Shown here: positions 1 to 49,698 of the stretch, piece by piece | Layout of the letters: the number at the start of each line of letters is the position of its first letter | Numbering within the stretch: position 1 is the stretch's first letter | The notes under the pieces: model-generated | Database searches by the model: none | What the model saw: only the letters and a program-made list of their open reading frames with translations | What the model was told of the DNA's origin: nothing | Program-made: the position numbers and the translations under genes | From: Bacteroidota bacterium | GTDB lineage: Bacteria; Bacteroidota; Ignavibacteria; UBA10030; UBA8401 | Length of the DNA: 49,698 nucleotides | NCBI GenBank assembly: GCA_008933835.1 | Contig: WBUG01000019.1 | Span: 1 to 49,698, forward strand | Direction of reading: 5' to 3'

Positions 1-130
1 TGTCTCTGATGCTGACGTGAAACGATTGGAACGGAAACTCAACAACACACCAAGAAAAGTTTTACATTACCGAACACCGAAGGAAGTCTTCAATCAACTG
101 CGTTGCACTTCCTTGTAGAATCCAGCTTCT
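1..130 (+). mobile_element. Right end of an IS30-family insertion sequence (partial)
   Basis: The first ~130 bases are clearly AT-richer than the rest of the window and end just after a transposase C-terminus. In IS30-family elements the terminal inverted repeat usually overlaps or directly follows the transposase stop. The stretch at about 101-128, which includes GTTGCACTT and GAATCCAGC, is where that repeat should lie. The left end is outside the window, so the inverted repeat and target duplication cannot be checked. The exact outer boundary is therefore an estimate. Confidence 0.6.
2..118 (+). CDS. IS30-family transposase, C-terminal fragment cut by the window edge
   Basis: Reading from base 2, the frame is open for 38 codons and stops with TAG at 116-118. 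It encodes an R-K-L-N-N-T-P-R-K-V-L-H-Y-R-T-P-K-E-V-F block. This is the hallmark end of the IS30 DDE transposase catalytic domain (family form LNxRPRKxLGYxTPxEVF). The N-terminal helix-turn-helix and the DDE acidic residues lie upstream of the window. Codon use is AT-rich, unlike its neighbours, which fits a mobile gene. The family call rests on this motif alone but is fairly safe. Whether the full gene is intact cannot be told. Confidence 0.75.
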   Translation, partial: VSDADVKRLERKLNNTPRKVLHYRTPKEVFNQLRCTSL

Positions 131-138
131 TAATTTCT

Positions 139-2100
139 TTATGTTTCGTTCTGTTCCATCTCTTCCGACAGCTTCGCCCACTCCTCCATCAGTTCATTGA
201 GCGCTTTCGTGACCGCGGCGTATTCGGCGCTGATGGTCTTGGCCTTCACCGGATACTTCGCGAACTCCTCTCCGGCCATCCTCTTTTCGAGCGACGCTTT
301 CTCCTGCTCCTTCGCGGCGATGGCTTTCTCCGTCTGCTCCAGCCGTTTCTTCACCTGAAAGAGGTTCTTCTTCGGCTTCCCCTCTTTCTTCTCCGTCTCC
401 TTCACCGGCGCGGCGGGGGTGACGGTCTTCCGGCCGCTGTCCGGCCGCTGTTCAACGGTCATCGATGATCGTTGATCGTTCCCTGCGCTCTTCTCTCTTT
501 TCTTCGCCTCGATGTACTCGCTGACGTTGCCGAGGTAGACGCGCAGCCGTCCCCCGGGGGATATCTCCAGCACCTTATTGACGATGGAGTCGAGGAACGC
601 GCGGTCGTGCGAGACGATGAGGTACGTCCCGTCGAACTCGTGCAGCGCCTCCTGCAGCACCTTCTTGGAGCGCATGTCCAGGTGGTTCGTCGGCTCGTCC
701 ATGATGAGGAAGTTGGCCGGCGCGAGCAGCATCTTGGCGAGGGCCAGGCGGCTCTTCTCGCCGCCGGAGAGGACCTTCACCTTCTTGAACACGTCGTCCC
801 CGCGGAAGAGGAACGAACCGAGGATGGTGCGAAGGCGCGTCCGGATCTCCCCCACCGCCACCTCGTCCACCGTCTGCAGCACCTCCTTGTTCATGTCCAG
901 TTCCTCCGCCTGATGCTGGGCGAAGTACGAGACGATGACGTTGTACCCCTCCTTGCGCTCCCCGGCCTGGAACGGCTCCACGCCGGCGGCGATCTTGGAG
1001 AGGGTGGACTTCCCCGCGCCGTTCACCCCGACGATGGCGACCCGGTCGCCCCGTTCGATGGTGTAGTCCAGACCGTCGTACACCACGGTGCCGCCGTACG
1101 CCTTGCGGAGCCCCTTCAGTTCCATCACCACGCGGCCGCTCTGCTGCGCCGTCGGGAAGTGGAAATGGATCTCCTCCTCTTCATCCTCCACCTCGATGAG
1201 CTCCACCTTCTCCATCTGCTTGATGCGGCTCTGCACCTGGCGCGCCTTGGTGGCCTTGTAGCGGAAGCGGTCGATGAACTCCTGCGTCTGTTTGAGCTGC
1301 TGCTCCTGATTCTTCTTCGCGTTCATCACCAGTTCGCGGCGGACGACCCGTTCCTTCTCGAAGTAGGAGTAGTTGCCGGCGTAGACCTCCATCTTCCCCA
1401 GCGAGAGGGCGAAGGTCTTCTTCGTGAGCGTGTCGAGGAAGGCGCGGTCGTGCGAAACGAGGATGATGGCGCCGTTGTAGTTCTGCAGGTACTGCTCCAG
1501 CCACTGGAGCGATTCGATGTCCAGGTGGTTCGTCGGTTCGTCCAGCAGCAGCACCGACGGTTCGCGCAGCAGCAGTTTGGCGAGGGCGATGCGCATCTGC
1601 CAGCCGCCGGAGAACTCCCCCACCCCCCGGTCCAGGTCCGGCACGGAGAAGCCGAGCCCCATGAGCACCGTCTCGATCTTGGACTTGAGGCGGAACGCGT
1701 CGGCGTCCTCCTGCTTGTGCTGCAGTTCGCCGATGATCTCCAGCAGTTCGGCGTACTCCTCGGTGGTGTGGTCCGTCACCGCCAGTTTCTCGTACGCCTC
1801 GTTCAGTTCCTCTTCGATGAGGAGGATGTCCTCGAAAGCGGACTCCACCTCCTTATAGAGCGAGAGGTCCGATTCGACCACCGCGTCCTGCGGCAGGTAG
1901 CCGACGGTGACGAAGCGCGCCTTGTTGACGCTCCCCTCCATCGGCTGGTTGAGCCCGGCGATGATCTTGAGCAGGGTCGATTTCCCCGCGCCGTTGCTCC
2001 CCACCAGACCGATTCGGTCGTGCGGGTTGATGGTGAAGGAGAGGTCGTCGAACAGGTAGCGTTCGCCGAAGTTGATGGAGAGATTATTGACGGCTAGCAC
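139..2100 (-). CDS. ABC-F family ATPase (EttA/Uup/YdiF type)
   Basis: 653 residues with two ABC cassettes and no membrane segment, the layout of ABC-F translation factors that act on the ribosome. The first Walker A is GSNGAGKS at 34-41, followed by signature FSGGW and Walker B LLLDEPTNHLD. The second cassette has GVNGAGKS, LSGGEKSR and LIMDEPTNHLD. A charged linker lies between the cassettes and a Lys/Glu-rich predicted coiled coil at about 560-653, as in Uup/YdiF-like members. The start is GTG, because the protein then begins MLAVNNLSINFG as the family does. I see no Shine-Dalgarno before it. The gene ends only about 10 bases from the IS30 end. The precise subfamily and ribosomal role are not readable from sequence. 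Confidence 0.93.
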   Translation of the reverse strand: MLAVNNLSINFGERYLFDDLSFTINPHDRIGLVGSNGAGKSTLLKIIAGLNQPMEGSVNKARFVTVGYLPQDAVVESDLSLYKEVESAFEDILLIEEELNEAYEKLAVTDHTTEEYAELLEIIGELQHKQEDADAFRLKSKIETVLMGLGFSVPDLDRGVGEFSGGWQMRIALAKLLLREPSVLLLDEPTNHLDIESLQWLEQYLQNYNGAIILVSHDRAFLDTLTKKTFALSLGKMEVYAGNYSYFEKERVVRRELVMNAKKNQEQQLKQTQEFIDRFRYKATKARQVQSRIKQMEKVELIEVEDEEEEIHFHFPTAQQSGRVVMELKGLRKAYGGTVVYDGLDYTIERGDRVAIVGVNGAGKSTLSKIAAGVEPFQAGERKEGYNVIVSYFAQHQAEELDMNKEVLQTVDEVAVGEIRTRLRTILGSFLFRGDDVFKKVKVLSGGEKSRLALAKMLLAPANFLIMDEPTNHLDMRSKKVLQEALHEFDGTYLIVSHDRAFLDSIVNKVLEISPGGRLRVYLGNVSEYIEAKKREKSAGNDQRSSMTVEQRPDSGRKTVTPAAPVKETEKKEGKPKKNLFQVKKRLEQTEKAIAAKEQEKASLEKRMAGEEFAKYPVKAKTISAEYAAVTKALNELMEEWAKLSEEMEQNET

Positions 2101-2177
2101 GGGAGATTACAAACAAATAAATAAGAATAGAGAAAAATTAAAGGAGATGACGGTGACAGTACCTCTATAAATAGAGC

Positions 2178-2196
2178 ATCCCGACGGGGTCGGGAT
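2178..2196. repeat. Short hairpin in the leader of the ABC-F gene
   Basis: Arms ATCCCGAC and GTCGGGAT are separated by GGG. A second small palindrome (CTCTAT-AA-ATAGAG) lies just before it at about 2163-2176. Both fall between the proposed promoter near 2211 and the ABC-F start at 2100, so they would form in the 5' leader. There is no U-tract, so a terminator is unlikely. Confidence 0.4.
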
Positions 2197-2210
2197 CCGG
2201 AATCCATGGA

Positions 2211-2228
2211 CAATATACAGAAAATCGC
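2211..2228 (-). promoter_or_regulatory. Candidate promoter for the ABC-F gene
   Basis: On the minus strand this reads CGATTTTCTGTATATTG: a TATATTG box directly preceded by a GATTTTC block. Near-identical blocks occur upstream of the genes starting at 5146 and 6444. Transcription would begin near 2204, leaving a leader of about 100 bases before the ABC-F start. No clear TTTG lies 19 bases upstream of the box. Confidence 0.5.
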
Positions 2229-2342
2229 GTTGAATTGTGTTCCGAATGCAGGAACGCTTTCCGTGGAATTCTGCATTCCTGCTATTCCCGCATGAAGTGG
2301 CGAAAAGGATGAGTTGTGACTATTTTTTTGATATAGTAAGCA

Positions 2343-2726
2343 CTACATATACTTCCTCATCGCCTTCCGCACCTGTTTCTCGTCCATCCCGAAGTAATGC
2401 CCCAGTTCATGGAAGAGCACTTCCATGATGCGGAGCTCCAGTTCCTCCTCGTCGTCGCACACCGACTCGATGTTCTTCTGGTAGAGCGAGATCTTGTCCG
2501 GCAGCACCGGATAGCTGCCGTACCAGGAGCCGCGCTCGGTCAGAGGGACCCCTTCGTAGAGACCCAGCAGGCCGTACCGGTCGCAGTGCATCTTCTCCTG
2601 CACCTCCTCGGAAGGATAATCCTCCACCACGATATGGACGTTCTCCACCTCGTCCGTGAAGTCGGGCGGGAGGGCGTCGAAGGCGTCCTGGGCGATCTGT
2701 TCGAAGCGTTCGCGGGAGATCTTCAT
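2343..2726 (-). CDS. Zincin-like metallopeptidase (DUF1025/Zincin_1 family)
   Basis: 127 residues. The C-terminal third contains VLFHELGHYFGMDE, the HExxH zinc-binding and catalytic motif with the extended HELGHxxGxxxxE pattern of the Zincin_1 family. The N-terminal MKISRERFEQIAQDAFDALP is also typical, which is why I start at 2726 although the frame stays open further upstream. The length matches the family (about 110-140 residues). These are small cytoplasmic putative proteases of unknown substrate; there is no signal peptide. The gene is monocistronic. Its upstream region, shared with the divergent gene at 2929, contains a striking 18-bp-arm palindrome. Confidence 0.85.
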   Translation of the reverse strand: MKISRERFEQIAQDAFDALPPDFTDEVENVHIVVEDYPSEEVQEKMHCDRYGLLGLYEGVPLTERGSWYGSYPVLPDKISLYQKNIESVCDDEEELELRIMEVLFHELGHYFGMDEKQVRKAMRKYM

Positions 2727-2757
2727 AGGGATTATTGTGCCGATGTCGTCCACCTCA

Positions 2758-2796
2758 AGCCGACGTAGTCCACCTATTAGGTGGACTACGTCGGCT
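2758..2796. repeat. Perfect 18-bp-arm palindrome between divergent genes
   Basis: Arms AGCCGACGTAGTCCACCT and AGGTGGACTACGTCGGCT are exact reverse complements with a 3-base ATT centre. It starts about 31 bases upstream of the zincin gene start at 2726 and ends 132 bases before the plus-strand gene at 2929. A degenerate extra half-site (GTCGTCCACCT) sits at about 2746-2756. It cannot serve as a terminator for either divergent gene. It could be an operator for a dimeric regulator, a REP-like element, or a cruciform. Confidence 0.85.
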
Positions 2797-2928
2797 ATCG
2801 GCGCTGTTCGTGACAACTCTTTACACCTCCTGACCCCGTCCCCACACCTTTCACACGGGACGGGCGTAACTTGTATCCGCACACGGGAACATCACCTACA
2901 GCGGTCCACAGTCACACAGGAGGATATC

Positions 2929-3351
2929 ATGAAAGCACGGTTCATCATCGCGATGGCGCTCTGCCTGACGGCCGTTCATACCGGCACCGCGGGCGGCGGC
3001 CTGAAGTACGACACGACGGAGAAGCGGGTCGCCTTCGCCGTGAAGAACCTGACGATGGCGCTCCGTTCGGACAACGCGGGGCTCGTCGAATCGGCGCTGC
3101 GGATGAGCGCGAAACTGAAGATGCGGCATCCGGAGGCGGACGTGACCGCACTGGTGGCGGCGATGGAGCGGATCCGCATGACGCATGCCGACGGCACGAT
3201 GCGCTACAAGGCCTTCGTCGCGGCGAGCATCTGCACGAACCCCGAATGGTTCCGCGGCGATGCGGGAGTGACCGGAGCACCGGACGAGAGCTTCTTCCGC
3301 ACCGCCTCCACCGCCATGCGCGACAAACTGCTGAGCGCGAACACCGACTGA
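2929..3351 (+). CDS. Secreted protein of unknown function
   Basis: 140 residues beginning MKARFIIAMALCLTAVHTGTAGG, a clear Sec signal peptide with likely cleavage near residue 21-23. The start is set by a strong AGGAGG Shine-Dalgarno five bases before the ATG. The mature part is about 117 residues, mostly helical in character, with a run that alternates hydrophobic residues and Arg/Lys (LTMALRSDNAGLVESALRMS). No recognised domain and no cysteine pair. The periplasm is the expected location. A GC-rich stem-loop follows the stop at 3378-3403. I do not recognise the family. Confidence 0.8.
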   Translation: MKARFIIAMALCLTAVHTGTAGGGLKYDTTEKRVAFAVKNLTMALRSDNAGLVESALRMSAKLKMRHPEADVTALVAAMERIRMTHADGTMRYKAFVAASICTNPEWFRGDAGVTGAPDESFFRTASTAMRDKLLSANTD

Positions 3352-3377
3352 CGGCGGAACCCTCTCCTCCGCCCGGC

Positions 3378-3410
3378 GGCCCGGGGTCGGTACGACCCGG
3401 GCCGTTCCTT
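3378..3410 (+). terminator. Probable transcription terminator after the 2929-3351 gene
   Basis: GGCCCGGG(G)TC pairs with GACCCGGGCC around a GGTAC loop, with one bulged G. A weak T-rich tail (GTTCCTTGT) follows. It lies 26 bases after the stop codon. Confidence 0.5.
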
Positions 3411-3494
3411 GTACCGTCCGAATATATCCCTTGCTGTTCGGGTGATTAATGATGATACTGGTACATCACGTGCAGAACGGGAAAGGAACCGCGT

Positions 3495-3815
3495 ATGTCC
3501 AGAGTCACATTCACCGGAGAGTCGGGGAAGAAGTACAGCTTCGTCATCCGGCCGATGACCACGCTGTTCAAGGAGATGGGCGCCGTCTTCTTCATCACCA
3601 ACCGCTCCACCGACGAGATGAACCGGGTGAACCACCAGCGCATCTTCGTGGGCGAAACGGACAATCTGGCGAAGTACTTCGACCGGCACAAGGACCCCGC
3701 CCTCGGTCAGTACGAGCCGAACTGCATCTGCATCCTGCCCGAAGAGGATTCCCGGCTCCGCAAGAAGATCGAATCGGACCTCGTCGGCAACTACAATCCC
3801 CCGCTCAACAGCTGA
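3495..3815 (+). CDS. GIY-YIG-like domain protein
   Basis: 106 residues. AVFFITNR followed by RIFVGETDNLAKYFDRHK resembles the GIY...YIG core strands and the helix of GIY-YIG nucleases. The ending KIESDLVGNYNPPLN matches the family's conserved Glu and Asn region. The usual catalytic Arg after YIG (LRRR) is replaced here by LAKYF, so nuclease activity is doubtful. An AAGGA Shine-Dalgarno sits 8 bases before the ATG. There is no signal peptide or membrane segment. It is flanked by unrelated genes on either strand. The fold assignment is by motif only; the function is unknown. Confidence 0.65.
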   Translation: MSRVTFTGESGKKYSFVIRPMTTLFKEMGAVFFITNRSTDEMNRVNHQRIFVGETDNLAKYFDRHKDPALGQYEPNCICILPEEDSRLRKKIESDLVGNYNPPLNS

Positions 3816-3857
3816 CCGCTCCGCAGCGATGCGGACCGGCCGGCTCCCCCGAGCGAC

Positions 3858-4103
3858 TCACTTCTTCGCCGCAGAGCGCTGGACCGCCTCCATCGCGTGC
3901 TTGTCCAGTCCCTTGATGACCGGCCGAACCCCGGCGTACCGTTCCGTCACGCGCTGGTAAAGCTGCACGACGGCGAACTCGGTGCTCCGGTTCACCGCGA
4001 ACTCCTTCTCCTTCATTTCCTTCCCGTTGACCACGGTGACGGCGCTGTACTTGCCGTCGCTCGTCTTGTTGCACCGCAGTTCGATGTTCGTCGTTTCCGT
4101 CAT
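3858..4103 (-). CDS. Small conserved-looking protein of unknown function
   Basis: 81 residues, begins MTETTNIELRCNKTSDGKYSA and ends in a Lys tail. The first half looks like two or three beta strands, the second half like a helix. There is no signal peptide, membrane segment or known motif. An AAAGGA sequence lies upstream of the ATG. The start is 20 bases after the stop of the threonine dehydrogenase on the same strand, so the two are probably co-transcribed. I cannot assign a role. Confidence 0.6.
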   Translation of the reverse strand: MTETTNIELRCNKTSDGKYSAVTVVNGKEMKEKEFAVNRSTEFAVVQLYQRVTERYAGVRPVIKGLDKHAMEAVQRSAAKK

Positions 4104-4123
4104 CGTTCACTCGTCCTTTCGTT

Positions 4124-5146
4124 TCATTTCGCATACCGCTGTTTCACCGCGGGGATGAGATACTCCTCGAAGGAGCGGCGGAAGTCGTACTCCGGCCTCC
4201 ACCCCCACTCGCGCCGGGCGAGCGAATCGTCCACGTCCGCCGGCCAGCTGTCCACGATCTTCTGGCGCAGCGCGTCCGGCCGGAACTCGACCGTGGCGCC
4301 GGGGAAGGCCTTCAGGATGACGTCGTAGAAGTCCTTCGCCGAGACGCTGAAGGCGCCGATGTTGTAGACCACCTGCGTCAGGTTCTTCGCCGGCGTCGCT
4401 TCGAGCGTGAGGAGGGCGTTGATGGCGTCCGGCATCACCATGAACGGCAGCGTGGCGCTCTCCGGCACGAAGCAGCGGTACTCCTTCCCCTGCGCTGCGT
4501 AGTGCATCATCTCCGGTCCGTAATCGCTCGTGCCGCCGGTGGGGAGCGTGACAGCGCTGATGAGTCCGGGGAACCGGAGCGCGCGGAAGTCCACATGCGC
4601 CGCCGTGGGCTGCGGGTCGATCTGCCGGTAGTACCAGTTGTAGTAGCGGCCGAGGTCCTCGCAGTATTTCTTGTTGATGCCGTACATCGTCCGCGCGTCG
4701 AGCCATTCGGTCTCCTTCACCTTCCCCGCCTTCATCTTCGTCGGGACATCCGGCAGACCGTACGCCGCGATGGAGCTGGGGAAGAGGAACTTCACGTTCT
4801 CGCCGGTGGCGCGCGCCTGGCGGGCGGCCAGTTCCAGCAGACCGAGCGTGCCGTCCACGTTCACACGGTGGCCGAGCACCGGTTCGCGCTCCGCCTTGGT
4901 GGAGAGGATGGCGGCCAGATGGTAGATGGTGCCGAAGTCGTAGAACGCGGCGAGGCGGTCGAGCAGGGACGAATCCATGATGTCGCCGACGATGACCTCG
5001 TGACAGCGCTCGCGGAGCGTCTGGCTGAGCGGGTGGACGTCGATGGCGACGATGCGGAGCGAGGGGTCCTTCTCCGTGAGGCGCGTGACGAGGCCGTGGC
5101 CGATCTCGCCATTGGCGCCGGTGATGAGCACCGCTTTAGTGGACAT
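4124..5146 (-). CDS. tdh: L-threonine 3-dehydrogenase, SDR/GalE-like type
   Basis: 340 residues of an extended short-chain dehydrogenase. The N-terminal NAD-binding motif is GANGEIG at 10-16, and the Ser/Tyr-x3-Lys triad is visible as PSSIAAYG and YGINK near residues 130-160. The block TSDYGPEMMHYAAQG and the following FMVMPDAI are characteristic of epimerase-like threonine dehydrogenases described from psychrophilic Bacteroidetes and archaea. That enzyme oxidises L-threonine to 2-amino-3-ketobutyrate, which is cleaved to glycine and acetyl-CoA. It is cytoplasmic. An AAGGAA Shine-Dalgarno precedes the ATG. A TATATT promoter box lies about 25 bases upstream. A general epimerase is the alternative, but the signature block argues against it. 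Confidence 0.85.
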   Translation of the reverse strand: MSTKAVLITGANGEIGHGLVTRLTEKDPSLRIVAIDVHPLSQTLRERCHEVIVGDIMDSSLLDRLAAFYDFGTIYHLAAILSTKAEREPVLGHRVNVDGTLGLLELAARQARATGENVKFLFPSSIAAYGLPDVPTKMKAGKVKETEWLDARTMYGINKKYCEDLGRYYNWYYRQIDPQPTAAHVDFRALRFPGLISAVTLPTGGTSDYGPEMMHYAAQGKEYRCFVPESATLPFMVMPDAINALLTLEATPAKNLTQVVYNIGAFSVSAKDFYDVILKAFPGATVEFRPDALRQKIVDSWPADVDDSLARREWGWRPEYDFRRSFEEYLIPAVKQRYAK

Positions 5147-5170
5147 AGGGAATTCCTTTTTCGTTGCGGT

Positions 5171-5199
5171 AATATAGCAGAAAATCGCGGAGAGAGAAA
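5171..5199 (-). promoter_or_regulatory. Candidate promoter for the threonine dehydrogenase gene
   Basis: On the minus strand, TTTC is followed after 19 bases by TATATT, with a GATTTTC block just before the box. This fits the Bacteroidetes -33/-7 layout apart from TTTC for TTTG. Transcription would start about 20 bases before the ATG at 5146, leaving room for the AAGGAA ribosome site. A 7-bp hairpin (5215-5231) lies just upstream. Confidence 0.55.
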
Positions 5200-5231
5200 C
5201 GCCTTTCTTCCCCCTGGAAGCGGGGCTTCCA

Positions 5232-5266
5232 AAGAAAAAGGGCGTTCCGGAACCGGAACGCCCTTT
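5232..5266 (-). terminator. Rho-independent terminator of the FKBP operon
   Basis: Arms AAAGGGCGTTCCGG and CCGGAACGCCCTTT (14 bp, perfect) are separated by two bases. On the minus strand the stem is followed by TTTTTCTTT, a classic U-tract. It lies 26 bases downstream of the stop of the 5292-5684 gene. Confidence 0.9.
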
Positions 5267-5291
5267 CGTCCTTCCACCGCGGGAGAGGGGG

Positions 5292-5684
5292 TCACTTCAT
5301 GTTGAAGAGCTCCCGCTGCATCTTCTCGCGTTCCTCCGGAGTCGCCTTCATCAGGCGGTCGAAGAGCTGCATCACCGCCTTCGCTTCGGCGTCGGTCAGC
5401 GCCGGCGCCTTCCCTTCAACGGCGTCCGTGAGCGCCGCCGCGAAGACCTTCGAATCCAGGTCCAGCCGTTTCGCCTGCACGTCCGCCACCATGCGGAGTC
5501 CGGAGTCGTACGCGACGAGGTAGGTGAGCTTGTCGCGCATCGTCTTGAGCATCGCCTTGCGGTCCGCCGGCTTCGTTGCGGCGGCGGCCGGCTTCGGCTT
5601 CGGTTGTGCGGCCGGTTTCTTCTCCTGCGCGGAGACGGAGAGGACGAGCAACAGCATGAGAGCGATGATGAGCGGTCGTTTCAT
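5292..5684 (-). CDS. Secreted FKBP N-terminal-domain protein lacking the isomerase domain
   Basis: 130 residues: signal peptide MKRPLIIALMLLLVLSVSAQ, a Pro/Ala/Lys-rich linker, then about 80 residues that align by eye with the dimerisation domain of FklB/Mip-type isomerases (MRDKLTYLVAYDSGLRM versus KEKMSYVIGYDIGRNI next door, and PALTDAEAKAVM versus STLTDDETKAVT). It then stops; no FKBP beta domain follows. The start at 5684 has GGAGGT seven bases upstream. It lies 28 bases behind the full-length FKBP gene and before a strong terminator, so the two form an operon. It probably acts in the periplasm, perhaps as a chaperone or by heterodimerising with its neighbour; that role is inferred. Confidence 0.8.
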   Translation of the reverse strand: MKRPLIIALMLLLVLSVSAQEKKPAAQPKPKPAAAATKPADRKAMLKTMRDKLTYLVAYDSGLRMVADVQAKRLDLDSKVFAAALTDAVEGKAPALTDAEAKAVMQLFDRLMKATPEEREKMQRELFNMK

Positions 5685-5712
5685 GGCACCTCCGTTCATT
5701 GTTGACCGGCGT

Positions 5713-6444
5713 TCACTGCACCGAAATGAGTTCCACTTCGAAGATGAGCGCCGAGCCCGGCTTGATGTGCTGACCCGCGCCGCGGTCGCCGTAACCGAGA
5801 TCCGACGGGATGTACAGCTCCATCTTCCCCCCTTCGGACATCAGCTGCAGCCCTTCGGTCCACCCCTTGATGACCTGGTTGAGACGGAACGTGGCCGGTT
5901 CGCCGCGCTTGTACGACTCGTCGAACACGGTGCCGTCGATGAGACGGCCGCGGTAGTGGACGGTGACGGTGTTCGTGTCCGCCGGACGCTTCCCGTTCCC
6001 CTCCCGCAGCGTCTTGTACTGCAGTCCGCTGGCGGTGACCTTGACGCTGTCCTTCTTCGCGTTCGCGGCGAGGAACTCCATCCCTTCCTTCCGCACCGCT
6101 TCGGAGGCCATCGCCTGCTTCTCGAGCATCTGCTGCTGGAAGACCTCGGTGACGGCCTTCGTCTCGTCGTCGGTCAGCGTCGACGGCTGTCCGGCGAGCG
6201 CGTGCTTCATCGCTTCGAGCAGAACGGCGTTGTCCACATCGAACCCGCGCTGTTGGAAATCGTTGCTGATGTTCCGGCCGATGTCATATCCGATGACATA
6301 GCTCATCTTCTCTTTCTGGGTGGTCATGGTCTTGGTTCCGGCGGCTTTCTTCTTGGTGGCGGTGGATTTGGGGGCGCCGCTCTGCGCGGCGGAGGCCGAG
6401 ACGATGAACACGATGAACATCATCAGGGCGATGGTACGCTTCAT
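5713..6444 (-). CDS. FKBP-type peptidyl-prolyl isomerase, FklB/Mip-like, periplasmic
   Basis: 243 residues. A signal peptide ends at about residue 20 (MKRTIALMMFIVFIVSASAA), then a Lys/Thr-rich linker, an FKBP_N helical dimerisation domain at about 45-125, and a C-terminal FKBP domain from about 150. The latter shows VTVHYRGRLIDGTVFDES and IPSDLGYGDRGAG, which carry the conserved Tyr, Asp, Phe and Tyr pocket residues. It would accelerate proline isomerisation in exported proteins. The start at 6444 has GGAG upstream. It is the first gene of a two-gene operon with the domain-truncated paralogue at 5292. Confidence 0.92.
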   Translation of the reverse strand: MKRTIALMMFIVFIVSASAAQSGAPKSTATKKKAAGTKTMTTQKEKMSYVIGYDIGRNISNDFQQRGFDVDNAVLLEAMKHALAGQPSTLTDDETKAVTEVFQQQMLEKQAMASEAVRKEGMEFLAANAKKDSVKVTASGLQYKTLREGNGKRPADTNTVTVHYRGRLIDGTVFDESYKRGEPATFRLNQVIKGWTEGLQLMSEGGKMELYIPSDLGYGDRGAGQHIKPGSALIFEVELISVQ

Positions 6445-6492
6445 GAGTGACTCCGTTCTTTCGATGGTGGTAAACGTGCGGACAACGAGGTT

Positions 6493-6509
6493 CAATATAC
6501 GAAAATCGG
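6493..6509 (-). promoter_or_regulatory. Candidate promoter for the FKBP operon
   Basis: The minus strand reads CCGATTTTCGTATATTG, nearly the same string as upstream of the genes starting at 2100 and 5146. The TATATTG box lies about 50 bases before the ATG at 6444. No TTTG is seen 19 bases upstream. Confidence 0.5.
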
Positions 6510-6533
6510 AGGGAATTCCGATGCGGTGCGGGT

Positions 6534-7193
6534 TCACAGACCGTGACGGGCGAGCACCGGCAGCAGGAGCGCGCGCCATTGCGCATAGGCGGCCGGCGTG
6601 AGGTGGACGCCGTCGGTGGTATACTCGTCCAGCAGCACACCGGCGGGGGCGAGGACCGGATTGAGGTCCACGAAATCCAGCGAACGGGAAGCGGCGAGCT
6701 GCCGCAGCTGCGCGTTGAGGCGCGCCACCTGCGGGTTCTTCTCCTCGGTCCGTTTCCACTTCGGGTTGACGTGGAGCGTCGACTGGATGACGGGAACGAT
6801 GCCGGCGGCGGTCAGGGTATCGATGAGCTGTGCGTATCGGCGGAGCACCGTATCCGGCGGGGCGTCCGTATAGAGGTCGTTGATGCCCGCCATGACGAAG
6901 CAGAGCTTCGGACGCAGCCGGGTGACCTGTCCGGCGCGGCGGAGCATACCGGGAAGATTGTCGCCGCCGATGCCGCGGTTGACGACACGCTCCCGTCCGA
7001 GCAGTTCGCCCCAGCTGCCGGCGCCGTAGGTGATGGAGTTGCCGAAGAAGACGATGTCGGCCCGTTCGGTGCGCGACAGGTCGTAGAGCGCCGTGAGGTT
7101 GCGGTACACGGTGCTCCTGAGGTAGAGAGAATCGTACGCGGCCTGTGCGGAGACCGAAGCGGCCGCGAGCAGCGTCAGCAGGAGCGTTCTCAC
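6534..7193 (-). CDS. Secreted SGNH/GDSL-type esterase or acylhydrolase
   Basis: 219 residues from a GTG start that overlaps the preceding hydrolase stop by two bases, giving the signal peptide VRTLLLTLLAAASVSAQA. Block I is VFFGNSIT with nucleophile Ser53. Block III is AGINDL and block V is TTDGVHLTPAAYA, which supplies the Asp and His of the triad. The oxyanion Gly lies in GIGGDN. All four SGNH blocks are present, so it should be an active periplasmic or outer-surface esterase on acyl groups of lipid or carbohydrate; the substrate is not predictable. It is the last gene of the Sua5-MurB operon and is likely translated by coupling. Confidence 0.88.
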   Translation of the reverse strand: MRTLLLTLLAAASVSAQAAYDSLYLRSTVYRNLTALYDLSRTERADIVFFGNSITYGAGSWGELLGRERVVNRGIGGDNLPGMLRRAGQVTRLRPKLCFVMAGINDLYTDAPPDTVLRRYAQLIDTLTAAGIVPVIQSTLHVNPKWKRTEEKNPQVARLNAQLRQLAASRSLDFVDLNPVLAPAGVLLDEYTTDGVHLTPAAYAQWRALLLPVLARHGL

Positions 7194-8044
7194 GGCGCCG
7201 CCTGGAACTTCGCCTTCAGGTAGGCGATGACCTTCGCATGCGCGTCCTCCGCCTTCTCCTGGTCGTACTTCGGATTGCTCGGATTGGCGAAGGCATGGAC
7301 GGCGTCGTACGAATGGACGGCAAGGGCTTTCTTCGCCGCCTTCATGTTCTTCACGAACTGTTCCACCACCTTCGGCGTGATGTGGCCGTCCTGCGACGCG
7401 AAGACGCCGAGGACGTCGCACTGCAGCGTGCGGAGCCGTTTCACATCCTTCTCCGGCATGCCGTAGTACACGACGCAGCCCGCCGCCTGCGGACCGAGCA
7501 GCAGCGCGCTCTGCAGGGACCAGCCTCCGCCGAAGCACCAGCCGAGCGTCGCGACGCGGGCGCCGGGTCCCGCGAACTCCATCGCCGCTTTGATGATGGT
7601 CTGCGCCCTCTTCTCCTTCACCTGCTGCACGTACTGTGCCGCGGTCTGCGGGTCCGCCGTCACGCGGCCGTCGTACAGGTCCAGCGCGATGACGGTGACG
7701 TCGCCGAGCTCCTTCTGCAGCCGTTCCGATTCCGCCTTGATGTAGTCGTTCAGCCCCCACCATTCATGGATGACGAAGAGGAACTTCTGCGTCGGGGCCG
7801 GGGCCTTCACCTCGAAGATGCGGGCCTTCTGGCCGTCCGCTGCCGGGATCTCCTTCATCGTGCCGCCGTCCAGCTTCATCGCCGCCGGAAGGGGCGCTTC
7901 GTGCGCGGCGACGAACGCCATATCCTTCCCGAACGCGGCGAACTCCTCCGTCGCTCCGGCGCAGCAGTTCTCCCCCTTCTTCTTCTTCTCGTCCGCCGGT
8001 GCGGTGATGACCGCGGCGAGCAGCAGCACGGTGAGCAGTTTCAT
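7190..8044 (-). CDS. Dienelactone hydrolase family protein, exported
   Basis: 284 residues with a signal peptide (MKLLTVLLLAAVITAPA), a Lys-rich stretch and a CC pair, then an alpha/beta hydrolase domain. HEWWGLNDYI and GWCFGGGWS are diagnostic of the dienelactone hydrolase family. Cys170 is the nucleophile, with Asp in SQDGHIT and His in DAVHAFAN. I start at 8044 because AGGAGA lies just upstream and a signal peptide follows at once. An ATG at 8065 overlapping the MurB stop (ATGA) would add seven residues. Family members hydrolyse cyclic esters in aromatic degradation, but exported Bacteroidota copies probably have other ester substrates. It sits between murB and the SGNH gene. Confidence 0.88.
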   Translation of the reverse strand: MKLLTVLLLAAVITAPADEKKKKGENCCAGATEEFAAFGKDMAFVAAHEAPLPAAMKLDGGTMKEIPAADGQKARIFEVKAPAPTQKFLFVIHEWWGLNDYIKAESERLQKELGDVTVIALDLYDGRVTADPQTAAQYVQQVKEKRAQTIIKAAMEFAGPGARVATLGWCFGGGWSLQSALLLGPQAAGCVVYYGMPEKDVKRLRTLQCDVLGVFASQDGHITPKVVEQFVKNMKAAKKALAVHSYDAVHAFANPSNPKYDQEKAEDAHAKVIAYLKAKFQAAP

Positions 8045-8061
8045 CGTCGTTCTCCTGTGGT

Positions 8062-9126
8062 TCATGGGATGATGTTCGCTTCGGGCTCCAGCCGCACGCC
8101 GAAGGTGCGGAAGACGCCGTCCCGGATCTCCTCCGCCAGCGCGACGAGCGACGCGGTCGTTCCGCCGCGGTTGACGAGGGCGAGCGTGTGGTTCTCGGAG
8201 ATGCCGACCCGGTCCTTCGTGTATCCTTTGGCGAAACCGGAGCGTTCGATGAGCCAGGCGGCGGGGACCTTCGTCCTCCCTTCGGACGCGAAGAGGGGCA
8301 TCTCCGTTCCGTCGCCGATGCTCTTCCAGCGCTCCTTCATGGACCAGAGCTGTTCGTCCGTCACCACGGGATTCATGAAGAAGGAGCCGACGGAGCGCGT
8401 GTTCGGATCCGACGGGTCGATGACCATGGACTTCTTCCGCCGGAGCGCCAGCACGATGTTCCGCACGGCGGTCAGGGATTCGCGTCCGTCCGCCAGCGTC
8501 GCGAGCGGCACCGCCGCCTCGACCGCCTTCCGCACTTCGGGATAGCCGATGACCGGGCGTCCGTTCTTCTTCAGACGGAAGAGGACGCTCGTGACGATGT
8601 AGCGGCCCGCATCCTCTGCTTTGAATCGGCTGTGCCGGTAACCGAATCGGCACTCGTCGTTGCTGAAGGTGACGGTGTCGAGCGTCGTACGGTCCAGCGC
8701 GGTGACGGAGACGATGGTGTCCTTCACCTCCTGTCCGTACGCTCCGACGTTCTGCACCGGCACGGCGCCGACACTTCCGGGAATGCCGGAGAGACATTCG
8801 ACGCCGGCGAAGCCCTTCTCCACCGCGGTCCGGGTGAACGGTTCCCACTCTTCGCCCGCCTGCACCGACGCCAGCACATGTTCTCCGTCGTCCGTGAACT
8901 CGACCCCCTGCATGTCCGCCTTCATCACCAGCCCGTCGAATCCGGCGTCCGCGAAGACGGTGTTGGAGCCGCCGGCGAGCAGGTGGGCCCGCATCCGTTT
9001 GGAGGCGGCGAACTTCAGCGCTTCGCGCAGTTCGTCCGTCGTGGCGCAGGAGCAGAACCAGCGCGCCGGTCCGCCGAGGCGGATGGTGGTGTACTCGGCC
9101 AGCCGTATGTTCTCGCGGATGAGCAT
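8062..9126 (-). CDS. murB: UDP-N-acetylenolpyruvoylglucosamine reductase MurB
   Basis: 354 residues. NTxRLGGPARWF at the start, LLAGGSNTVF (FAD pyrophosphate binding), SGIPGSVGAVPVQNVGAYGQE and VGSFFMNP with the catalytic Ser all match MurB. A C-terminal Glu/His region (ISENHTLALVN) completes the active site. The Tyr-containing insert (RFGYRHSRFK) points to the E. coli-like type I class. The enzyme uses FAD and NADPH to make UDP-N-acetylmuramate, an early cytoplasmic step of peptidoglycan synthesis. It starts one base after the YciI-like gene ends and overlaps the alternative start of the next hydrolase by ATGA, so it is firmly within an operon. Confidence 0.97.
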   Translation of the reverse strand: MLIRENIRLAEYTTIRLGGPARWFCSCATTDELREALKFAASKRMRAHLLAGGSNTVFADAGFDGLVMKADMQGVEFTDDGEHVLASVQAGEEWEPFTRTAVEKGFAGVECLSGIPGSVGAVPVQNVGAYGQEVKDTIVSVTALDRTTLDTVTFSNDECRFGYRHSRFKAEDAGRYIVTSVLFRLKKNGRPVIGYPEVRKAVEAAVPLATLADGRESLTAVRNIVLALRRKKSMVIDPSDPNTRSVGSFFMNPVVTDEQLWSMKERWKSIGDGTEMPLFASEGRTKVPAAWLIERSGFAKGYTKDRVGISENHTLALVNRGGTTASLVALAEEIRDGVFRTFGVRLEPEANIIP

Positions 9127-9127
9127 G

Positions 9128-9544
9128 TCAGCGCAGCACGGAGCCCTTCGCCGCGTACCAGGGATGGATCTCCGCCACGAGGCGTCCGGCCTTGATGGCG
9201 GGATCGGTGGTACAATGGTTCAAGACCTCGTCGTACGTCGCGCAGTTGAAGACGAAGATGCCGCGCAGGTCGCCGTCGCTCATCATCGGTCCCGCGATGT
9301 CGATCTTCCCTTCATTATAGAGGCGCGTGATGTTGTCGAGGTGTCCTTTCTGCAGGGCGGCGGCGGTGACGGAGTCCTGATTCCGCACCGGTCCTCGCTT
9401 CAGCAGCACCAGGAAGTACTGTTTCATCTCCCATTTCTTCTCTTCCGCCGGGCGGGCCGGCGGTTCGGCCGTTTTGGACGGCGTCTTCGTCTGCGCCGGC
9501 AGCAGCACGGCGGCGGCGATGAGCAGCAGGCAGAGTCGGACCAT
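9128..9544 (-). CDS. Exported YciI-like domain protein
   Basis: 138 residues: signal peptide MVRLCLLLIAAAVLLPAQ, a short Pro/Lys linker, then a YCII domain (YFLVLLKRGP, GHLDNITRLYNEGKIDIAGPM, IFVFNCATYDEVLNHCTTDP). The conserved His and Asp of YciI are present. A Shine-Dalgarno CAGGAGA fixes the start at 9544; another ATG at 9583 overlaps the Sua5 stop (ATGA) and would add 13 residues before the signal. YciI proteins are usually cytoplasmic, so the exported form is mildly unusual. The biochemical role is unknown. It belongs to the Sua5-MurB operon. Confidence 0.82.
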   Translation of the reverse strand: MVRLCLLLIAAAVLLPAQTKTPSKTAEPPARPAEEKKWEMKQYFLVLLKRGPVRNQDSVTAAALQKGHLDNITRLYNEGKIDIAGPMMSDGDLRGIFVFNCATYDEVLNHCTTDPAIKAGRLVAEIHPWYAAKGSVLR

Positions 9545-9579
9545 ACGGTCTCCTGTGTTGATGGCGGAACGGAACGTGT

Positions 9580-10524
9580 TCATTGGAGCGACGCCTTGCG
9601 GATGCGGTCCATGAGCGCGAGGCCGAGACCGTCCTCGCTCACCGTCTCGCAGTACACGGTCTCGATGCCACGGTCGTCGCACTCGCGGAAGAAGCGGTAG
9701 AGCGAACGGGCGTACTCCGTCACGGAGCGGCACACCTTCTTCATCCCGAACGGACGCACACCGACGCCGTGCAGACCGATGTACGCGGCGCTCTTCATCG
9801 GCACCGTTTCGGAGGGACCGCTCACCAGGAAGACGTACGCCAGGGGGGAGTAGTGCCGGTACTTCATGCCGGGACTCTTCACGCGCCCCGCGGAGTTCGG
9901 TTTCATGAGCCGCGCGGAGGGGACGACGGAACGGAGCTCTTCGAGCGTGAGTCCGCCGGCGCGGAGGATGACCGGTGCGGCGCCGGTGCAGTCCACCACC
10001 GTGGATTCGACGCCGATGCGGGAGGGATTCCCTTTGAGGATCATCGGGATGCGGCCGTTGAGGTCGCGTTTCACCGCCTGCCAGGTGGTGGGGGACGGCT
10101 TGCCGGAGAGATTGGCCGACGGTGCCGCGACGGGCACGCCGCACTCGGCGAGGAACCGGCGCGCGACGGCATGGTCCGGGATGCGGACACCGACGGTGTC
10201 CAGTCCCGCCGTCGCCAGCGCGGAGATGCGGCGCTGTTTCGGCAGCACCACCGTGAGCGGACCGGGCATGAACGCTTCGATGAGCCGCTCCGCGTACTTC
10301 GGCACGCTGCGGACGACCGACGGGAGCCGGTCCGTCTCCGCCACATGGACGATGAGCGGATTGTCCGCCGGCCGTCCCTTGGCGCGGAAGATCCTCTTCA
10401 CCGCTTCGCCGCTGAACGCGTTCGCGCCGAGTCCGTACACGGTCTCGGTGGGAAAGGCGACGACGTCGTTCTGCAGGAGCCGTTCGGCCGCGGTCCGCGG
10501 CGATGTGGTGAGCTGCGTGCGCAT
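9580..10524 (-). CDS. L-threonylcarbamoyladenylate synthase, Sua5/YwlC type
   Basis: 314 residues. An N-terminal YrdC domain shows FPTETVYGLGANA, FRAKGRPADNPL and APSANLSGKPSPT. A C-terminal Sua5 domain follows with the linker motif SPGMKYRHYSP. This two-domain form is Sua5/YwlC rather than TsaC. It makes threonylcarbamoyl-AMP from threonine, bicarbonate and ATP, used by the TsaD complex to modify A37 of ANN-decoding tRNAs. It is cytoplasmic. It is the first gene of the five-gene minus-strand operon. A TATATTC box ends only about 11 bases before the ATG and no Shine-Dalgarno is seen, so the mRNA may be nearly leaderless. Confidence 0.95.
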   Translation of the reverse strand: MRTQLTTSPRTAAERLLQNDVVAFPTETVYGLGANAFSGEAVKRIFRAKGRPADNPLIVHVAETDRLPSVVRSVPKYAERLIEAFMPGPLTVVLPKQRRISALATAGLDTVGVRIPDHAVARRFLAECGVPVAAPSANLSGKPSPTTWQAVKRDLNGRIPMILKGNPSRIGVESTVVDCTGAAPVILRAGGLTLEELRSVVPSARLMKPNSAGRVKSPGMKYRHYSPLAYVFLVSGPSETVPMKSAAYIGLHGVGVRPFGMKKVCRSVTEYARSLYRFFRECDDRGIETVYCETVSEDGLGLALMDRIRKASLQ

Positions 10525-10534
10525 GGTTCACCGA

Positions 10535-10551
10535 GAATATAGTGAAAAAAG
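10535..10551 (-). promoter_or_regulatory. Candidate near-leaderless promoter of the Sua5-MurB operon
   Basis: The minus strand reads TTTTTTCACTATATTC, and the TATATT box ends 11 bases before the Sua5 ATG at 10524. Initiation about 7 bases downstream leaves a leader of only a few bases and no room for a ribosome site. Confidence 0.5.
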
Positions 10552-10731
10552 TGGAAATTGCATGTCCGGCACTTCGACGGCATTGTCGAAACCCGACGAC
10601 GAATTTGTCGAAGAGTCCGATGCAACGCCTCGGATCGGCATACATTCCGCTCCGTAAAGGGTGGCACGATTGTTGGGCTTGGAATGGTCACCAACAACGA
10701 TCCACTCATACAAACAACAACCGGAGCAACC

Positions 10732-11040
10732 ATGAAACGCCTCATCACCTTCCCGATCGCCCTCGCGGCGATGCTCAGCATCTCCCTTCTGATGTCCGAC
10801 ACTGCGTCGGCACAGACGAGAAGGACCAACGCTGCGAACGGAACCCGCTCGTTCTTCGTCGATCAGAACGGGGACGGTCTCTGCGACAACTCGGGAACGC
10901 GGCAGGGCGGCGGCTCCGCGAAGGGGAAACGGACCGGTGCGCAGGACGGAACCGGCGCCAAGGGGTCCGGGGTCAGGTCCGGCAACGGTACCGGTCTCTG
11001 TGACGGCAGCGGCAGCGCTGCCGCGCGCGGTCGCCGGTGA
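10732..11040 (+). CDS. Small secreted protein with Asp/Asn/Gly-rich calcium-site-like motif
   Basis: 102 residues. The signal peptide MKRLITFPIALAAMLSISLLM is followed by FFVDQNGDGLCDNSGTRQGG and a Gly/Lys/Ser-rich tail with a second GTGLCDGSG. DxNGDGxCD resembles single calcium-binding loops of thrombospondin type 3 or dockerin kind, here with two cysteines. CGGAG precedes the ATG. The mature protein is about 75 residues, basic and low in complexity, and ends RGRR. No family is recognised beyond the loop motif. It precedes a TonB-dependent receptor by 114 bases, but functional linkage is uncertain. Confidence 0.7.
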   Translation: MKRLITFPIALAAMLSISLLMSDTASAQTRRTNAANGTRSFFVDQNGDGLCDNSGTRQGGGSAKGKRTGAQDGTGAKGSGVRSGNGTGLCDGSGSAAARGRR

Positions 11041-11154
11041 TACGAACGTCGGACGGCGGTCGGTGACCGCCGTCCGACATTTCGCACCCTTTCACCGTTC
11101 GCATCATCATATAGAAAGAGACGCTGACCTCCAACGCATCGAACCGGAGCATCC

Positions 11155-13404
11155 ATGACCGCTCACCTCCGCATCACCGCCGCCGTGCTCTTCCTGGCTC
11201 CGTTGTACATCCTGTCCGCGCAACAGCACGGTACGCTCTCGGGGGAGGTGCGGGATGCCGTGACCCGACAGCCGCTCCCCGGAGCGACGGTCACCGTCGC
11301 CGGCACCGCGCTCGGCGCGGCGGCGAACGACGAGGGGTATTTTCGTATCGACGGGGTACCGGCGGGTCGTCACTCGGTTCGGGCGTCCGTCATCGGATAC
11401 GAAGCGGTCACGACCGCCGAGGTGACGGTACATCCGCTGCGGAACACCACCGCGAACTTCCGGCTCACCGCATCCGCCGTGGAACTCGACGCCGTCGATG
11501 TCCGTACGGAGTACTTCGCTCGTCCGGCGGAGAATGCTGTCAGCGTCCGCACGCTGTCGCCGGAGGAGATCCGCCGCTCTCCCGGTTCCGCCGAGGACAT
11601 CTTCCGGGTCATGCAGTCGATGCCCGGCGTCGCGACCGCGGGCGGCAAGAGCGCACAGCTCATCGTACGCGGTGGAAGTCCGGACGAGAACCTCACACTG
11701 CTGGACAATGTGGAGATCTACAATCCCATCCATTTCGCCCGTTCGGGGGAGTCGATGGGCATCATCAGCATCATCAATCCCTCCCTGCTGGAGAACGTCG
11801 ACTTCCTGACCGGCGCGTTCCCCGCACGGTACGGCGACCGCCTTTCGTCGGTGTTCGACATGACCATGAAGGACGGGAACCGCGAAACCTTCAACACGGA
11901 CGTGAACGTGAACATCGCCGGTTTCGGGACGATGCTGGACGGACCGTTGTCCGGCAACAGCCGCATGGTGTTCTCGGTACGGCGCGGGTTCTTCGACATC
12001 CTCACCTCCATCATGGACCGTCCTGCTGCGCCGCAGTACTACGATGCCGTGGGAAAGGTGACCGTGGACCTCGATCCGGACAACCGGTTGAGCATCGTCG
12101 GGTTCTACTACATCGACCAGATCGAGAAAGAAGGGACGACGAAAGAATCGTCCGCGATGACGAAGTACGAAGTGTTGTCGAGGGACGATTACGGGTCGGC
12201 GTTCGGACTCACGTGGCGCTCGCTCGTGGCCCGGGACGCCTTCATCACCACCACGCTCTCCTTCACCGGCAACGGATGGTCGACCCGGCAGGGAACGTTG
12301 ACCGACCGCGAACTCCGCGGTGAAGACATCCTCGAGAACGAGCTCACACTGAAGAGCGAGTCGGTCTGGCAGCTGAACCCGGCCTTCGAGGCATCGGCGG
12401 GATTCACGGTGAAAGCGGTGGATTCCCGGAACGAATCCTGGCTTCCGGCGGACACATCGCGCACCGGCATCATCACTCCCGCCGGAACCATCACGTTCCT
12501 CCCTTCGATGGAGTGGAAGAACGGGCTCTACGGTCAGCTCGTCGTCCGGCCCCTCCCCTCCCTGACGCTCACCGGAGGGCTGCGGGCGGACCACTTCACC
12601 ATGACGGGTGAAACGACGATCAGCCCGCGCCTCGCCGGTACGTGGCGTATCACCGGCACGACCTCCCTGAACGCCGCCTGGGGCCTCTACGCACAAACAC
12701 CGCAGAGCTACCAGATCGCACCCGACCCGCGCAATGCCGCACTGCGGAGCGCGAGCGCCCGGCACGCCGTGCTCGGACTCGAACACCGCGTCGGAGACGA
12801 CACCAAGGCGACGCTGGAAGTGTACCGAAAGGACCTCGAGGACGTCATCGTCGCACCGGACAGTTCGCACCTGCTGGTGAACACCGGCAGCGGGTTCGCC
12901 CAAGGCATCGAACTGTCGGTGCAGCGGAAGTTCACGGAAGGTTTCGCGGGGAGCGCGTCATATTCGTACTCCACATCGCAGCGACGGGACACGCCGGACG
13001 GTCCGCTCTACGATTTCGAGTTCGACCGTCCGCACATCGTGAACCTCATCGGAGGAATGGAACTGGGGAACGGCTGGCAGGTGGGGGCGAAGTTCATGTT
13101 CGCGTCCGGGAATCCGTACACCCCGCCGGACGGGACCGTGCTCCGCGGCGGTGTCTACTATATCCTGGATGGGCCGTTGAACTCCGCGCGCTATCCTGAC
13201 TACCACAAGATCGATCTCCGGGTCGACAAGCAGTGGATCCTCACCGGATGGTCCATCACGGCCTACATCGACCTGTGGAACGTCTATAACCGCGACAACA
13301 TCATCTCGTACTCCTATAAGGCGGACACCGCCGGGAACATCACCCGCACGGCACGGTACGATTTCGGCATCACCCCCATCCTCGGCGTGACCGCGAAATT
13401 CTGA
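11155..13404 (+). CDS. TonB-dependent outer-membrane receptor with carboxypeptidase-regulatory N-domain
   Basis: 749 residues. A signal peptide (to about 23) is followed by a CarboxypepD_reg-like beta sandwich at about 25-105 (GTLSGEVRDAVTRQPLPGATVTVAG). Next comes a plug domain (about 120-240) with VMQSMPGVATAGGKSAQLIVRGGSPDENLTLLDN-like features, then a 22-strand-type barrel. The protein ends in an aromatic-rich strand with terminal Phe (GVTAKF), as barrel proteins do. It is of the Bacteroidota CirA/FecA type rather than SusC, being shorter than about 1000 residues with no SusD beside it. The transported ligand is unknown. The next gene is convergent, so it is probably transcribed alone. 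Confidence 0.92.
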   Translation: MTAHLRITAAVLFLAPLYILSAQQHGTLSGEVRDAVTRQPLPGATVTVAGTALGAAANDEGYFRIDGVPAGRHSVRASVIGYEAVTTAEVTVHPLRNTTANFRLTASAVELDAVDVRTEYFARPAENAVSVRTLSPEEIRRSPGSAEDIFRVMQSMPGVATAGGKSAQLIVRGGSPDENLTLLDNVEIYNPIHFARSGESMGIISIINPSLLENVDFLTGAFPARYGDRLSSVFDMTMKDGNRETFNTDVNVNIAGFGTMLDGPLSGNSRMVFSVRRGFFDILTSIMDRPAAPQYYDAVGKVTVDLDPDNRLSIVGFYYIDQIEKEGTTKESSAMTKYEVLSRDDYGSAFGLTWRSLVARDAFITTTLSFTGNGWSTRQGTLTDRELRGEDILENELTLKSESVWQLNPAFEASAGFTVKAVDSRNESWLPADTSRTGIITPAGTITFLPSMEWKNGLYGQLVVRPLPSLTLTGGLRADHFTMTGETTISPRLAGTWRITGTTSLNAAWGLYAQTPQSYQIAPDPRNAALRSASARHAVLGLEHRVGDDTKATLEVYRKDLEDVIVAPDSSHLLVNTGSGFAQGIELSVQRKFTEGFAGSASYSYSTSQRRDTPDGPLYDFEFDRPHIVNLIGGMELGNGWQVGAKFMFASGNPYTPPDGTVLRGGVYYILDGPLNSARYPDYHKIDLRVDKQWILTGWSITAYIDLWNVYNRDNIISYSYKADTAGNITRTARYDFGITPILGVTAKF

Positions 13405-13411
13405 ACGCTGT

Positions 13412-13936
13412 TCACGGACAGTCGTGCACGGTGCGGTTGAACTTCGACACGTCGAAGCCCTTCGCCTTCACCCGTTCCGTGATTCCGGCGTAGACCGCGT
13501 CATCCATGCTCTTCGAACGGGAGAGGACCCAACAGTACTTCCGGCTCGGCACACCGACCACGGCGTAGGAGTAGTCGTCCGCCAGGTCGATGATCCAATA
13601 GTCGCCGCGGAAGGGCCAGAAGAACTGCACGCGGAGTTTCGCATTGTTCGTTCCTTCGACGACGAACGCTTTGCCGACCGCCCGGTCCGTCTCCCCCTCC
13701 TTCCGGCAGGTGTTGGTCACCTTCAGAACACCTTCTTCGAGCATTTCGTACTCCGCGGTGGTGCAGGTGCATCCCTCCTGCTGACGGAAGGGGAACGACG
13801 CGATTTCGTACCATGTACCGACGTAGCGCGATACGTCCACCTGCGGCACGGTGTCCAGCGGAGGGAACGACGCGGAAGAGAACATCGAACATCCGGTGAT
13901 GAAGAACAGCGGAAGGACCGCAAGAATGTTGTTCAT
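13412..13936 (-). CDS. Bacterial lipocalin (Blc-like) lipoprotein
   Basis: 174 residues. The signal ends in a lipobox, FFITGC, so Cys16 should be acylated. The lipocalin core has the GxW motif (RYVGTWYEIASFP), then RVQFFWPFRGDYWIIDL, DYSYAVVGVPSRKYCWVLSR and a C-terminal helix. This pattern is typical of E. coli Blc, which binds lysophospholipids at the inner face of the outer membrane. The start at 13936 is set by AGGAGG upstream. It converges with the TonB receptor, eight bases apart, and diverges from the hydrolase at 14012. Stress or stationary-phase induction is known for relatives but not shown here. Confidence 0.93.
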   Translation of the reverse strand: MNNILAVLPLFFITGCSMFSSASFPPLDTVPQVDVSRYVGTWYEIASFPFRQQEGCTCTTAEYEMLEEGVLKVTNTCRKEGETDRAVGKAFVVEGTNNAKLRVQFFWPFRGDYWIIDLADDYSYAVVGVPSRKYCWVLSRSKSMDDAVYAGITERVKAKGFDVSKFNRTVHDCP

Positions 13937-13995
13937 GGATGACCTCCTGTGTACTGCGTTAATGTACTCATATTTCGGCACGGAAAATTCTCATT

Positions 13996-14011
13996 CTTCG
14001 TATATTTCGGC
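13996..14011 (+). promoter_or_regulatory. Candidate leaderless promoter for the alpha/beta hydrolase
   Basis: TTCGTATATTTCGGC runs straight into the ATG at 14012. The TATATT box (14001-14006) ends five bases before the start codon, so transcription would begin at or next to the ATG. No Shine-Dalgarno is present. Confidence 0.5.
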
Positions 14012-14845
14012 ATGAACAACGGTTCGTTCCTCCTCCCCGTCCGCACTTCCTCCATCCATTACACCGTCTCCGGCACCGGTGCCCCCCTCCTCATCGCTCC
14101 GGTCTCGTGGGGGGTGGACGGACACCGCTGGACGACCCTTGACGTGCTCGCGGAGCGCTTCACGCTCATCCGTCTCGATCCGCGCGGGACCGGCGGGTCC
14201 GGCGACGTGACGGAGAAGAGCGAGTACGGCATCCCGACGCTGGTGGAGGACATCGAAGCGCTGCGCTCGCACCTCGGCATCGACCGGTGGAGCATCATGG
14301 GGCAGTCGGCCGGAGGCTGGACCGCGCTCGAGTACACACTGGCGCACATGGCGCGCGCCGCGAAACTGGTCGTCGTCTGCTCCGCGCCGACCGGGCGGTT
14401 CCAGAAGGGGACCTTCCGCGATCCGGCGCATCCGCTCTATCCCCGGTACGAACGGTTGTCGCAGGAGATACGCTCCCTTCCGCACGACGAGCGGGTGCGG
14501 CAGTTCAACCGCGCCATCTACCAGTACGACGTGCAGACCGAAGGGGCGCGTGCCGCCATCGACCGCATCTTCGCCGCGACGCCATTCAACGCAAAGCGGA
14601 ACCAGTACTTCATCTCGCAGGAACTGCAGCGGTACGACGTCCGGGACCGTCTGCGGGACATCGCCGTACCCTCCCTCATCATCGGCGGAGCGCACGACGT
14701 GCACGTCTCACCGGAATGGAGCGTGACGATGGCCGAACGCATCCCCGGCGCGCGGCTGGAGATGATGCAGGGTTCCGGACACTTTCCCTGGCTCGACGAA
14801 CCGGAGGCGTTCTTCCGGACCGTCGCCGATTTCCTCCTCCACTGA
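14012..14845 (+). CDS. Alpha/beta hydrolase, proline-iminopeptidase-like fold
   Basis: 277 residues with no signal peptide. HYTVSGTGAPLLI and RLDPRGTGGSG form the oxyanion region. GQSAGGWTALEY is the nucleophile elbow with Ser. The Asp lies in IGGAHDVHVSPE and the His in GSGHFPWLDEP. All triad positions are intact, so it should be an active cytoplasmic hydrolase. The cap region (about 130-210) is helical. Substrate cannot be read from sequence; peptidase, esterase and epoxide hydrolase are all possible. The start was chosen where a promoter box lies five bases upstream, implying a leaderless message. The glycosidase gene follows 16 bases later, so both may be co-transcribed. Confidence 0.88.
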   Translation: MNNGSFLLPVRTSSIHYTVSGTGAPLLIAPVSWGVDGHRWTTLDVLAERFTLIRLDPRGTGGSGDVTEKSEYGIPTLVEDIEALRSHLGIDRWSIMGQSAGGWTALEYTLAHMARAAKLVVVCSAPTGRFQKGTFRDPAHPLYPRYERLSQEIRSLPHDERVRQFNRAIYQYDVQTEGARAAIDRIFAATPFNAKRNQYFISQELQRYDVRDRLRDIAVPSLIIGGAHDVHVSPEWSVTMAERIPGARLEMMQGSGHFPWLDEPEAFFRTVADFLLH

Positions 14846-14861
14846 CCACAGGACCATCCGC

Positions 14862-17054
14862 ATGAGAACGCTCGTTCTCCTCCTCGTCTTCATCACCGTC
14901 ACGCACGCGCAGAACGCACCGCTCCCCGCGGTGTGGCGGTTCACCCTCAGCGACAGCGTCCGTTTCATCTCCCCCTCGTACAACGACAAGCATTGGAGCA
15001 CCGTCGCCGTACCGGGGTCGTGGGAGACGCAGACCGCTCCGGACCACGACGGTACGGCGTGGTACCGGACGGAGTTCACCGTCCCTCCGGCGCTGCAGCG
15101 GGGCGACGTCGTGCTCGCGCTCGGTCTCATCGATGACGTCGATTCCACCTGGCTGAACGGGGAACCGCTCGGCGGCATGGGAACGGTCTCGCCGGTGTTC
15201 GAGCCGGCGTGGAACAAACAGCGGGTGTACCGCATCCCCGCGAAGCGACTCCGGAAGAGGAACACGCTCGCCGTGCGCGTCTACGACGGCGGCGGTCCGG
15301 GAGGCATCGTCGGCGGCGTGCTCGGTCTCTACAACGACGCCTCCTACAAGGAAGCGTTCTTCATCGGTCCCGCGCCGAAGCGCTCGTACACGAAACTGAC
15401 CACGACCAACGGCCTCATCGCCGCCGTGTACGACGATGTGAGCGACCGCATCGTTTCGGTGTCGCCGCACATCTTCCAGGCGTACGATTCCGCCCGATTC
15501 GTCCGTCCCTTCGCGTACGGCATCCGTCCGGAGGTGACGGAGCGGCCGCGCTCCGTGCGGTACGATTCGAACACGCACGTCATCGCTGTCCGCTACCCGC
15601 GCTTCACGATGCGGTACTTCGCCCCTTTCACCACGGGCGAAAAGGTGTTCGTCGCGGCCGCCGAGGGACCGGAGAAGGTCCTCCGCGCCCTCACCATGGA
15701 GGCGCACGAGGGGACCGGTACGCTCCTCCGCGCCGAAGCGAAGCGTCCGGGCGAACGGTACTTCCTCTTCTCCTTCAATGATCCGCTCCACCGCAACGAC
15801 GAGGTCATCGCCCGGGCCGCCGAACGCATCGCGGAGTCTCCCTCCTCGTTGTCCCGTTCCGAGATCGCCTGGATGCGGAGGGTCATCGCGCAGGCGCGCA
15901 TCCCGTCCGGCGTCTCGGCGGAGGAGCGGAACACCGCCGAGCAGTCCGTGAGCGTGCTGACGATGGCGCAGGTGGGACCGAACGAGGTCTTCCCGCACGC
16001 ACCGGGCCAGATCCTCGCCTCCCTTCCCCCCGGCGTCTGGAACATCGCGTGGGTGCGCGACGGCTGTTATGCGGTGACGGCGCTGGCGCGGATGGGACTC
16101 TTCGATGCGGCGAAGCGGGGACTCACGTTCATGCTCTCCGCCCCTTCCAACCATTATCAAGAGTTCATGCACACGGACGGACGGGACCACGGCGTCGGGG
16201 CCGATTACCAGATCTCCGTCTGCCGGTACTTCGGCAGCGGGAAGGAAGAATCGGACTTCAACGAGAACGGGCCGAACATCGAGATCGACGGCTTCGGTCT
16301 CTTCCTCAGCAGCGTCGCCGCGTACGTGCGGGAGAGCGGCGACACGGCGTTCGTCCGCGAGCACCGCGAGATCCTGACGAAGCGCATCGCCGATCCCATC
16401 CTCCGTTCCATCGCTCCGAACGGACTCATCCGCCGCGAATCGGGACCGTGGGAGCGGCATCTGCCCGGAGAACAGTACTCGTACACCGCCGCCGCCTGCG
16501 CGGCGGGACTGCTGGACATCGCTCCGCTGCTGCGCGCGGCCGGCGTCGAGGCCGGACCGTACCTCGCGGGAGCCGCGACGCTGCAGAACGGCATCCGCAC
16601 CGTGCTCGTGGACGCCACCGGCGCGGTGATGGGGCGGGCGGGAGCTCCCGCCGACCACAAGGAGTACCGTGACGGGGGCTCGTACGAGGTGTTCGCCTCC
16701 GGCGCCATCGTCGACACGGCGCTCTTCCGTTCGCACATGGCGGCGTTCGAGCCGGTGCTTCGGGTCCCCGATCCGCAACGAGGTTACATCCGCATCAAGA
16801 GTCCGGACTGGTACGAATGCCAGGAGTGGATCTTCCTGGACATGCGCATCGCCACGGCGCACGTACGGTACGGCGAGCCGGCGAAGGCGAAGCATCTGCT
16901 GGACTGGGTGACCGCACAGGCCCGCTTCAACTACCATCTGATCCCGGAGATGTACGGTTACGAACAGGCGACGTACGAAGGGGCCATTCCGATGGTGGGG
17001 TTCGGCGCCGGCGCATACCTCATCGCACTGACCGACCTGTACCGGAGCCGCTGA
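14862..17054 (+). CDS. Secreted glycoside hydrolase: GH2-like sugar-binding domain plus GH15-like catalytic domain
   Basis: 730 residues with a signal peptide (MRTLVLLLVFITVTHA). Residues 20-170 resemble the GH2 N-terminal jelly roll (TVAVPGSWETQ, WYRTEFTVPP, WLNGEPLGGMG). From about 330 comes an (alpha/alpha)6 barrel like bacterial glucoamylases: NIAWVRDGCYAVTAL with Trp397 and Asp400, GPWERH with Glu531 as probable general acid, and IPEMYGYEQATYEG with Glu696 as probable base. It should cleave alpha-glucans or related oligosaccharides in the periplasm or outside. The jelly-roll/GH15 pairing is uncommon. A glycogen synthase lies downstream. The exact bond specificity is uncertain. Confidence 0.82.
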   Translation: MRTLVLLLVFITVTHAQNAPLPAVWRFTLSDSVRFISPSYNDKHWSTVAVPGSWETQTAPDHDGTAWYRTEFTVPPALQRGDVVLALGLIDDVDSTWLNGEPLGGMGTVSPVFEPAWNKQRVYRIPAKRLRKRNTLAVRVYDGGGPGGIVGGVLGLYNDASYKEAFFIGPAPKRSYTKLTTTNGLIAAVYDDVSDRIVSVSPHIFQAYDSARFVRPFAYGIRPEVTERPRSVRYDSNTHVIAVRYPRFTMRYFAPFTTGEKVFVAAAEGPEKVLRALTMEAHEGTGTLLRAEAKRPGERYFLFSFNDPLHRNDEVIARAAERIAESPSSLSRSEIAWMRRVIAQARIPSGVSAEERNTAEQSVSVLTMAQVGPNEVFPHAPGQILASLPPGVWNIAWVRDGCYAVTALARMGLFDAAKRGLTFMLSAPSNHYQEFMHTDGRDHGVGADYQISVCRYFGSGKEESDFNENGPNIEIDGFGLFLSSVAAYVRESGDTAFVREHREILTKRIADPILRSIAPNGLIRRESGPWERHLPGEQYSYTAAACAAGLLDIAPLLRAAGVEAGPYLAGAATLQNGIRTVLVDATGAVMGRAGAPADHKEYRDGGSYEVFASGAIVDTALFRSHMAAFEPVLRVPDPQRGYIRIKSPDWYECQEWIFLDMRIATAHVRYGEPAKAKHLLDWVTAQARFNYHLIPEMYGYEQATYEGAIPMVGFGAGAYLIALTDLYRSR

Positions 17055-17198
17055 ACCGCGCCCGTGACGCCTGTTGCGTTTTGGCGGAATGTTCGGTACC
17101 GTTGAGTGTAATTCAGGGGGGATAGGCATCACACCGGCCGTCCTGCTTCGCCTCGCGAAACCTTGCGGACACGCGTTCCATCCCGTTCCGCCCATCCA

Positions 17199-19223
17199 AT
17201 GATGCGGCTCCTGCTGTTGCACATACTCCTCATCCTTCCGGCGGCGGGGGCGCCTCCGGAACCGGTGAAGACCGGCGCGTTCCATGCCGCCGTGACCGTC
17301 GACCCCCGCACGGGGGAGATCGCCGGCACGGTGCGGACGTGGCTGACGGTGCTCGGCGATTCGGCGAGCGCCCTCCGCTTCACCGTTCCCGCTTCGTACG
17401 ACATCGAGGCGGTGCGCGACATCGACGAGGACCGGTTCCCGTACCGGCGCACCGGCACCGCATCGGGCCGCGCGGAGTACACGGTGACGCTCCCGTCGTT
17501 CCGGTACCGCGGCGATTCCCTCTTCCTCTCGGTGGAGTTCGAAGCGGCGCTCGACTCGTCGTCGCATCTCCGTTCGTTCATCAATCCCCGCGAGTTCATC
17601 CTGCTCAACGCCGCACCCGACGGGTGGCTCCCCTCCTTCGGTGCACGCACCGCGGACACGGCGTCGCTCCTCCTTTCGGTCGACGGACCGCACCGGGTGA
17701 TGGCGGGGACGCCGGCGGACACCGTCACGGACGACGAAGGGAGCCGTCGGCACCGGTTCGCCGCCGCGGGTCCGGTGCCGCTCTCCGAGTTCTTCTCCCT
17801 CTGCGGTTCGATGCTCCTTTCCGAGCGGAGCGTCACCGCCCACGACCCGCCGGTGACGGTGACGCTGCTCGCCGACACGTCGCGGCTCGATGCGCGGTAC
17901 GCCGACTCGCTCATCGCGTTCCTTGCGGACGCCGCCTCCTACTACCGACGGCTGAGCGGCCGCGGCGGTTCGTTCGTGCAGCGCTTCACCGTCATCGGCG
18001 ACGACGACATTCTGCAGGAGCCGTTCCGGACCGGCACGCTGGTCATCGCGCGGAACACTCCGGCCCTCGCGGTGTTCGATACCGCCGCGTTCCGCCGCTC
18101 GACGCGCAATCCCTGGCTGAGCGAGCTCGCACGCCGTTTCCGTCTCGCCTCCGCCGATTCACTGGCGCTGCTCGACGACGGCTGGTCCGGCTATCTTGCC
18201 ACGCGGTACATCCTCCACCGGAACGGCGGCGCCGGCACGGAGCGTCGCGAGCGGCTCGACCTGATGATCAACGCGCTGAGCTTCTACCCCGCCGCGCCGC
18301 TCAGCGCGGGTCGGCGCAACCGCGCGAACGAGAACGAGGTCCTCTCCTACAAAGGACGGTTCCTCTTCCTGATGCTGGAGGACCTGCTCGGACGCGAAGC
18401 GTTCGATTCCGCCGTCACGGCACTGTACGCGCTGGAGTCGCCCGGACCCGCCGACCTGCAGCGGCTGAGCGAGGCATCGTACGGAACGCCGCTGGACCGG
18501 TTCTTCGACCAGTGGCTGAACCGCTCCGGCGCGCCGGAGTATGCGATGCGGTGGTCGCAGACGACCACCCCGCGCGGCCGCACACTGGTGACACTCTCGG
18601 TGGAACAGCGCGGCGACCTCTTCACCGGACCGGTCCGGTTCGTGTACACCGTCGGCGCAAAGCGCATCCCGAAGATGTTCCGTCTCGACCAGCAGCGGCA
18701 GGAGTTCACCTTCGCCGCTCCCGCTCCGGTCCGGAGCGTGGAGCTCGATCCGGACCTGACGCTCCTGCGCTGGCTGCTCGACATCCGCATCCTCGCGCAC
18801 GCGCGGTCGTCCCGTCTCTTCCGTTCGCTCGACCGCGACATCTCCACCGCCGAACGCGAAGCACGGCTGGCGCTCGACCTGGACCCCGCGAACGCCACCG
18901 GTTCCGCCCCCGTCGCCTACTTCAGTCTCGGCAAGCTGGCGGTCATCGAGCGCGACATGGAGCGGGCCAAGGAACACTTCCTGAAGGCGATGCGCTCCGC
19001 CCCGTCGGAAGAGACGGCGCTCTATCCCCTGCTGAGCCTGGTCCGCTACGCCAACGTGCTGGAGATGGAGGGACTCCGTTCCGAAGCGCTGCCGCTGTAC
19101 GAACGGGCCCGCAGCGAAGGACGGAAAGACCCCGCGCTGTTCGCCCCGGTCATCATCGAGGCGGAGAAGTACCTGCGGATCCCTTTCGTTTCGGCGGACG
19201 ACCTGTGGTACGGCACCTACTGA
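17199..19223 (+). CDS. M1-family-like pseudopeptidase with C-terminal TPR-like region, exported
   Basis: 674 residues. The signal peptide MMRLLLLHILLILPAAGA is followed by a beta-rich N-domain as in M1 aminopeptidases and a gluzincin-like middle domain. Where HExxH-x18-E should be, the sequence is SELAR at 308-312 and DDGWSGYL from 326. Both zinc histidines are replaced (Ser308, Arg312), and the third ligand is Asp327 instead of Glu. The helices around it and the GxxxYL block keep the M1 pattern, so this looks like an inactivated relative. About residues 560-670 are TPR-like. Starts at 17199 and 17202 are equivalent. It probably acts as a periplasmic binding or scaffold protein; this is inference. 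Confidence 0.72.
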   Translation: MMRLLLLHILLILPAAGAPPEPVKTGAFHAAVTVDPRTGEIAGTVRTWLTVLGDSASALRFTVPASYDIEAVRDIDEDRFPYRRTGTASGRAEYTVTLPSFRYRGDSLFLSVEFEAALDSSSHLRSFINPREFILLNAAPDGWLPSFGARTADTASLLLSVDGPHRVMAGTPADTVTDDEGSRRHRFAAAGPVPLSEFFSLCGSMLLSERSVTAHDPPVTVTLLADTSRLDARYADSLIAFLADAASYYRRLSGRGGSFVQRFTVIGDDDILQEPFRTGTLVIARNTPALAVFDTAAFRRSTRNPWLSELARRFRLASADSLALLDDGWSGYLATRYILHRNGGAGTERRERLDLMINALSFYPAAPLSAGRRNRANENEVLSYKGRFLFLMLEDLLGREAFDSAVTALYALESPGPADLQRLSEASYGTPLDRFFDQWLNRSGAPEYAMRWSQTTTPRGRTLVTLSVEQRGDLFTGPVRFVYTVGAKRIPKMFRLDQQRQEFTFAAPAPVRSVELDPDLTLLRWLLDIRILAHARSSRLFRSLDRDISTAEREARLALDLDPANATGSAPVAYFSLGKLAVIERDMERAKEHFLKAMRSAPSEETALYPLLSLVRYANVLEMEGLRSEALPLYERARSEGRKDPALFAPVIIEAEKYLRIPFVSADDLWYGTY

Positions 19224-19286
19224 CCCGCGCTTGTCTTTTCACTCCCCCTTTCTGATATTATACGGACCGGACCCGGACCTCCCCCT

Positions 19287-20753
19287 ATGAACATCGCCAT
19301 CGTCGCTTCCGAATGCGCTCCGTACGCCAAGACCGGCGGTCTGGCGGACGTCATCGGCGCCCTCCCGGCGCACCTCGCCTCGCCGGAGGACGACGTCCGC
19401 GTCTTCATCCCGAAGTATTCCACCATCGACGAAACGGCGCACGGCCTGACGTGGCTCGGCGAGTACGGCGAGATCCCGGTGCGGGTCGGCGGACTGGTCC
19501 GCTCCGTCTTCCTGCACCGAGCGACGCTCCCTGGTTCCGCCGTGCCGGTGTTCTTCATCGACTGCCGCGAGTTCTTCCACCGCGGCGCGCTCTATACGAA
19601 CGACTGGGACGAGGACGAACGCTGGATCCTCTTCTCCAAATCGGTCATCGAAGCGATGCAGCGGATGCGCTGGAAGCCGGACATCGTCCACTGCAACGAC
19701 TGGCAGACGGGGCTGATGCCGCTGCTGCTCAAGGACAATTACCGGTGGGACCAGCTGTTCCGGACGACCGGCATCCTCTTCACCATCCACAACATCGGCT
19801 ACCAGGGACGCTTCTCGCCCGACACCACGCACAAGGCGGAGCTGCGGGGCGACCTGTTCTTCCCCGGCGGCCCGCTGGAGTTCAACGGTACGTTCAGCAT
19901 GATGAAGGCGGGGATCCTCTTCGCCGACGCGGTGAGCACGGTGAGCCCCACGTACGCGCGCGAGATCCTCACCGAAGCGTACGGCGCGGGGATGGAGACG
20001 GTGCTGCGGACGCGCGCCCGGCACCTCACCGGCGTGCTCAACGGCATCGATGTGCGCGTGTGGGACCCGGCGTCCGACCGGCATCTTCCGTTCCGGTATT
20101 CGGCGGAGGACCTCACCGGCAAGAACGAGAACAAGCGGTACCTGCTCGCCGAGAGCGGTCTGCCGTACGACGAACGGCGTCCCCTCATCGGCATCATCTC
20201 CCGGCTGGCGGCGCAGAAGGGGTTCGACACGGTGGAAGGGGCGCTGGAGGAGCTGATGGCGCTCGACGCGCAGTGGATCGTGCTCGGCACGGGAGAAGAA
20301 CGGTACGAACGGATGTTCCGCGGACTGGCGGAGCGATACCCGGACCGGGTGCGGACCGTCATCGGATTCGACGACCGGCTGGCGCACCACATCGAAGCGG
20401 GTGCGGACATCTTCGTCATGCCCTCGCACTACGAGCCGTGCGGACTCAATCAGATGTACTCGCTCCGCTACGGCACCGTGCCGGTGGTGCGCAAGACCGG
20501 CGGACTCGCCGACACCGTGTTCGACTGGCACGAGCGCCGCGCCGCGGGCCGGAGCGACGGCAACGGCTTCACCTATAACGACGCGACGCCGTTCGCACTG
20601 ACCCACGCCCTCACCCGCGCGGTGGATTCGTTCCGGCTGCCGGAGGAATGGCGCATCATCCAGCGGAACGGCATGCGGGCGGACCTCTCCTGGCAGCATT
20701 CGGCCGCCGAATACCGCACCCTGTACCGAACAGCGATGGACAACCGAACATGA
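19287..20753 (+). CDS. glgA: Glycogen (starch) synthase, GT5
   Basis: 488 residues. The N-terminal KTGGLADV at 15-22 binds ADP-glucose and is the GT5 signature. HCNDWQTGL, TIHNIGYQGRF, VSTVSPTYAREI and VLNGIDVRVWDP follow. In the C-terminal Rossmann domain, SRLAAQKGFD, PSHYEPCGLNQMYSLRYGT and RKTGGLADTV contain the catalytic Glu and donor-binding residues. It elongates alpha-1,4-glucan in the cytoplasm from ADP- (or UDP-) glucose. Length is normal. The stop overlaps the next gene's start by ATGA. No glgC or glgB is nearby. A GATATTATAC sequence about 28 bases upstream may be the promoter box. Confidence 0.97.
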   Translation: MNIAIVASECAPYAKTGGLADVIGALPAHLASPEDDVRVFIPKYSTIDETAHGLTWLGEYGEIPVRVGGLVRSVFLHRATLPGSAVPVFFIDCREFFHRGALYTNDWDEDERWILFSKSVIEAMQRMRWKPDIVHCNDWQTGLMPLLLKDNYRWDQLFRTTGILFTIHNIGYQGRFSPDTTHKAELRGDLFFPGGPLEFNGTFSMMKAGILFADAVSTVSPTYAREILTEAYGAGMETVLRTRARHLTGVLNGIDVRVWDPASDRHLPFRYSAEDLTGKNENKRYLLAESGLPYDERRPLIGIISRLAAQKGFDTVEGALEELMALDAQWIVLGTGEERYERMFRGLAERYPDRVRTVIGFDDRLAHHIEAGADIFVMPSHYEPCGLNQMYSLRYGTVPVVRKTGGLADTVFDWHERRAAGRSDGNGFTYNDATPFALTHALTRAVDSFRLPEEWRIIQRNGMRADLSWQHSAAEYRTLYRTAMDNRT

Positions 20754-21409
20754 AACCACCACCGCTCCAGCAGCTTCTCGACAACAACGCCGCCTGGTCC
20801 GCCGACATCCAGCGGCGCCATCCGGACTTCTTCGAACGCCTCTCGCGGCAGCAGTCGCCGGAGTACCTCTGGATCGGCTGCTCGGACAGCCGCGTACCGG
20901 CGAACGAGATCGTGAACCTGCTCCCCGGCGAACTGTTCGTCCACCGCAACGTCGCCAACGTGGTGGTGCACACGGACCTGAACTGCCTCTCGGTGATCCA
21001 GTTCGCCGTGGACGTGCTGCGGGTGAAGCACATCATCGTCTGCGGACATTACGGCTGCGGCGGCGTGAAGGCGGCGCTGGAGCGGAAACGGTACGGGCTC
21101 ATCGACAACTGGCTGCGGCACATCCAGGACGTGCATCAGAAGTACGCCCCCATCGTGGACGGCGCGGGAACGCACGAACAGCAGGTGGACCGGCTCTGCG
21201 AACTGAACGTGATCGAACAGGTGCTCAACGTCTGCGAAACGACCGTCATCCAGGACGCCTGGGCGCGCGGCGCGGACCTGAACGTCCACGGCTGGATCTA
21301 CGGCCTGAAGGACGGCATCGTGCGCGACCTGAACGTCACGATGAACGACCCGGCCGACATGCTCCGGGTACACGACAACGCCATCTCGCACGTCCATTCC
21401 AGACCCTGA
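20750..21409 (+). CDS. Beta-class carbonic anhydrase
   Basis: 219 residues. The zinc ligands are Cys44 and the Asp46/Arg48 pair in CSDSR, with His100 and Cys103 in CGHYGCGG. The rest (VHRNVANVV, GWIYGLKDG) matches the E. coli Can/CynT group. It interconverts CO2 and bicarbonate in the cytoplasm. The ATG overlaps the glgA stop by four bases, implying coupled translation. Bicarbonate is also a substrate of Sua5-type enzymes and carboxylases, but no direct partner is next to it. The membrane protein at 21419 follows ten bases after. Confidence 0.96.
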   Translation: MKPPPLQQLLDNNAAWSADIQRRHPDFFERLSRQQSPEYLWIGCSDSRVPANEIVNLLPGELFVHRNVANVVVHTDLNCLSVIQFAVDVLRVKHIIVCGHYGCGGVKAALERKRYGLIDNWLRHIQDVHQKYAPIVDGAGTHEQQVDRLCELNVIEQVLNVCETTVIQDAWARGADLNVHGWIYGLKDGIVRDLNVTMNDPADMLRVHDNAISHVHSRP

Positions 21410-21418
21410 GGACCCTCC

Positions 21419-21964
21419 ATGAGCAGCAATATCTACGCGGCGCTTTCCGAGACCGAGTTCGACCGGCGGCTCACCCCCGAACGGCTGCGAACGATGCAGA
21501 TCATCCAGGGGGCGCTGATGGCAAGCATGGCCTCCATCCTGTTCATCATCGCGGTCCTCTTCACGACGACGCCGGCGTCGGACGCCGCCGACGCCGAAAC
21601 GGTCTCCACCCTCTCGCTGATCGTCACCCTCCTCTCCCTCTCATGCATCCTCGCCTCCGTCATCGTCCCGAAACGCCTCGTCGACGCCTCCCGGCGCACC
21701 GCTTCGCCGGACGACGACCTCTATGCGAAGGCGGTCACCGTGATGCAGACCTCGATGCTCCTGCGGATGGCCATCCTGGAAGGAGCCGGTATGTTCGGTC
21801 TGGCGGTCTGCATCATCGCGGTCACCGGCGGCCTGGCACAGACGGAACCGGTCTGGCTGCTCAACGCCCTTCCGGCCGTCATCATGCTGTCGGCCGGCGC
21901 CCTCACGTTCCCCACACGGACCTCCCTCGCCCTGCGGTTCGTGCGGGAGTTCCGGGAGTCCTGA
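21419..21964 (+). CDS. Integral membrane protein of unknown function
   Basis: 181 residues with four probable membrane helices, at about 30-50, 63-83, 118-138 and 146-166. Between helices 2 and 3 is a charged loop (PKRLVDASRRTASPDDDLYAK). The C-terminus FPTRTSLALRFVREFRES is basic and cytoplasmic by the positive-inside rule. I recognise no family. It lies 10 bases after the carbonic anhydrase and is likely in the same transcript. A role in transport linked to bicarbonate is conceivable but unsupported. Confidence 0.72.
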   Translation: MSSNIYAALSETEFDRRLTPERLRTMQIIQGALMASMASILFIIAVLFTTTPASDAADAETVSTLSLIVTLLSLSCILASVIVPKRLVDASRRTASPDDDLYAKAVTVMQTSMLLRMAILEGAGMFGLAVCIIAVTGGLAQTEPVWLLNALPAVIMLSAGALTFPTRTSLALRFVREFRES

Positions 21965-22034
21965 ACTTCCTCGACAATCGTCTGTTGCTTCTTCCCGCGG
22001 CAATGCCGTGATTGGTGCAACGACCGGAGGACGC

Positions 22035-22538
22035 ATGCGCATCGCCACACTGTTCCTGCTGCTCACCCTCACCGCGGTTCCCGTCACCGCCCAGACCGCC
22101 GCCGATTCGGCGATGTTCGATTTCTGGGTCGGCGAGTGGGACGCCTGGTGGTACGGCAGGGATTCCGTGAAGGAGTTCGGCCGCAACAGCATCACGAAGG
22201 TGCTGGACGGCGCGGCGCTGCACGAAGACTTCTCCATCCACAGCGGCGTGAACAAGGGGTTCAAAGGCCGGAGCCTGTCGGTCATCGACGCGCAGAGCGG
22301 ACGATGGAAGCAGACGTGGGTGGACAATGCGGGAGGGTACATGCCGTTCACGGGGGGCGCGGAAGGGACGGAACGGTACTTCGAGCGGGAGTTCGAGCGG
22401 AACGGGAAGCGGGTGATGCAGAAGATGGTGTTCCGCTCCATCGAGAAGGAGCGGTTCGTGTGGGACTGGACCAGTTCGACGGACGGCGGCGCGACGTGGA
22501 ACACCGTCTGGCGCATCCACTACACACGGCGCCGCTGA
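22035..22538 (+). CDS. Exported DUF1579-like beta-barrel protein
   Basis: 167 residues, signal peptide MRIATLFLLLTLTAVPVTAQ. The mature protein begins with MFDFWVGEWDAWW, the hallmark opening of DUF1579-type and lipocalin-like small barrels, followed by alternating strands with many aromatic residues (RWKQTWVDNAGGYM, ERFVWDWTSSTDGG). CGGAGG precedes the ATG. An earlier ATG at 22008 is less likely because it would bury the signal peptide. The function is unknown; related folds bind small hydrophobic ligands. The opposite-strand gene at 22543 ends five bases later. Confidence 0.78.
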   Translation: MRIATLFLLLTLTAVPVTAQTAADSAMFDFWVGEWDAWWYGRDSVKEFGRNSITKVLDGAALHEDFSIHSGVNKGFKGRSLSVIDAQSGRWKQTWVDNAGGYMPFTGGAEGTERYFEREFERNGKRVMQKMVFRSIEKERFVWDWTSSTDGGATWNTVWRIHYTRRR

Positions 22539-22542
22539 ACGG

Positions 22543-22788
22543 TCACTCCGCCGGGCCGTTCTCCTTCCGCCGCCGGTTCAGGAGGCTCAATGCGAGCGCC
22601 GCCACGGAGGCCCCCGCACCGAACGCGGTGGCGTAGAACGTCGCCACGTCCGCCAGCCGCACGTCCCGCAGGTTCGAGTTGAACACCGTCATCGCCGACA
22701 GCACGACGTTGACGACGGTGGTGAGGATGAAGAACTTCGCTGAACGAGGCATCATATGCAGTTCGATATGATCGGTCCATCGGTTCAT
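22543..22788 (-). CDS. Small membrane protein, two predicted helices
   Basis: 81 residues at most. Hydrophobic segments lie at about 18-38 and 48-70, and the tail RRRKENGPAE is cytoplasmic-like. Three in-frame ATGs at 22788, 22755 and 22752 are possible starts; none has a clear Shine-Dalgarno, and the first lies inside an inverted repeat. The codon pattern and membrane segments support a real gene, but with modest confidence. No homologue is recognised. Confidence 0.5.
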   Translation of the reverse strand: MNRWTDHIELHMMPRSAKFFILTTVVNVVLSAMTVFNSNLRDVRLADVATFYATAFGAGASVAALALSLLNRRRKENGPAE

Positions 22789-22836
22789 TGATCCATTGCA
22801 TCAATGACACAATGATCCGATGAATCAATGATTCAC
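22785..22836. repeat. Cluster of TCATTGA/TCAATGA repeats with an inverted repeat
   Basis: TCATTGAT (22785-22792) and ATCAATGA (22800-22807) form an 8-bp inverted repeat with a 7-base loop. Further TGATCC, AATCAATGATTC and similar units continue to about 22836. The AT-rich tract covers the first possible start codon of the minus-strand gene at 22788 and the 3' end of PhzF. Confidence 0.65.
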
Positions 22837-23741
22837 TGTATCTCCCGTATCGATAACTCCCCTTCTCCCATCATCACCGCGCTCCCGCCCACCCGTACCG
22901 CCGTCGTGGCGCCGTCCTGTTTGTCCGCTTCCAGGTAGAGCGCGCTCGGCCGTCCCATCTCCACCCCCTGTTCCACGTTCCAGCGGAGCGTGCCGCTCCG
23001 GCGGGGGTCCATCGCCGCCAGGTATCCGGCGAAGGCCGCCGCGGCGCTGCCGGTGGCCGGGTCCTCCGGGATCCCGAGCAGCGGCGCGAACATCCGCGCG
23101 CGGAAGTGGAATCCCTCCGCGGCCGCATCGGGCACCGCCACGAACACCTCTTTCAGACCCGTCGTCTCCATCACCGCCGTGTTCGGGCGGAGGCGCGCCA
23201 GCACCGAACGGTCCTTCACCATCACGATGAGGAACGGGAATCCGACCGAGGCGTACCGGACGCGGTATGGTCCATTGAGCAGGTCCGTCCGCTCGATGGA
23301 AAGGAGATGCGCCAGCACGTCGGGGGCCGGCACCACATCGTTGAACGATGGCCGTTCCGCCGCGGTGAGCTGCGCGAACGACGGAACGCCGTTCACCTTC
23401 TTCACCGTCACCGGCACCGGACCGACCCCTTCCTCCAGCACGATGCGTGTCTCGTCCCCCGTGAGCGGGATGAGCCCCGACATCGCGAGCGTCACCGCCG
23501 TGCCGATGGTGGGATGACCGGCGAAGCGGAGCTCGTTCTGCGGAGTGAAGATGCGGACCTGGCGCGTATGCCGCGGGTCGGACGGCGGATAGACGAAGAC
23601 GGTCTCGGAGAAGTTGAACTCTCGCGCGATGCGCTGCAGCAGCGGTTCCGGAACGCCGGAGGCCTCGGGCACGACGGCCAGCTGGTTGCCGCCGAAGGGA
23701 CGGTCGGTGAAGACGTCGCAGAGATGATACCGAACATTCAT
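22833..23741 (-). CDS. PhzF-family isomerase/epimerase
   Basis: 302 residues. CDVFTDRPFGGNQLAVVP, NFSETVFVYPP with the catalytic Glu46, RFAGHPTIGTA and EDPATGSAAAAFAGYL are the PhzF family motifs, in two similar halves. PhzF itself isomerises a phenazine precursor, but most members such as YddE are housekeeping enzymes of unknown substrate. No phenazine genes are present, so a phenazine role is unlikely. Its ATG overlaps the stop of the upstream membrane-protein gene by ATGA. It is cytoplasmic. Confidence 0.93.
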   Translation of the reverse strand: MNVRYHLCDVFTDRPFGGNQLAVVPEASGVPEPLLQRIAREFNFSETVFVYPPSDPRHTRQVRIFTPQNELRFAGHPTIGTAVTLAMSGLIPLTGDETRIVLEEGVGPVPVTVKKVNGVPSFAQLTAAERPSFNDVVPAPDVLAHLLSIERTDLLNGPYRVRYASVGFPFLIVMVKDRSVLARLRPNTAVMETTGLKEVFVAVPDAAAEGFHFRARMFAPLLGIPEDPATGSAAAAFAGYLAAMDPRRSGTLRWNVEQGVEMGRPSALYLEADKQDGATTAVRVGGSAVMMGEGELSIREIQ

Positions 23742-24361
23742 ACGGCCGGCTTCTCCGGCGCCGCCGCGGACGTGTTGCGCATGGCGAACTCCACCGCGCT
23801 GACGAGGGTGAAGTACAGGAACCCCCACGCCATCATCCGGTGCGGCTCGTCCACGAACTCGCCGGACATGTCGAGGTGCGCCATCTGCTCGTGCGTCACG
23901 CCGAGCTCCGGCAGCGGCAGCATGATGGCGGCGAAGACGCTCATGAGGTAGAAGAAGACGTTGCTCGCCCACTGCATCATCGCGAAGTCGGTCTCCTTCC
24001 CTTCGGGTGCCTGGCCGGTGATGACGCTGAGCATGCGGTTGAGGAGCAGTCCGCCGAAGGCGATGACCGGCCACCAGGAGTTGAAGCTGGCGGCGAAGGC
24101 GCCGGCGAAGAGCATGTAGAACGCGCCGAGTCCCGCCATGATGAGCAGCGTCTTCTTCTTGTCGCCGCCCCGGAGGGCGAACGCCGTCATGAAGCCGGAG
24201 GAATGGATGATGATGAACTCCAGCAGCATCACCATGGAGAGGAACGGCACCATGTCGTCCCCGAGCGCGTACGGGTCGATCCAGGTGACGAGGAACGTGA
24301 TGCCGAGCATCAGGTCCGGCAGACCGGAGACGATATTGGAGTAGGGGAGGCGGAAGAACAT
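23738..24361 (-). CDS. Integral membrane protein of unknown function
   Basis: 207 residues with about five hydrophobic segments (about 12-30, 42-62, 72-92, 95-112, 135-155) and a further one near 180. MVMLLEFIIIHSSGF and SWWPVIAFGGLLLNR are notable. The first helix begins almost at the N-terminus and no cleavable signal is evident. A TATACT box ends seven bases before the ATG with no Shine-Dalgarno, suggesting a leaderless start. It is coupled by ATGA to phzF downstream. I do not recognise the family. Confidence 0.72.
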   Translation of the reverse strand: MFFRLPYSNIVSGLPDLMLGITFLVTWIDPYALGDDMVPFLSMVMLLEFIIIHSSGFMTAFALRGGDKKKTLLIMAGLGAFYMLFAGAFAASFNSWWPVIAFGGLLLNRMLSVITGQAPEGKETDFAMMQWASNVFFYLMSVFAAIMLPLPELGVTHEQMAHLDMSGEFVDEPHRMMAWGFLYFTLVSAVEFAMRNTSAAAPEKPAV

Positions 24362-24367
24362 GATGCA

Positions 24368-24374
24368 CAGTATA
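24368..24374 (-). promoter_or_regulatory. Candidate leaderless -10 box
   Basis: The minus strand reads CGTATACTGTGCATC immediately before the ATG at 24361. TATACT ends seven bases before the start codon, which is the spacing expected for a leaderless message. Confidence 0.45.
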
Positions 24375-24469
24375 CGGAGTCCGCCGGTGAAAAGAAAGCC
24401 GATGCTGTGGCGGTCTCCGATATCGAAGGAATCAAGGGAAGGTCAGTACGAGGGGGCCGAAGAGGAAAC

Positions 24470-24513
24470 ACATAGGTACATAGGGAACATAGAGAACATA
24501 GAGAACATAGAAC
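24470..24513. repeat. Tandem repeat of a 9-base unit (ACATAGAGA)
   Basis: Five consecutive copies of ACATAG plus a variable two- or three-base spacer: GT, GGA, AGA, AGA, AAC. The two central copies are identical. It lies in the 204-base gap between the start of the 23738-24361 gene and the end of the LytTR regulator gene. The gap is otherwise AT-richer than average and without a gene. Confidence 0.9.
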
Positions 24514-24565
24514 GTGGAAGGGACGGAGGGTCCGTGAACCGACCGGATGATCCCGGAGGAACGGA

Positions 24566-25309
24566 TCATAACATGGTTTTGAGCTTATCGTATCCCGTCT
24601 TGCTCACCGGAAGCTGTGTGCCGTCCTTGAGCACCGCCATGCGGGAGTCCTTGCCGTAGAGTTCGAGCTTGGCGAGCCGGTCGATGTTGAGGATGTACGA
24701 ACGGTGGATGCGGACGAAGCGCTGCGGGTCCAGCACGGTCTCGAGCTCCGCCAGCCGCTGCATCTTGAGGTGGGAACGGCCGCTGACGCGGAACGACGCG
24801 TAATCGTCCTGCGCCTCCACGTAGTCGATCTGCTCCGCGGGGATGACGAGCACCTTGCTCCCCTCCTTCACCAGCACCCGTTCCAGCGGCTGTCCGGCGG
24901 GACGCGCCGCGGCCGCGGCCTCCTTCGCCTTCGACGGTCGCTTCGCGCCGACGTGCGCGGCGGCGCGGGCGAGCGCCTCGTCGAACCGCTCGCGCGTCAC
25001 CGGTTTGAGCAGGTAGTCCACCGCGTGCACCTCGAACGCCTTCAGCGCGTACTGGTCGAACGCCGTCACGAACACCACCGCCGGCGGCTCGTCCAGCAGT
25101 TCGATGACCTCGAACCCGCTCAGCTTCGGCATCTGGATGTCGAGGAACATCAGGTCCGGCTTCCGTTCCGCCGCCTTCACCGCCTCGAACCCGTTGGCGC
25201 ATTCCGCCACCACCTCCACCTCCGGATGGTGCGAGAGATATTCGCGCAGCAGGCGCCGCGCCAGTTCTTCGTCGTCGACGACGACCGCCGTGATGCGTTT
25301 CGTGCTCAT
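24566..25309 (-). CDS. LytTR-family response regulator
   Basis: 247 residues. The receiver domain spans 1-120 with acidic pocket Asp12-Asp13, phosphoacceptor Asp57 (LMFLDIQMP), Thr in VFVTAFD and Lys in LLKPV. An Ala/Lys linker follows, then a LytTR DNA-binding domain from about 145 (VIPAEQIDYVEAQDDYASF, FVRIHRSYILNIDRL). Such regulators bind direct repeats in promoters. Its ATG overlaps the stop of the kinase gene by ATGA, so it is the output of that kinase. It is the last gene of the Lia-like operon and probably controls envelope or membrane-stress genes; this is inferred from context. Confidence 0.95.
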   Translation of the reverse strand: MSTKRITAVVVDDEELARRLLREYLSHHPEVEVVAECANGFEAVKAAERKPDLMFLDIQMPKLSGFEVIELLDEPPAVVFVTAFDQYALKAFEVHAVDYLLKPVTRERFDEALARAAAHVGAKRPSKAKEAAAAARPAGQPLERVLVKEGSKVLVIPAEQIDYVEAQDDYASFRVSGRSHLKMQRLAELETVLDPQRFVRIHRSYILNIDRLAKLELYGKDSRMAVLKDGTQLPVSKTGYDKLKTML

Positions 25310-26367
25310 CGCTGTTCTCCTGCGGGCATGAAGAGGACCACCTGGAAGATGTTCTCGCGGAGGGAGGACTGCAGCCCCGCCTCCTCGCCGTACGACGTCC
25401 GCAGCCGCCGGCGCACGATGTCGATGCCGGAACCGGTGCCGCTCCGTTCCGGGGAGCCCGGTTCCGTCGGATTCTCCACGGTCAGGAAGAGCCGGTCGCT
25501 CCGCCGTTCCGCCGTGACGGTGACGGTCCCCCCCTCCAGCGAATCGGCGATGCCGTGCTTGATGGCGTTCTCGAGCAGCGGCTGGAGGAGCAGCGGCGGC
25601 AGGAGGCATGCGCGGGCGGACTCCTCCACACGCTCCGATACGGAAAGCCGCCGTCCGAACCGCACCTTCTCGATGTCCAGATAGCTGCGCAGCAGCGAGA
25701 ACTCCTCCTCCACCGTGACGCGTTCCTTCGCGCCGAAGACGAGGCTCTTCCGGAAGAAGTCCGCCAGCGTGGTGGTCATGGTGCGCGCGGCGGCGGGGTC
25801 CGCGGAGGTCAGCGCGGCGATGGAGTTGAGGCTGTTGAAGAGGAAGTGCGGGTCGATCTGCATCCGGAGCGCCTTCAGCTCGGCGTTCTGCGCCTGCAGA
25901 CGCATCTCGAACGCCCGCTGCTCGGCCGCGCGGGAACGCTCGAACGCGGCGATGAGGTACGACGCGGTGAGGGAGATGATGTACACCGGAACGCCCGCCG
26001 CCGCGATGCCGGCGAGGATGACCGCGCCGTCGTACGGATACAGGACGACGCCGAAGAGGTACTGGACCGCGGCGAGCCATCCCCATCCCGCGGCGCCCCA
26101 CACGACGCAGATGGTGAGCACCGACGCCGCGACGCCGAGCAGACCGCGCCATCCGGGGAGCGACTCGAGCGGGAACGTACGGGAGATGTACCAGGCGGAG
26201 AGGTTCATCTCGGCGAAGACGAGCAGCAGCGGGATGGCGAACGCCATGGCCGGCAGGATGCGGCTCCCCGTGGCGGAGGCGATGACCGCACCGGCGACGA
26301 GGCCGAGCAGTCCCCACATCACGAGGTAGATGGCGGTGCGGCGGGTGTCGGAAAGGATGGGGTGCAT
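25306..26367 (-). CDS. LytS-like sensor histidine kinase
   Basis: 353 residues. Four to five membrane helices occupy about 10-145, with no large periplasmic domain. A short coiled linker leads to the His_kinase region with QIDPHFLFNSLNSI, His174 being the phosphoacceptor. The ATPase domain shows PPLLLQPLLENAIKHGI (N box), then GTGSGIDIVRRRL (G box). This is the YehU/LytS type that pairs with LytTR regulators. With so few residues outside the membrane it likely senses a membrane-intrinsic signal or the adjacent LiaI/F-like proteins. It is coupled to the regulator by ATGA. Confidence 0.95.
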   Translation of the reverse strand: MHPILSDTRRTAIYLVMWGLLGLVAGAVIASATGSRILPAMAFAIPLLLVFAEMNLSAWYISRTFPLESLPGWRGLLGVAASVLTICVVWGAAGWGWLAAVQYLFGVVLYPYDGAVILAGIAAAGVPVYIISLTASYLIAAFERSRAAEQRAFEMRLQAQNAELKALRMQIDPHFLFNSLNSIAALTSADPAAARTMTTTLADFFRKSLVFGAKERVTVEEEFSLLRSYLDIEKVRFGRRLSVSERVEESARACLLPPLLLQPLLENAIKHGIADSLEGGTVTVTAERRSDRLFLTVENPTEPGSPERSGTGSGIDIVRRRLRTSYGEEAGLQSSLRENIFQVVLFMPAGEQR

Positions 26368-26451
26368 TGGGTCCGTGTGGTCACAGAGAGCGCGATGATG
26401 CCGTTCCCCGGAGCACGCGGCGCTCCGGGGAACGGCCGGGAAGGGGCGCGA

Positions 26452-27171
26452 TCAGTTCTTGATCTCGACGCCCCCCATGACGATGTTGCCGGTGAGCACG
26501 AGGCGTTTCGCGGGGCCTTCCTTCGGCGGGTACACCTTCTCGTCCACGCCGCCCATGATGGGGAGCGCCTTCACCGTCACGGTCCAGCCCATCGGCACGC
26601 GCACTTCGATGCCGCCCCAGAGCACGAACACGTCGAGCACCGCTTCGTCGCCGGCGATCTCCGCCTCGCGCAGATCGATCTCACAGCCTCCCATGACGGC
26701 GGTCAGTTCGCCGCCGCGGAACTCGCGCGAGGTGATGGAGCGCTTCACGCCGCTGAGCAGCGCCACGTTGCGGAAGTACGCGTCGGTCTCCTCCCCTGCG
26801 CCGGCTCCGGTCTCGATCCGGGCTTCGACGCGGCGCGTACGGTTGACCGAACTCCGGAGGAAGTTGAGGCCGATGATGATGAGGATGACCGGCCACCAGT
26901 CCCACACACGGAAGTCGATGACGTTCATCCGGTCCAGCACCATGAGCGAACCGACCGCGATGAGGATCCAGCCGAACACCTGTCCGGGCGTGCCGGGGGC
27001 CTGCGTCACCTTCGTCAGTCCCCACACCACGAGGAGCGCCGGCCAGTAGCGGAGCAGGTCCCCCGCGTAGAAGAGCCCGAGGTTGTCGAGCATGAACAGC
27101 ACGCCGACGGCGATGATGAGCAGTCCGAGCACGAACTGCGTGGAAAGGAAGGAACGTTTCGTGTTCTCCAT
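26452..27171 (-). CDS. LiaF-like membrane protein with C-terminal DUF2154-like domain
   Basis: 239 residues. Four membrane helices lie at about 10-115 (FVLGLLIIAVGVLFMLDNLGL, then FGWILIAVGSLMVLDRM and WWPVILIIIGLNFL), typical of the LiaI/LiaF membrane domain. A soluble beta-rich domain follows from about 140 (VALLSGVKRSITSREFRGGELTAVMGG, VPMGWTVTVKALPIMGGV) as in LiaF and VraT. In Gram-positives LiaF inhibits the LiaRS system. Here it sits upstream of a LytS/LytTR pair, so a similar modulatory role is a fair inference. AAGGAG within the end of the preceding gene serves as its ribosome site, one base separating the two genes. Confidence 0.85.
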   Translation of the reverse strand: MENTKRSFLSTQFVLGLLIIAVGVLFMLDNLGLFYAGDLLRYWPALLVVWGLTKVTQAPGTPGQVFGWILIAVGSLMVLDRMNVIDFRVWDWWPVILIIIGLNFLRSSVNRTRRVEARIETGAGAGEETDAYFRNVALLSGVKRSITSREFRGGELTAVMGGCEIDLREAEIAGDEAVLDVFVLWGGIEVRVPMGWTVTVKALPIMGGVDEKVYPPKEGPAKRLVLTGNIVMGGVEIKN

Positions 27172-27172
27172 G

Positions 27173-27532
27173 TCAGCACTCCTTCGCCGTACGGACCGGC
27201 GCGTTGAAGGTCGAATTCCAGATGAGGCTCACGCCCCACGCCACGATGAGCGCGGGCCAGGTCTCGCCGAAGCCGAGGCCCCACACGTGGCGGAGCGAGA
27301 TGTAAAGCCAGAGACCGAAGAAGACCCACCAAGCGCCTTCACCGAACTGTTTGCGGTGTGCGGCGTTCGCGATGGTCACCAGTCCGACGATGACGAAGCC
27401 GAGCGGCCAGTGCGACCAGACGGATCCGATGTCGATGAGCTCCATGTTCTGCATCAGCATCGCCGCTCCGAGCGCCATCAGGATGAGGCCCATGGCCATC
27501 GTCCCTTTGCTGATCTTCCGTTGTCCGTTCAT
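27173..27532 (-). CDS. LiaI/LiaF-type membrane-domain protein
   Basis: 119 residues with four membrane helices and the recurring WP...G pattern (GSVWSHWPLGFVIVGL, GETWPALIVAWGVSLIW) of DUF5668/LiaI-LiaF membrane domains. It lacks the soluble domain of the next gene. It begins MNGQRKISKGT and has CGGAGGAA before the ATG. As the first gene of the four-gene operon it probably forms part of the same membrane sensor complex as the LiaF-like protein. The two look like products of a duplication with loss of the C-domain. Confidence 0.85.
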   Translation of the reverse strand: MNGQRKISKGTMAMGLILMALGAAMLMQNMELIDIGSVWSHWPLGFVIVGLVTIANAAHRKQFGEGAWWVFFGLWLYISLRHVWGLGFGETWPALIVAWGVSLIWNSTFNAPVRTAKEC

Positions 27533-27559
27533 GTCTTCCTCCGATTGATTGGATGCATG

Positions 27560-27578
27560 AACATACCGAAAAATCGGC
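27560..27578 (-). promoter_or_regulatory. Candidate promoter of the Lia-like/LytTR operon
   Basis: The minus strand reads CCGATTTTTCGGTATGTTC, a variant of the GATTTTC-TATATTG string found at 2211, 5171 and 6493. Initiation would be near 27553, with about 20 bases before the ATG at 27532 and a GGAGGA ribosome site between. Confidence 0.45.
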
Positions 27579-27642
27579 CTCCGGGTTCCCCGTTTCTCGG
27601 CGAACGGCGTCCGGGCATCGGCGAACGGAGGGTCCGGAGCAT

Positions 27643-27670
27643 GAAAAAGCCGGGCGGACCCGGCTTTTTC
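27643..27670 (-). terminator. Rho-independent terminator after the TlpA-like gene
   Basis: Arms GAAAAAGCCGGG and CCCGGCTTTTTC are perfect (12 bp) around a CGGA loop. On the minus strand it ends in a run of T and lies ten bases after the stop at 27681. Its symmetric A/T flanks could stop transcription from either direction. Confidence 0.85.
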
Positions 27671-27680
27671 GCTCCCGCGG

Positions 27681-29567
27681 TCACTTCGCGGCGGTCTCGG
27701 CCAGCAGCATCTCGAACTGCAGGTCCATCTTGTCCTCCATCTCCTGCGCGCCGCTGAAGCCGACGTCCTTGAAGCGGACCTGTCCGTTGCGGCCGATGAA
27801 GAACTTGGTCGGAATGCCGTCGACGCCGTACTTCGTCACGACGTCCGTATCGAACACCACGGGGAAGGTGTACTTGTTCTTCGCGATGAAGTCCTTCACA
27901 TGCTGTTCGCGCTGCTCCGGCGCGACGCGCTCCCAGGTGTTCACGGCGAGGATGACGATGTCCGGGTTCCCCTTGTACTTGTCGTACACCTTCTGCAGCG
28001 AGGGGAACGACGAGAGGCAGGGTCCGCACCACGTCGCCCAGAAGTCCAGCACGACCACCTTCCCCTTCAGCGCGGAGAGCTTCACGGGGGTGCCGTCCAG
28101 GGACTTCAGTTCGAAATCGACGGAGGGCTTGTCGAGCCATTCCTTCTTCAATTTCTCTTTCAGCGCTGCGCTCATCTGCCCTTTCGCGTACGTCACCACG
28201 GAATCGAACCCGGCGGCGCTCCCCTTCACCGCGGTGTAGGCGGCGCGGTACTGCTCCAGCAGCGAGGGAGAGCCCTTCCCCTTCACGAGCGAACCGAACG
28301 CGATCTCCATCGCCTTGTCGTTCCGTCCGGTCTTCACGTAGCACTCCGCGAGCCGCGCCGCGTTCTCCGGGTCCTCCCCCTCCATCAGCGCATACGACTC
28401 CTCCATCGGCGCGACCGCGTCGGCGTGACGGCCGAGACGCATCAGACCGTCGCCGTACGTGTCCGCGATCATGCCGCGAAGGTACTTCACGTTGGAGAGC
28501 CATGAGGCGCGGTTGACGCCGATGAAATCGAGCGAGGTGCGGACCTCCCCGGTCACGGTGCGGTCCAGCCCCTTCTTCGCGAGCGCCGTCCCTTCCTCCA
28601 CCTTTCCGCCGGTGATCATACCGTACGCGACGTTGTTATAGTAGTTGGGCGAGACGTTGGGATACTTCTCCAGGAACGCCGCCGCCTTGTCGAGGTCCTT
28701 CGCGCGGATGTACGCGGAGAGGAAGAGCGGCTCCGTTCCGGGCTGCACCGTGAAGGAGCCGATGTACTCCGTCACCATCGCGGCGCGCTTCGCGGGGTCC
28801 ACCTCCGTCATCAGGGTCTGCTGCGCCTTCATCTCGGCGAACTTCCCGGCCGGGTTCTTCTTCAGCATCGCCGCTTCCAGTTCCTCCGCCTTCTTGGACT
28901 GTTCCGTACGGTGGAACCACTGGATGAACTCGCGCACCACCTCTTCGTCCTTCGCATACTTCTTATAGAGCGCATCGAGCTCCTTCTTCACCTGCTTCAC
29001 CGTCTTCGGCCCGGGGTCCGCTTTGAACATCATGGACCACGACAGCGTGGCGGCACGCCACTGGTCCGGATACTGCTTCCGCTCGGCCGCCAGGAACGTC
29101 TTCGCCGCGGCGGAGTCGACCGTATGCTTGAACCCGTAGAAGTTGCGCGAGAGACGGACGAGCGCTTCCATCATCTGCGCGCCCCGGACCGGTTTCCCCT
29201 TCGCGTCATACACCATCGACGTCCAGGCATTGGCGCCATTGTCGTCCGTCGCGTCGCCGGCATCGAACCGGTAGGTGAAACCGACCGCCTTCGGGTCGGA
29301 CATCGGGAACGACGTGCTCCACACCGCGCCGGTCTTCGTCATCTTCTGTTCCAGCATGGAGGGGAGCCCGTCCGGGTTGACGAAGAGCACCACCGCATAG
29401 ACGTCGGCGGCCGCCGCATGCACCGCACCATCGGCCGCGGGGTCGTACGTCACGGTGACGGTCTCCCCCTTCTTCGGTTTCTCCGGGGTGACGGTGACGA
29501 CGCCGGCATGGAGGGTGGGGAGCAGCACGGTAAGCGCTGCAAGGAAGTGCAAGAACGTTCTCTTCAT
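27681..29567 (-). CDS. TlpA-like thioredoxin-family protein with large TPR-like N-region, exported
   Basis: 628 residues. A signal peptide (MKRTFLHFLAALTVLLPTLHA) is followed by a beta domain at about 25-130, helical repeats at about 140-470, and a C-terminal TlpA/ResA domain. The redox motif is WCGPC with Cys514 and Cys517, preceded by LKGKVVVLDFWATWC; the cis-Pro is in GVDGIPTKFFI. It should act as a periplasmic disulfide reductase, perhaps for cytochrome maturation or oxidative stress. The TPR part suggests partner binding. Bacteroidota carry many such fusions of unknown target. It ends at a strong terminator. Confidence 0.88.
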   Translation of the reverse strand: MKRTFLHFLAALTVLLPTLHAGVVTVTPEKPKKGETVTVTYDPAADGAVHAAAADVYAVVLFVNPDGLPSMLEQKMTKTGAVWSTSFPMSDPKAVGFTYRFDAGDATDDNGANAWTSMVYDAKGKPVRGAQMMEALVRLSRNFYGFKHTVDSAAAKTFLAAERKQYPDQWRAATLSWSMMFKADPGPKTVKQVKKELDALYKKYAKDEEVVREFIQWFHRTEQSKKAEELEAAMLKKNPAGKFAEMKAQQTLMTEVDPAKRAAMVTEYIGSFTVQPGTEPLFLSAYIRAKDLDKAAAFLEKYPNVSPNYYNNVAYGMITGGKVEEGTALAKKGLDRTVTGEVRTSLDFIGVNRASWLSNVKYLRGMIADTYGDGLMRLGRHADAVAPMEESYALMEGEDPENAARLAECYVKTGRNDKAMEIAFGSLVKGKGSPSLLEQYRAAYTAVKGSAAGFDSVVTYAKGQMSAALKEKLKKEWLDKPSVDFELKSLDGTPVKLSALKGKVVVLDFWATWCGPCLSSFPSLQKVYDKYKGNPDIVILAVNTWERVAPEQREQHVKDFIAKNKYTFPVVFDTDVVTKYGVDGIPTKFFIGRNGQVRFKDVGFSGAQEMEDKMDLQFEMLLAETAAK

Positions 29568-29622
29568 AGTACGGTCCTTTCGATGATGGCCAGAGCGGTG
29601 AGGTGTTTGTCCGTTACATTCG

Positions 29623-30288
29623 TCATGGCAGTTCGGCCCACGAAGCACCTCCGAAGTGCACCTGGATGCTGTCGGCATACGACATGTTCTTCGATGTGTA
29701 CGCGTACACACGATACCGGTACTGCTTCGTCGGATCGACGTTCACATCCGTGAACGTCCGGGCGGTACGGGCCTCTTCGCCGACGACCGCGTACGCTCCG
29801 CCGGGCAGTTGCTTCCGCTCGATGCGGAATCCGTCCTCGAATTGCTGTACATAGTACCAACTGAGCCGCAGCGATGTCGCCGATACTCCCGTGACGTTCA
29901 GCTGCGCCGGACCGAAGAACGAGAGATACGTTTTGATCGAACCGGAGAACCGGACGGCCGTTTCTTTTTTCGTGCCGACGCGATATTCATAGAAAACATT
30001 CGGCACCACTGCTTGGCGGTGAACGAAGCGGGTAGCGTTGGGTCCGGTCTGCCCCGCCGTCATGAACTCCTCTTCGTTCCCGGTGCGCCATTGGACCAGA
30101 TATCCGTCCTCGAGGATGCTGTTGTCGGTCCATGTGACGATGACAGAATCTTCGCTGGACATGTTCAGGGAGATGCTCGGAGGGTTCGGATGAAACTGAA
30201 GTTCAATGGGTTCCAAATCGCATGAGGAAAGCGACAACATGAGTGCCGCGACGCACCATCCGCAGCGGCGGAGCGAGGCCGTTCTCAT
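29623..30288 (-). CDS. Lipoprotein with two fibronectin type III domains
   Basis: 221 residues. The signal MRTASLRRCGWCVAALMLSLSSC ends in a lipobox, so Cys23 is probably acylated. Two FN3-like domains follow at about 33-120 (ISLNMSSEDSVIVTWTDNSILEDGY) and 127-215 (LNVTGVSATSLRLSWYYVQQFEDGF), each with the Trp and Tyr core residues (YEYRVGT, YRYRVYA). It is probably a surface or periplasmic adhesion or scaffold protein. It overlaps the PEGA gene by ATGA. Base composition is less GC-rich than the genes around it. Confidence 0.82.
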   Translation of the reverse strand: MRTASLRRCGWCVAALMLSLSSCDLEPIELQFHPNPPSISLNMSSEDSVIVTWTDNSILEDGYLVQWRTGNEEEFMTAGQTGPNATRFVHRQAVVPNVFYEYRVGTKKETAVRFSGSIKTYLSFFGPAQLNVTGVSATSLRLSWYYVQQFEDGFRIERKQLPGGAYAVVGEEARTARTFTDVNVDPTKQYRYRVYAYTSKNMSYADSIQVHFGGASWAELP

Positions 30289-31232
30289 ATGCTCCCCCGC
30301 ACCGTCAGCAATACGGCATTCATCGAACGTCCAGACGAAGGTTCGAACGAGGGCTCGAGGTCAAATGTATGCCGTTGCGTATGAAAGAGAAGGATATCGA
30401 GGATGTTCAGCACGTACACAGCGGCGAATCCGGCAGCGAAAGCGTTCCGCAGCACGACGGCATTCTGCGCGGCATCGTATGAAGAACGGGCAGAAGCCGC
30501 AATACGGAGCTGCTCCTGCTCTGCGTTGGCGTTCTTCAGCTTATCATTCTCCGAACGATAGCGGAGGAAATGGTACATGAACACCCCCTCCGAGCTGATC
30601 ATACCGGCGACGGTCAATCCGGCTGCTGCCATGATGGCAACACCCTTTTCAGAACTGCCGTCCATCATCTGTCCCGACCCTGGAAGCAGCAGTGAGTACT
30701 CGAGAAGATCGTAGGACGGTTTGTCGAAGTCGCCGATGACGCTCCATCGTTCGTCGGAACGGAACGACACGGTGCTCTGTAATGCGTTGGTGAACGAGGG
30801 ATGGGAGGCGGAGAGGAGACGTTCTCCGGTCAGCACCGGAACCGGTGCTCCGGATGCGGGGTGGATCTCTACACCATCGACCGATATGGCGGCGTCGGGC
30901 GGGGTAATGCGGAAGTCGATGTACGCATACTTCGACAGCAACCGACGGAAGACACGAACCGTGTCACGTCCCATCGGATAGACCGGTGTCGCGTACGGAA
31001 CATACCGGTCCAAAGAGATGGCGAGAGTGATCGTGTCATCCTCCGAGATGGCGAGATGGAGCGGAGTTTGCCCCCGGAGCGCGCCGTTCACTTCCACGGC
31101 GGCGTGCGGAGGCTGCGATTCGACGACAAGGATGCACTGCTGCACCGATGCCGTATCGGCTTCAGCAGGGGCAGCCTGAAGAACGGCGAGAAGAACGGAA
31201 CAGAGCAAGAACGCCCGTTTGAACTGGCGCAT
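30285..31232 (-). CDS. PEGA-domain protein with C-terminal membrane helices
   Basis: 315 residues. After the signal peptide (MRQFKRAFLLCSVLLAVLQAAPAEA) come two PEGA-like beta repeats, at about 34-95 (LVVESQPPHAAVEVNGALRGQTPLHL) and 100-160 (IDFRITPPDAAISVDGVEI). The C-terminal half resembles DUF5683-type proteins, with LLPGSGQMMDGSSEKGVAI and two hydrophobic helices (about 200-220 and 265-285). PEGA domains occur in surface and envelope proteins. Co-transcription with the FN3 lipoprotein suggests they form one envelope complex; that is inference. A TATATTTTTG promoter box lies about 60 bases upstream. Confidence 0.8.
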   Translation of the reverse strand: MRQFKRAFLLCSVLLAVLQAAPAEADTASVQQCILVVESQPPHAAVEVNGALRGQTPLHLAISEDDTITLAISLDRYVPYATPVYPMGRDTVRVFRRLLSKYAYIDFRITPPDAAISVDGVEIHPASGAPVPVLTGERLLSASHPSFTNALQSTVSFRSDERWSVIGDFDKPSYDLLEYSLLLPGSGQMMDGSSEKGVAIMAAAGLTVAGMISSEGVFMYHFLRYRSENDKLKNANAEQEQLRIAASARSSYDAAQNAVVLRNAFAAGFAAVYVLNILDILLFHTQRHTFDLEPSFEPSSGRSMNAVLLTVRGSI

Positions 31233-31290
31233 CGGTGTATTGATCGGATTCGGCGCATTCGGTCCGGATAGACACGGACAGGACCGGTTG

Positions 31291-31323
31291 CAAAAATATA
31301 CTCAAACGGAACCGGAATTGAAA
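31291..31323 (-). promoter_or_regulatory. Promoter of the PEGA/FN3 operon
   Basis: The minus strand reads TTTC, 19 bases, then TATATTTTTG. This matches the Bacteroidetes -33/-7 consensus (TTTG, N19, TAnnTTTG) closely. The ATG at 31232 lies about 58 bases downstream of the box. Confidence 0.65.
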
Positions 31324-31344
31324 CCCGTCCTTTCCTGCAGGCTC

Positions 31345-32913
31345 TCACAACCGCACCACCCGTGTCGCCGCCGTTTCGACGAACCGCCGGTCGTGCTCCG
31401 TGAAGAGCATCGTCGGAGCGTCGCGGAGCAGCGCCTCTTCGATGCGTTCGCGGGCCTCGATGTCCAGCGCGTTCACCGGCTCGTCCCACACCAGCAGATG
31501 CGCCGGCAGGAGGAAGGAACGGCAGAGGTCCACCTTCTTCCGCTCCCCTTCGCTGAAGGTCTCCAGCGGCCGGTCGAAGATGTCGCCGCAGACGCCGAAG
31601 GAGCCCATCACCGTCCGGAACCCGGTCTCGTCGATCCCCTCTGCGCGCAGACGGCCGCGCAGCGAACCGTGCGACCAGACGGGATGCTGGTGCACCTCCG
31701 CGAGAACGACCCCCGCTCCCTTCCGCCGGTGGCCGGCCATGAGCGGCAGCGTTCCGCGCACGGCGTTGAGCACGGTGCTCTTGCCGCAGCCGTTGGGACC
31801 GACGAGGGCGACCCGTTCGCCCTTCCGGACGGTGAGCGAGAATCCCGAGAGGACGGCGCGTCCGCCGTACCCGAGCGTCACCTCCTCCAGCGAGAGGAGG
31901 ATGTCCGGCGGCGTGCCGGCGCCGGAGAGCGCGAGGGGGCGCACCGTCTCGACGTTCATCAGCAGCGAGCGCTTCTCCTCGATCCGCTCCTCGATGCGCC
32001 GCTCGATGGAGAGGGCGCGCTTCATCATCTTCGCCGCTTTATGGCTCACGTAGCCGCTGTCCGCCGCCGAGTTCTTCTCGCTCTCGCGGGCGAAGGACCA
32101 GGAGCGGCGCTGCTGCGCGGCGGTCTCGAGCTGGGCGATCTCCCGCCGGAGCGAACCGTCGCGCGCCCGTTCGGTCTCCTCCTCCAGCGTCACCTGCCGT
32201 TTCCAGTCGGCGTACGTTCCCGGCATGGTGCGGATGCCGGCGCGCTCGATGGCGACGATGTGGTCGCAGCAGGCGTCCAGCAGCGCGCGGTCGTGCGAGA
32301 CGACGATGAACCCTTCCTTCCGCGACAGGTAGCGGCCGAGACGCTCCCGGCCGTCGGCGTCGAGATGGTTGGTCGGCTCGTCGAGCAGCGGGAACGAACC
32401 GGTCCGGAGGAAGAGCGCCGCCACCATCCCTTTGGTGCGCTCACCGCCGCTGAGCGTGCGCCAGGGCCGCGCCAGCGTCTCCTCATCCAGTCCGAGCCGT
32501 GAACATTCCTGGAGGATCGCGCCCTCCACGCCGTACCCGCCGGCGCGGCGGTACCGTTCTTCGATCTCACCGTAGCGGCGGAGCGACGGTTCGTCCGGAG
32601 TGCGCAGGAGCCGTTCCATCTCCCGCTCCCAGTCGCGGAACGGCGCCACCATGGCCCGGACGGCCTCGAGGGCGGACACGTGTTCGTCCGACACCGGTAC
32701 GGGAAAGAGGGCGGGGAACGGCGGCGGCGCGACGGTGCCCCGGTCCGGTTCGAACACGCCGGCGATGAGATGGAGCAGCGTGCTCTTTCCCCGGCCGTTG
32801 CGACCGATGAGACCGGTGCGCCACGAGGTGTCGAGCGCGAGTGTGACGTCCGTGAAGAGCGGCGCGGACGACGGATGATGGAACGAAACGGAATGAAGGG
32901 CGATGACGGACAT
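31345..32913 (-). CDS. ABC-F ATPase of the antibiotic-resistance (Lsa/Vga-like) type
   Basis: 522 residues, two ABC cassettes. Walker A motifs are GRNGRGKS and GPNGCGKS, signatures LSGGERTKG and FSEGERKKV, Walker B PLLDEPTNHLD and LVWDEPVNALD. The linker reads SGYVSHKAAKMMKRA and IEEKRSLLMNVE, closely like the linker of Lsa/Vga ribosome-protection proteins, as is the SEG form of the second signature. The start at 32913 has GGAGGT upstream and matches the family N-terminus. Those relatives displace lincosamide, streptogramin A and pleuromutilin drugs from the ribosome. Whether this chromosomal copy gives resistance or is a housekeeping or self-protection factor cannot be told. Compare the different ABC-F at 139-2100. 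Confidence 0.85.
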   Translation of the reverse strand: MSVIALHSVSFHHPSSAPLFTDVTLALDTSWRTGLIGRNGRGKSTLLHLIAGVFEPDRGTVAPPPFPALFPVPVSDEHVSALEAVRAMVAPFRDWEREMERLLRTPDEPSLRRYGEIEERYRRAGGYGVEGAILQECSRLGLDEETLARPWRTLSGGERTKGMVAALFLRTGSFPLLDEPTNHLDADGRERLGRYLSRKEGFIVVSHDRALLDACCDHIVAIERAGIRTMPGTYADWKRQVTLEEETERARDGSLRREIAQLETAAQQRRSWSFARESEKNSAADSGYVSHKAAKMMKRALSIERRIEERIEEKRSLLMNVETVRPLALSGAGTPPDILLSLEEVTLGYGGRAVLSGFSLTVRKGERVALVGPNGCGKSTVLNAVRGTLPLMAGHRRKGAGVVLAEVHQHPVWSHGSLRGRLRAEGIDETGFRTVMGSFGVCGDIFDRPLETFSEGERKKVDLCRSFLLPAHLLVWDEPVNALDIEARERIEEALLRDAPTMLFTEHDRRFVETAATRVVRL

Positions 32914-33111
32914 GGCGGACCTCCGGACAATGGATGACACGGCGCGGGAGCGCTGTGAGGCTTTCAATGGTCGATGCTGAACGGGGAACGAAGGGGCGGA
33001 AGAGGAGCGGTGACGCGGTTCGTGAGCCGTGCTTCGTTCGTCAGTGTCCGGTGGTCTTCATCGTCGGTGTGTTCGGTGGGAGATCGGCCCTCCTTCGGGA
33101 AGGTCCGGCAT

Positions 33112-33141
33112 CAATATACGCATTTCGGCCGGAGAAAAGAA
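33112..33141 (-). promoter_or_regulatory. Candidate promoter of the Lsa-like ABC-F gene
   Basis: The minus strand shows a TATATTG box preceded by AAATGCG, with T-rich sequence about 19 bases upstream. It leaves a leader of about 190 bases before the ATG at 32913. Long leaders are usual for drug-induced ABC-F genes, but no leader peptide with a clear ribosome site was identified. The 241-base gap holds no other feature I can support. Confidence 0.45.
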
Positions 33142-33154
33142 AGGGACCGAACGT

Positions 33155-34417
33155 TCAGGTCTTCTGCTGTTTCTTCTTGGCGGCCGGAAAGAGGATGTTG
33201 TTGAGGATGATGCGGTATCCCGGCGAGTTCTTGTGCAGGTTCAGGTCGGTGGGGGGATCGCCGACGGCGTGCTGGTAATCCTCCGGGTCGTGTCCGCCGT
33301 AGAAGGTGAACGTGCCGCGACCGACGTTGCCGTGGATGTAGCGGACCTCGTCGGTCCCCTCCCGCTCGCCGAGGATGGTGACGGTCGGTTTGATGAGGGA
33401 GCGTTTGAACGCGGTGGTCTGGCCCATGAACCCCTTGAGGATGTTCACGTGGTTCTGCGTGAGCATGGTGGGGACCGGATCGTACTTGGCGGAGAACTCG
33501 AAGAGGGTGAAGTAGTCGGTCCCGGGATCGCGCAGCGGCACCGGGTCGCTCGGGGGGTCGTCGATGTCCGAGAACTCGTAGCGCATCGGGTTCATTTCGA
33601 TGGTGAAATTCCGGAAGGCGAAGGTCTTCGCGAAGTCGAGCTTCTTCTGCGCGTCGCGGTCCGCCGGGTCGCCGTCGAACATCCGTTCCGCGATGTCGAC
33701 GTTCTCCGCCGCCAGGGCGATGTCGTAGCTGTCCGTCGCGGCGCACATCGCGAAGAGGAATCCCCCTCCCGCCACGTAGTCGCGGATGGTGCGGGCGACC
33801 GCCTTCTTCTCGTCCGACACTTTCCGGTAGCCGAGTTCGCGCGCGGTGGTCTCGTAGTTCATCTGCTGTTCGATGTACCAGGCGGAGTTGCGGTGCGAGG
33901 CGTAGAACTTCCCGTACTGTCCGGTGAAGTCCTCGTGGTGGAGATGGAGCCAGTCGTACTCGGAGAGCTTCCCCTTCAGCACGTCGGGGTCCCATACTTT
34001 GTCGTACGGGATCTCGGCGTACTCCAGCGCCAGCGTGACGGCGTCGTCCCACGGTTTGAATCCGGGGGGGACGTAGACCGCCACCTTCGGCGCCTTCTCC
34101 AGCCGCACCACGTCCATGTTATTGTCCTCCCCCGCGATCTCACCGAGGATGGCGGCGGCCCGGTCGCCGCCGACGGCCTCCGTCCGGACGCCGCGGATGC
34201 GGCATTCCGCCGCCGCGGAGGGGGTGTTGTCGATGAGGAAGGAGCCTCCGCGGTAGTTCAGCAGCCAGTCCACCTCCATCCCCCGCTGCAGCGTCCAGAA
34301 GGCGATGCCGTACGCCTTCAGATGGTCGGTCTGCTGCAGGTCCATCGGAATGAGGAGCTTCTGCTGCGCCGGCAGGAGGAGCGGAAGGAAGAGGAGGAGG
34401 AAGAAGGGTCGCGTCAT
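33155..34417 (-). CDS. Exported Bacteroidota-conserved protein (often mislabelled asparagine synthetase B)
   Basis: 420 residues, signal peptide MTRPFFLLLFLPLLLPAQ. The mature start QKLLIPMDLQQTDHLKAYG, then VDWLLNYRGGSF, NMDVVRLEKAPKVAVYVP and YDWLHLHHEDFTGQYGKFY are characteristic of a protein common in Bacteroidota that databases often call asparagine synthetase B. I see no AsnB glutaminase Cys2 or ATP-pyrophosphatase SGGxDS motif, so that name is not supported. The central fold (KVAVYVPPGFKPWDD, GGGFLFAMCAATDS) looks like a class I amidotransferase-like Rossmann domain. A promoter box ends six bases before the ATG, so the message may be leaderless. Confidence 0.8.
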   Translation of the reverse strand: MTRPFFLLLFLPLLLPAQQKLLIPMDLQQTDHLKAYGIAFWTLQRGMEVDWLLNYRGGSFLIDNTPSAAAECRIRGVRTEAVGGDRAAAILGEIAGEDNNMDVVRLEKAPKVAVYVPPGFKPWDDAVTLALEYAEIPYDKVWDPDVLKGKLSEYDWLHLHHEDFTGQYGKFYASHRNSAWYIEQQMNYETTARELGYRKVSDEKKAVARTIRDYVAGGGFLFAMCAATDSYDIALAAENVDIAERMFDGDPADRDAQKKLDFAKTFAFRNFTIEMNPMRYEFSDIDDPPSDPVPLRDPGTDYFTLFEFSAKYDPVPTMLTQNHVNILKGFMGQTTAFKRSLIKPTVTILGEREGTDEVRYIHGNVGRGTFTFYGGHDPEDYQHAVGDPPTDLNLHKNSPGYRIILNNILFPAAKKKQQKT

Positions 34418-34422
34418 GACAT

Positions 34423-34437
34423 CAACGTACGAAATCG
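34423..34437 (-). promoter_or_regulatory. Candidate leaderless promoter of the 33155-34417 gene
   Basis: The minus strand reads CGATTTCGTACGTTG, then ATGTC, then the ATG. The TACGTT box ends six bases from the start codon. It sits directly behind the sigma-factor terminator, so the gene has its own transcription start. Confidence 0.5.
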
Positions 34438-34444
34438 GCGTACA

Positions 34445-34476
34445 ATAAAAAAGGCATCCGGGCCCTCGGATGCCTT
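34445..34476 (-). terminator. Rho-independent terminator of the ECF sigma gene
   Basis: AAGGCATCCG and CGGATGCCTT (10 bp) close a six-base loop. On the minus strand the stem runs into TTTTTTATTG. It lies 24 bases after the sigma-factor stop. Confidence 0.9.
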
Positions 34477-34499
34477 CTGACCGCCCCACCGCTCCGGCC

Positions 34500-35126
34500 C
34501 TACGCCGCGGCCAGGTTCAGCTTCGCTTTCGCTTTGACGGGCGCCGGAGCGTTCCGCTTCGGCGTGATGTATCCGTGGTTCACCGCGTAGGAGTACAGCT
34601 TCTCCTGCATCACCTTCCGTGCGCGGTGGAGCCGGGAACGGACGGTCCCGAGCGGGATCTCGAGGATGTCCGCGATCTCCTCGTACGTCATCTGCTCCAG
34701 GTCCGAAAGGATGATGATGGTGCGGAACTCCTCGGTGAGGGAGTCCATCGCGGAGACCACTTCGTCCTCCAGCAGATTGTCGTAGAAGTCGTTCCGAAGG
34801 TCGCTCGCGGGAGAGCTCTTGTCGCGGAGCAGGTCCACGTACTCCTCCACCTCCTGGTATTCCACCTGGTCCGGCGTGCGGGTGCTCTTCCGGTAGTTGT
34901 TGATGAACGAGTTCTTCAGGATGCGGAAGAGCCATGCCTTGGCGTTGGTCTCTTTCTGGTACTTGTCGATGAAGCGGTACGCCTTCAGGTACGTGTCCTG
35001 CAGCAGGTCCTTCGCATCATCTTCGTTCCCGGTGAGCCGGAGGGCATAGTTATAGAGCAGCGTCATGTGGGGAACCATTTCCTTTTGGTACAGTTCATCG
35101 TACCCGGTTCGGACTGTGGCATTCAT
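34500..35126 (-). CDS. ECF-type RNA polymerase sigma factor (SigW/RpoE-like)
   Basis: 208 residues. Region 2 (about 18-90) shows YNYALRLTGNEDDAKDLLQDTYLKAYRFIDKY and TNAKAWLFRILKNSFINNYRK. Region 4 (about 125-180) has LTEEFRTIIILSDLEQMTYEEIADILEIPLGTVRSRLHRAR, the helix-turn-helix for the -35 element. An unusual basic Ala/Pro/Lys tail of about 25 residues follows. CGGAG precedes the start at 35126. A TATATAG box at about 35168-35174 may be its promoter. No anti-sigma gene is adjacent, so it may be controlled by its level. This Bacteroidota subgroup is often highly expressed and not strictly stress-bound. Confidence 0.93.
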   Translation of the reverse strand: MNATVRTGYDELYQKEMVPHMTLLYNYALRLTGNEDDAKDLLQDTYLKAYRFIDKYQKETNAKAWLFRILKNSFINNYRKSTRTPDQVEYQEVEEYVDLLRDKSSPASDLRNDFYDNLLEDEVVSAMDSLTEEFRTIIILSDLEQMTYEEIADILEIPLGTVRSRLHRARKVMQEKLYSYAVNHGYITPKRNAPAPVKAKAKLNLAAA

Positions 35127-35196
35127 GAGGACTCCGTTCAATGGGTTGGTTTCGTTGATTGTTTCTTCTATATAGTTCAACGAACCGGAGTTCCCG

Positions 35197-35236
35197 AAAA
35201 AGAAAAACCCGCTCAATCTTTCGATTTTAGCGGGTT
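35197..35236 (-). terminator. Rho-independent terminator of the lon-dnaX transcript
   Basis: AACCCGCT and AGCGGGTT pair around a 15-base loop. On the minus strand the stem is followed by TTTTTCTTTTT. It lies about 50 bases after the dnaX stop. Confidence 0.8.
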
Positions 35237-35285
35237 CTATGAATGATATGCCCGATATGCCCGTATTTTTCGATAACCGGACTCC

Positions 35286-37046
35286 CTAATTCACCTTTTC
35301 GGCGGAGAATTCTGTATAGAGAGCTTTGACGAGCGGATGGTCCATGGGAGTGCTTTCGGCGGTCTTCGGCGGCGGTGTGGTCCCCGCGGCAGCTGCTGGA
35401 GCGGGAGCACTCTGTTCGTCCAGCGGGTCCTGGATGACCGCATCGACGCGGAGGCGTCCGCCGGCGACGACGGCGATGGTCTCGGAGATGGCCTCCTTGT
35501 TGCGCGTGACGGTGGAGCGGTGGAACTCGTCGCCGCAGCGGATGGTGAGGATGCCGTTTGCGACGGTGAGCGGGGATGTTTCGCCGAGGATGGTGCCGAC
35601 GGAGATCTTCTTCCGGCGCATCTCGTCCACGATGGCGGGCCACTGTTCCCTCACCTGCTCCATCGTGAGCGGAGAGGAGGAGGAAGGAGGGGGAGCCGGC
35701 GCCGGTTCCGCGGGTGCGGGGGATTCGGCCGTGCGTGCGGCGGCGGAAAGGGTGTAGCGGGGACGCGCTTCTTCGACGGACGAGGGGACCCTGAACTCGG
35801 CGGCTGGAGCGGATCCGGAGAATGCGGGGTGCTCCATGACGGCGGGACGTTCGGTCACCGTGGGAGGTTCGGTCACCGCGGGACGGGGGAGCGTTCCTCC
35901 GTCACGGATTTTTTTTTTCCACGCGTCGAGTTCCGAGAGCAGGTCGTCGATCTTCACGGACGACGGCATCTTGGTGAGCTGCACCATCAGCACTTCGAGA
36001 CGGAAGCGGGGCTGCACGGCGAAGCGGACCGCCCCTTCGGCGTCGGTGACCGCCTTCATGATGCGGAGCAGGTCGTACAGTTCGAACGACGGAGCGTCCG
36101 CGGCGTACCGCGCGCGGTGCACGTCCGACTCCTCCACCAGCTGCGTGGAACCGGTGGTGCGGACGACGATCATGTTGCGCACGTGTTCGGCGATGCCGGA
36201 GAGGAACTCCTTCACGTCGTACCCGCCGTTGATGACCTCCTCCACCAGCGCGAGCGCGGCGGGGGTGTCCTTCGCCTTCAGCACGTCCGTCACCCGGAAG
36301 AAGAGCTCCAGGTCGACGATGTTCAGCGCGTCCGCCACCTGGCGCGCGTCGAACGACGCGCCGCAGAAGGAGACGACCTGGTCGAAGATGGACTGCGCGT
36401 CGCGCATGGAGCCGTCCCCCTTCTTCGCGATGAGCAGCAGCGCATCGTCCGTCGCCGCGATCCCCTCCGCCGCGGCGATCTTCCGCAGCTGCGCGGTGAT
36501 CTCCGTCAGGCCGATGCGGCGGAAGTCGTACCGCTGGCAGCGCGAGAGGATGGTGGCGGGAACCTTGTGGATCTCGGTGGTGGCGAAGATGAACAGGACG
36601 TGCGGCGGGGGCTCCTCCAGCGTCTTCAGCAGCGCGTTGAACGCGCCGGTCGAGAGCATGTGCACCTCGTCGATGATGTACACCTTCTTGCTGCCTCGCG
36701 CGGGGGCGTAGCGGACCGATTCGCGCAGGTTGCGGATCTGCTCCACGCCGTTGTTGGACGCGCCGTCGATCTCGATGACGTCCAGAGACCGTCCCTCGAT
36801 GATCTCGCGGCACACCTCGCACGCGTTGCACGGTTCGTGCCCTTTAGGCGACAGGCAGTTCACCGCCCGCGCGAGGATGCGCGCCGTGGTGGTCTTGCCG
36901 CAGCCCCTCGTGCCGCTGAAGATGAACGAATGCGCGAGGCGGTTCTGCGCCAGCGCGTTGCGGAGCGTGTCGGAGACGTGCGACTGTCCGATGACGTCGT
37001 CGAACACCATCGGCCGCCATTTCCGTGCGGTCACCTGATAGGCCAT
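35286..37046 (-). CDS. dnaX: DNA polymerase III subunits tau/gamma
   Basis: 586 residues from MAYQVTARKWRP; an ATG two codons earlier is possible. The AAA+ core has Walker A GTRGCGKTT, a four-Cys zinc module (CLSPKGHEPCNACEVC), Walker B KVYIIDEVHML and the SRC sensor. Domain III ends near residue 370. A Pro/Ala-rich linker and a C-terminal tau domain (about 455-560) follow. It loads the beta clamp and, as tau, links polymerase and helicase. A run of ten A at 35909-35918 encodes KKK just after domain III. A -1 shift there reaches UGA after Asn-Pro, giving a gamma form of about 381 residues. It follows lon by 37 bases. Confidence 0.96.
   Translation of the reverse strand: MAYQVTARKWRPMVFDDVIGQSHVSDTLRNALAQNRLAHSFIFSGTRGCGKTTTARILARAVNCLSPKGHEPCNACEVCREIIEGRSLDVIEIDGASNNGVEQIRNLRESVRYAPARGSKKVYIIDEVHMLSTGAFNALLKTLEEPPPHVLFIFATTEIHKVPATILSRCQRYDFRRIGLTEITAQLRKIAAAEGIAATDDALLLIAKKGDGSMRDAQSIFDQVVSFCGASFDARQVADALNIVDLELFFRVTDVLKAKDTPAALALVEEVINGGYDVKEFLSGIAEHVRNMIVVRTTGSTQLVEESDVHRARYAADAPSFELYDLLRIMKAVTDAEGAVRFAVQPRFRLEVLMVQLTKMPSSVKIDDLLSELDAWKKKIRDGGTLPRPAVTEPPTVTERPAVMEHPAFSGSAPAAEFRVPSSVEEARPRYTLSAAARTAESPAPAEPAPAPPPSSSSPLTMEQVREQWPAIVDEMRRKKISVGTILGETSPLTVANGILTIRCGDEFHRSTVTRNKEAISETIAVVAGGRLRVDAVIQDPLDEQSAPAPAAAAGTTPPPKTAESTPMDHPLVKALYTEFSAEKVN
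35882..35918 (-). promoter_or_regulatory. Probable programmed frameshift or transcript-slippage site in dnaX
   Basis: On the mRNA strand, ten A (35918-35909) are read AAA AAA AAA A in frame. Slipping back one base gives AAU CCG UGA, with the stop at 35904-35902. Five bases after the run, GACGGAGG can pair with CCCCCGUC (35903-35896 with 35889-35882, one mismatch) around a six-base loop. This is the layout of dnaX sites in E. coli (-1 frameshift) and Thermus (A-run slippage). Confidence 0.75.
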
Positions 37047-37083
37047 ATCCATCCGTCCGTTGCGTTCTGTGATGCGTGGTCCG

Positions 37084-39474
<2,391 letters not shown>

Positions 39475-39496
39475 ACGGAGTGGTTCGGAATCTCGA

Positions 39497-39521
39497 TAAA
39501 AAAAGCGGTTTTCACCGCTTT
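39497..39521 (-). terminator. Terminator-like hairpin in the lon leader
   Basis: AAAGCGGT and ACCGCTTT pair around TTTC, and on the minus strand the stem is followed by seven T. It could end transcripts arriving from the sulfur operon. However, it lies between the proposed lon promoter (39539-39569) and the lon ATG (39474), so lon transcripts would also have to pass it. Confidence 0.65.
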
Positions 39522-39538
39522 AAGGCTATGTTCTGCGC

Positions 39539-39569
39539 CAAGATAGTCAGATTTTCACGGCGAAGCAAA
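39539..39569 (-). promoter_or_regulatory. Candidate lon promoter
   Basis: The minus strand shows TTTG (39569-39566), 20 bases, then TATCTTG (39545-39539). This is close to the Bacteroidetes consensus. Initiation near 39532 gives a leader of about 58 bases that holds the hairpin at 39502-39521. Confidence 0.55.
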
Positions 39570-39610
39570 CCACGCGGAAACCGCCCCGCCCCCTTCGCTC
39601 ATCGCATCAC

Positions 39611-39671
39611 TTCATTTTTTCTTTTTTCTTTTTTCTCTTTTCTCTTTTTCATTCCCCTCCCTTCCCCCTCC
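39611..39671. repeat. Polypyrimidine low-complexity tract
   Basis: About 60 bases of almost only T and C on the plus strand (repeated TTTTTTC units, then TCCC units), ending at the stop codon of the YeeE-like gene. On the mRNA strand it is a purine-only 3' trailer. No gene is present. Confidence 0.85.
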
Positions 39672-40082
39672 TCAATGCGGCAGTCTCGACTTGTTCGCAT
39701 GGTACAGATACGCTCCGACCAAAGCGCCGGCGAGCGTGGCGAGCGCCGGGGTCTCTCCCGCGCCGATCTGCGCGAAGATGGGTCCCGGGCAGGCGCCGGT
39801 GACCGCCCAGCCGATGCCGAAGATGACGCCGCCGTAGATGAATCCTTTGTGGAACGTCTTCCCCTTATAGTCGAGCTCCTCGCCGGCGAGGGAGCGCGCA
39901 CCGCTCCGTTTGAGCAGCTGAACGGAGAGGGCTCCCACCGCGACGGCGGAACCGATGACCAGGTACATGTGCCACTCCTCGAACCGGAACATGCTCTGGA
40001 TGCGGAACCAGGAGATGACCTCCGCCTTGGTGATGACGAAACCGAAGAGGAGACCGAACAGGACGTAGACGAAGTTCTTCAT
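39672..40082 (-). CDS. YeeE/YedE-type sulfur transporter half (DUF6691)
   Basis: 136 residues with four membrane helices. GFIYGGVIFGIGWAVTGACPGPIFAQIGAGE is the second YeeE/YedE signature, with a conserved Cys in the membrane pore. In larger YeeE proteins both halves are fused; here they are split between this gene and its neighbour at 40090, eight bases away. Relatives import thiosulfate or other small sulfur compounds across the inner membrane. As the last gene of the metZ operon it likely supplies sulfur for homocysteine synthesis. The next downstream feature is a purine-only trailer. Confidence 0.88.
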   Translation of the reverse strand: MKNFVYVLFGLLFGFVITKAEVISWFRIQSMFRFEEWHMYLVIGSAVAVGALSVQLLKRSGARSLAGEELDYKGKTFHKGFIYGGVIFGIGWAVTGACPGPIFAQIGAGETPALATLAGALVGAYLYHANKSRLPH

Positions 40083-40089
40083 GGCCGCC

Positions 40090-40563
40090 TCACAGGATGG
40101 ATGAAAGAAGGGTGTAGAGCAGTCCGCCGGCGAAGAACGACAGGGTCGCCTTCAGGCTCGACGGCTGCAGGATGGAGAGACCGAAGATGGAATGGCCGGA
40201 GGTGCAGCCGTTGGCGTAGCGGGTGCCGAACCCGACCAGCATCCCTCCCGCGAAGAGGGTGATGACGCCGCCGAGGGAGTGGTACTGTTCCGGCAGGAAG
40301 GCGACGTCCGTCGACGAGAAGAACCTGGTCGCGATGTAGGCGCCGAGCATGATGCCGACGGTGAAGTACACCTTCCACCCGTTGTCCTTCCAGTTGAAGG
40401 AGAACATCGCATGCCGCTCCTTCGGCATCAGCATCATGCAGAGGTGCTCGAAGGCGGACGAGATGCCGAGCTTGCCGTTCATGGTGAGCAGCAGCGCCGG
40501 GACGAAGAGTCCGATGAGCGGACCGGCGACGGCCCAGGTCCAGGGTTCGTAGAGCCATTCCAT
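40090..40563 (-). CDS. YeeE/YedE-family sulfur transporter half
   Basis: 157 residues with about five membrane helices. [24 protein letters not shown] is the first YeeE/YedE signature, with the Cys that relays sulfur substrates in YeeE structures. The N-terminal [19 protein letters not shown] is also typical of this short form. With the gene at 39672 it makes a two-subunit transporter, probably for thiosulfate or a related sulfur donor. It is placed 46 bases after metZ and shares its attenuator-controlled transcript. Confidence 0.9.
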
Positions 40564-40609
40564 CGTTGTTCTCCTTGTGGTGGTGAATGTCGATGCCGTC
40601 CGGCGCCGT

Positions 40610-41779
40610 TCAGGACGAACGGCGCAGCGCCTGGCGGATGTCCGCCAGGATGTCGTCGATGTGTTCCAGTCCCGCGCTGACGCGGATGAGTCCCGGCGTG
40701 ATGGCGACGCGGGCGCGCTCCTCGTCGGTCAGTTTGGAATGCGTGGTGGAGGCGGGATGCGTCACGGTGCTCCGCGCGTCGCCGAGGTTCGCGGTGCTGG
40801 AGAGCATCGTCACCGCGTCGATGAAGCGTTTCGCCCGTTCGTAGCCCCCGCTGACGGTGAAGGTGACCACGCCGCCCCCCTGCCGCATCTGCCGTTTCGC
40901 GAGGGCGTACTGCGGGTGCGACGGCAGGAAGGGATACTTCACCGAATCGATCCCCGGCTCCTTCTCCAGCGCCTGCGCCAGCGCGAGGGCGTTGGAGCAG
41001 TGCCGGTCCATCCGCACCGCGAGCGTCTCGAGGCTCTTGGAGAGGACCCACGCGTTGAAGGGGGACATCGCCGGGCCCGTGTGCCGCGCAAAGAACCGGA
41101 TCTCGTTGATGAGCTCCTTCCGTCCCACGATGACGCCGCCGAGCACGCGGCCCTGTCCGTCGATGAACTTGGTGGCGGAGTGCATCACCAGGTCCGCACC
41201 GTGCTCCGCCGGCGTCTGCAGGTACGGCGTGGCGAAGCAGTTGTCCACCGCCAGGATGAGCCCGCGCTTCTTCGTCAGCGCGCCGAGCCACGCGAGGTCG
41301 ATGAGCTCCAGGCCGGGATTCGAGGGGGTCTCGATGAAGACCATGCGGGTCTCGGGGCGGAGGGCCTCCTCCCACCGTTCCGGCGCGGCGGCGTCCACGT
41401 ACGTATGGGTGATGCCCCACTTCGGCAGCACTTTGGTGAGGAGCTGGTGGGAGGAGCCGAAGAGGGAGCGCGACGCGAGCACGTGGTCGCCGCTCTTCAG
41501 CAGCGCGCCGAAGCCGGTGAAGATGGAGGCCATGCCGGTGGCGAACGCGAAGCCGTCCTCGCACCGCTCGAGCGCCGCCATCTTGTCGATGAACTCCGAC
41601 GTGTTCGGATTGGAGAAGCGGGAGTAGATGTTCCCTTCCACTTCGTCCGCGAAGAGGGCGCGTCCCTGTTCGGCCGAATCGAACACGAAGCTGGAGGTCA
41701 GGTAGAGCGGCACGGAGTGCTCGCGGTGGCCGGAGCGCCCGGCCTGGGTGCGGACCGCGCGGGTCTCGAAGTGTTCCAT
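40610..41779 (-). CDS. metZ: O-succinylhomoserine (or O-acetylhomoserine) sulfhydrylase
   Basis: 389 residues of the Cys/Met metabolism PLP family. YSRFSNPNTSEFIDKMAALE contacts PLP. The Schiff-base Lys lies in HSATKFIDGQGRVLGG, a string typical of MetZ. Further, STANLGDARSTVTHPASTTHS and ITPGLIRVSAGLEHIDDI bind the substrate carboxylate. The enzyme joins sulfide to an activated homoserine to make homocysteine for methionine synthesis in the cytoplasm. Cystathionine gamma-synthase or lyase are alternatives, but the GQGR block favours MetZ. Its leader contains an attenuator (see 41795-41902), and two sulfur-transporter genes follow. Confidence 0.9.
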   Translation of the reverse strand: MEHFETRAVRTQAGRSGHREHSVPLYLTSSFVFDSAEQGRALFADEVEGNIYSRFSNPNTSEFIDKMAALERCEDGFAFATGMASIFTGFGALLKSGDHVLASRSLFGSSHQLLTKVLPKWGITHTYVDAAAPERWEEALRPETRMVFIETPSNPGLELIDLAWLGALTKKRGLILAVDNCFATPYLQTPAEHGADLVMHSATKFIDGQGRVLGGVIVGRKELINEIRFFARHTGPAMSPFNAWVLSKSLETLAVRMDRHCSNALALAQALEKEPGIDSVKYPFLPSHPQYALAKRQMRQGGGVVTFTVSGGYERAKRFIDAVTMLSSTANLGDARSTVTHPASTTHSKLTDEERARVAITPGLIRVSAGLEHIDDILADIRQALRRSS

Positions 41780-41794
41780 AAGGTTCCTTGAAAT

Positions 41795-41822
41795 GAAAAA
41801 AGTCTTTCCGGTGAAAGACTTT
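41795..41822 (-). terminator. Attenuator terminator in the metZ leader
   Basis: On the mRNA, AAAGUCUUUC (41822-41813) pairs with GAAAGACUUU (41808-41799), ten perfect pairs, followed by a U-run. It lies 16 bases before the metZ ATG. An upstream copy of the right arm, UGAAAGAC (41848-41841), can pair instead with GUCUUUCA (41819-41812) over eight bases, which would prevent the terminator forming. Confidence 0.85.
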
Positions 41823-41845
41823 CCGTGACATCGGAGCGGGGTCTT

Positions 41846-41902
41846 TCAGCGGTGCAGCGGACCGGTACGACAGGGAGTCGTGTGGAGGTAAGCGGATTTC
41901 AT
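41846..41902 (-). CDS. Candidate 18-residue leader peptide of the metZ attenuator
   Basis: The frame reads MKSAYLHTTPCRTGPLHR and stops with TGA at 41848-41846. The stop codon is the first three bases of the antiterminator arm. A ribosome that reaches the stop would cover that arm and let the terminator form. A ribosome stalled at the single Cys codon (codon 11, 24 bases upstream) would leave it free. The ATG lies seven bases after a TATATT box, so it would be at or near the 5' end of the RNA, with no Shine-Dalgarno. The placement is striking, but one Cys codon is weak for a classical attenuator, and translation is unproven. Confidence 0.5.
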   Translation of the reverse strand: MKSAYLHTTPCRTGPLHR

Positions 41903-41909
41903 ACCTGAT

Positions 41910-41938
41910 AATATAACAATGCGGAGATAAGGAGCAAA
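41910..41938 (-). promoter_or_regulatory. Promoter of the metZ-sulfur transporter operon
   Basis: The minus strand shows TTTG (41938-41935), exactly 19 bases, then TATATT (41915-41910). This is the Bacteroidetes -33/-7 arrangement. Initiation would fall at about 41903-41902, on the ATG of the leader frame. Confidence 0.7.
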
Positions 41939-41955
41939 CCGGGAGCCTGCCCGGA

Positions 41956-41995
41956 CCGCACGCAGTGTGCCCCGGAAACCAGGCACACCGTGCGG
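41956..41995. repeat. Long imperfect stem-loop between metZ and the M49 peptidase gene
   Basis: CCGCACG-CA-GTGTGCC pairs with GGCACAC-CGTGCGG, 14 pairs with a two-base bulge and a ten-base loop. It is 34 bases after the stop of the 42029 gene on the same strand and upstream of the metZ promoter. It may end that transcript, though it lacks a U-run. Confidence 0.7.
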
Positions 41996-42028
41996 ACCGC
42001 TCCGTTCACCGGACGACAGCGGCGGGGA

Positions 42029-44125
42029 TCACTTCTTCAGCCGTTTCGCCGCTTCCGCCTTCTCCTTCTTCGTGACGTCCGAATACTCGAGCATCTGCTT
42101 CGTCAGGTCGAGCGGATAGGTCACCGCCACGTCGGTGACGTTCCCGTTCGCATCGGTCACCGTCTCGAGCTTCGGCATCACGAAACCGGTGTAGACCGCC
42201 CGGTCCAGCTTCTCCATCCGCGCCAGCACCTGGTCCCGCAGCGCCGTGTCGATCTTGAACCCGTACGTATCGATGAGCCGTTTGGCGGCGGCGAGGTCCC
42301 CTTCGGACTTGATGCGCTGCACTTCGGCCAGCAGCCGTCCCACCCCTTCGCGCATCTTCCCGTAATCGGTCACGCGGAAGTACGTCTTCCCCTCCCGCTC
42401 CAGCCGCTCGATGCATCCGGCGTTCTTCCAGAGCCAGTGGGCGATGAGCTGGCGGTTCTTCATGTGGTCCTCTTCCAGCTGGTCGTGCCCCTTCGGCACC
42501 CGCTGCAGCTGCACCAGACAGGCGTTGCGCACCTCCTTGTCGTACATCGCGCGGGCCACTTCGACGGTGTTCGGCACCAGGCCGAACTCGACGAGTTTCG
42601 GGTCCCAGATGTGGTAGAGCGCCACCAGGTCCGCCCGTGCCTCCTCCAGCGTGGAGTAGTACCCGGGGAGCGCCGCCTGCGGGTCCACCGTGAGCTGCGG
42701 CGACACCTTGCCGGAGGCGTGACCGAGCACTTCGTGCAGCGCGGTGTGGAGGTTGTCCGCCAGCGAACCGTACCTCTCCTGCAGCGCCCTCTCCGCCTCG
42801 TCCGCGGCGAACTCCTTCAGCACGTCCTTGCCGCCGGTCTTCTCGTACGCGTCCACGATGTTATAGAGGGTCACGGACTTGCTGCCGTACTGCTCGCGCA
42901 CGTCCTGTTCGTTCGGCAGGTTGATGCCAATGGCGCTCACCGGACCCGCGTCGCCGGTCTCGACCACCACGTTGATGACGGTGTACTTCAGCGGCTTCAC
43001 ATCCTTCTTCTTGTACCGCTCCTCCCACGGCATGCGGTCCTCGAAGTACTGCGCCGCCGTCCCCACCTTCTGGAACATCTCGGTCAGTTCGGGGTTCGCG
43101 AAGTTGACCACGGATTCGAACTGTCCCTTCGCGCCGCGCGCATCGAGGTACACCTCGATGAAGCCGTGGATCATGTCCACCGCGGACTGCGTCTCCTGCA
43201 CCCAGCCGATGTTGTACGCGCGCCAGTCCTCCGGGTCGCCGGAGCGGTAGAAGCGGATGAGCCGGTCCAGGTTCTCCGCCTGCTGCGGGTTCGACGCGTA
43301 CGCTTTCGCCTTCTCCAGATGCGCCACGGCGGCCTCGAGGTCCTCGGCGTACATCCCCGCGGGGACCTTCCCGCCGAGATGGCGGTCGCCGGTGCGGTAC
43401 ACCTTCTCCGTCAGGACGCCGTTCTCCTTCACCACTTTGGAGTTCAGCGGATGCTTCTCCCCGCCGGACTTCGCCCACGCTTCCACGTCGGCATAGGTCG
43501 TCCCTTCGTATAGATTGTTCGCGCTGCCGGCCACCATGTCCTCCCCCGGCGTCTTGTTCGTCTGCACCGGCTCGAACGCCGGATCGAAGAGGGAGGGACG
43601 GAGCCGCTCGAGCTTCTTCGCGAGCGTTTCGTTCTTCCGGAGCGTCACCGCCGCGCCGTTCTTCACCGCCGCGGCGACGGCCGCCGAGAACTCCTCGAAC
43701 CGGCACGGCATCACGAACTTGCGCGCGGTGATGTTGTCGTACATCGAATTGTTGACCCAGAACAGCTTCGTGTAGAGGGTGATCTGTCCGAGCACGGCGG
43801 GATCGATCCCTTTCGGATGGCGGACGACCGCCTCGAGCAGTTCGCGCACCTCCAGCGCGTGCCGGTGCCGCTGGTCCACCGCGATGTCCCGCGCCGCGAT
43901 GGCGGAGCGGTAGAGGTGGTAGGTGAAGATCTTCTCCTTCAGCGACAGCTTCTCGAAGCCGTCCGCATATAATTGTACGATGCGGACGGGACCGACATCC
44001 CCCATCTGCAGTTTCTCGATGGCGTACCGGCGTTCCGGCACCTCGGGCTGTTTCGGCTTGTCGGCGTGCTGGGCGGTCAGCGGCAGGGTCATCATCATCA
44101 TGGTCACGAATGTCCGTTTGTTCAT
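42029..44125 (-). CDS. Dipeptidyl-peptidase III-like zinc metallopeptidase (M49), exported
   Basis: 698 residues. A short signal-like N-terminus (MNKRTFVTMMMMTLPLTAQ) is followed by a long helical region. The zinc motif is HEVLGH at 464-469, the HExxGH form unique to M49, with the partner motif EEARADL near residue 500 supplying the third ligand. LHTALHEVLGHASGKV and LPGYYSTLEEARADLVALYHIW are family-like. M49 enzymes remove dipeptides from oligopeptides of four or more residues. The periplasm is the likely site. A TACTTTG promoter box lies 23 bases upstream and AAGGAG is the ribosome site. Length is normal for bacterial M49. Confidence 0.93.
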   Translation of the reverse strand: MNKRTFVTMMMMTLPLTAQHADKPKQPEVPERRYAIEKLQMGDVGPVRIVQLYADGFEKLSLKEKIFTYHLYRSAIAARDIAVDQRHRHALEVRELLEAVVRHPKGIDPAVLGQITLYTKLFWVNNSMYDNITARKFVMPCRFEEFSAAVAAAVKNGAAVTLRKNETLAKKLERLRPSLFDPAFEPVQTNKTPGEDMVAGSANNLYEGTTYADVEAWAKSGGEKHPLNSKVVKENGVLTEKVYRTGDRHLGGKVPAGMYAEDLEAAVAHLEKAKAYASNPQQAENLDRLIRFYRSGDPEDWRAYNIGWVQETQSAVDMIHGFIEVYLDARGAKGQFESVVNFANPELTEMFQKVGTAAQYFEDRMPWEERYKKKDVKPLKYTVINVVVETGDAGPVSAIGINLPNEQDVREQYGSKSVTLYNIVDAYEKTGGKDVLKEFAADEAERALQERYGSLADNLHTALHEVLGHASGKVSPQLTVDPQAALPGYYSTLEEARADLVALYHIWDPKLVEFGLVPNTVEVARAMYDKEVRNACLVQLQRVPKGHDQLEEDHMKNRQLIAHWLWKNAGCIERLEREGKTYFRVTDYGKMREGVGRLLAEVQRIKSEGDLAAAKRLIDTYGFKIDTALRDQVLARMEKLDRAVYTGFVMPKLETVTDANGNVTDVAVTYPLDLTKQMLEYSDVTKKEKAEAAKRLKK

Positions 44126-44147
44126 GGTCTCTCCTTTTTCGGTCCAT

Positions 44148-44177
44148 CAAAGTAGAGAGAGAAGGGGGGAAAATCAA
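44148..44177 (-). promoter_or_regulatory. Promoter of the M49 peptidase gene
   Basis: The minus strand shows TTG (44177-44175), 20 bases, then TACTTTG (44154-44148), a good match to the TAnnTTTG box. Initiation near 44141 leaves a short leader with the AAGGAG ribosome site before the ATG at 44125. Confidence 0.6.
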
Positions 44178-44199
44178 TTCCACATCTGTCAACTTTTCC

Positions 44200-44207
44200 T
44201 ATTTTTG
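44200..44207 (+). promoter_or_regulatory. Possible promoter box for the globin gene
   Basis: TATTTTTG matches TAnnTTTG exactly, 142 bases before the globin ATG. The 185-base gap from 44164 is AT-rich and contains a run of nine T at about 44272-44280 and an AATATTC at about 44287. Which of these is the true start is unclear. Confidence 0.35.
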
Positions 44208-44348
44208 CAAGATTCGCGCCACGGCTTTGCAGGCATGAAAAGGAACCGGCCTCTTTCGTCCGATTTTTCCCGTTTTTTTTTCGGCACAATATTCATACTC
44301 TGCGGGAGCGGAAACCGTGACACCATTCTTTTCTTTCAGGAGACATCC

Positions 44349-44783
44349 ATGACACCGAAGCAACAAGAGCTCGTCAAGAAAAGTTTTGAGAAGGTGCGTC
44401 CGAAAGGGACCGAGATCGCCGACCTGCTCTATAAGAAGCTGTTCGAACTGGAGCCGAAGGTCGCCGGGCTCTTCCGCGGGGATATGAAGGAGCAGAAGGA
44501 GAAGCTGATGCGCATGCTGCAGATCGCCGTCGAGGGGATCGACAACCATGCGGAGCTGCAGCCGATGCTCTTCAACCTCGGCCGCATCCATCACTCCTAC
44601 GGCATCGAGGGGCACCAGTTCATGTCGTTCCAGGAGTCGCTGCTGCATGCGCTGCGCACCTCCCTCGGCACGGAGTTCACGCCGGAGGTGGAGGATGCGT
44701 GGAAGGCGGTCTACCTCTACATGGCCACCACGATGTTCAACTTCCCGCACCATGACGAGCAGGTGCAGGTGCCGCACAACTGA
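44349..44783 (+). CDS. Single-domain haemoglobin (Vitreoscilla-type globin)
   Basis: 144 residues. The helices fit the three-on-three globin fold: LVKKSFEKVRPKGTEIADLLYKKLFEL (A/B, with Tyr28 at the usual B10 place), LGRIHHSYGI with probable proximal His81, and a C-terminal helix ending VYLYMATTMF. No reductase domain follows, so it is a single-domain globin rather than a flavohaemoglobin. These bind O2 and often detoxify NO with a partner reductase. CAGGAGA precedes the ATG. A GC-rich inverted repeat (CCGGCCGG units) follows the stop. The metal cassette starts 66 bases downstream. Confidence 0.9.
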   Translation: MTPKQQELVKKSFEKVRPKGTEIADLLYKKLFELEPKVAGLFRGDMKEQKEKLMRMLQIAVEGIDNHAELQPMLFNLGRIHHSYGIEGHQFMSFQESLLHALRTSLGTEFTPEVEDAWKAVYLYMATTMFNFPHHDEQVQVPHN

Positions 44784-44849
44784 CGGAAAGGTCCCGGCCG
44801 GGAACCGTACCGGCCGGCATCGTTGTTCTCTGAATACGGTCCGTACATC

Positions 44850-45224
44850 GTGAAGAAGACCCTCACCATACTGTTCCTCATCGTCTACACCCTGCTCGGT
44901 GCGGGGGTGAGCGTGGTCATCCACACCTGCGGCGGCGTGTCCGACGCGGCGCTCGCCTCGGCGCAGTATGAGGACCCGTGCGGCTGCGACGACGGGACTT
45001 CCGCGGAAATGTGCTGCACCACGGTGATGACGACGGTGAAGGTCGAGGACGCCCAGCAGACCCCGACCGCGCCGATGCTCCAGACCGATTCCGCCGGCCA
45101 GCCGCATCCCGCTCCCCCCGTTCCGTCACTGACGGAACCGGTGTTCGCCGGCGTTCCATTCTTCGATTCCTCTCCCCCTCTCACATACGACCTGACCGTC
45201 CTTCATTCGGTGTTCCGTATCTGA
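44850..45224 (+). CDS. Small Cys-rich exported protein, HYC_CC_PP-like
   Basis: 124 residues from a GTG start (VKKTLTILFLIVYTLLGAGVSVVIH). An upstream TTG at 44823 is an alternative. Just after the signal-like helix comes HTCGG, then CGCDDGTSAEMCCT, then a Pro-rich tail. The H-x-C, C-x-C, CC and PP order resembles the HYC_CC_PP proteins common in Bacteroidota, which occur beside metal-linked TonB receptors. Six cysteines and the His could bind copper or zinc. It is the first gene of a three-gene set with an HMA protein and a TonB receptor. Metal binding is inferred. Confidence 0.7.
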   Translation: MKKTLTILFLIVYTLLGAGVSVVIHTCGGVSDAALASAQYEDPCGCDDGTSAEMCCTTVMTTVKVEDAQQTPTAPMLQTDSAGQPHPAPPVPSLTEPVFAGVPFFDSSPPLTYDLTVLHSVFRI

Positions 45225-45298
45225 GCGTACGCTGTGCTGCGGTGCGGCCGAACGGCCGTATTCCGTCATTTTCGTACACTCAACCATAAGGAACGACC

Positions 45299-45646
45299 AT
45301 GAAGACCATCGTGTTCTCCGCCATCCTCTCTCTCATCCTCCTCTCCGCTCCGGCCGTCTCGGGTGACGCCGTGAAGGAGACCTCGTTCACCGTCTCGGGC
45401 CTCTGCAACATGTGCAAGAACCGCATCGAGAAGGCGATGAAGATCCCCGAAGTGAAGTACGCGAAGTGGGACAAGAAGTCCAAGCAGCTGAAGGTCGCGT
45501 ACCTTTCGGAGAGCATCTCGCTCGATTCGCTGCAGCAGCGCCTCGCCGCCGTCGGACACGACACCGAGAAGTTCAAGGCGTCCGACGAGACGTACAACGG
45601 GCTCCCCGGCTGCTGCCTGTACCGCGACGGCGGATCCACCCACTAA
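45299..45646 (+). CDS. Exported heavy-metal-associated (HMA) domain protein
   Basis: 115 residues. The signal peptide ends near residue 22 (MKTIVFSAILSLILLSAPAVSG). The HMA fold has the metal motif GLCNMC with Cys36 and Cys39, then RIEKAMKIPEVKYAKWD and SLQQRLAAVGHDTEKF. The tail LPGCCLYRDGG carries a second Cys pair, as often seen in Bacteroidota periplasmic HMA proteins. It probably shuttles Cu(I) or another soft metal in the periplasm. AAGGAA precedes the ATG. It sits between the Cys-rich protein and the TonB receptor. Confidence 0.9.
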   Translation: MKTIVFSAILSLILLSAPAVSGDAVKETSFTVSGLCNMCKNRIEKAMKIPEVKYAKWDKKSKQLKVAYLSESISLDSLQQRLAAVGHDTEKFKASDETYNGLPGCCLYRDGGSTH

Positions 45647-45811
45647 CGACGAACCGGGAACCGGCGGACGCCGCATGCATCGTGCGGCGGAAGCACCGGT
45701 GCGCGCATCGTGCGGGAATCGTCCGGCCGCTCACGGCTCTGACGCTTTCACCGCGGGGTGCGCACTGCACCGGCCGCTCCGCTCCGGCGTCCGCGTTCCC
45801 ACGGAGGAACC

Positions 45812-48067
45812 ATGAAACGATTATCCCTGTCCTTCTTCCTGCTCGTCTCGACACTCAGCGCCCAGCAGCTCACGGGCGTGGTGCTGGAGAAGAGCGACGA
45901 CGGGACGTTCCGTCCCCTCATCGGCGCGAGCGCGTACTGGCTCGGCACCGCCACCGGAACGGTGACGGACACCAACGGAGTCTTCCGTCTGCCGCTCAAC
46001 GACACGGGAGGGCGCCTCGTGGTGAGCTACATCGGCTACCGAGCGGACACCGTGACCATCGCCGACCAGCGGAAGGTGAACATCATCCTGAAGAGCGACG
46101 CGACGGCGCTGGCGGAAGTGGAGGTGGTGGGCGAAACGCAGAGCACGTACGTCAGTTACCTCGCTCCGCAGAAGATGCTCGTCATGACCGAGCGGGAGCT
46201 CTTTAAAGCGGCGTGCTGCAACCTCTCCGAGAGCTTCGAAACGAACCCTTCCATCGACGTCTCGTTCACCGACGCCATCACCGGCACGAAGCAGATCGAG
46301 ATGCTGGGACTGGCCGGCACGTACTCGCAGATCACCGTGGAGAACCTCCCCGCCATCCGCGGACTGACGTCGACCGCCGGACTCACGTACATCCCCGGCA
46401 CATGGATCGAAAGCATCCAGGTGTCCAAGGGGGTCGGTTCGGTGGCGAACGGCTACGAGTCCATCACCGGCCAGATCAACGTCGAACTCCGCAAGCCGAT
46501 GGAGGAGGAGGAACGGCAGTTCTTCCTGAACCTCTTCGGCAATCAGGACCGGCGGTTCGAGGGGAATCTGAACGTGCGGACACCGCTCTCGCACGACCTG
46601 TCGTCCATGACCATGCTGCACGCCAGCGGACAGAACCTGGGGGTGGACCGGAACGGCGACCGCTTCCTCGACATGCCGCTCTACTCCACCCTGAACGCCG
46701 TGCAGCGGTTCCACTTCACCGACCACACCGGTCTGGAAGGGCAGTTCGGCGTACAGTTCGTGGAGGAAAAGAAGGAAGGAGGGACGCGGAACGGCGTGAA
46801 GCTCTCCGCCGCCCAGCTGAGCGCCGCACCGGCGGAGTACGCGTTCACGATGGAAGGACGGCAGCTGCGGCTGTGGGGGAAGACGGGGTACGTCTTCGCC
46901 GGCAAACAGTACCAAAGCGTCGGACTGCAGTGGTCCTACACCCGCAACCGGCAGTCCTCCTCCTTCCGCTCGCACGAGTACGCCGCGGGCGAACAGACCG
47001 GGTACGTGAACCTCATCTACCAGTCCATCTTCGACAACACGATGCACACGTTCCGCACCGGGGTGAGCATGCTCTATGACGAGTACGACGAGACGTTCAT
47101 GCACCTGCGGTACACGCGCACCGAAGCGGTGCCGGGGGTCTTCTTCGAATACACGTACACGCCGGGGGACGAGTTCTCGATGGTGGCGGGAGTGCGTGGG
47201 GACCGGCACAACAATTTCGGCGCGTTCCTCACGCCGCGCCTGCACGTGCGGTACACGCCGCAGGAGGACTGGGTCTTCCGCGCCGTGGCGGGACGCGGAC
47301 AGCGGACGGCGAACATCTTCGCCGAGAACATGGCCTTCTTCGCCAGTTCCCGCACTCCCGTGGTGGTGCGCACGGACGGCGTGCCCGACTTCCAGCGCGA
47401 ACCCGAGGCGGCGTGGAACACCGGCGTGAACGTGACGCACTACTTCCTGTGGGACTACCGCGACGCGACGGTCTCGGCGGACGTGTACTACACCGACTTT
47501 GTCTCGCAGATGGTGGCGGACCTCGACACCGATCCGCATCGGGTCATCTTCCGCGCCCTCAACGGACGCTCCTCCTCCCTGAGCGTGCAGACGGAGCTCT
47601 CCCTGCAGCCGCTGGAACGGCTCGAGACCCGCGTCGCGTACCGGTACCTGGACGTGCGGCAGACCATCGGCGGAATGCTGCGCGAACGGCCGTTCGTCGC
47701 ACGCCACCGCGCGTTCCTGAATCTCGCCTACTCGACGGAGCGCGAGGACGACGCGGAACCGCAGATGCTGTACGACCTGACCGTGCAGTGGTTCGGCAGC
47801 AAGCGCCTCCCCGACACGCAGGCGAACCCGCTCCCCTTCCGCGCGCGCGGCCATTCCCCCGCGTTCGCGCTCGCCAACGCGCAGGTGACGCGGTCGTTCT
47901 TCGCGGGACTGGACCTCTACCTCGGCATCGAGAACATCACCGACTTCCGTCAGGACGATCCGATCATCGACGCCGCGGACCCGGGCGGGTCGTACTTCGA
48001 CAGCGCCCTCGTCTGGGGACCGGTCAACGGACGGACGGTGTACCTGGGGATGCGGTGGAGGCTGTGA
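45812..48067 (+). CDS. TonB-dependent receptor of the metal-associated group
   Basis: 751 residues, signal peptide MKRLSLSFFLLVSTLSAQ, then a carboxypeptidase-regulatory-like domain (about 20-105, GASAYWLGTATGTVTDTNGVF). The plug starts near 125 with LFKAACCNLSESFETNPSIDV and GTKQIEMLGLAGTYSQI; a CC pair at this place recurs in receptors found next to HMA proteins. The barrel ends with aromatic strand VYLGMRWRL. CGGAGG precedes the ATG. Its substrate is probably a metal or metallophore, copper being the best guess from context. A 12-bp-arm hairpin follows the stop. Confidence 0.9.
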   Translation: MKRLSLSFFLLVSTLSAQQLTGVVLEKSDDGTFRPLIGASAYWLGTATGTVTDTNGVFRLPLNDTGGRLVVSYIGYRADTVTIADQRKVNIILKSDATALAEVEVVGETQSTYVSYLAPQKMLVMTERELFKAACCNLSESFETNPSIDVSFTDAITGTKQIEMLGLAGTYSQITVENLPAIRGLTSTAGLTYIPGTWIESIQVSKGVGSVANGYESITGQINVELRKPMEEEERQFFLNLFGNQDRRFEGNLNVRTPLSHDLSSMTMLHASGQNLGVDRNGDRFLDMPLYSTLNAVQRFHFTDHTGLEGQFGVQFVEEKKEGGTRNGVKLSAAQLSAAPAEYAFTMEGRQLRLWGKTGYVFAGKQYQSVGLQWSYTRNRQSSSFRSHEYAAGEQTGYVNLIYQSIFDNTMHTFRTGVSMLYDEYDETFMHLRYTRTEAVPGVFFEYTYTPGDEFSMVAGVRGDRHNNFGAFLTPRLHVRYTPQEDWVFRAVAGRGQRTANIFAENMAFFASSRTPVVVRTDGVPDFQREPEAAWNTGVNVTHYFLWDYRDATVSADVYYTDFVSQMVADLDTDPHRVIFRALNGRSSSLSVQTELSLQPLERLETRVAYRYLDVRQTIGGMLRERPFVARHRAFLNLAYSTEREDDAEPQMLYDLTVQWFGSKRLPDTQANPLPFRARGHSPAFALANAQVTRSFFAGLDLYLGIENITDFRQDDPIIDAADPGGSYFDSALVWGPVNGRTVYLGMRWRL

Positions 48068-48071
48068 ACCG

Positions 48072-48103
48072 CCGGAGCATCACGCCGTGACGTGATGCTC
48101 CGG
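48072..48103. terminator. Hairpin between convergent genes
   Basis: CCGGAGCATCAC and GTGATGCTCCGG, 12 perfect pairs, enclose an eight-base loop. It starts five bases after the TonB receptor stop and covers the last codons of the opposite-strand HEAT gene. There is no T-run, but position and stability suggest a bidirectional terminator. Confidence 0.6.
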
Positions 48104-48643
48104 CTCCTCCCGGCGTCGCCGCCGTTCGTCCAGCACCTGGACGGCGGCGAACGCCGCTTTGGAGGGGAGTTCGTTCACCGCCAGCGCCTCCAGCACCCGC
48201 TCCTCCGCTCCGTTCAGCAGTCCGTCCATCCTCAGCGCGTGCAGGACGTGATGCGCTCCCTCACGGAGCGTGACCGTGTCGTACTCCTCCCGCAGCAGTT
48301 CCAGCACCGGCTCCACCGCATGCCGTTCCAGCTCGATGAGCGCGTCCGCCGCCACCCAGCGCACGTCCATGTCCTCGTCCGTCAGCATCCGCGCCAGCGC
48401 ACGGGCCGACACGGGGTCTCGCAGATGCATCAGCGTCTTGCACGCCTCCCAGCGGACGGAGTCCGACGGATGCCGGAGCAGCGTCTGCACGGCGGGCGAC
48501 GCCAGCCGCCCGATGTGCATCAGCGCTTCGCGCGCCCGCTTGCGCTCCGCCCCGTCGGCCGCCTGCAGCCGGCCGACCAGCAGTTCGATGCAGAGCGGCG
48601 TCAGCGTTCCCCCTTCCGTCACCACGGACCGATGTCGTTCCAT
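48080..48643 (-). CDS. HEAT-repeat protein
   Basis: 187 residues, cytoplasmic. Tandem helical repeats of about 31 residues run from 20 to 170 (AREALMHIGRLASPAVQTLLRH, VRWEACKTLMHLRDPVSARALARML, VRWVAADALIELERHAVEPVLELL). The recurring DxxVRWxAxxAL pattern is that of PBS-lyase/HEAT repeats. AGGAGG upstream sets the start at 48643. It ends EEPEHHVTA. Such proteins are protein-binding scaffolds. It follows the T9SS-secreted protein by 23 bases and is probably co-transcribed. The partner is unknown. Confidence 0.85.
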   Translation of the reverse strand: MERHRSVVTEGGTLTPLCIELLVGRLQAADGAERKRAREALMHIGRLASPAVQTLLRHPSDSVRWEACKTLMHLRDPVSARALARMLTDEDMDVRWVAADALIELERHAVEPVLELLREEYDTVTLREGAHHVLHALRMDGLLNGAEERVLEALAVNELPSKAAFAAVQVLDERRRRREEPEHHVTA

Positions 48644-48666
48644 ACCGGCCTCCTTTCCTGCCGCGG

Positions 48667-49698
48667 TCATCGCACCAGCAGCATCTTCACCATCGACCCG
48701 CGGCCGTTGAACGACCCCCTCGCGACGTAGAGTCCGCTCGCGAGGGACGACGCGTCGAACCGCACCGTATGCACTCCCGCCCGGACGAATCCGTCCGTCA
48801 GCACCGCCGCTTCGCGGCCCAGCGCGTCGTACACCGTCAGACGCACAACTCCATCGGTCGGCACCGTGAACTCTATCGTGGTCGCCGGATTGAACGGGTT
48901 CGGATAGTTGGGACGCAGAACGAAACCGTCCGGCGCTTTCGGTTCGTTCCGGACCGCGAGCGGACCGCTGAAGAGCACTGAACCGGTCGTGCCCGAGCAG
49001 AGGTACTTCTTCCCGTCGATGCGCCACGGTTCGTAGTCCACGCCGAGGATGTAGAGCACGCTCCAGTACATCGCGTTGGTGTCCGGTATCTGTCCCCAGA
49101 AATCATGGTAGGTATGATCGCTGTACGTCATCTCCACGTTCAGTCCCAGCGTATCGGGATGGGGCGACTGACGGAAGGTGCGTCCTCCGGCGTTCTCCAC
49201 ATTGACCATCGCGGTACCGCTCGCGACCGCGCCGGCGAGACCGGTGACCGGCTTGTGCATCATCAACCACTGCAGGCTCCAGTTGTTGTCGTCCATCGAG
49301 TCGATGCGCGATTCGAATTGTCCGACCCTCACCGAGTACACGGCGCTGTTCCCTTTGGCGGTATACACATGGTTCCACGAGGACGAACGGCCGACCGAAT
49401 CTGCGTCCCACGTCTGCACCATGCGCAGCACCTTGTCCGGCGGCAGGAACGCCGCCAGGCTCTCGGCGGCCGCCACGGTCTCATGCATCAGCGACGGCCG
49501 GAAGCTGAAGAAGGTGAGGTTCACGCCGGTGACCGGCGCGTTGTTCACGACGATGGAATCGCTGAACGCCATGGCGTCGGCCCCCTTCTCCGGATCGATC
49601 TCGCCGTTGCCGTCCGCATCCTTGGCCGCGAGCGGCCAGTACGTCCCATTGGGCACGTAGGGGACGGTAAAGGTGCCATTCGCGTTCACGTTCGTCCA
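48667..49698 (-). CDS. Type IX-secreted protein, C-terminal part (5' end outside window)
   Basis: At least 343 residues are visible and the frame runs off the window edge, so the start is unknown. Near the visible N-end, AKDADGNGEIDPEKGADA is an EF-hand or dockerin-like calcium loop. The middle is beta-rich with no known catalytic motif. The last 80 residues are a T9SS sorting domain: NYPNPFNPATTIEFTVP, then VYDALGREAAVL, FDASSLASGLYVARG and KMLLVR. This directs export across the outer membrane and surface attachment or release. No por/gld secretion gene is in the window. Function is otherwise unknown. Confidence 0.88.
   Translation of the reverse strand, partial: WTNVNANGTFTVPYVPNGTYWPLAAKDADGNGEIDPEKGADAMAFSDSIVVNNAPVTGVNLTFFSFRPSLMHETVAAAESLAAFLPPDKVLRMVQTWDADSVGRSSSWNHVYTAKGNSAVYSVRVGQFESRIDSMDDNNWSLQWLMMHKPVTGLAGAVASGTAMVNVENAGGRTFRQSPHPDTLGLNVEMTYSDHTYHDFWGQIPDTNAMYWSVLYILGVDYEPWRIDGKKYLCSGTTGSVLFSGPLAVRNEPKAPDGFVLRPNYPNPFNPATTIEFTVPTDGVVRLTVYDALGREAAVLTDGFVRAGVHTVRFDASSLASGLYVARGSFNGRGSMVKMLLVR

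Follow-up and report, generated by a model that had tools for sequence, protein, structure and literature searches.

A three-gene locus of a Bacteroidota bacterium as a putative copper-import operon headed by a candidate copper-sensing leader peptide

Three consecutive genes of a Bacteroidota bacterium, at positions 44850-48067 of the analysed stretch of DNA (contig WBUG01000019.1, 49,698 nucleotides, G+C content 64%; hereafter, the window), are proposed, at a probability that we put at about 0.57, to form a copper-import operon governed by its own first gene, a copper-sensing nascent peptide. Rather than a carrier, gene 1 is probably a built-in sensor of copper, controlling the downstream genes while it is itself translated. 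The observed basis of this proposal is the gene order, conservation, copper neighbourhood and near-fixed spacing, together with a family-wide stop-codon bias and hairpin excess. The mechanism is supplied by CruR and CutF, and gene 1 is read as a putative CruR/CutF-type peptide lacking RAPP.

Table 1. Positions of the features of the locus in the window
Feature	Position	Strand	Details
Globin gene	44349-44783		Upstream of gene 1; Pfam Globin, 58 bits
Gene 1, Cys-rich leader-like ORF, HYC_CC_PP type	44850..45224	+	124 aa; GTG start, TGA stop
Gene 1, invariant CC pair codons	45012..45017	+	Residues 55-56
Gene 1, C-terminal PP pair codons	45174..45179	+	Residues 109-110
Gene 1, C-terminal F-R-I codons and TGA stop	45213..45224	+	End-anchored family signature
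Terminator-like hairpin, gene 1 - gene 2 gap	45241..45262	+	Possible attenuator
Gene 2, HMA-like protein with CNMC and LPGCCLYR	45299..45646	+	115 aa
Gene 3, TonB-dependent receptor	45812..48067	+	751 aa; carboxypeptidase-like N-terminal domain, plug, beta-barrel
Gene 3, receptor plug CC pair codons	46214..46219	+	Residues 135-136

The first-pass annotation had claimed three consecutive plus-strand genes with soft-metal cysteines, and we found the genes and every cysteine motif named there to be present (Table 1). Gene 1 has an N-terminal hydrophobic helix, followed by HTC (residues 25-27, within HTCGG at 25-29), CGC (44-46), the CC pair and a C-terminal SPP...VFRI segment. The base directly 3′ of its TGA is G in the window copy and T in most of the relatives having TGA. 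The gap between gene 1 and gene 2 is 74 nt, and no Rfam match at gathering score was obtained in 44200-46000. On the 3′ side of gene 3, a Pfam search placed a HEAT-repeat protein on the opposite strand.

The globin gene noticed just upstream is indeed at that position, but its link to the cassette did not hold: among the best 80 of at least 588 related loci (phmmer, 1e-5), a globin was present at only one besides the window's own, and we rejected it as a cassette member. This sole locus is L148 (the same place as L009), which is the nearest relative. Between globin and gene 1, at 44794-44817, lies a terminator-like hairpin, with 2 such sites found versus 1.7 expected by chance, and it is a weak divider of the two genes.

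Gene 2 has CNMC at residues 36-39 and CC at 105-106 within LPGCCLYR. We named it HMA-like because its score with the Pfam HMA model (PF00403, 18.6 bits) is under the gathering cut-off of 24.8, yet the CxxC is present. The top HMA-type models for this protein were those of the copper chaperone CopZ (24 bits versus a cut-off of 95), and from its hydrophobic N-terminus the product is probably exported. Both CxxC and CC were retained in 6 of the 7 aligned sequences, L037 being the one that departs. Gene 3 matched Plug (PF07715, 28.3 bits, residues 118-220) and PF00593 (67.2 bits), both over the cut-off, and the receptor CC sits inside the Plug match. This pair was found in 30/30 receptor loci (the window's own and L009-L037), which were gathered by whole-protein similarity, the CC motif not being a selection criterion; another 6 matches came without a locus. 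An OprC-specific structure was considered for the receptor and rejected, as the structure model (pLDDT 86) gave an ordinary TonB receptor fold in Foldseek. OprC, the copper TonB receptor of Pseudomonas aeruginosa, has its fold class in common with gene 3 (Foldseek rank 20, TM 0.62 by query, 14% identity) and is no nearer to it than Cir, FepA or BtuB; the OprC family model was absent among the gene 3 profile matches.

Gene 1 shows the motif order HxC, CC, PP, a criterion that is our reading of the family name HYC_CC_PP. This family is without an assigned function. The NCBIfam model (NF047658.1, cut-off 28 bits) misses gene 1 at E 0.1 and has no match in the window's genome at E 0.001. The orthologue at L009, 47% identical, reaches 32.5 bits with this model, and among 8 relatives of gene 1, 5 scored 32.5 to 153.3 bits, one scored 27.3 and two of the WQPP type gave no match. 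A profile of 56 relatives, the window protein among them, finds gene 1 at E 6.9e-21. We clustered 196 gene-1 ORFs (counted once if identical over the last 90 or 60 residues, depending on the count) at 45% identity and obtained 136 representatives, where CC was present in all 136, HxC in 113 and PP near the end in 123. PP was absent in 13/136 and R[AG]PP was found in 3/136; gene 1 itself has neither CXXC nor RAPP. This conservation of the cysteines of the three genes goes beyond chance. Membership of gene 1 in DUF2946 (PF11162), a family named twice in the passages of PMC4176598, was rejected, there being no match at E 0.1; this profile found only one other gene in the window's genome, below the cut-off.

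Gene-neighbourhood analysis agreed with the earlier statement that such trios recur in Bacteroidota. The receptor-seeded set consisted of the best 80 of at least 588 loci, and since the peptide patterns used included AACC, the CC conservation in these 80 loci is not independent. Gene 1 was upstream of the receptor in 69/80 loci, where "upstream" means within the fetched stretch and not always adjacent (e.g. L154, L185, L193), and 6 of the 11 misses were cut at a contig end. At L164, a second gene-1 match on the opposite strand was left out of the count. An HMA protein was present in 76/80 and fused to the receptor in 23/80; the position of its gene varied between before the receptor, after it, or fused. 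In all the 69 loci having gene 1, it preceded the receptor as well as the HMA gene.

The family-model-seeded sample comprised 30 loci and 80 further regions from among the matches listed. A copper-type gene was found downstream, on the same strand and within the fetched stretch, for 103 of the 111 family-seeded gene-1 genes. This gene, with the downstream families named on examples, was CusA in 50 cases, this receptor in 37, HMA in 8, of which 3 were weak matches at 18-21 bits, CusB in 4 and multicopper oxidase in 4; there was none in 8. Only 3 of 130 gene-1 genes had a same-strand copper-type gene in the 900 bases ahead of them, this latter set being a mixture of receptor-seeded and family-seeded loci. 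Other members precede HMBD/CusB proteins and two multicopper oxidases, one of the copper-resistance type (TIGR01480 at 369.9 bits, under the cut-off of that model) and one with three Pfam Cu-oxidase domains. Co-occurrence with heme-copper oxidase was uninformative (36/36 receptor genomes versus 104/112 others; 140/148 in total). The association with this neighbourhood, the HMA-receptor fusions and the conserved cysteines point to copper as the likely metal. The interpretation first suggested is partly supported: the metal-handling cassette and copper as its likely metal are kept, and gene 1 as a carrier is not favoured.

We considered gene 1 to be a cis-acting leader because of its position, the absence of a predicted fold and the near-fixed spacing to the stop, and also because of the stop usage and hairpin seen family-wide. 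The distance from CC to the stop has a median of 73.5 residues and an sd of 2.8 (136 representatives), compared with an sd of 7.6 for HxC to CC (113); the CC used was the last one 95 to 40 residues before the stop, a range that bounds the distance. Fixed spacing is also possible for a folded family of low identity. The AlphaFold2 model of gene 1, which rests on 56 low-identity sequences, had a pTM of 0.39 and a mean pLDDT of 67, the only confident part being the N-terminal helix (2-18).

TGA was the stop codon of gene 1 in 108/196 ORFs versus 74/466 long ORFs of the same loci, from which shadow ORFs were excluded (81/481 with shadow ORFs kept), and 10/95 HMA genes; after clustering, it was that of 68/136 gene-1 clusters. 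In paired loci, gene 1 had TGA and the receptor did not in 32/69, and the reverse was seen in 2 (p = 7e-8, a value too small since relatives are not independent). A T directly followed the TGA in 93/108 gene-1 genes as compared with 27/81 controls. This stop-codon bias is absent in GC-rich loci like the window's: above 52% G+C, the class to which the window belongs, TGA was found in 3/7 gene-1 genes versus 15/22 controls, and the base 3′ of the gene-1 stop was T in 1/7.

The hairpin z in the 80 bases 3′ of the stop had a median of -2.03 for the 136 gene-1 representatives, against -0.28 for 38 receptors and -0.27 for 162 others. The hairpin of the window is not significant (z -0.85, 39/200 shuffles equally good), and the number of terminator-like sites of its kind equals the chance expectation; that after gene 1 of the nearest relative is significant (z -3.03). 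No covarying pairs were predicted in the gene-1 hairpin from 15 related loci. A hairpin followed by a T-run was present in 52/136 versus 179/680 shuffles, a weak excess, in an analysis where ORF size partly decided the assignment to import or efflux, and an intrinsic terminator with a T-run was not retained. We also rejected read-through or frameshift past the gene-1 stop, as the next stop came after a median of 12 codons in frame and 9 and 9 in the other frames (means of 28.0, and 27.9 and 17.3, respectively).

In the mechanism that we propose, the receptor would import copper, probably chelated, over the outer membrane, and its plug cysteine pair would hand the metal to the periplasmic HMA-like protein of gene 2, with its CxxC plus LPxCC, which in turn may supply cuproenzymes. 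At low copper, the ribosome would stall near the end of gene 1, either in the PP region or at F-x-I/stop, and this stall would leave genes 2 and 3 on an open message. The HxC/CC cluster, ~73 residues ahead of the stop and already outside the ribosome, would bind copper; this binding is envisaged to relieve the stall and to close down the operon, either at the hairpin or through Rho. A CruR-like arrest at PP is a poor fit because PP is followed by a further ~15 residues whose end is conserved. Against the leader model, the operons headed by gene 1 include import as well as efflux operons, and these two call for opposite responses. A broader version, which we regard as doubtful, is that HYC_CC_PP proteins are phylum-wide, separately evolved Bacteroidota copper-sensing arrest peptides acting at translation termination, where F-x-I and UGA-U would hold release factor 2, the CC 73 residues back would read copper outside the ribosome, and one device would serve import as well as efflux operons.

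It is conceivable, though somewhat unlikely in our judgement, that gene 1 is a membrane-anchored periplasmic copper binder, a chaperone or sponge that partners the receptor or pump, and not a regulator; attached through its helix, it would take copper on HxC/CxC/CC and pass it on. The confident N-terminal helix with conserved cysteines after it fits this description, the occurrence with both import and efflux is easier to explain in this way than by one regulator, and GC-rich genomes such as the window's have no TGA bias. However, there is no confident fold past the helix, and a binder leaves the TGA-T bias below 52% G+C, the hairpin excess and the constant first position of gene 1 unexplained.

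It is rather improbable that the trio serves a soft metal other than copper (zinc, nickel, mercury or silver). Zinc is also bound by CxxC, CC and HxC, copper and zinc are not told apart by the CusA/CzcA models, and in Caulobacter a DUF2946 gene is said to lie near a zinc-regulated receptor. Contrary to this, the multicopper oxidases and HMBD/CusB proteins after other members, and CopZ as the best HMA-type match of gene 2, argue for copper. It is very improbable that gene 1 encodes the precursor of a RiPP, a copper-binding peptide that would be secreted and then re-imported by the receptor, similar to methanobactin or bufferin: methanobactin loci do have this layout, a short Cys-rich gene adjoining a TonB receptor, but no MNIO enzyme (PF05114) was found in the genome of the window, whose draft assembly has 163 contigs and a completeness rating of 100 percent, the trio is without a maturation enzyme, and the gene 1 family also heads efflux pumps and oxidases.

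Copper uptake and sensing are little described in Bacteroidota. Among our literature matches (titles and abstract starts), no paper was on this receptor family and none named HYC_CC_PP; the main text of a flavobacterium transcriptome paper (PMC9723704) does not have the word copper. The copper-sensing leader proposed here is best compared with CruR (DUF2946) of Bordetella pertussis, which, in the passages of PMC9426467 and PMC12914433, belongs to a CruR - CrtA/BfrG - PepSY operon and heads this copper-receptor operon (PMC12914433). Gene 1 is like the CruR described there in being a short Cys protein that bears an export signal and opens an operon containing a copper TonB receptor (export signal, operon and copper being putative for gene 1), in the near-fixed spacing of a Cys motif and a proline pair, in its poor structure and in the leader-receptor gap. 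Like CruR, gene 1 is first in a predicted copper-related operon in 69/69 (best 80 of at least 588 loci) and 103/111 cases. The two differ in that CruR has CXXC ~45 residues before RAPP, with RAPP three residues from the end, and is Rho-dependent (PMC9426467), whereas gene 1 has CC/CxC, PP ~15 residues from the end and F-x-I at the stop. According to the passages of PMC12914433, CrtA lacks a conserved Cys and more than 75% of the loci have a PepSY_TM gene downstream, while the window receptor has the invariant plug CC and the trio has an HMA gene and no PepSY.

CutF of Rhodobacter capsulatus, in the passages of PMC9973294, has a CxxxC and activates a multicopper oxidase. Like gene 1, it is a Cys peptide with C-terminal prolines; it is exported, as gene 1 may be, and has a stem-loop 3′, for which the candidate counterpart in the window is the non-significant hairpin. 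The CutF-like family has OEP, CusA, CusB or TonB genes downstream, and many of its proteins were already counted in Bacteroidota (PMC9973294); members of the gene 1 family may be among them. The PP of gene 1 straddles the last-15-residue limit of the CutF-like filter and falls outside it, the family median being 15 residues after PP. The main text of PMC9973294 does not mention HYC, and its passages contain nothing on a C-terminal F-x-I, on stop-codon usage or on a fixed distance from Cys to stop. As a precedent for stalling at a stop codon, and for nothing more, we cite the E. coli leader peptide TnaC, which senses tryptophan and where, in the passages of PMC8429421, the UGA stop with release factor 2 is the regulated step; no sequence relation is claimed. 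For RAPP/RGPP arrest peptides, the passages of a survey from 2025 (PMC12992588) report the TonB class generally in Gram-negative bacteria, and except Bacteroidota from the lineages having leaders of this kind before copper genes. If our reading is true, the gene 1 family would fill this Bacteroidota gap with a different C-terminus.

Three consecutive plus-strand genes carrying the cysteines named in the first-pass annotation are indeed present: a Cys-rich leader-like ORF (gene 1), an HMA-like gene (gene 2) and a TonB receptor gene (gene 3), on a contig with a G+C content of 64% from a 3.57-Mb draft genome. Against the Pfam HMA model, the gene 2 product scored 18.6 bits, under the cut-off of 24.8. 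The predicted structure of the gene 3 product had a pLDDT of 86, and its closest named relative among the matches listed was from an uncultured Ignavibacteriae bacterium (70%). Among the loci compared, no relative except the nearest one also has the upstream globin gene at this position. The protein encoded at 48667-49698 carries a C-terminal sorting tail of the PNYPNPFNPATTIEF type, a kind known from this group's secreted proteins.

Features of the trio, its flanks and a second leader-like locus (L231, contig G000:C131 of the same genome)
Feature	Location	Strand	Description
Globin gene	44349-44783	+	single-domain
Gene 1	44850-45224	+	124 residues; HTC, CGC, CC, late PP; C-terminal VFRI
Gene 2	45299-45646	+	HMA-like protein; CNMC and LPGCCLYR
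Gene 3	45812-48067	+	TonB-dependent receptor; Plug and barrel above cut-off; CC in plug
Sorting-tail protein	48667-49698	-	C-terminal sorting tail
Second leader-like ORF	L231:1486-1821	-	111 residues; CAVC; C-terminal HRGPPVARS
Different TonB receptor ORF	L231:1-1404	-	81 bases after the second leader-like ORF

The receptor search across the phylum covered 148 genomes, and 36 of them have it at E 1e-60 or better. Such trios had been said to recur in Bacteroidota, and this was borne out in the best 80 of at least 588 related loci from a scan of named genomes: gene 1 lay upstream of the receptor in 69 and an HMA protein was present in 76. Six of the 11 loci lacking gene 1 start at or just ahead of the receptor or fused gene (L168, L179, L181, L182, L184 and L200). 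The order was gene 1-HMA-receptor in 31 of these 80 loci, gene 1-receptor-HMA in 17 and gene 1-HMA fused to receptor in 17, other orders being fewer. Altogether, 23 of the 80 have the receptor fused at its N-terminal end to an HMA domain with LPxCC, and the same is seen in L015, L022, L026 and L029. Two partners fused in one gene are an established sign of joint action. The cysteines, whose lack of conservation had been named as part of the evidence that would refute a metal-handling cassette, are conserved: the plug CC was kept in 30/30 loci (picked by whole-protein similarity), and among 136 gene-1 cluster representatives CC occurred in 136, HxC in 113 and PP near the end in 123.

Gene 1 is assigned to the HYC_CC_PP family (NCBIfam NF047658.1). 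The cut-off of this model was passed by five of eight gene-1 relatives scanned and, across the phylum, in 105 of 395 genomes; the window's own gene-1 protein gave no match to it. We counted same-strand neighbours, inside the fetched stretch, downstream of 111 non-identical gene-1 genes from loci of the family-model search. These were a CusA-type pump (50), the copper-trio receptor (37), an HMA protein (8, three of them weak at 18-21 bits), CusB (4) and multicopper oxidase (4); eight genes had none of these, two of them with <800 bases past gene 1. Identities of CusA, CusB, OEP, HMBD and multicopper oxidase were confirmed on examples (NCBIfam, Pfam). The CusA/CzcA models do not distinguish copper from zinc; multicopper oxidases are the more specific neighbours. 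Of the earlier suggestion that the cassette may move copper across the outer membrane, copper stands as an association, suggested by a copper-type gene after 103/111 gene-1 genes. In L110, the CusA pump after gene 1 is in two ORFs (∼430 and 645 residues) with a 4-base overlap, each matching one half of the CusA model. By size alone, two-ORF pumps are also seen in L118, L115, L099, L102, L113, L119, L128 and L094, and a split pump is possibly kept across several genera.

Gene 1 is most likely a leader, a reading that rests on position, spacing, stop codon, hairpin and missing fold. It came first in all 69 gene-1-bearing loci from the best 80 of at least 588, and only 3/130 gene-1 genes had a same-strand copper-type gene in the preceding 900 bases. 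In the Flavobacterium-like loci L017, L024 and L027, a same-strand gene, by eye a metallo-beta-lactamase-fold hydrolase, ends ∼40-50 bases ahead of gene 1, and the transcript may thus sometimes begin before gene 1. The distance from CC to the stop had a median of 73.5 residues with an sd of 2.8 (136 representatives), against 7.6 for HxC to CC; in HMA proteins the CC-to-stop sd was 4.5 over a far shorter stretch. The last three residues were F-L-I, F-R-I, Y-L-I or L-L-I in 79/130. The predicted structure of the gene 1 product, made with 56 sequences as input (mean pLDDT 67, pTM 0.39), was confident only in the N-terminal helix. PP was absent from 13/136 representatives, and RAPP or RGPP was found in only 3/136.

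The UGA stop is read by release factor 2. Among 196 gene-1 stops, TGA was used in 108, TAA in 46 and TAG in 42, compared with TAA 293, TAG 99 and TGA 74 for 466 other ORFs of at least 300 residues from the same loci, shadow ORFs removed. With shadow ORFs retained (n = 481; TAA 297, TAG 103, TGA 81), the depletion of TAA gave P = 5e-20, a value too small since the sequences are related. In loci of <38% G+C, TGA ended 57/95 gene-1 genes against 11/218 controls. Among HMA genes, which are of like length and share the loci of gene 1, 10/95 had TGA across all G+C classes. After clustering, TGA remained in 68/136, followed by T in 54 of the 68. Among 69 same-locus pairs, TGA was in gene 1 and not the receptor in 32 and the reverse in 2; it was used by 37/83 receptor-linked representatives and 19/31 of the pump class, as defined by ORF size. 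Above 52% G+C, the class of the window, the signature is absent, since TGA was seen in 3/7 gene-1 genes against 15/22 controls, and T followed the stop in 1/7. The window's gene 1 ends in TGA, then G. The stop signature is thus a trait of the family in lower-G+C genomes, without extension to the window copy.

For the 80 bases past the gene-1 stop, folding was more stable than in shuffled sequence, with a median z of -2.03 over 136 representatives, a larger margin than the -0.27 and -0.28 after other genes (P = 1e-10, too small since the sequences are related). The window's own hairpin did not beat its shuffles (z -0.85), and that of the nearest relative did (z -3.03). A hairpin with a T-run was slightly above chance (52/136 versus 179/680 shuffles), and a consensus structure sought across 15 related hairpins was not obtained. 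In 15 loci of one family, judged Flavobacterium-like (L025, L028, L038-L048 and others), TTTTAATGTTTAGA stands right after the gene-1 stop, and conservation there extends beyond the coding region.

Other leader-like ORFs were also seen. The second one of this genome (weak against DUF2946, 22.4 bits, cut-off 23.7) looks like the published RGPP leader kind, which would coexist with the HYC_CC_PP kind in one genome; L229, from another genome, has the same layout ahead of a TonB receptor ORF. In L026, L029 and L037, the position upstream of the receptor is held not by gene 1 but by a Cys-rich ORF whose last residues are WQPPKIG, WQPPKLG or WQPPQLA. From its sequence this may be a second leader type, closer to CruR with PP near the very end.

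Copper leaders of the CutF kind have already been reported from Bacteroidota, possibly with this family among them, and for the kind as a whole that study names TonB and RND genes as neighbours (PMC9973294). In the literature searched (listings and parts of papers), we found no report of the link of HYC_CC_PP to this kind, of the trio with fused HMA-receptor forms, or of the Cys-to-stop spacing and stop-codon signature. In the presence of copper, Rhodobacter CutF holds back its own export and thereby opens a stem-loop (PMC9973294). Bordetella CruR comes first in a copper-receptor operon; its CXXC reads copper, the RAPP arrest is relieved and Rho ends the transcript (PMC9426467), the arrest having later been demonstrated in vitro (PMC12992588). 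Since gene 1 heads both import and efflux operons, one simple control sign cannot fit both. CruR ends three residues after RAPP, whereas the conserved end of the gene-1 family is at the stop itself. In the leader TnaC, release factor 2 is blocked at UGA (PMC8429421), and UGA is likewise the gene-1 stop in most low-G+C genomes. Because of this conserved end, the UGA stop and the TnaC precedent, we favor a model in which the ribosome would stall near or at the gene-1 stop.
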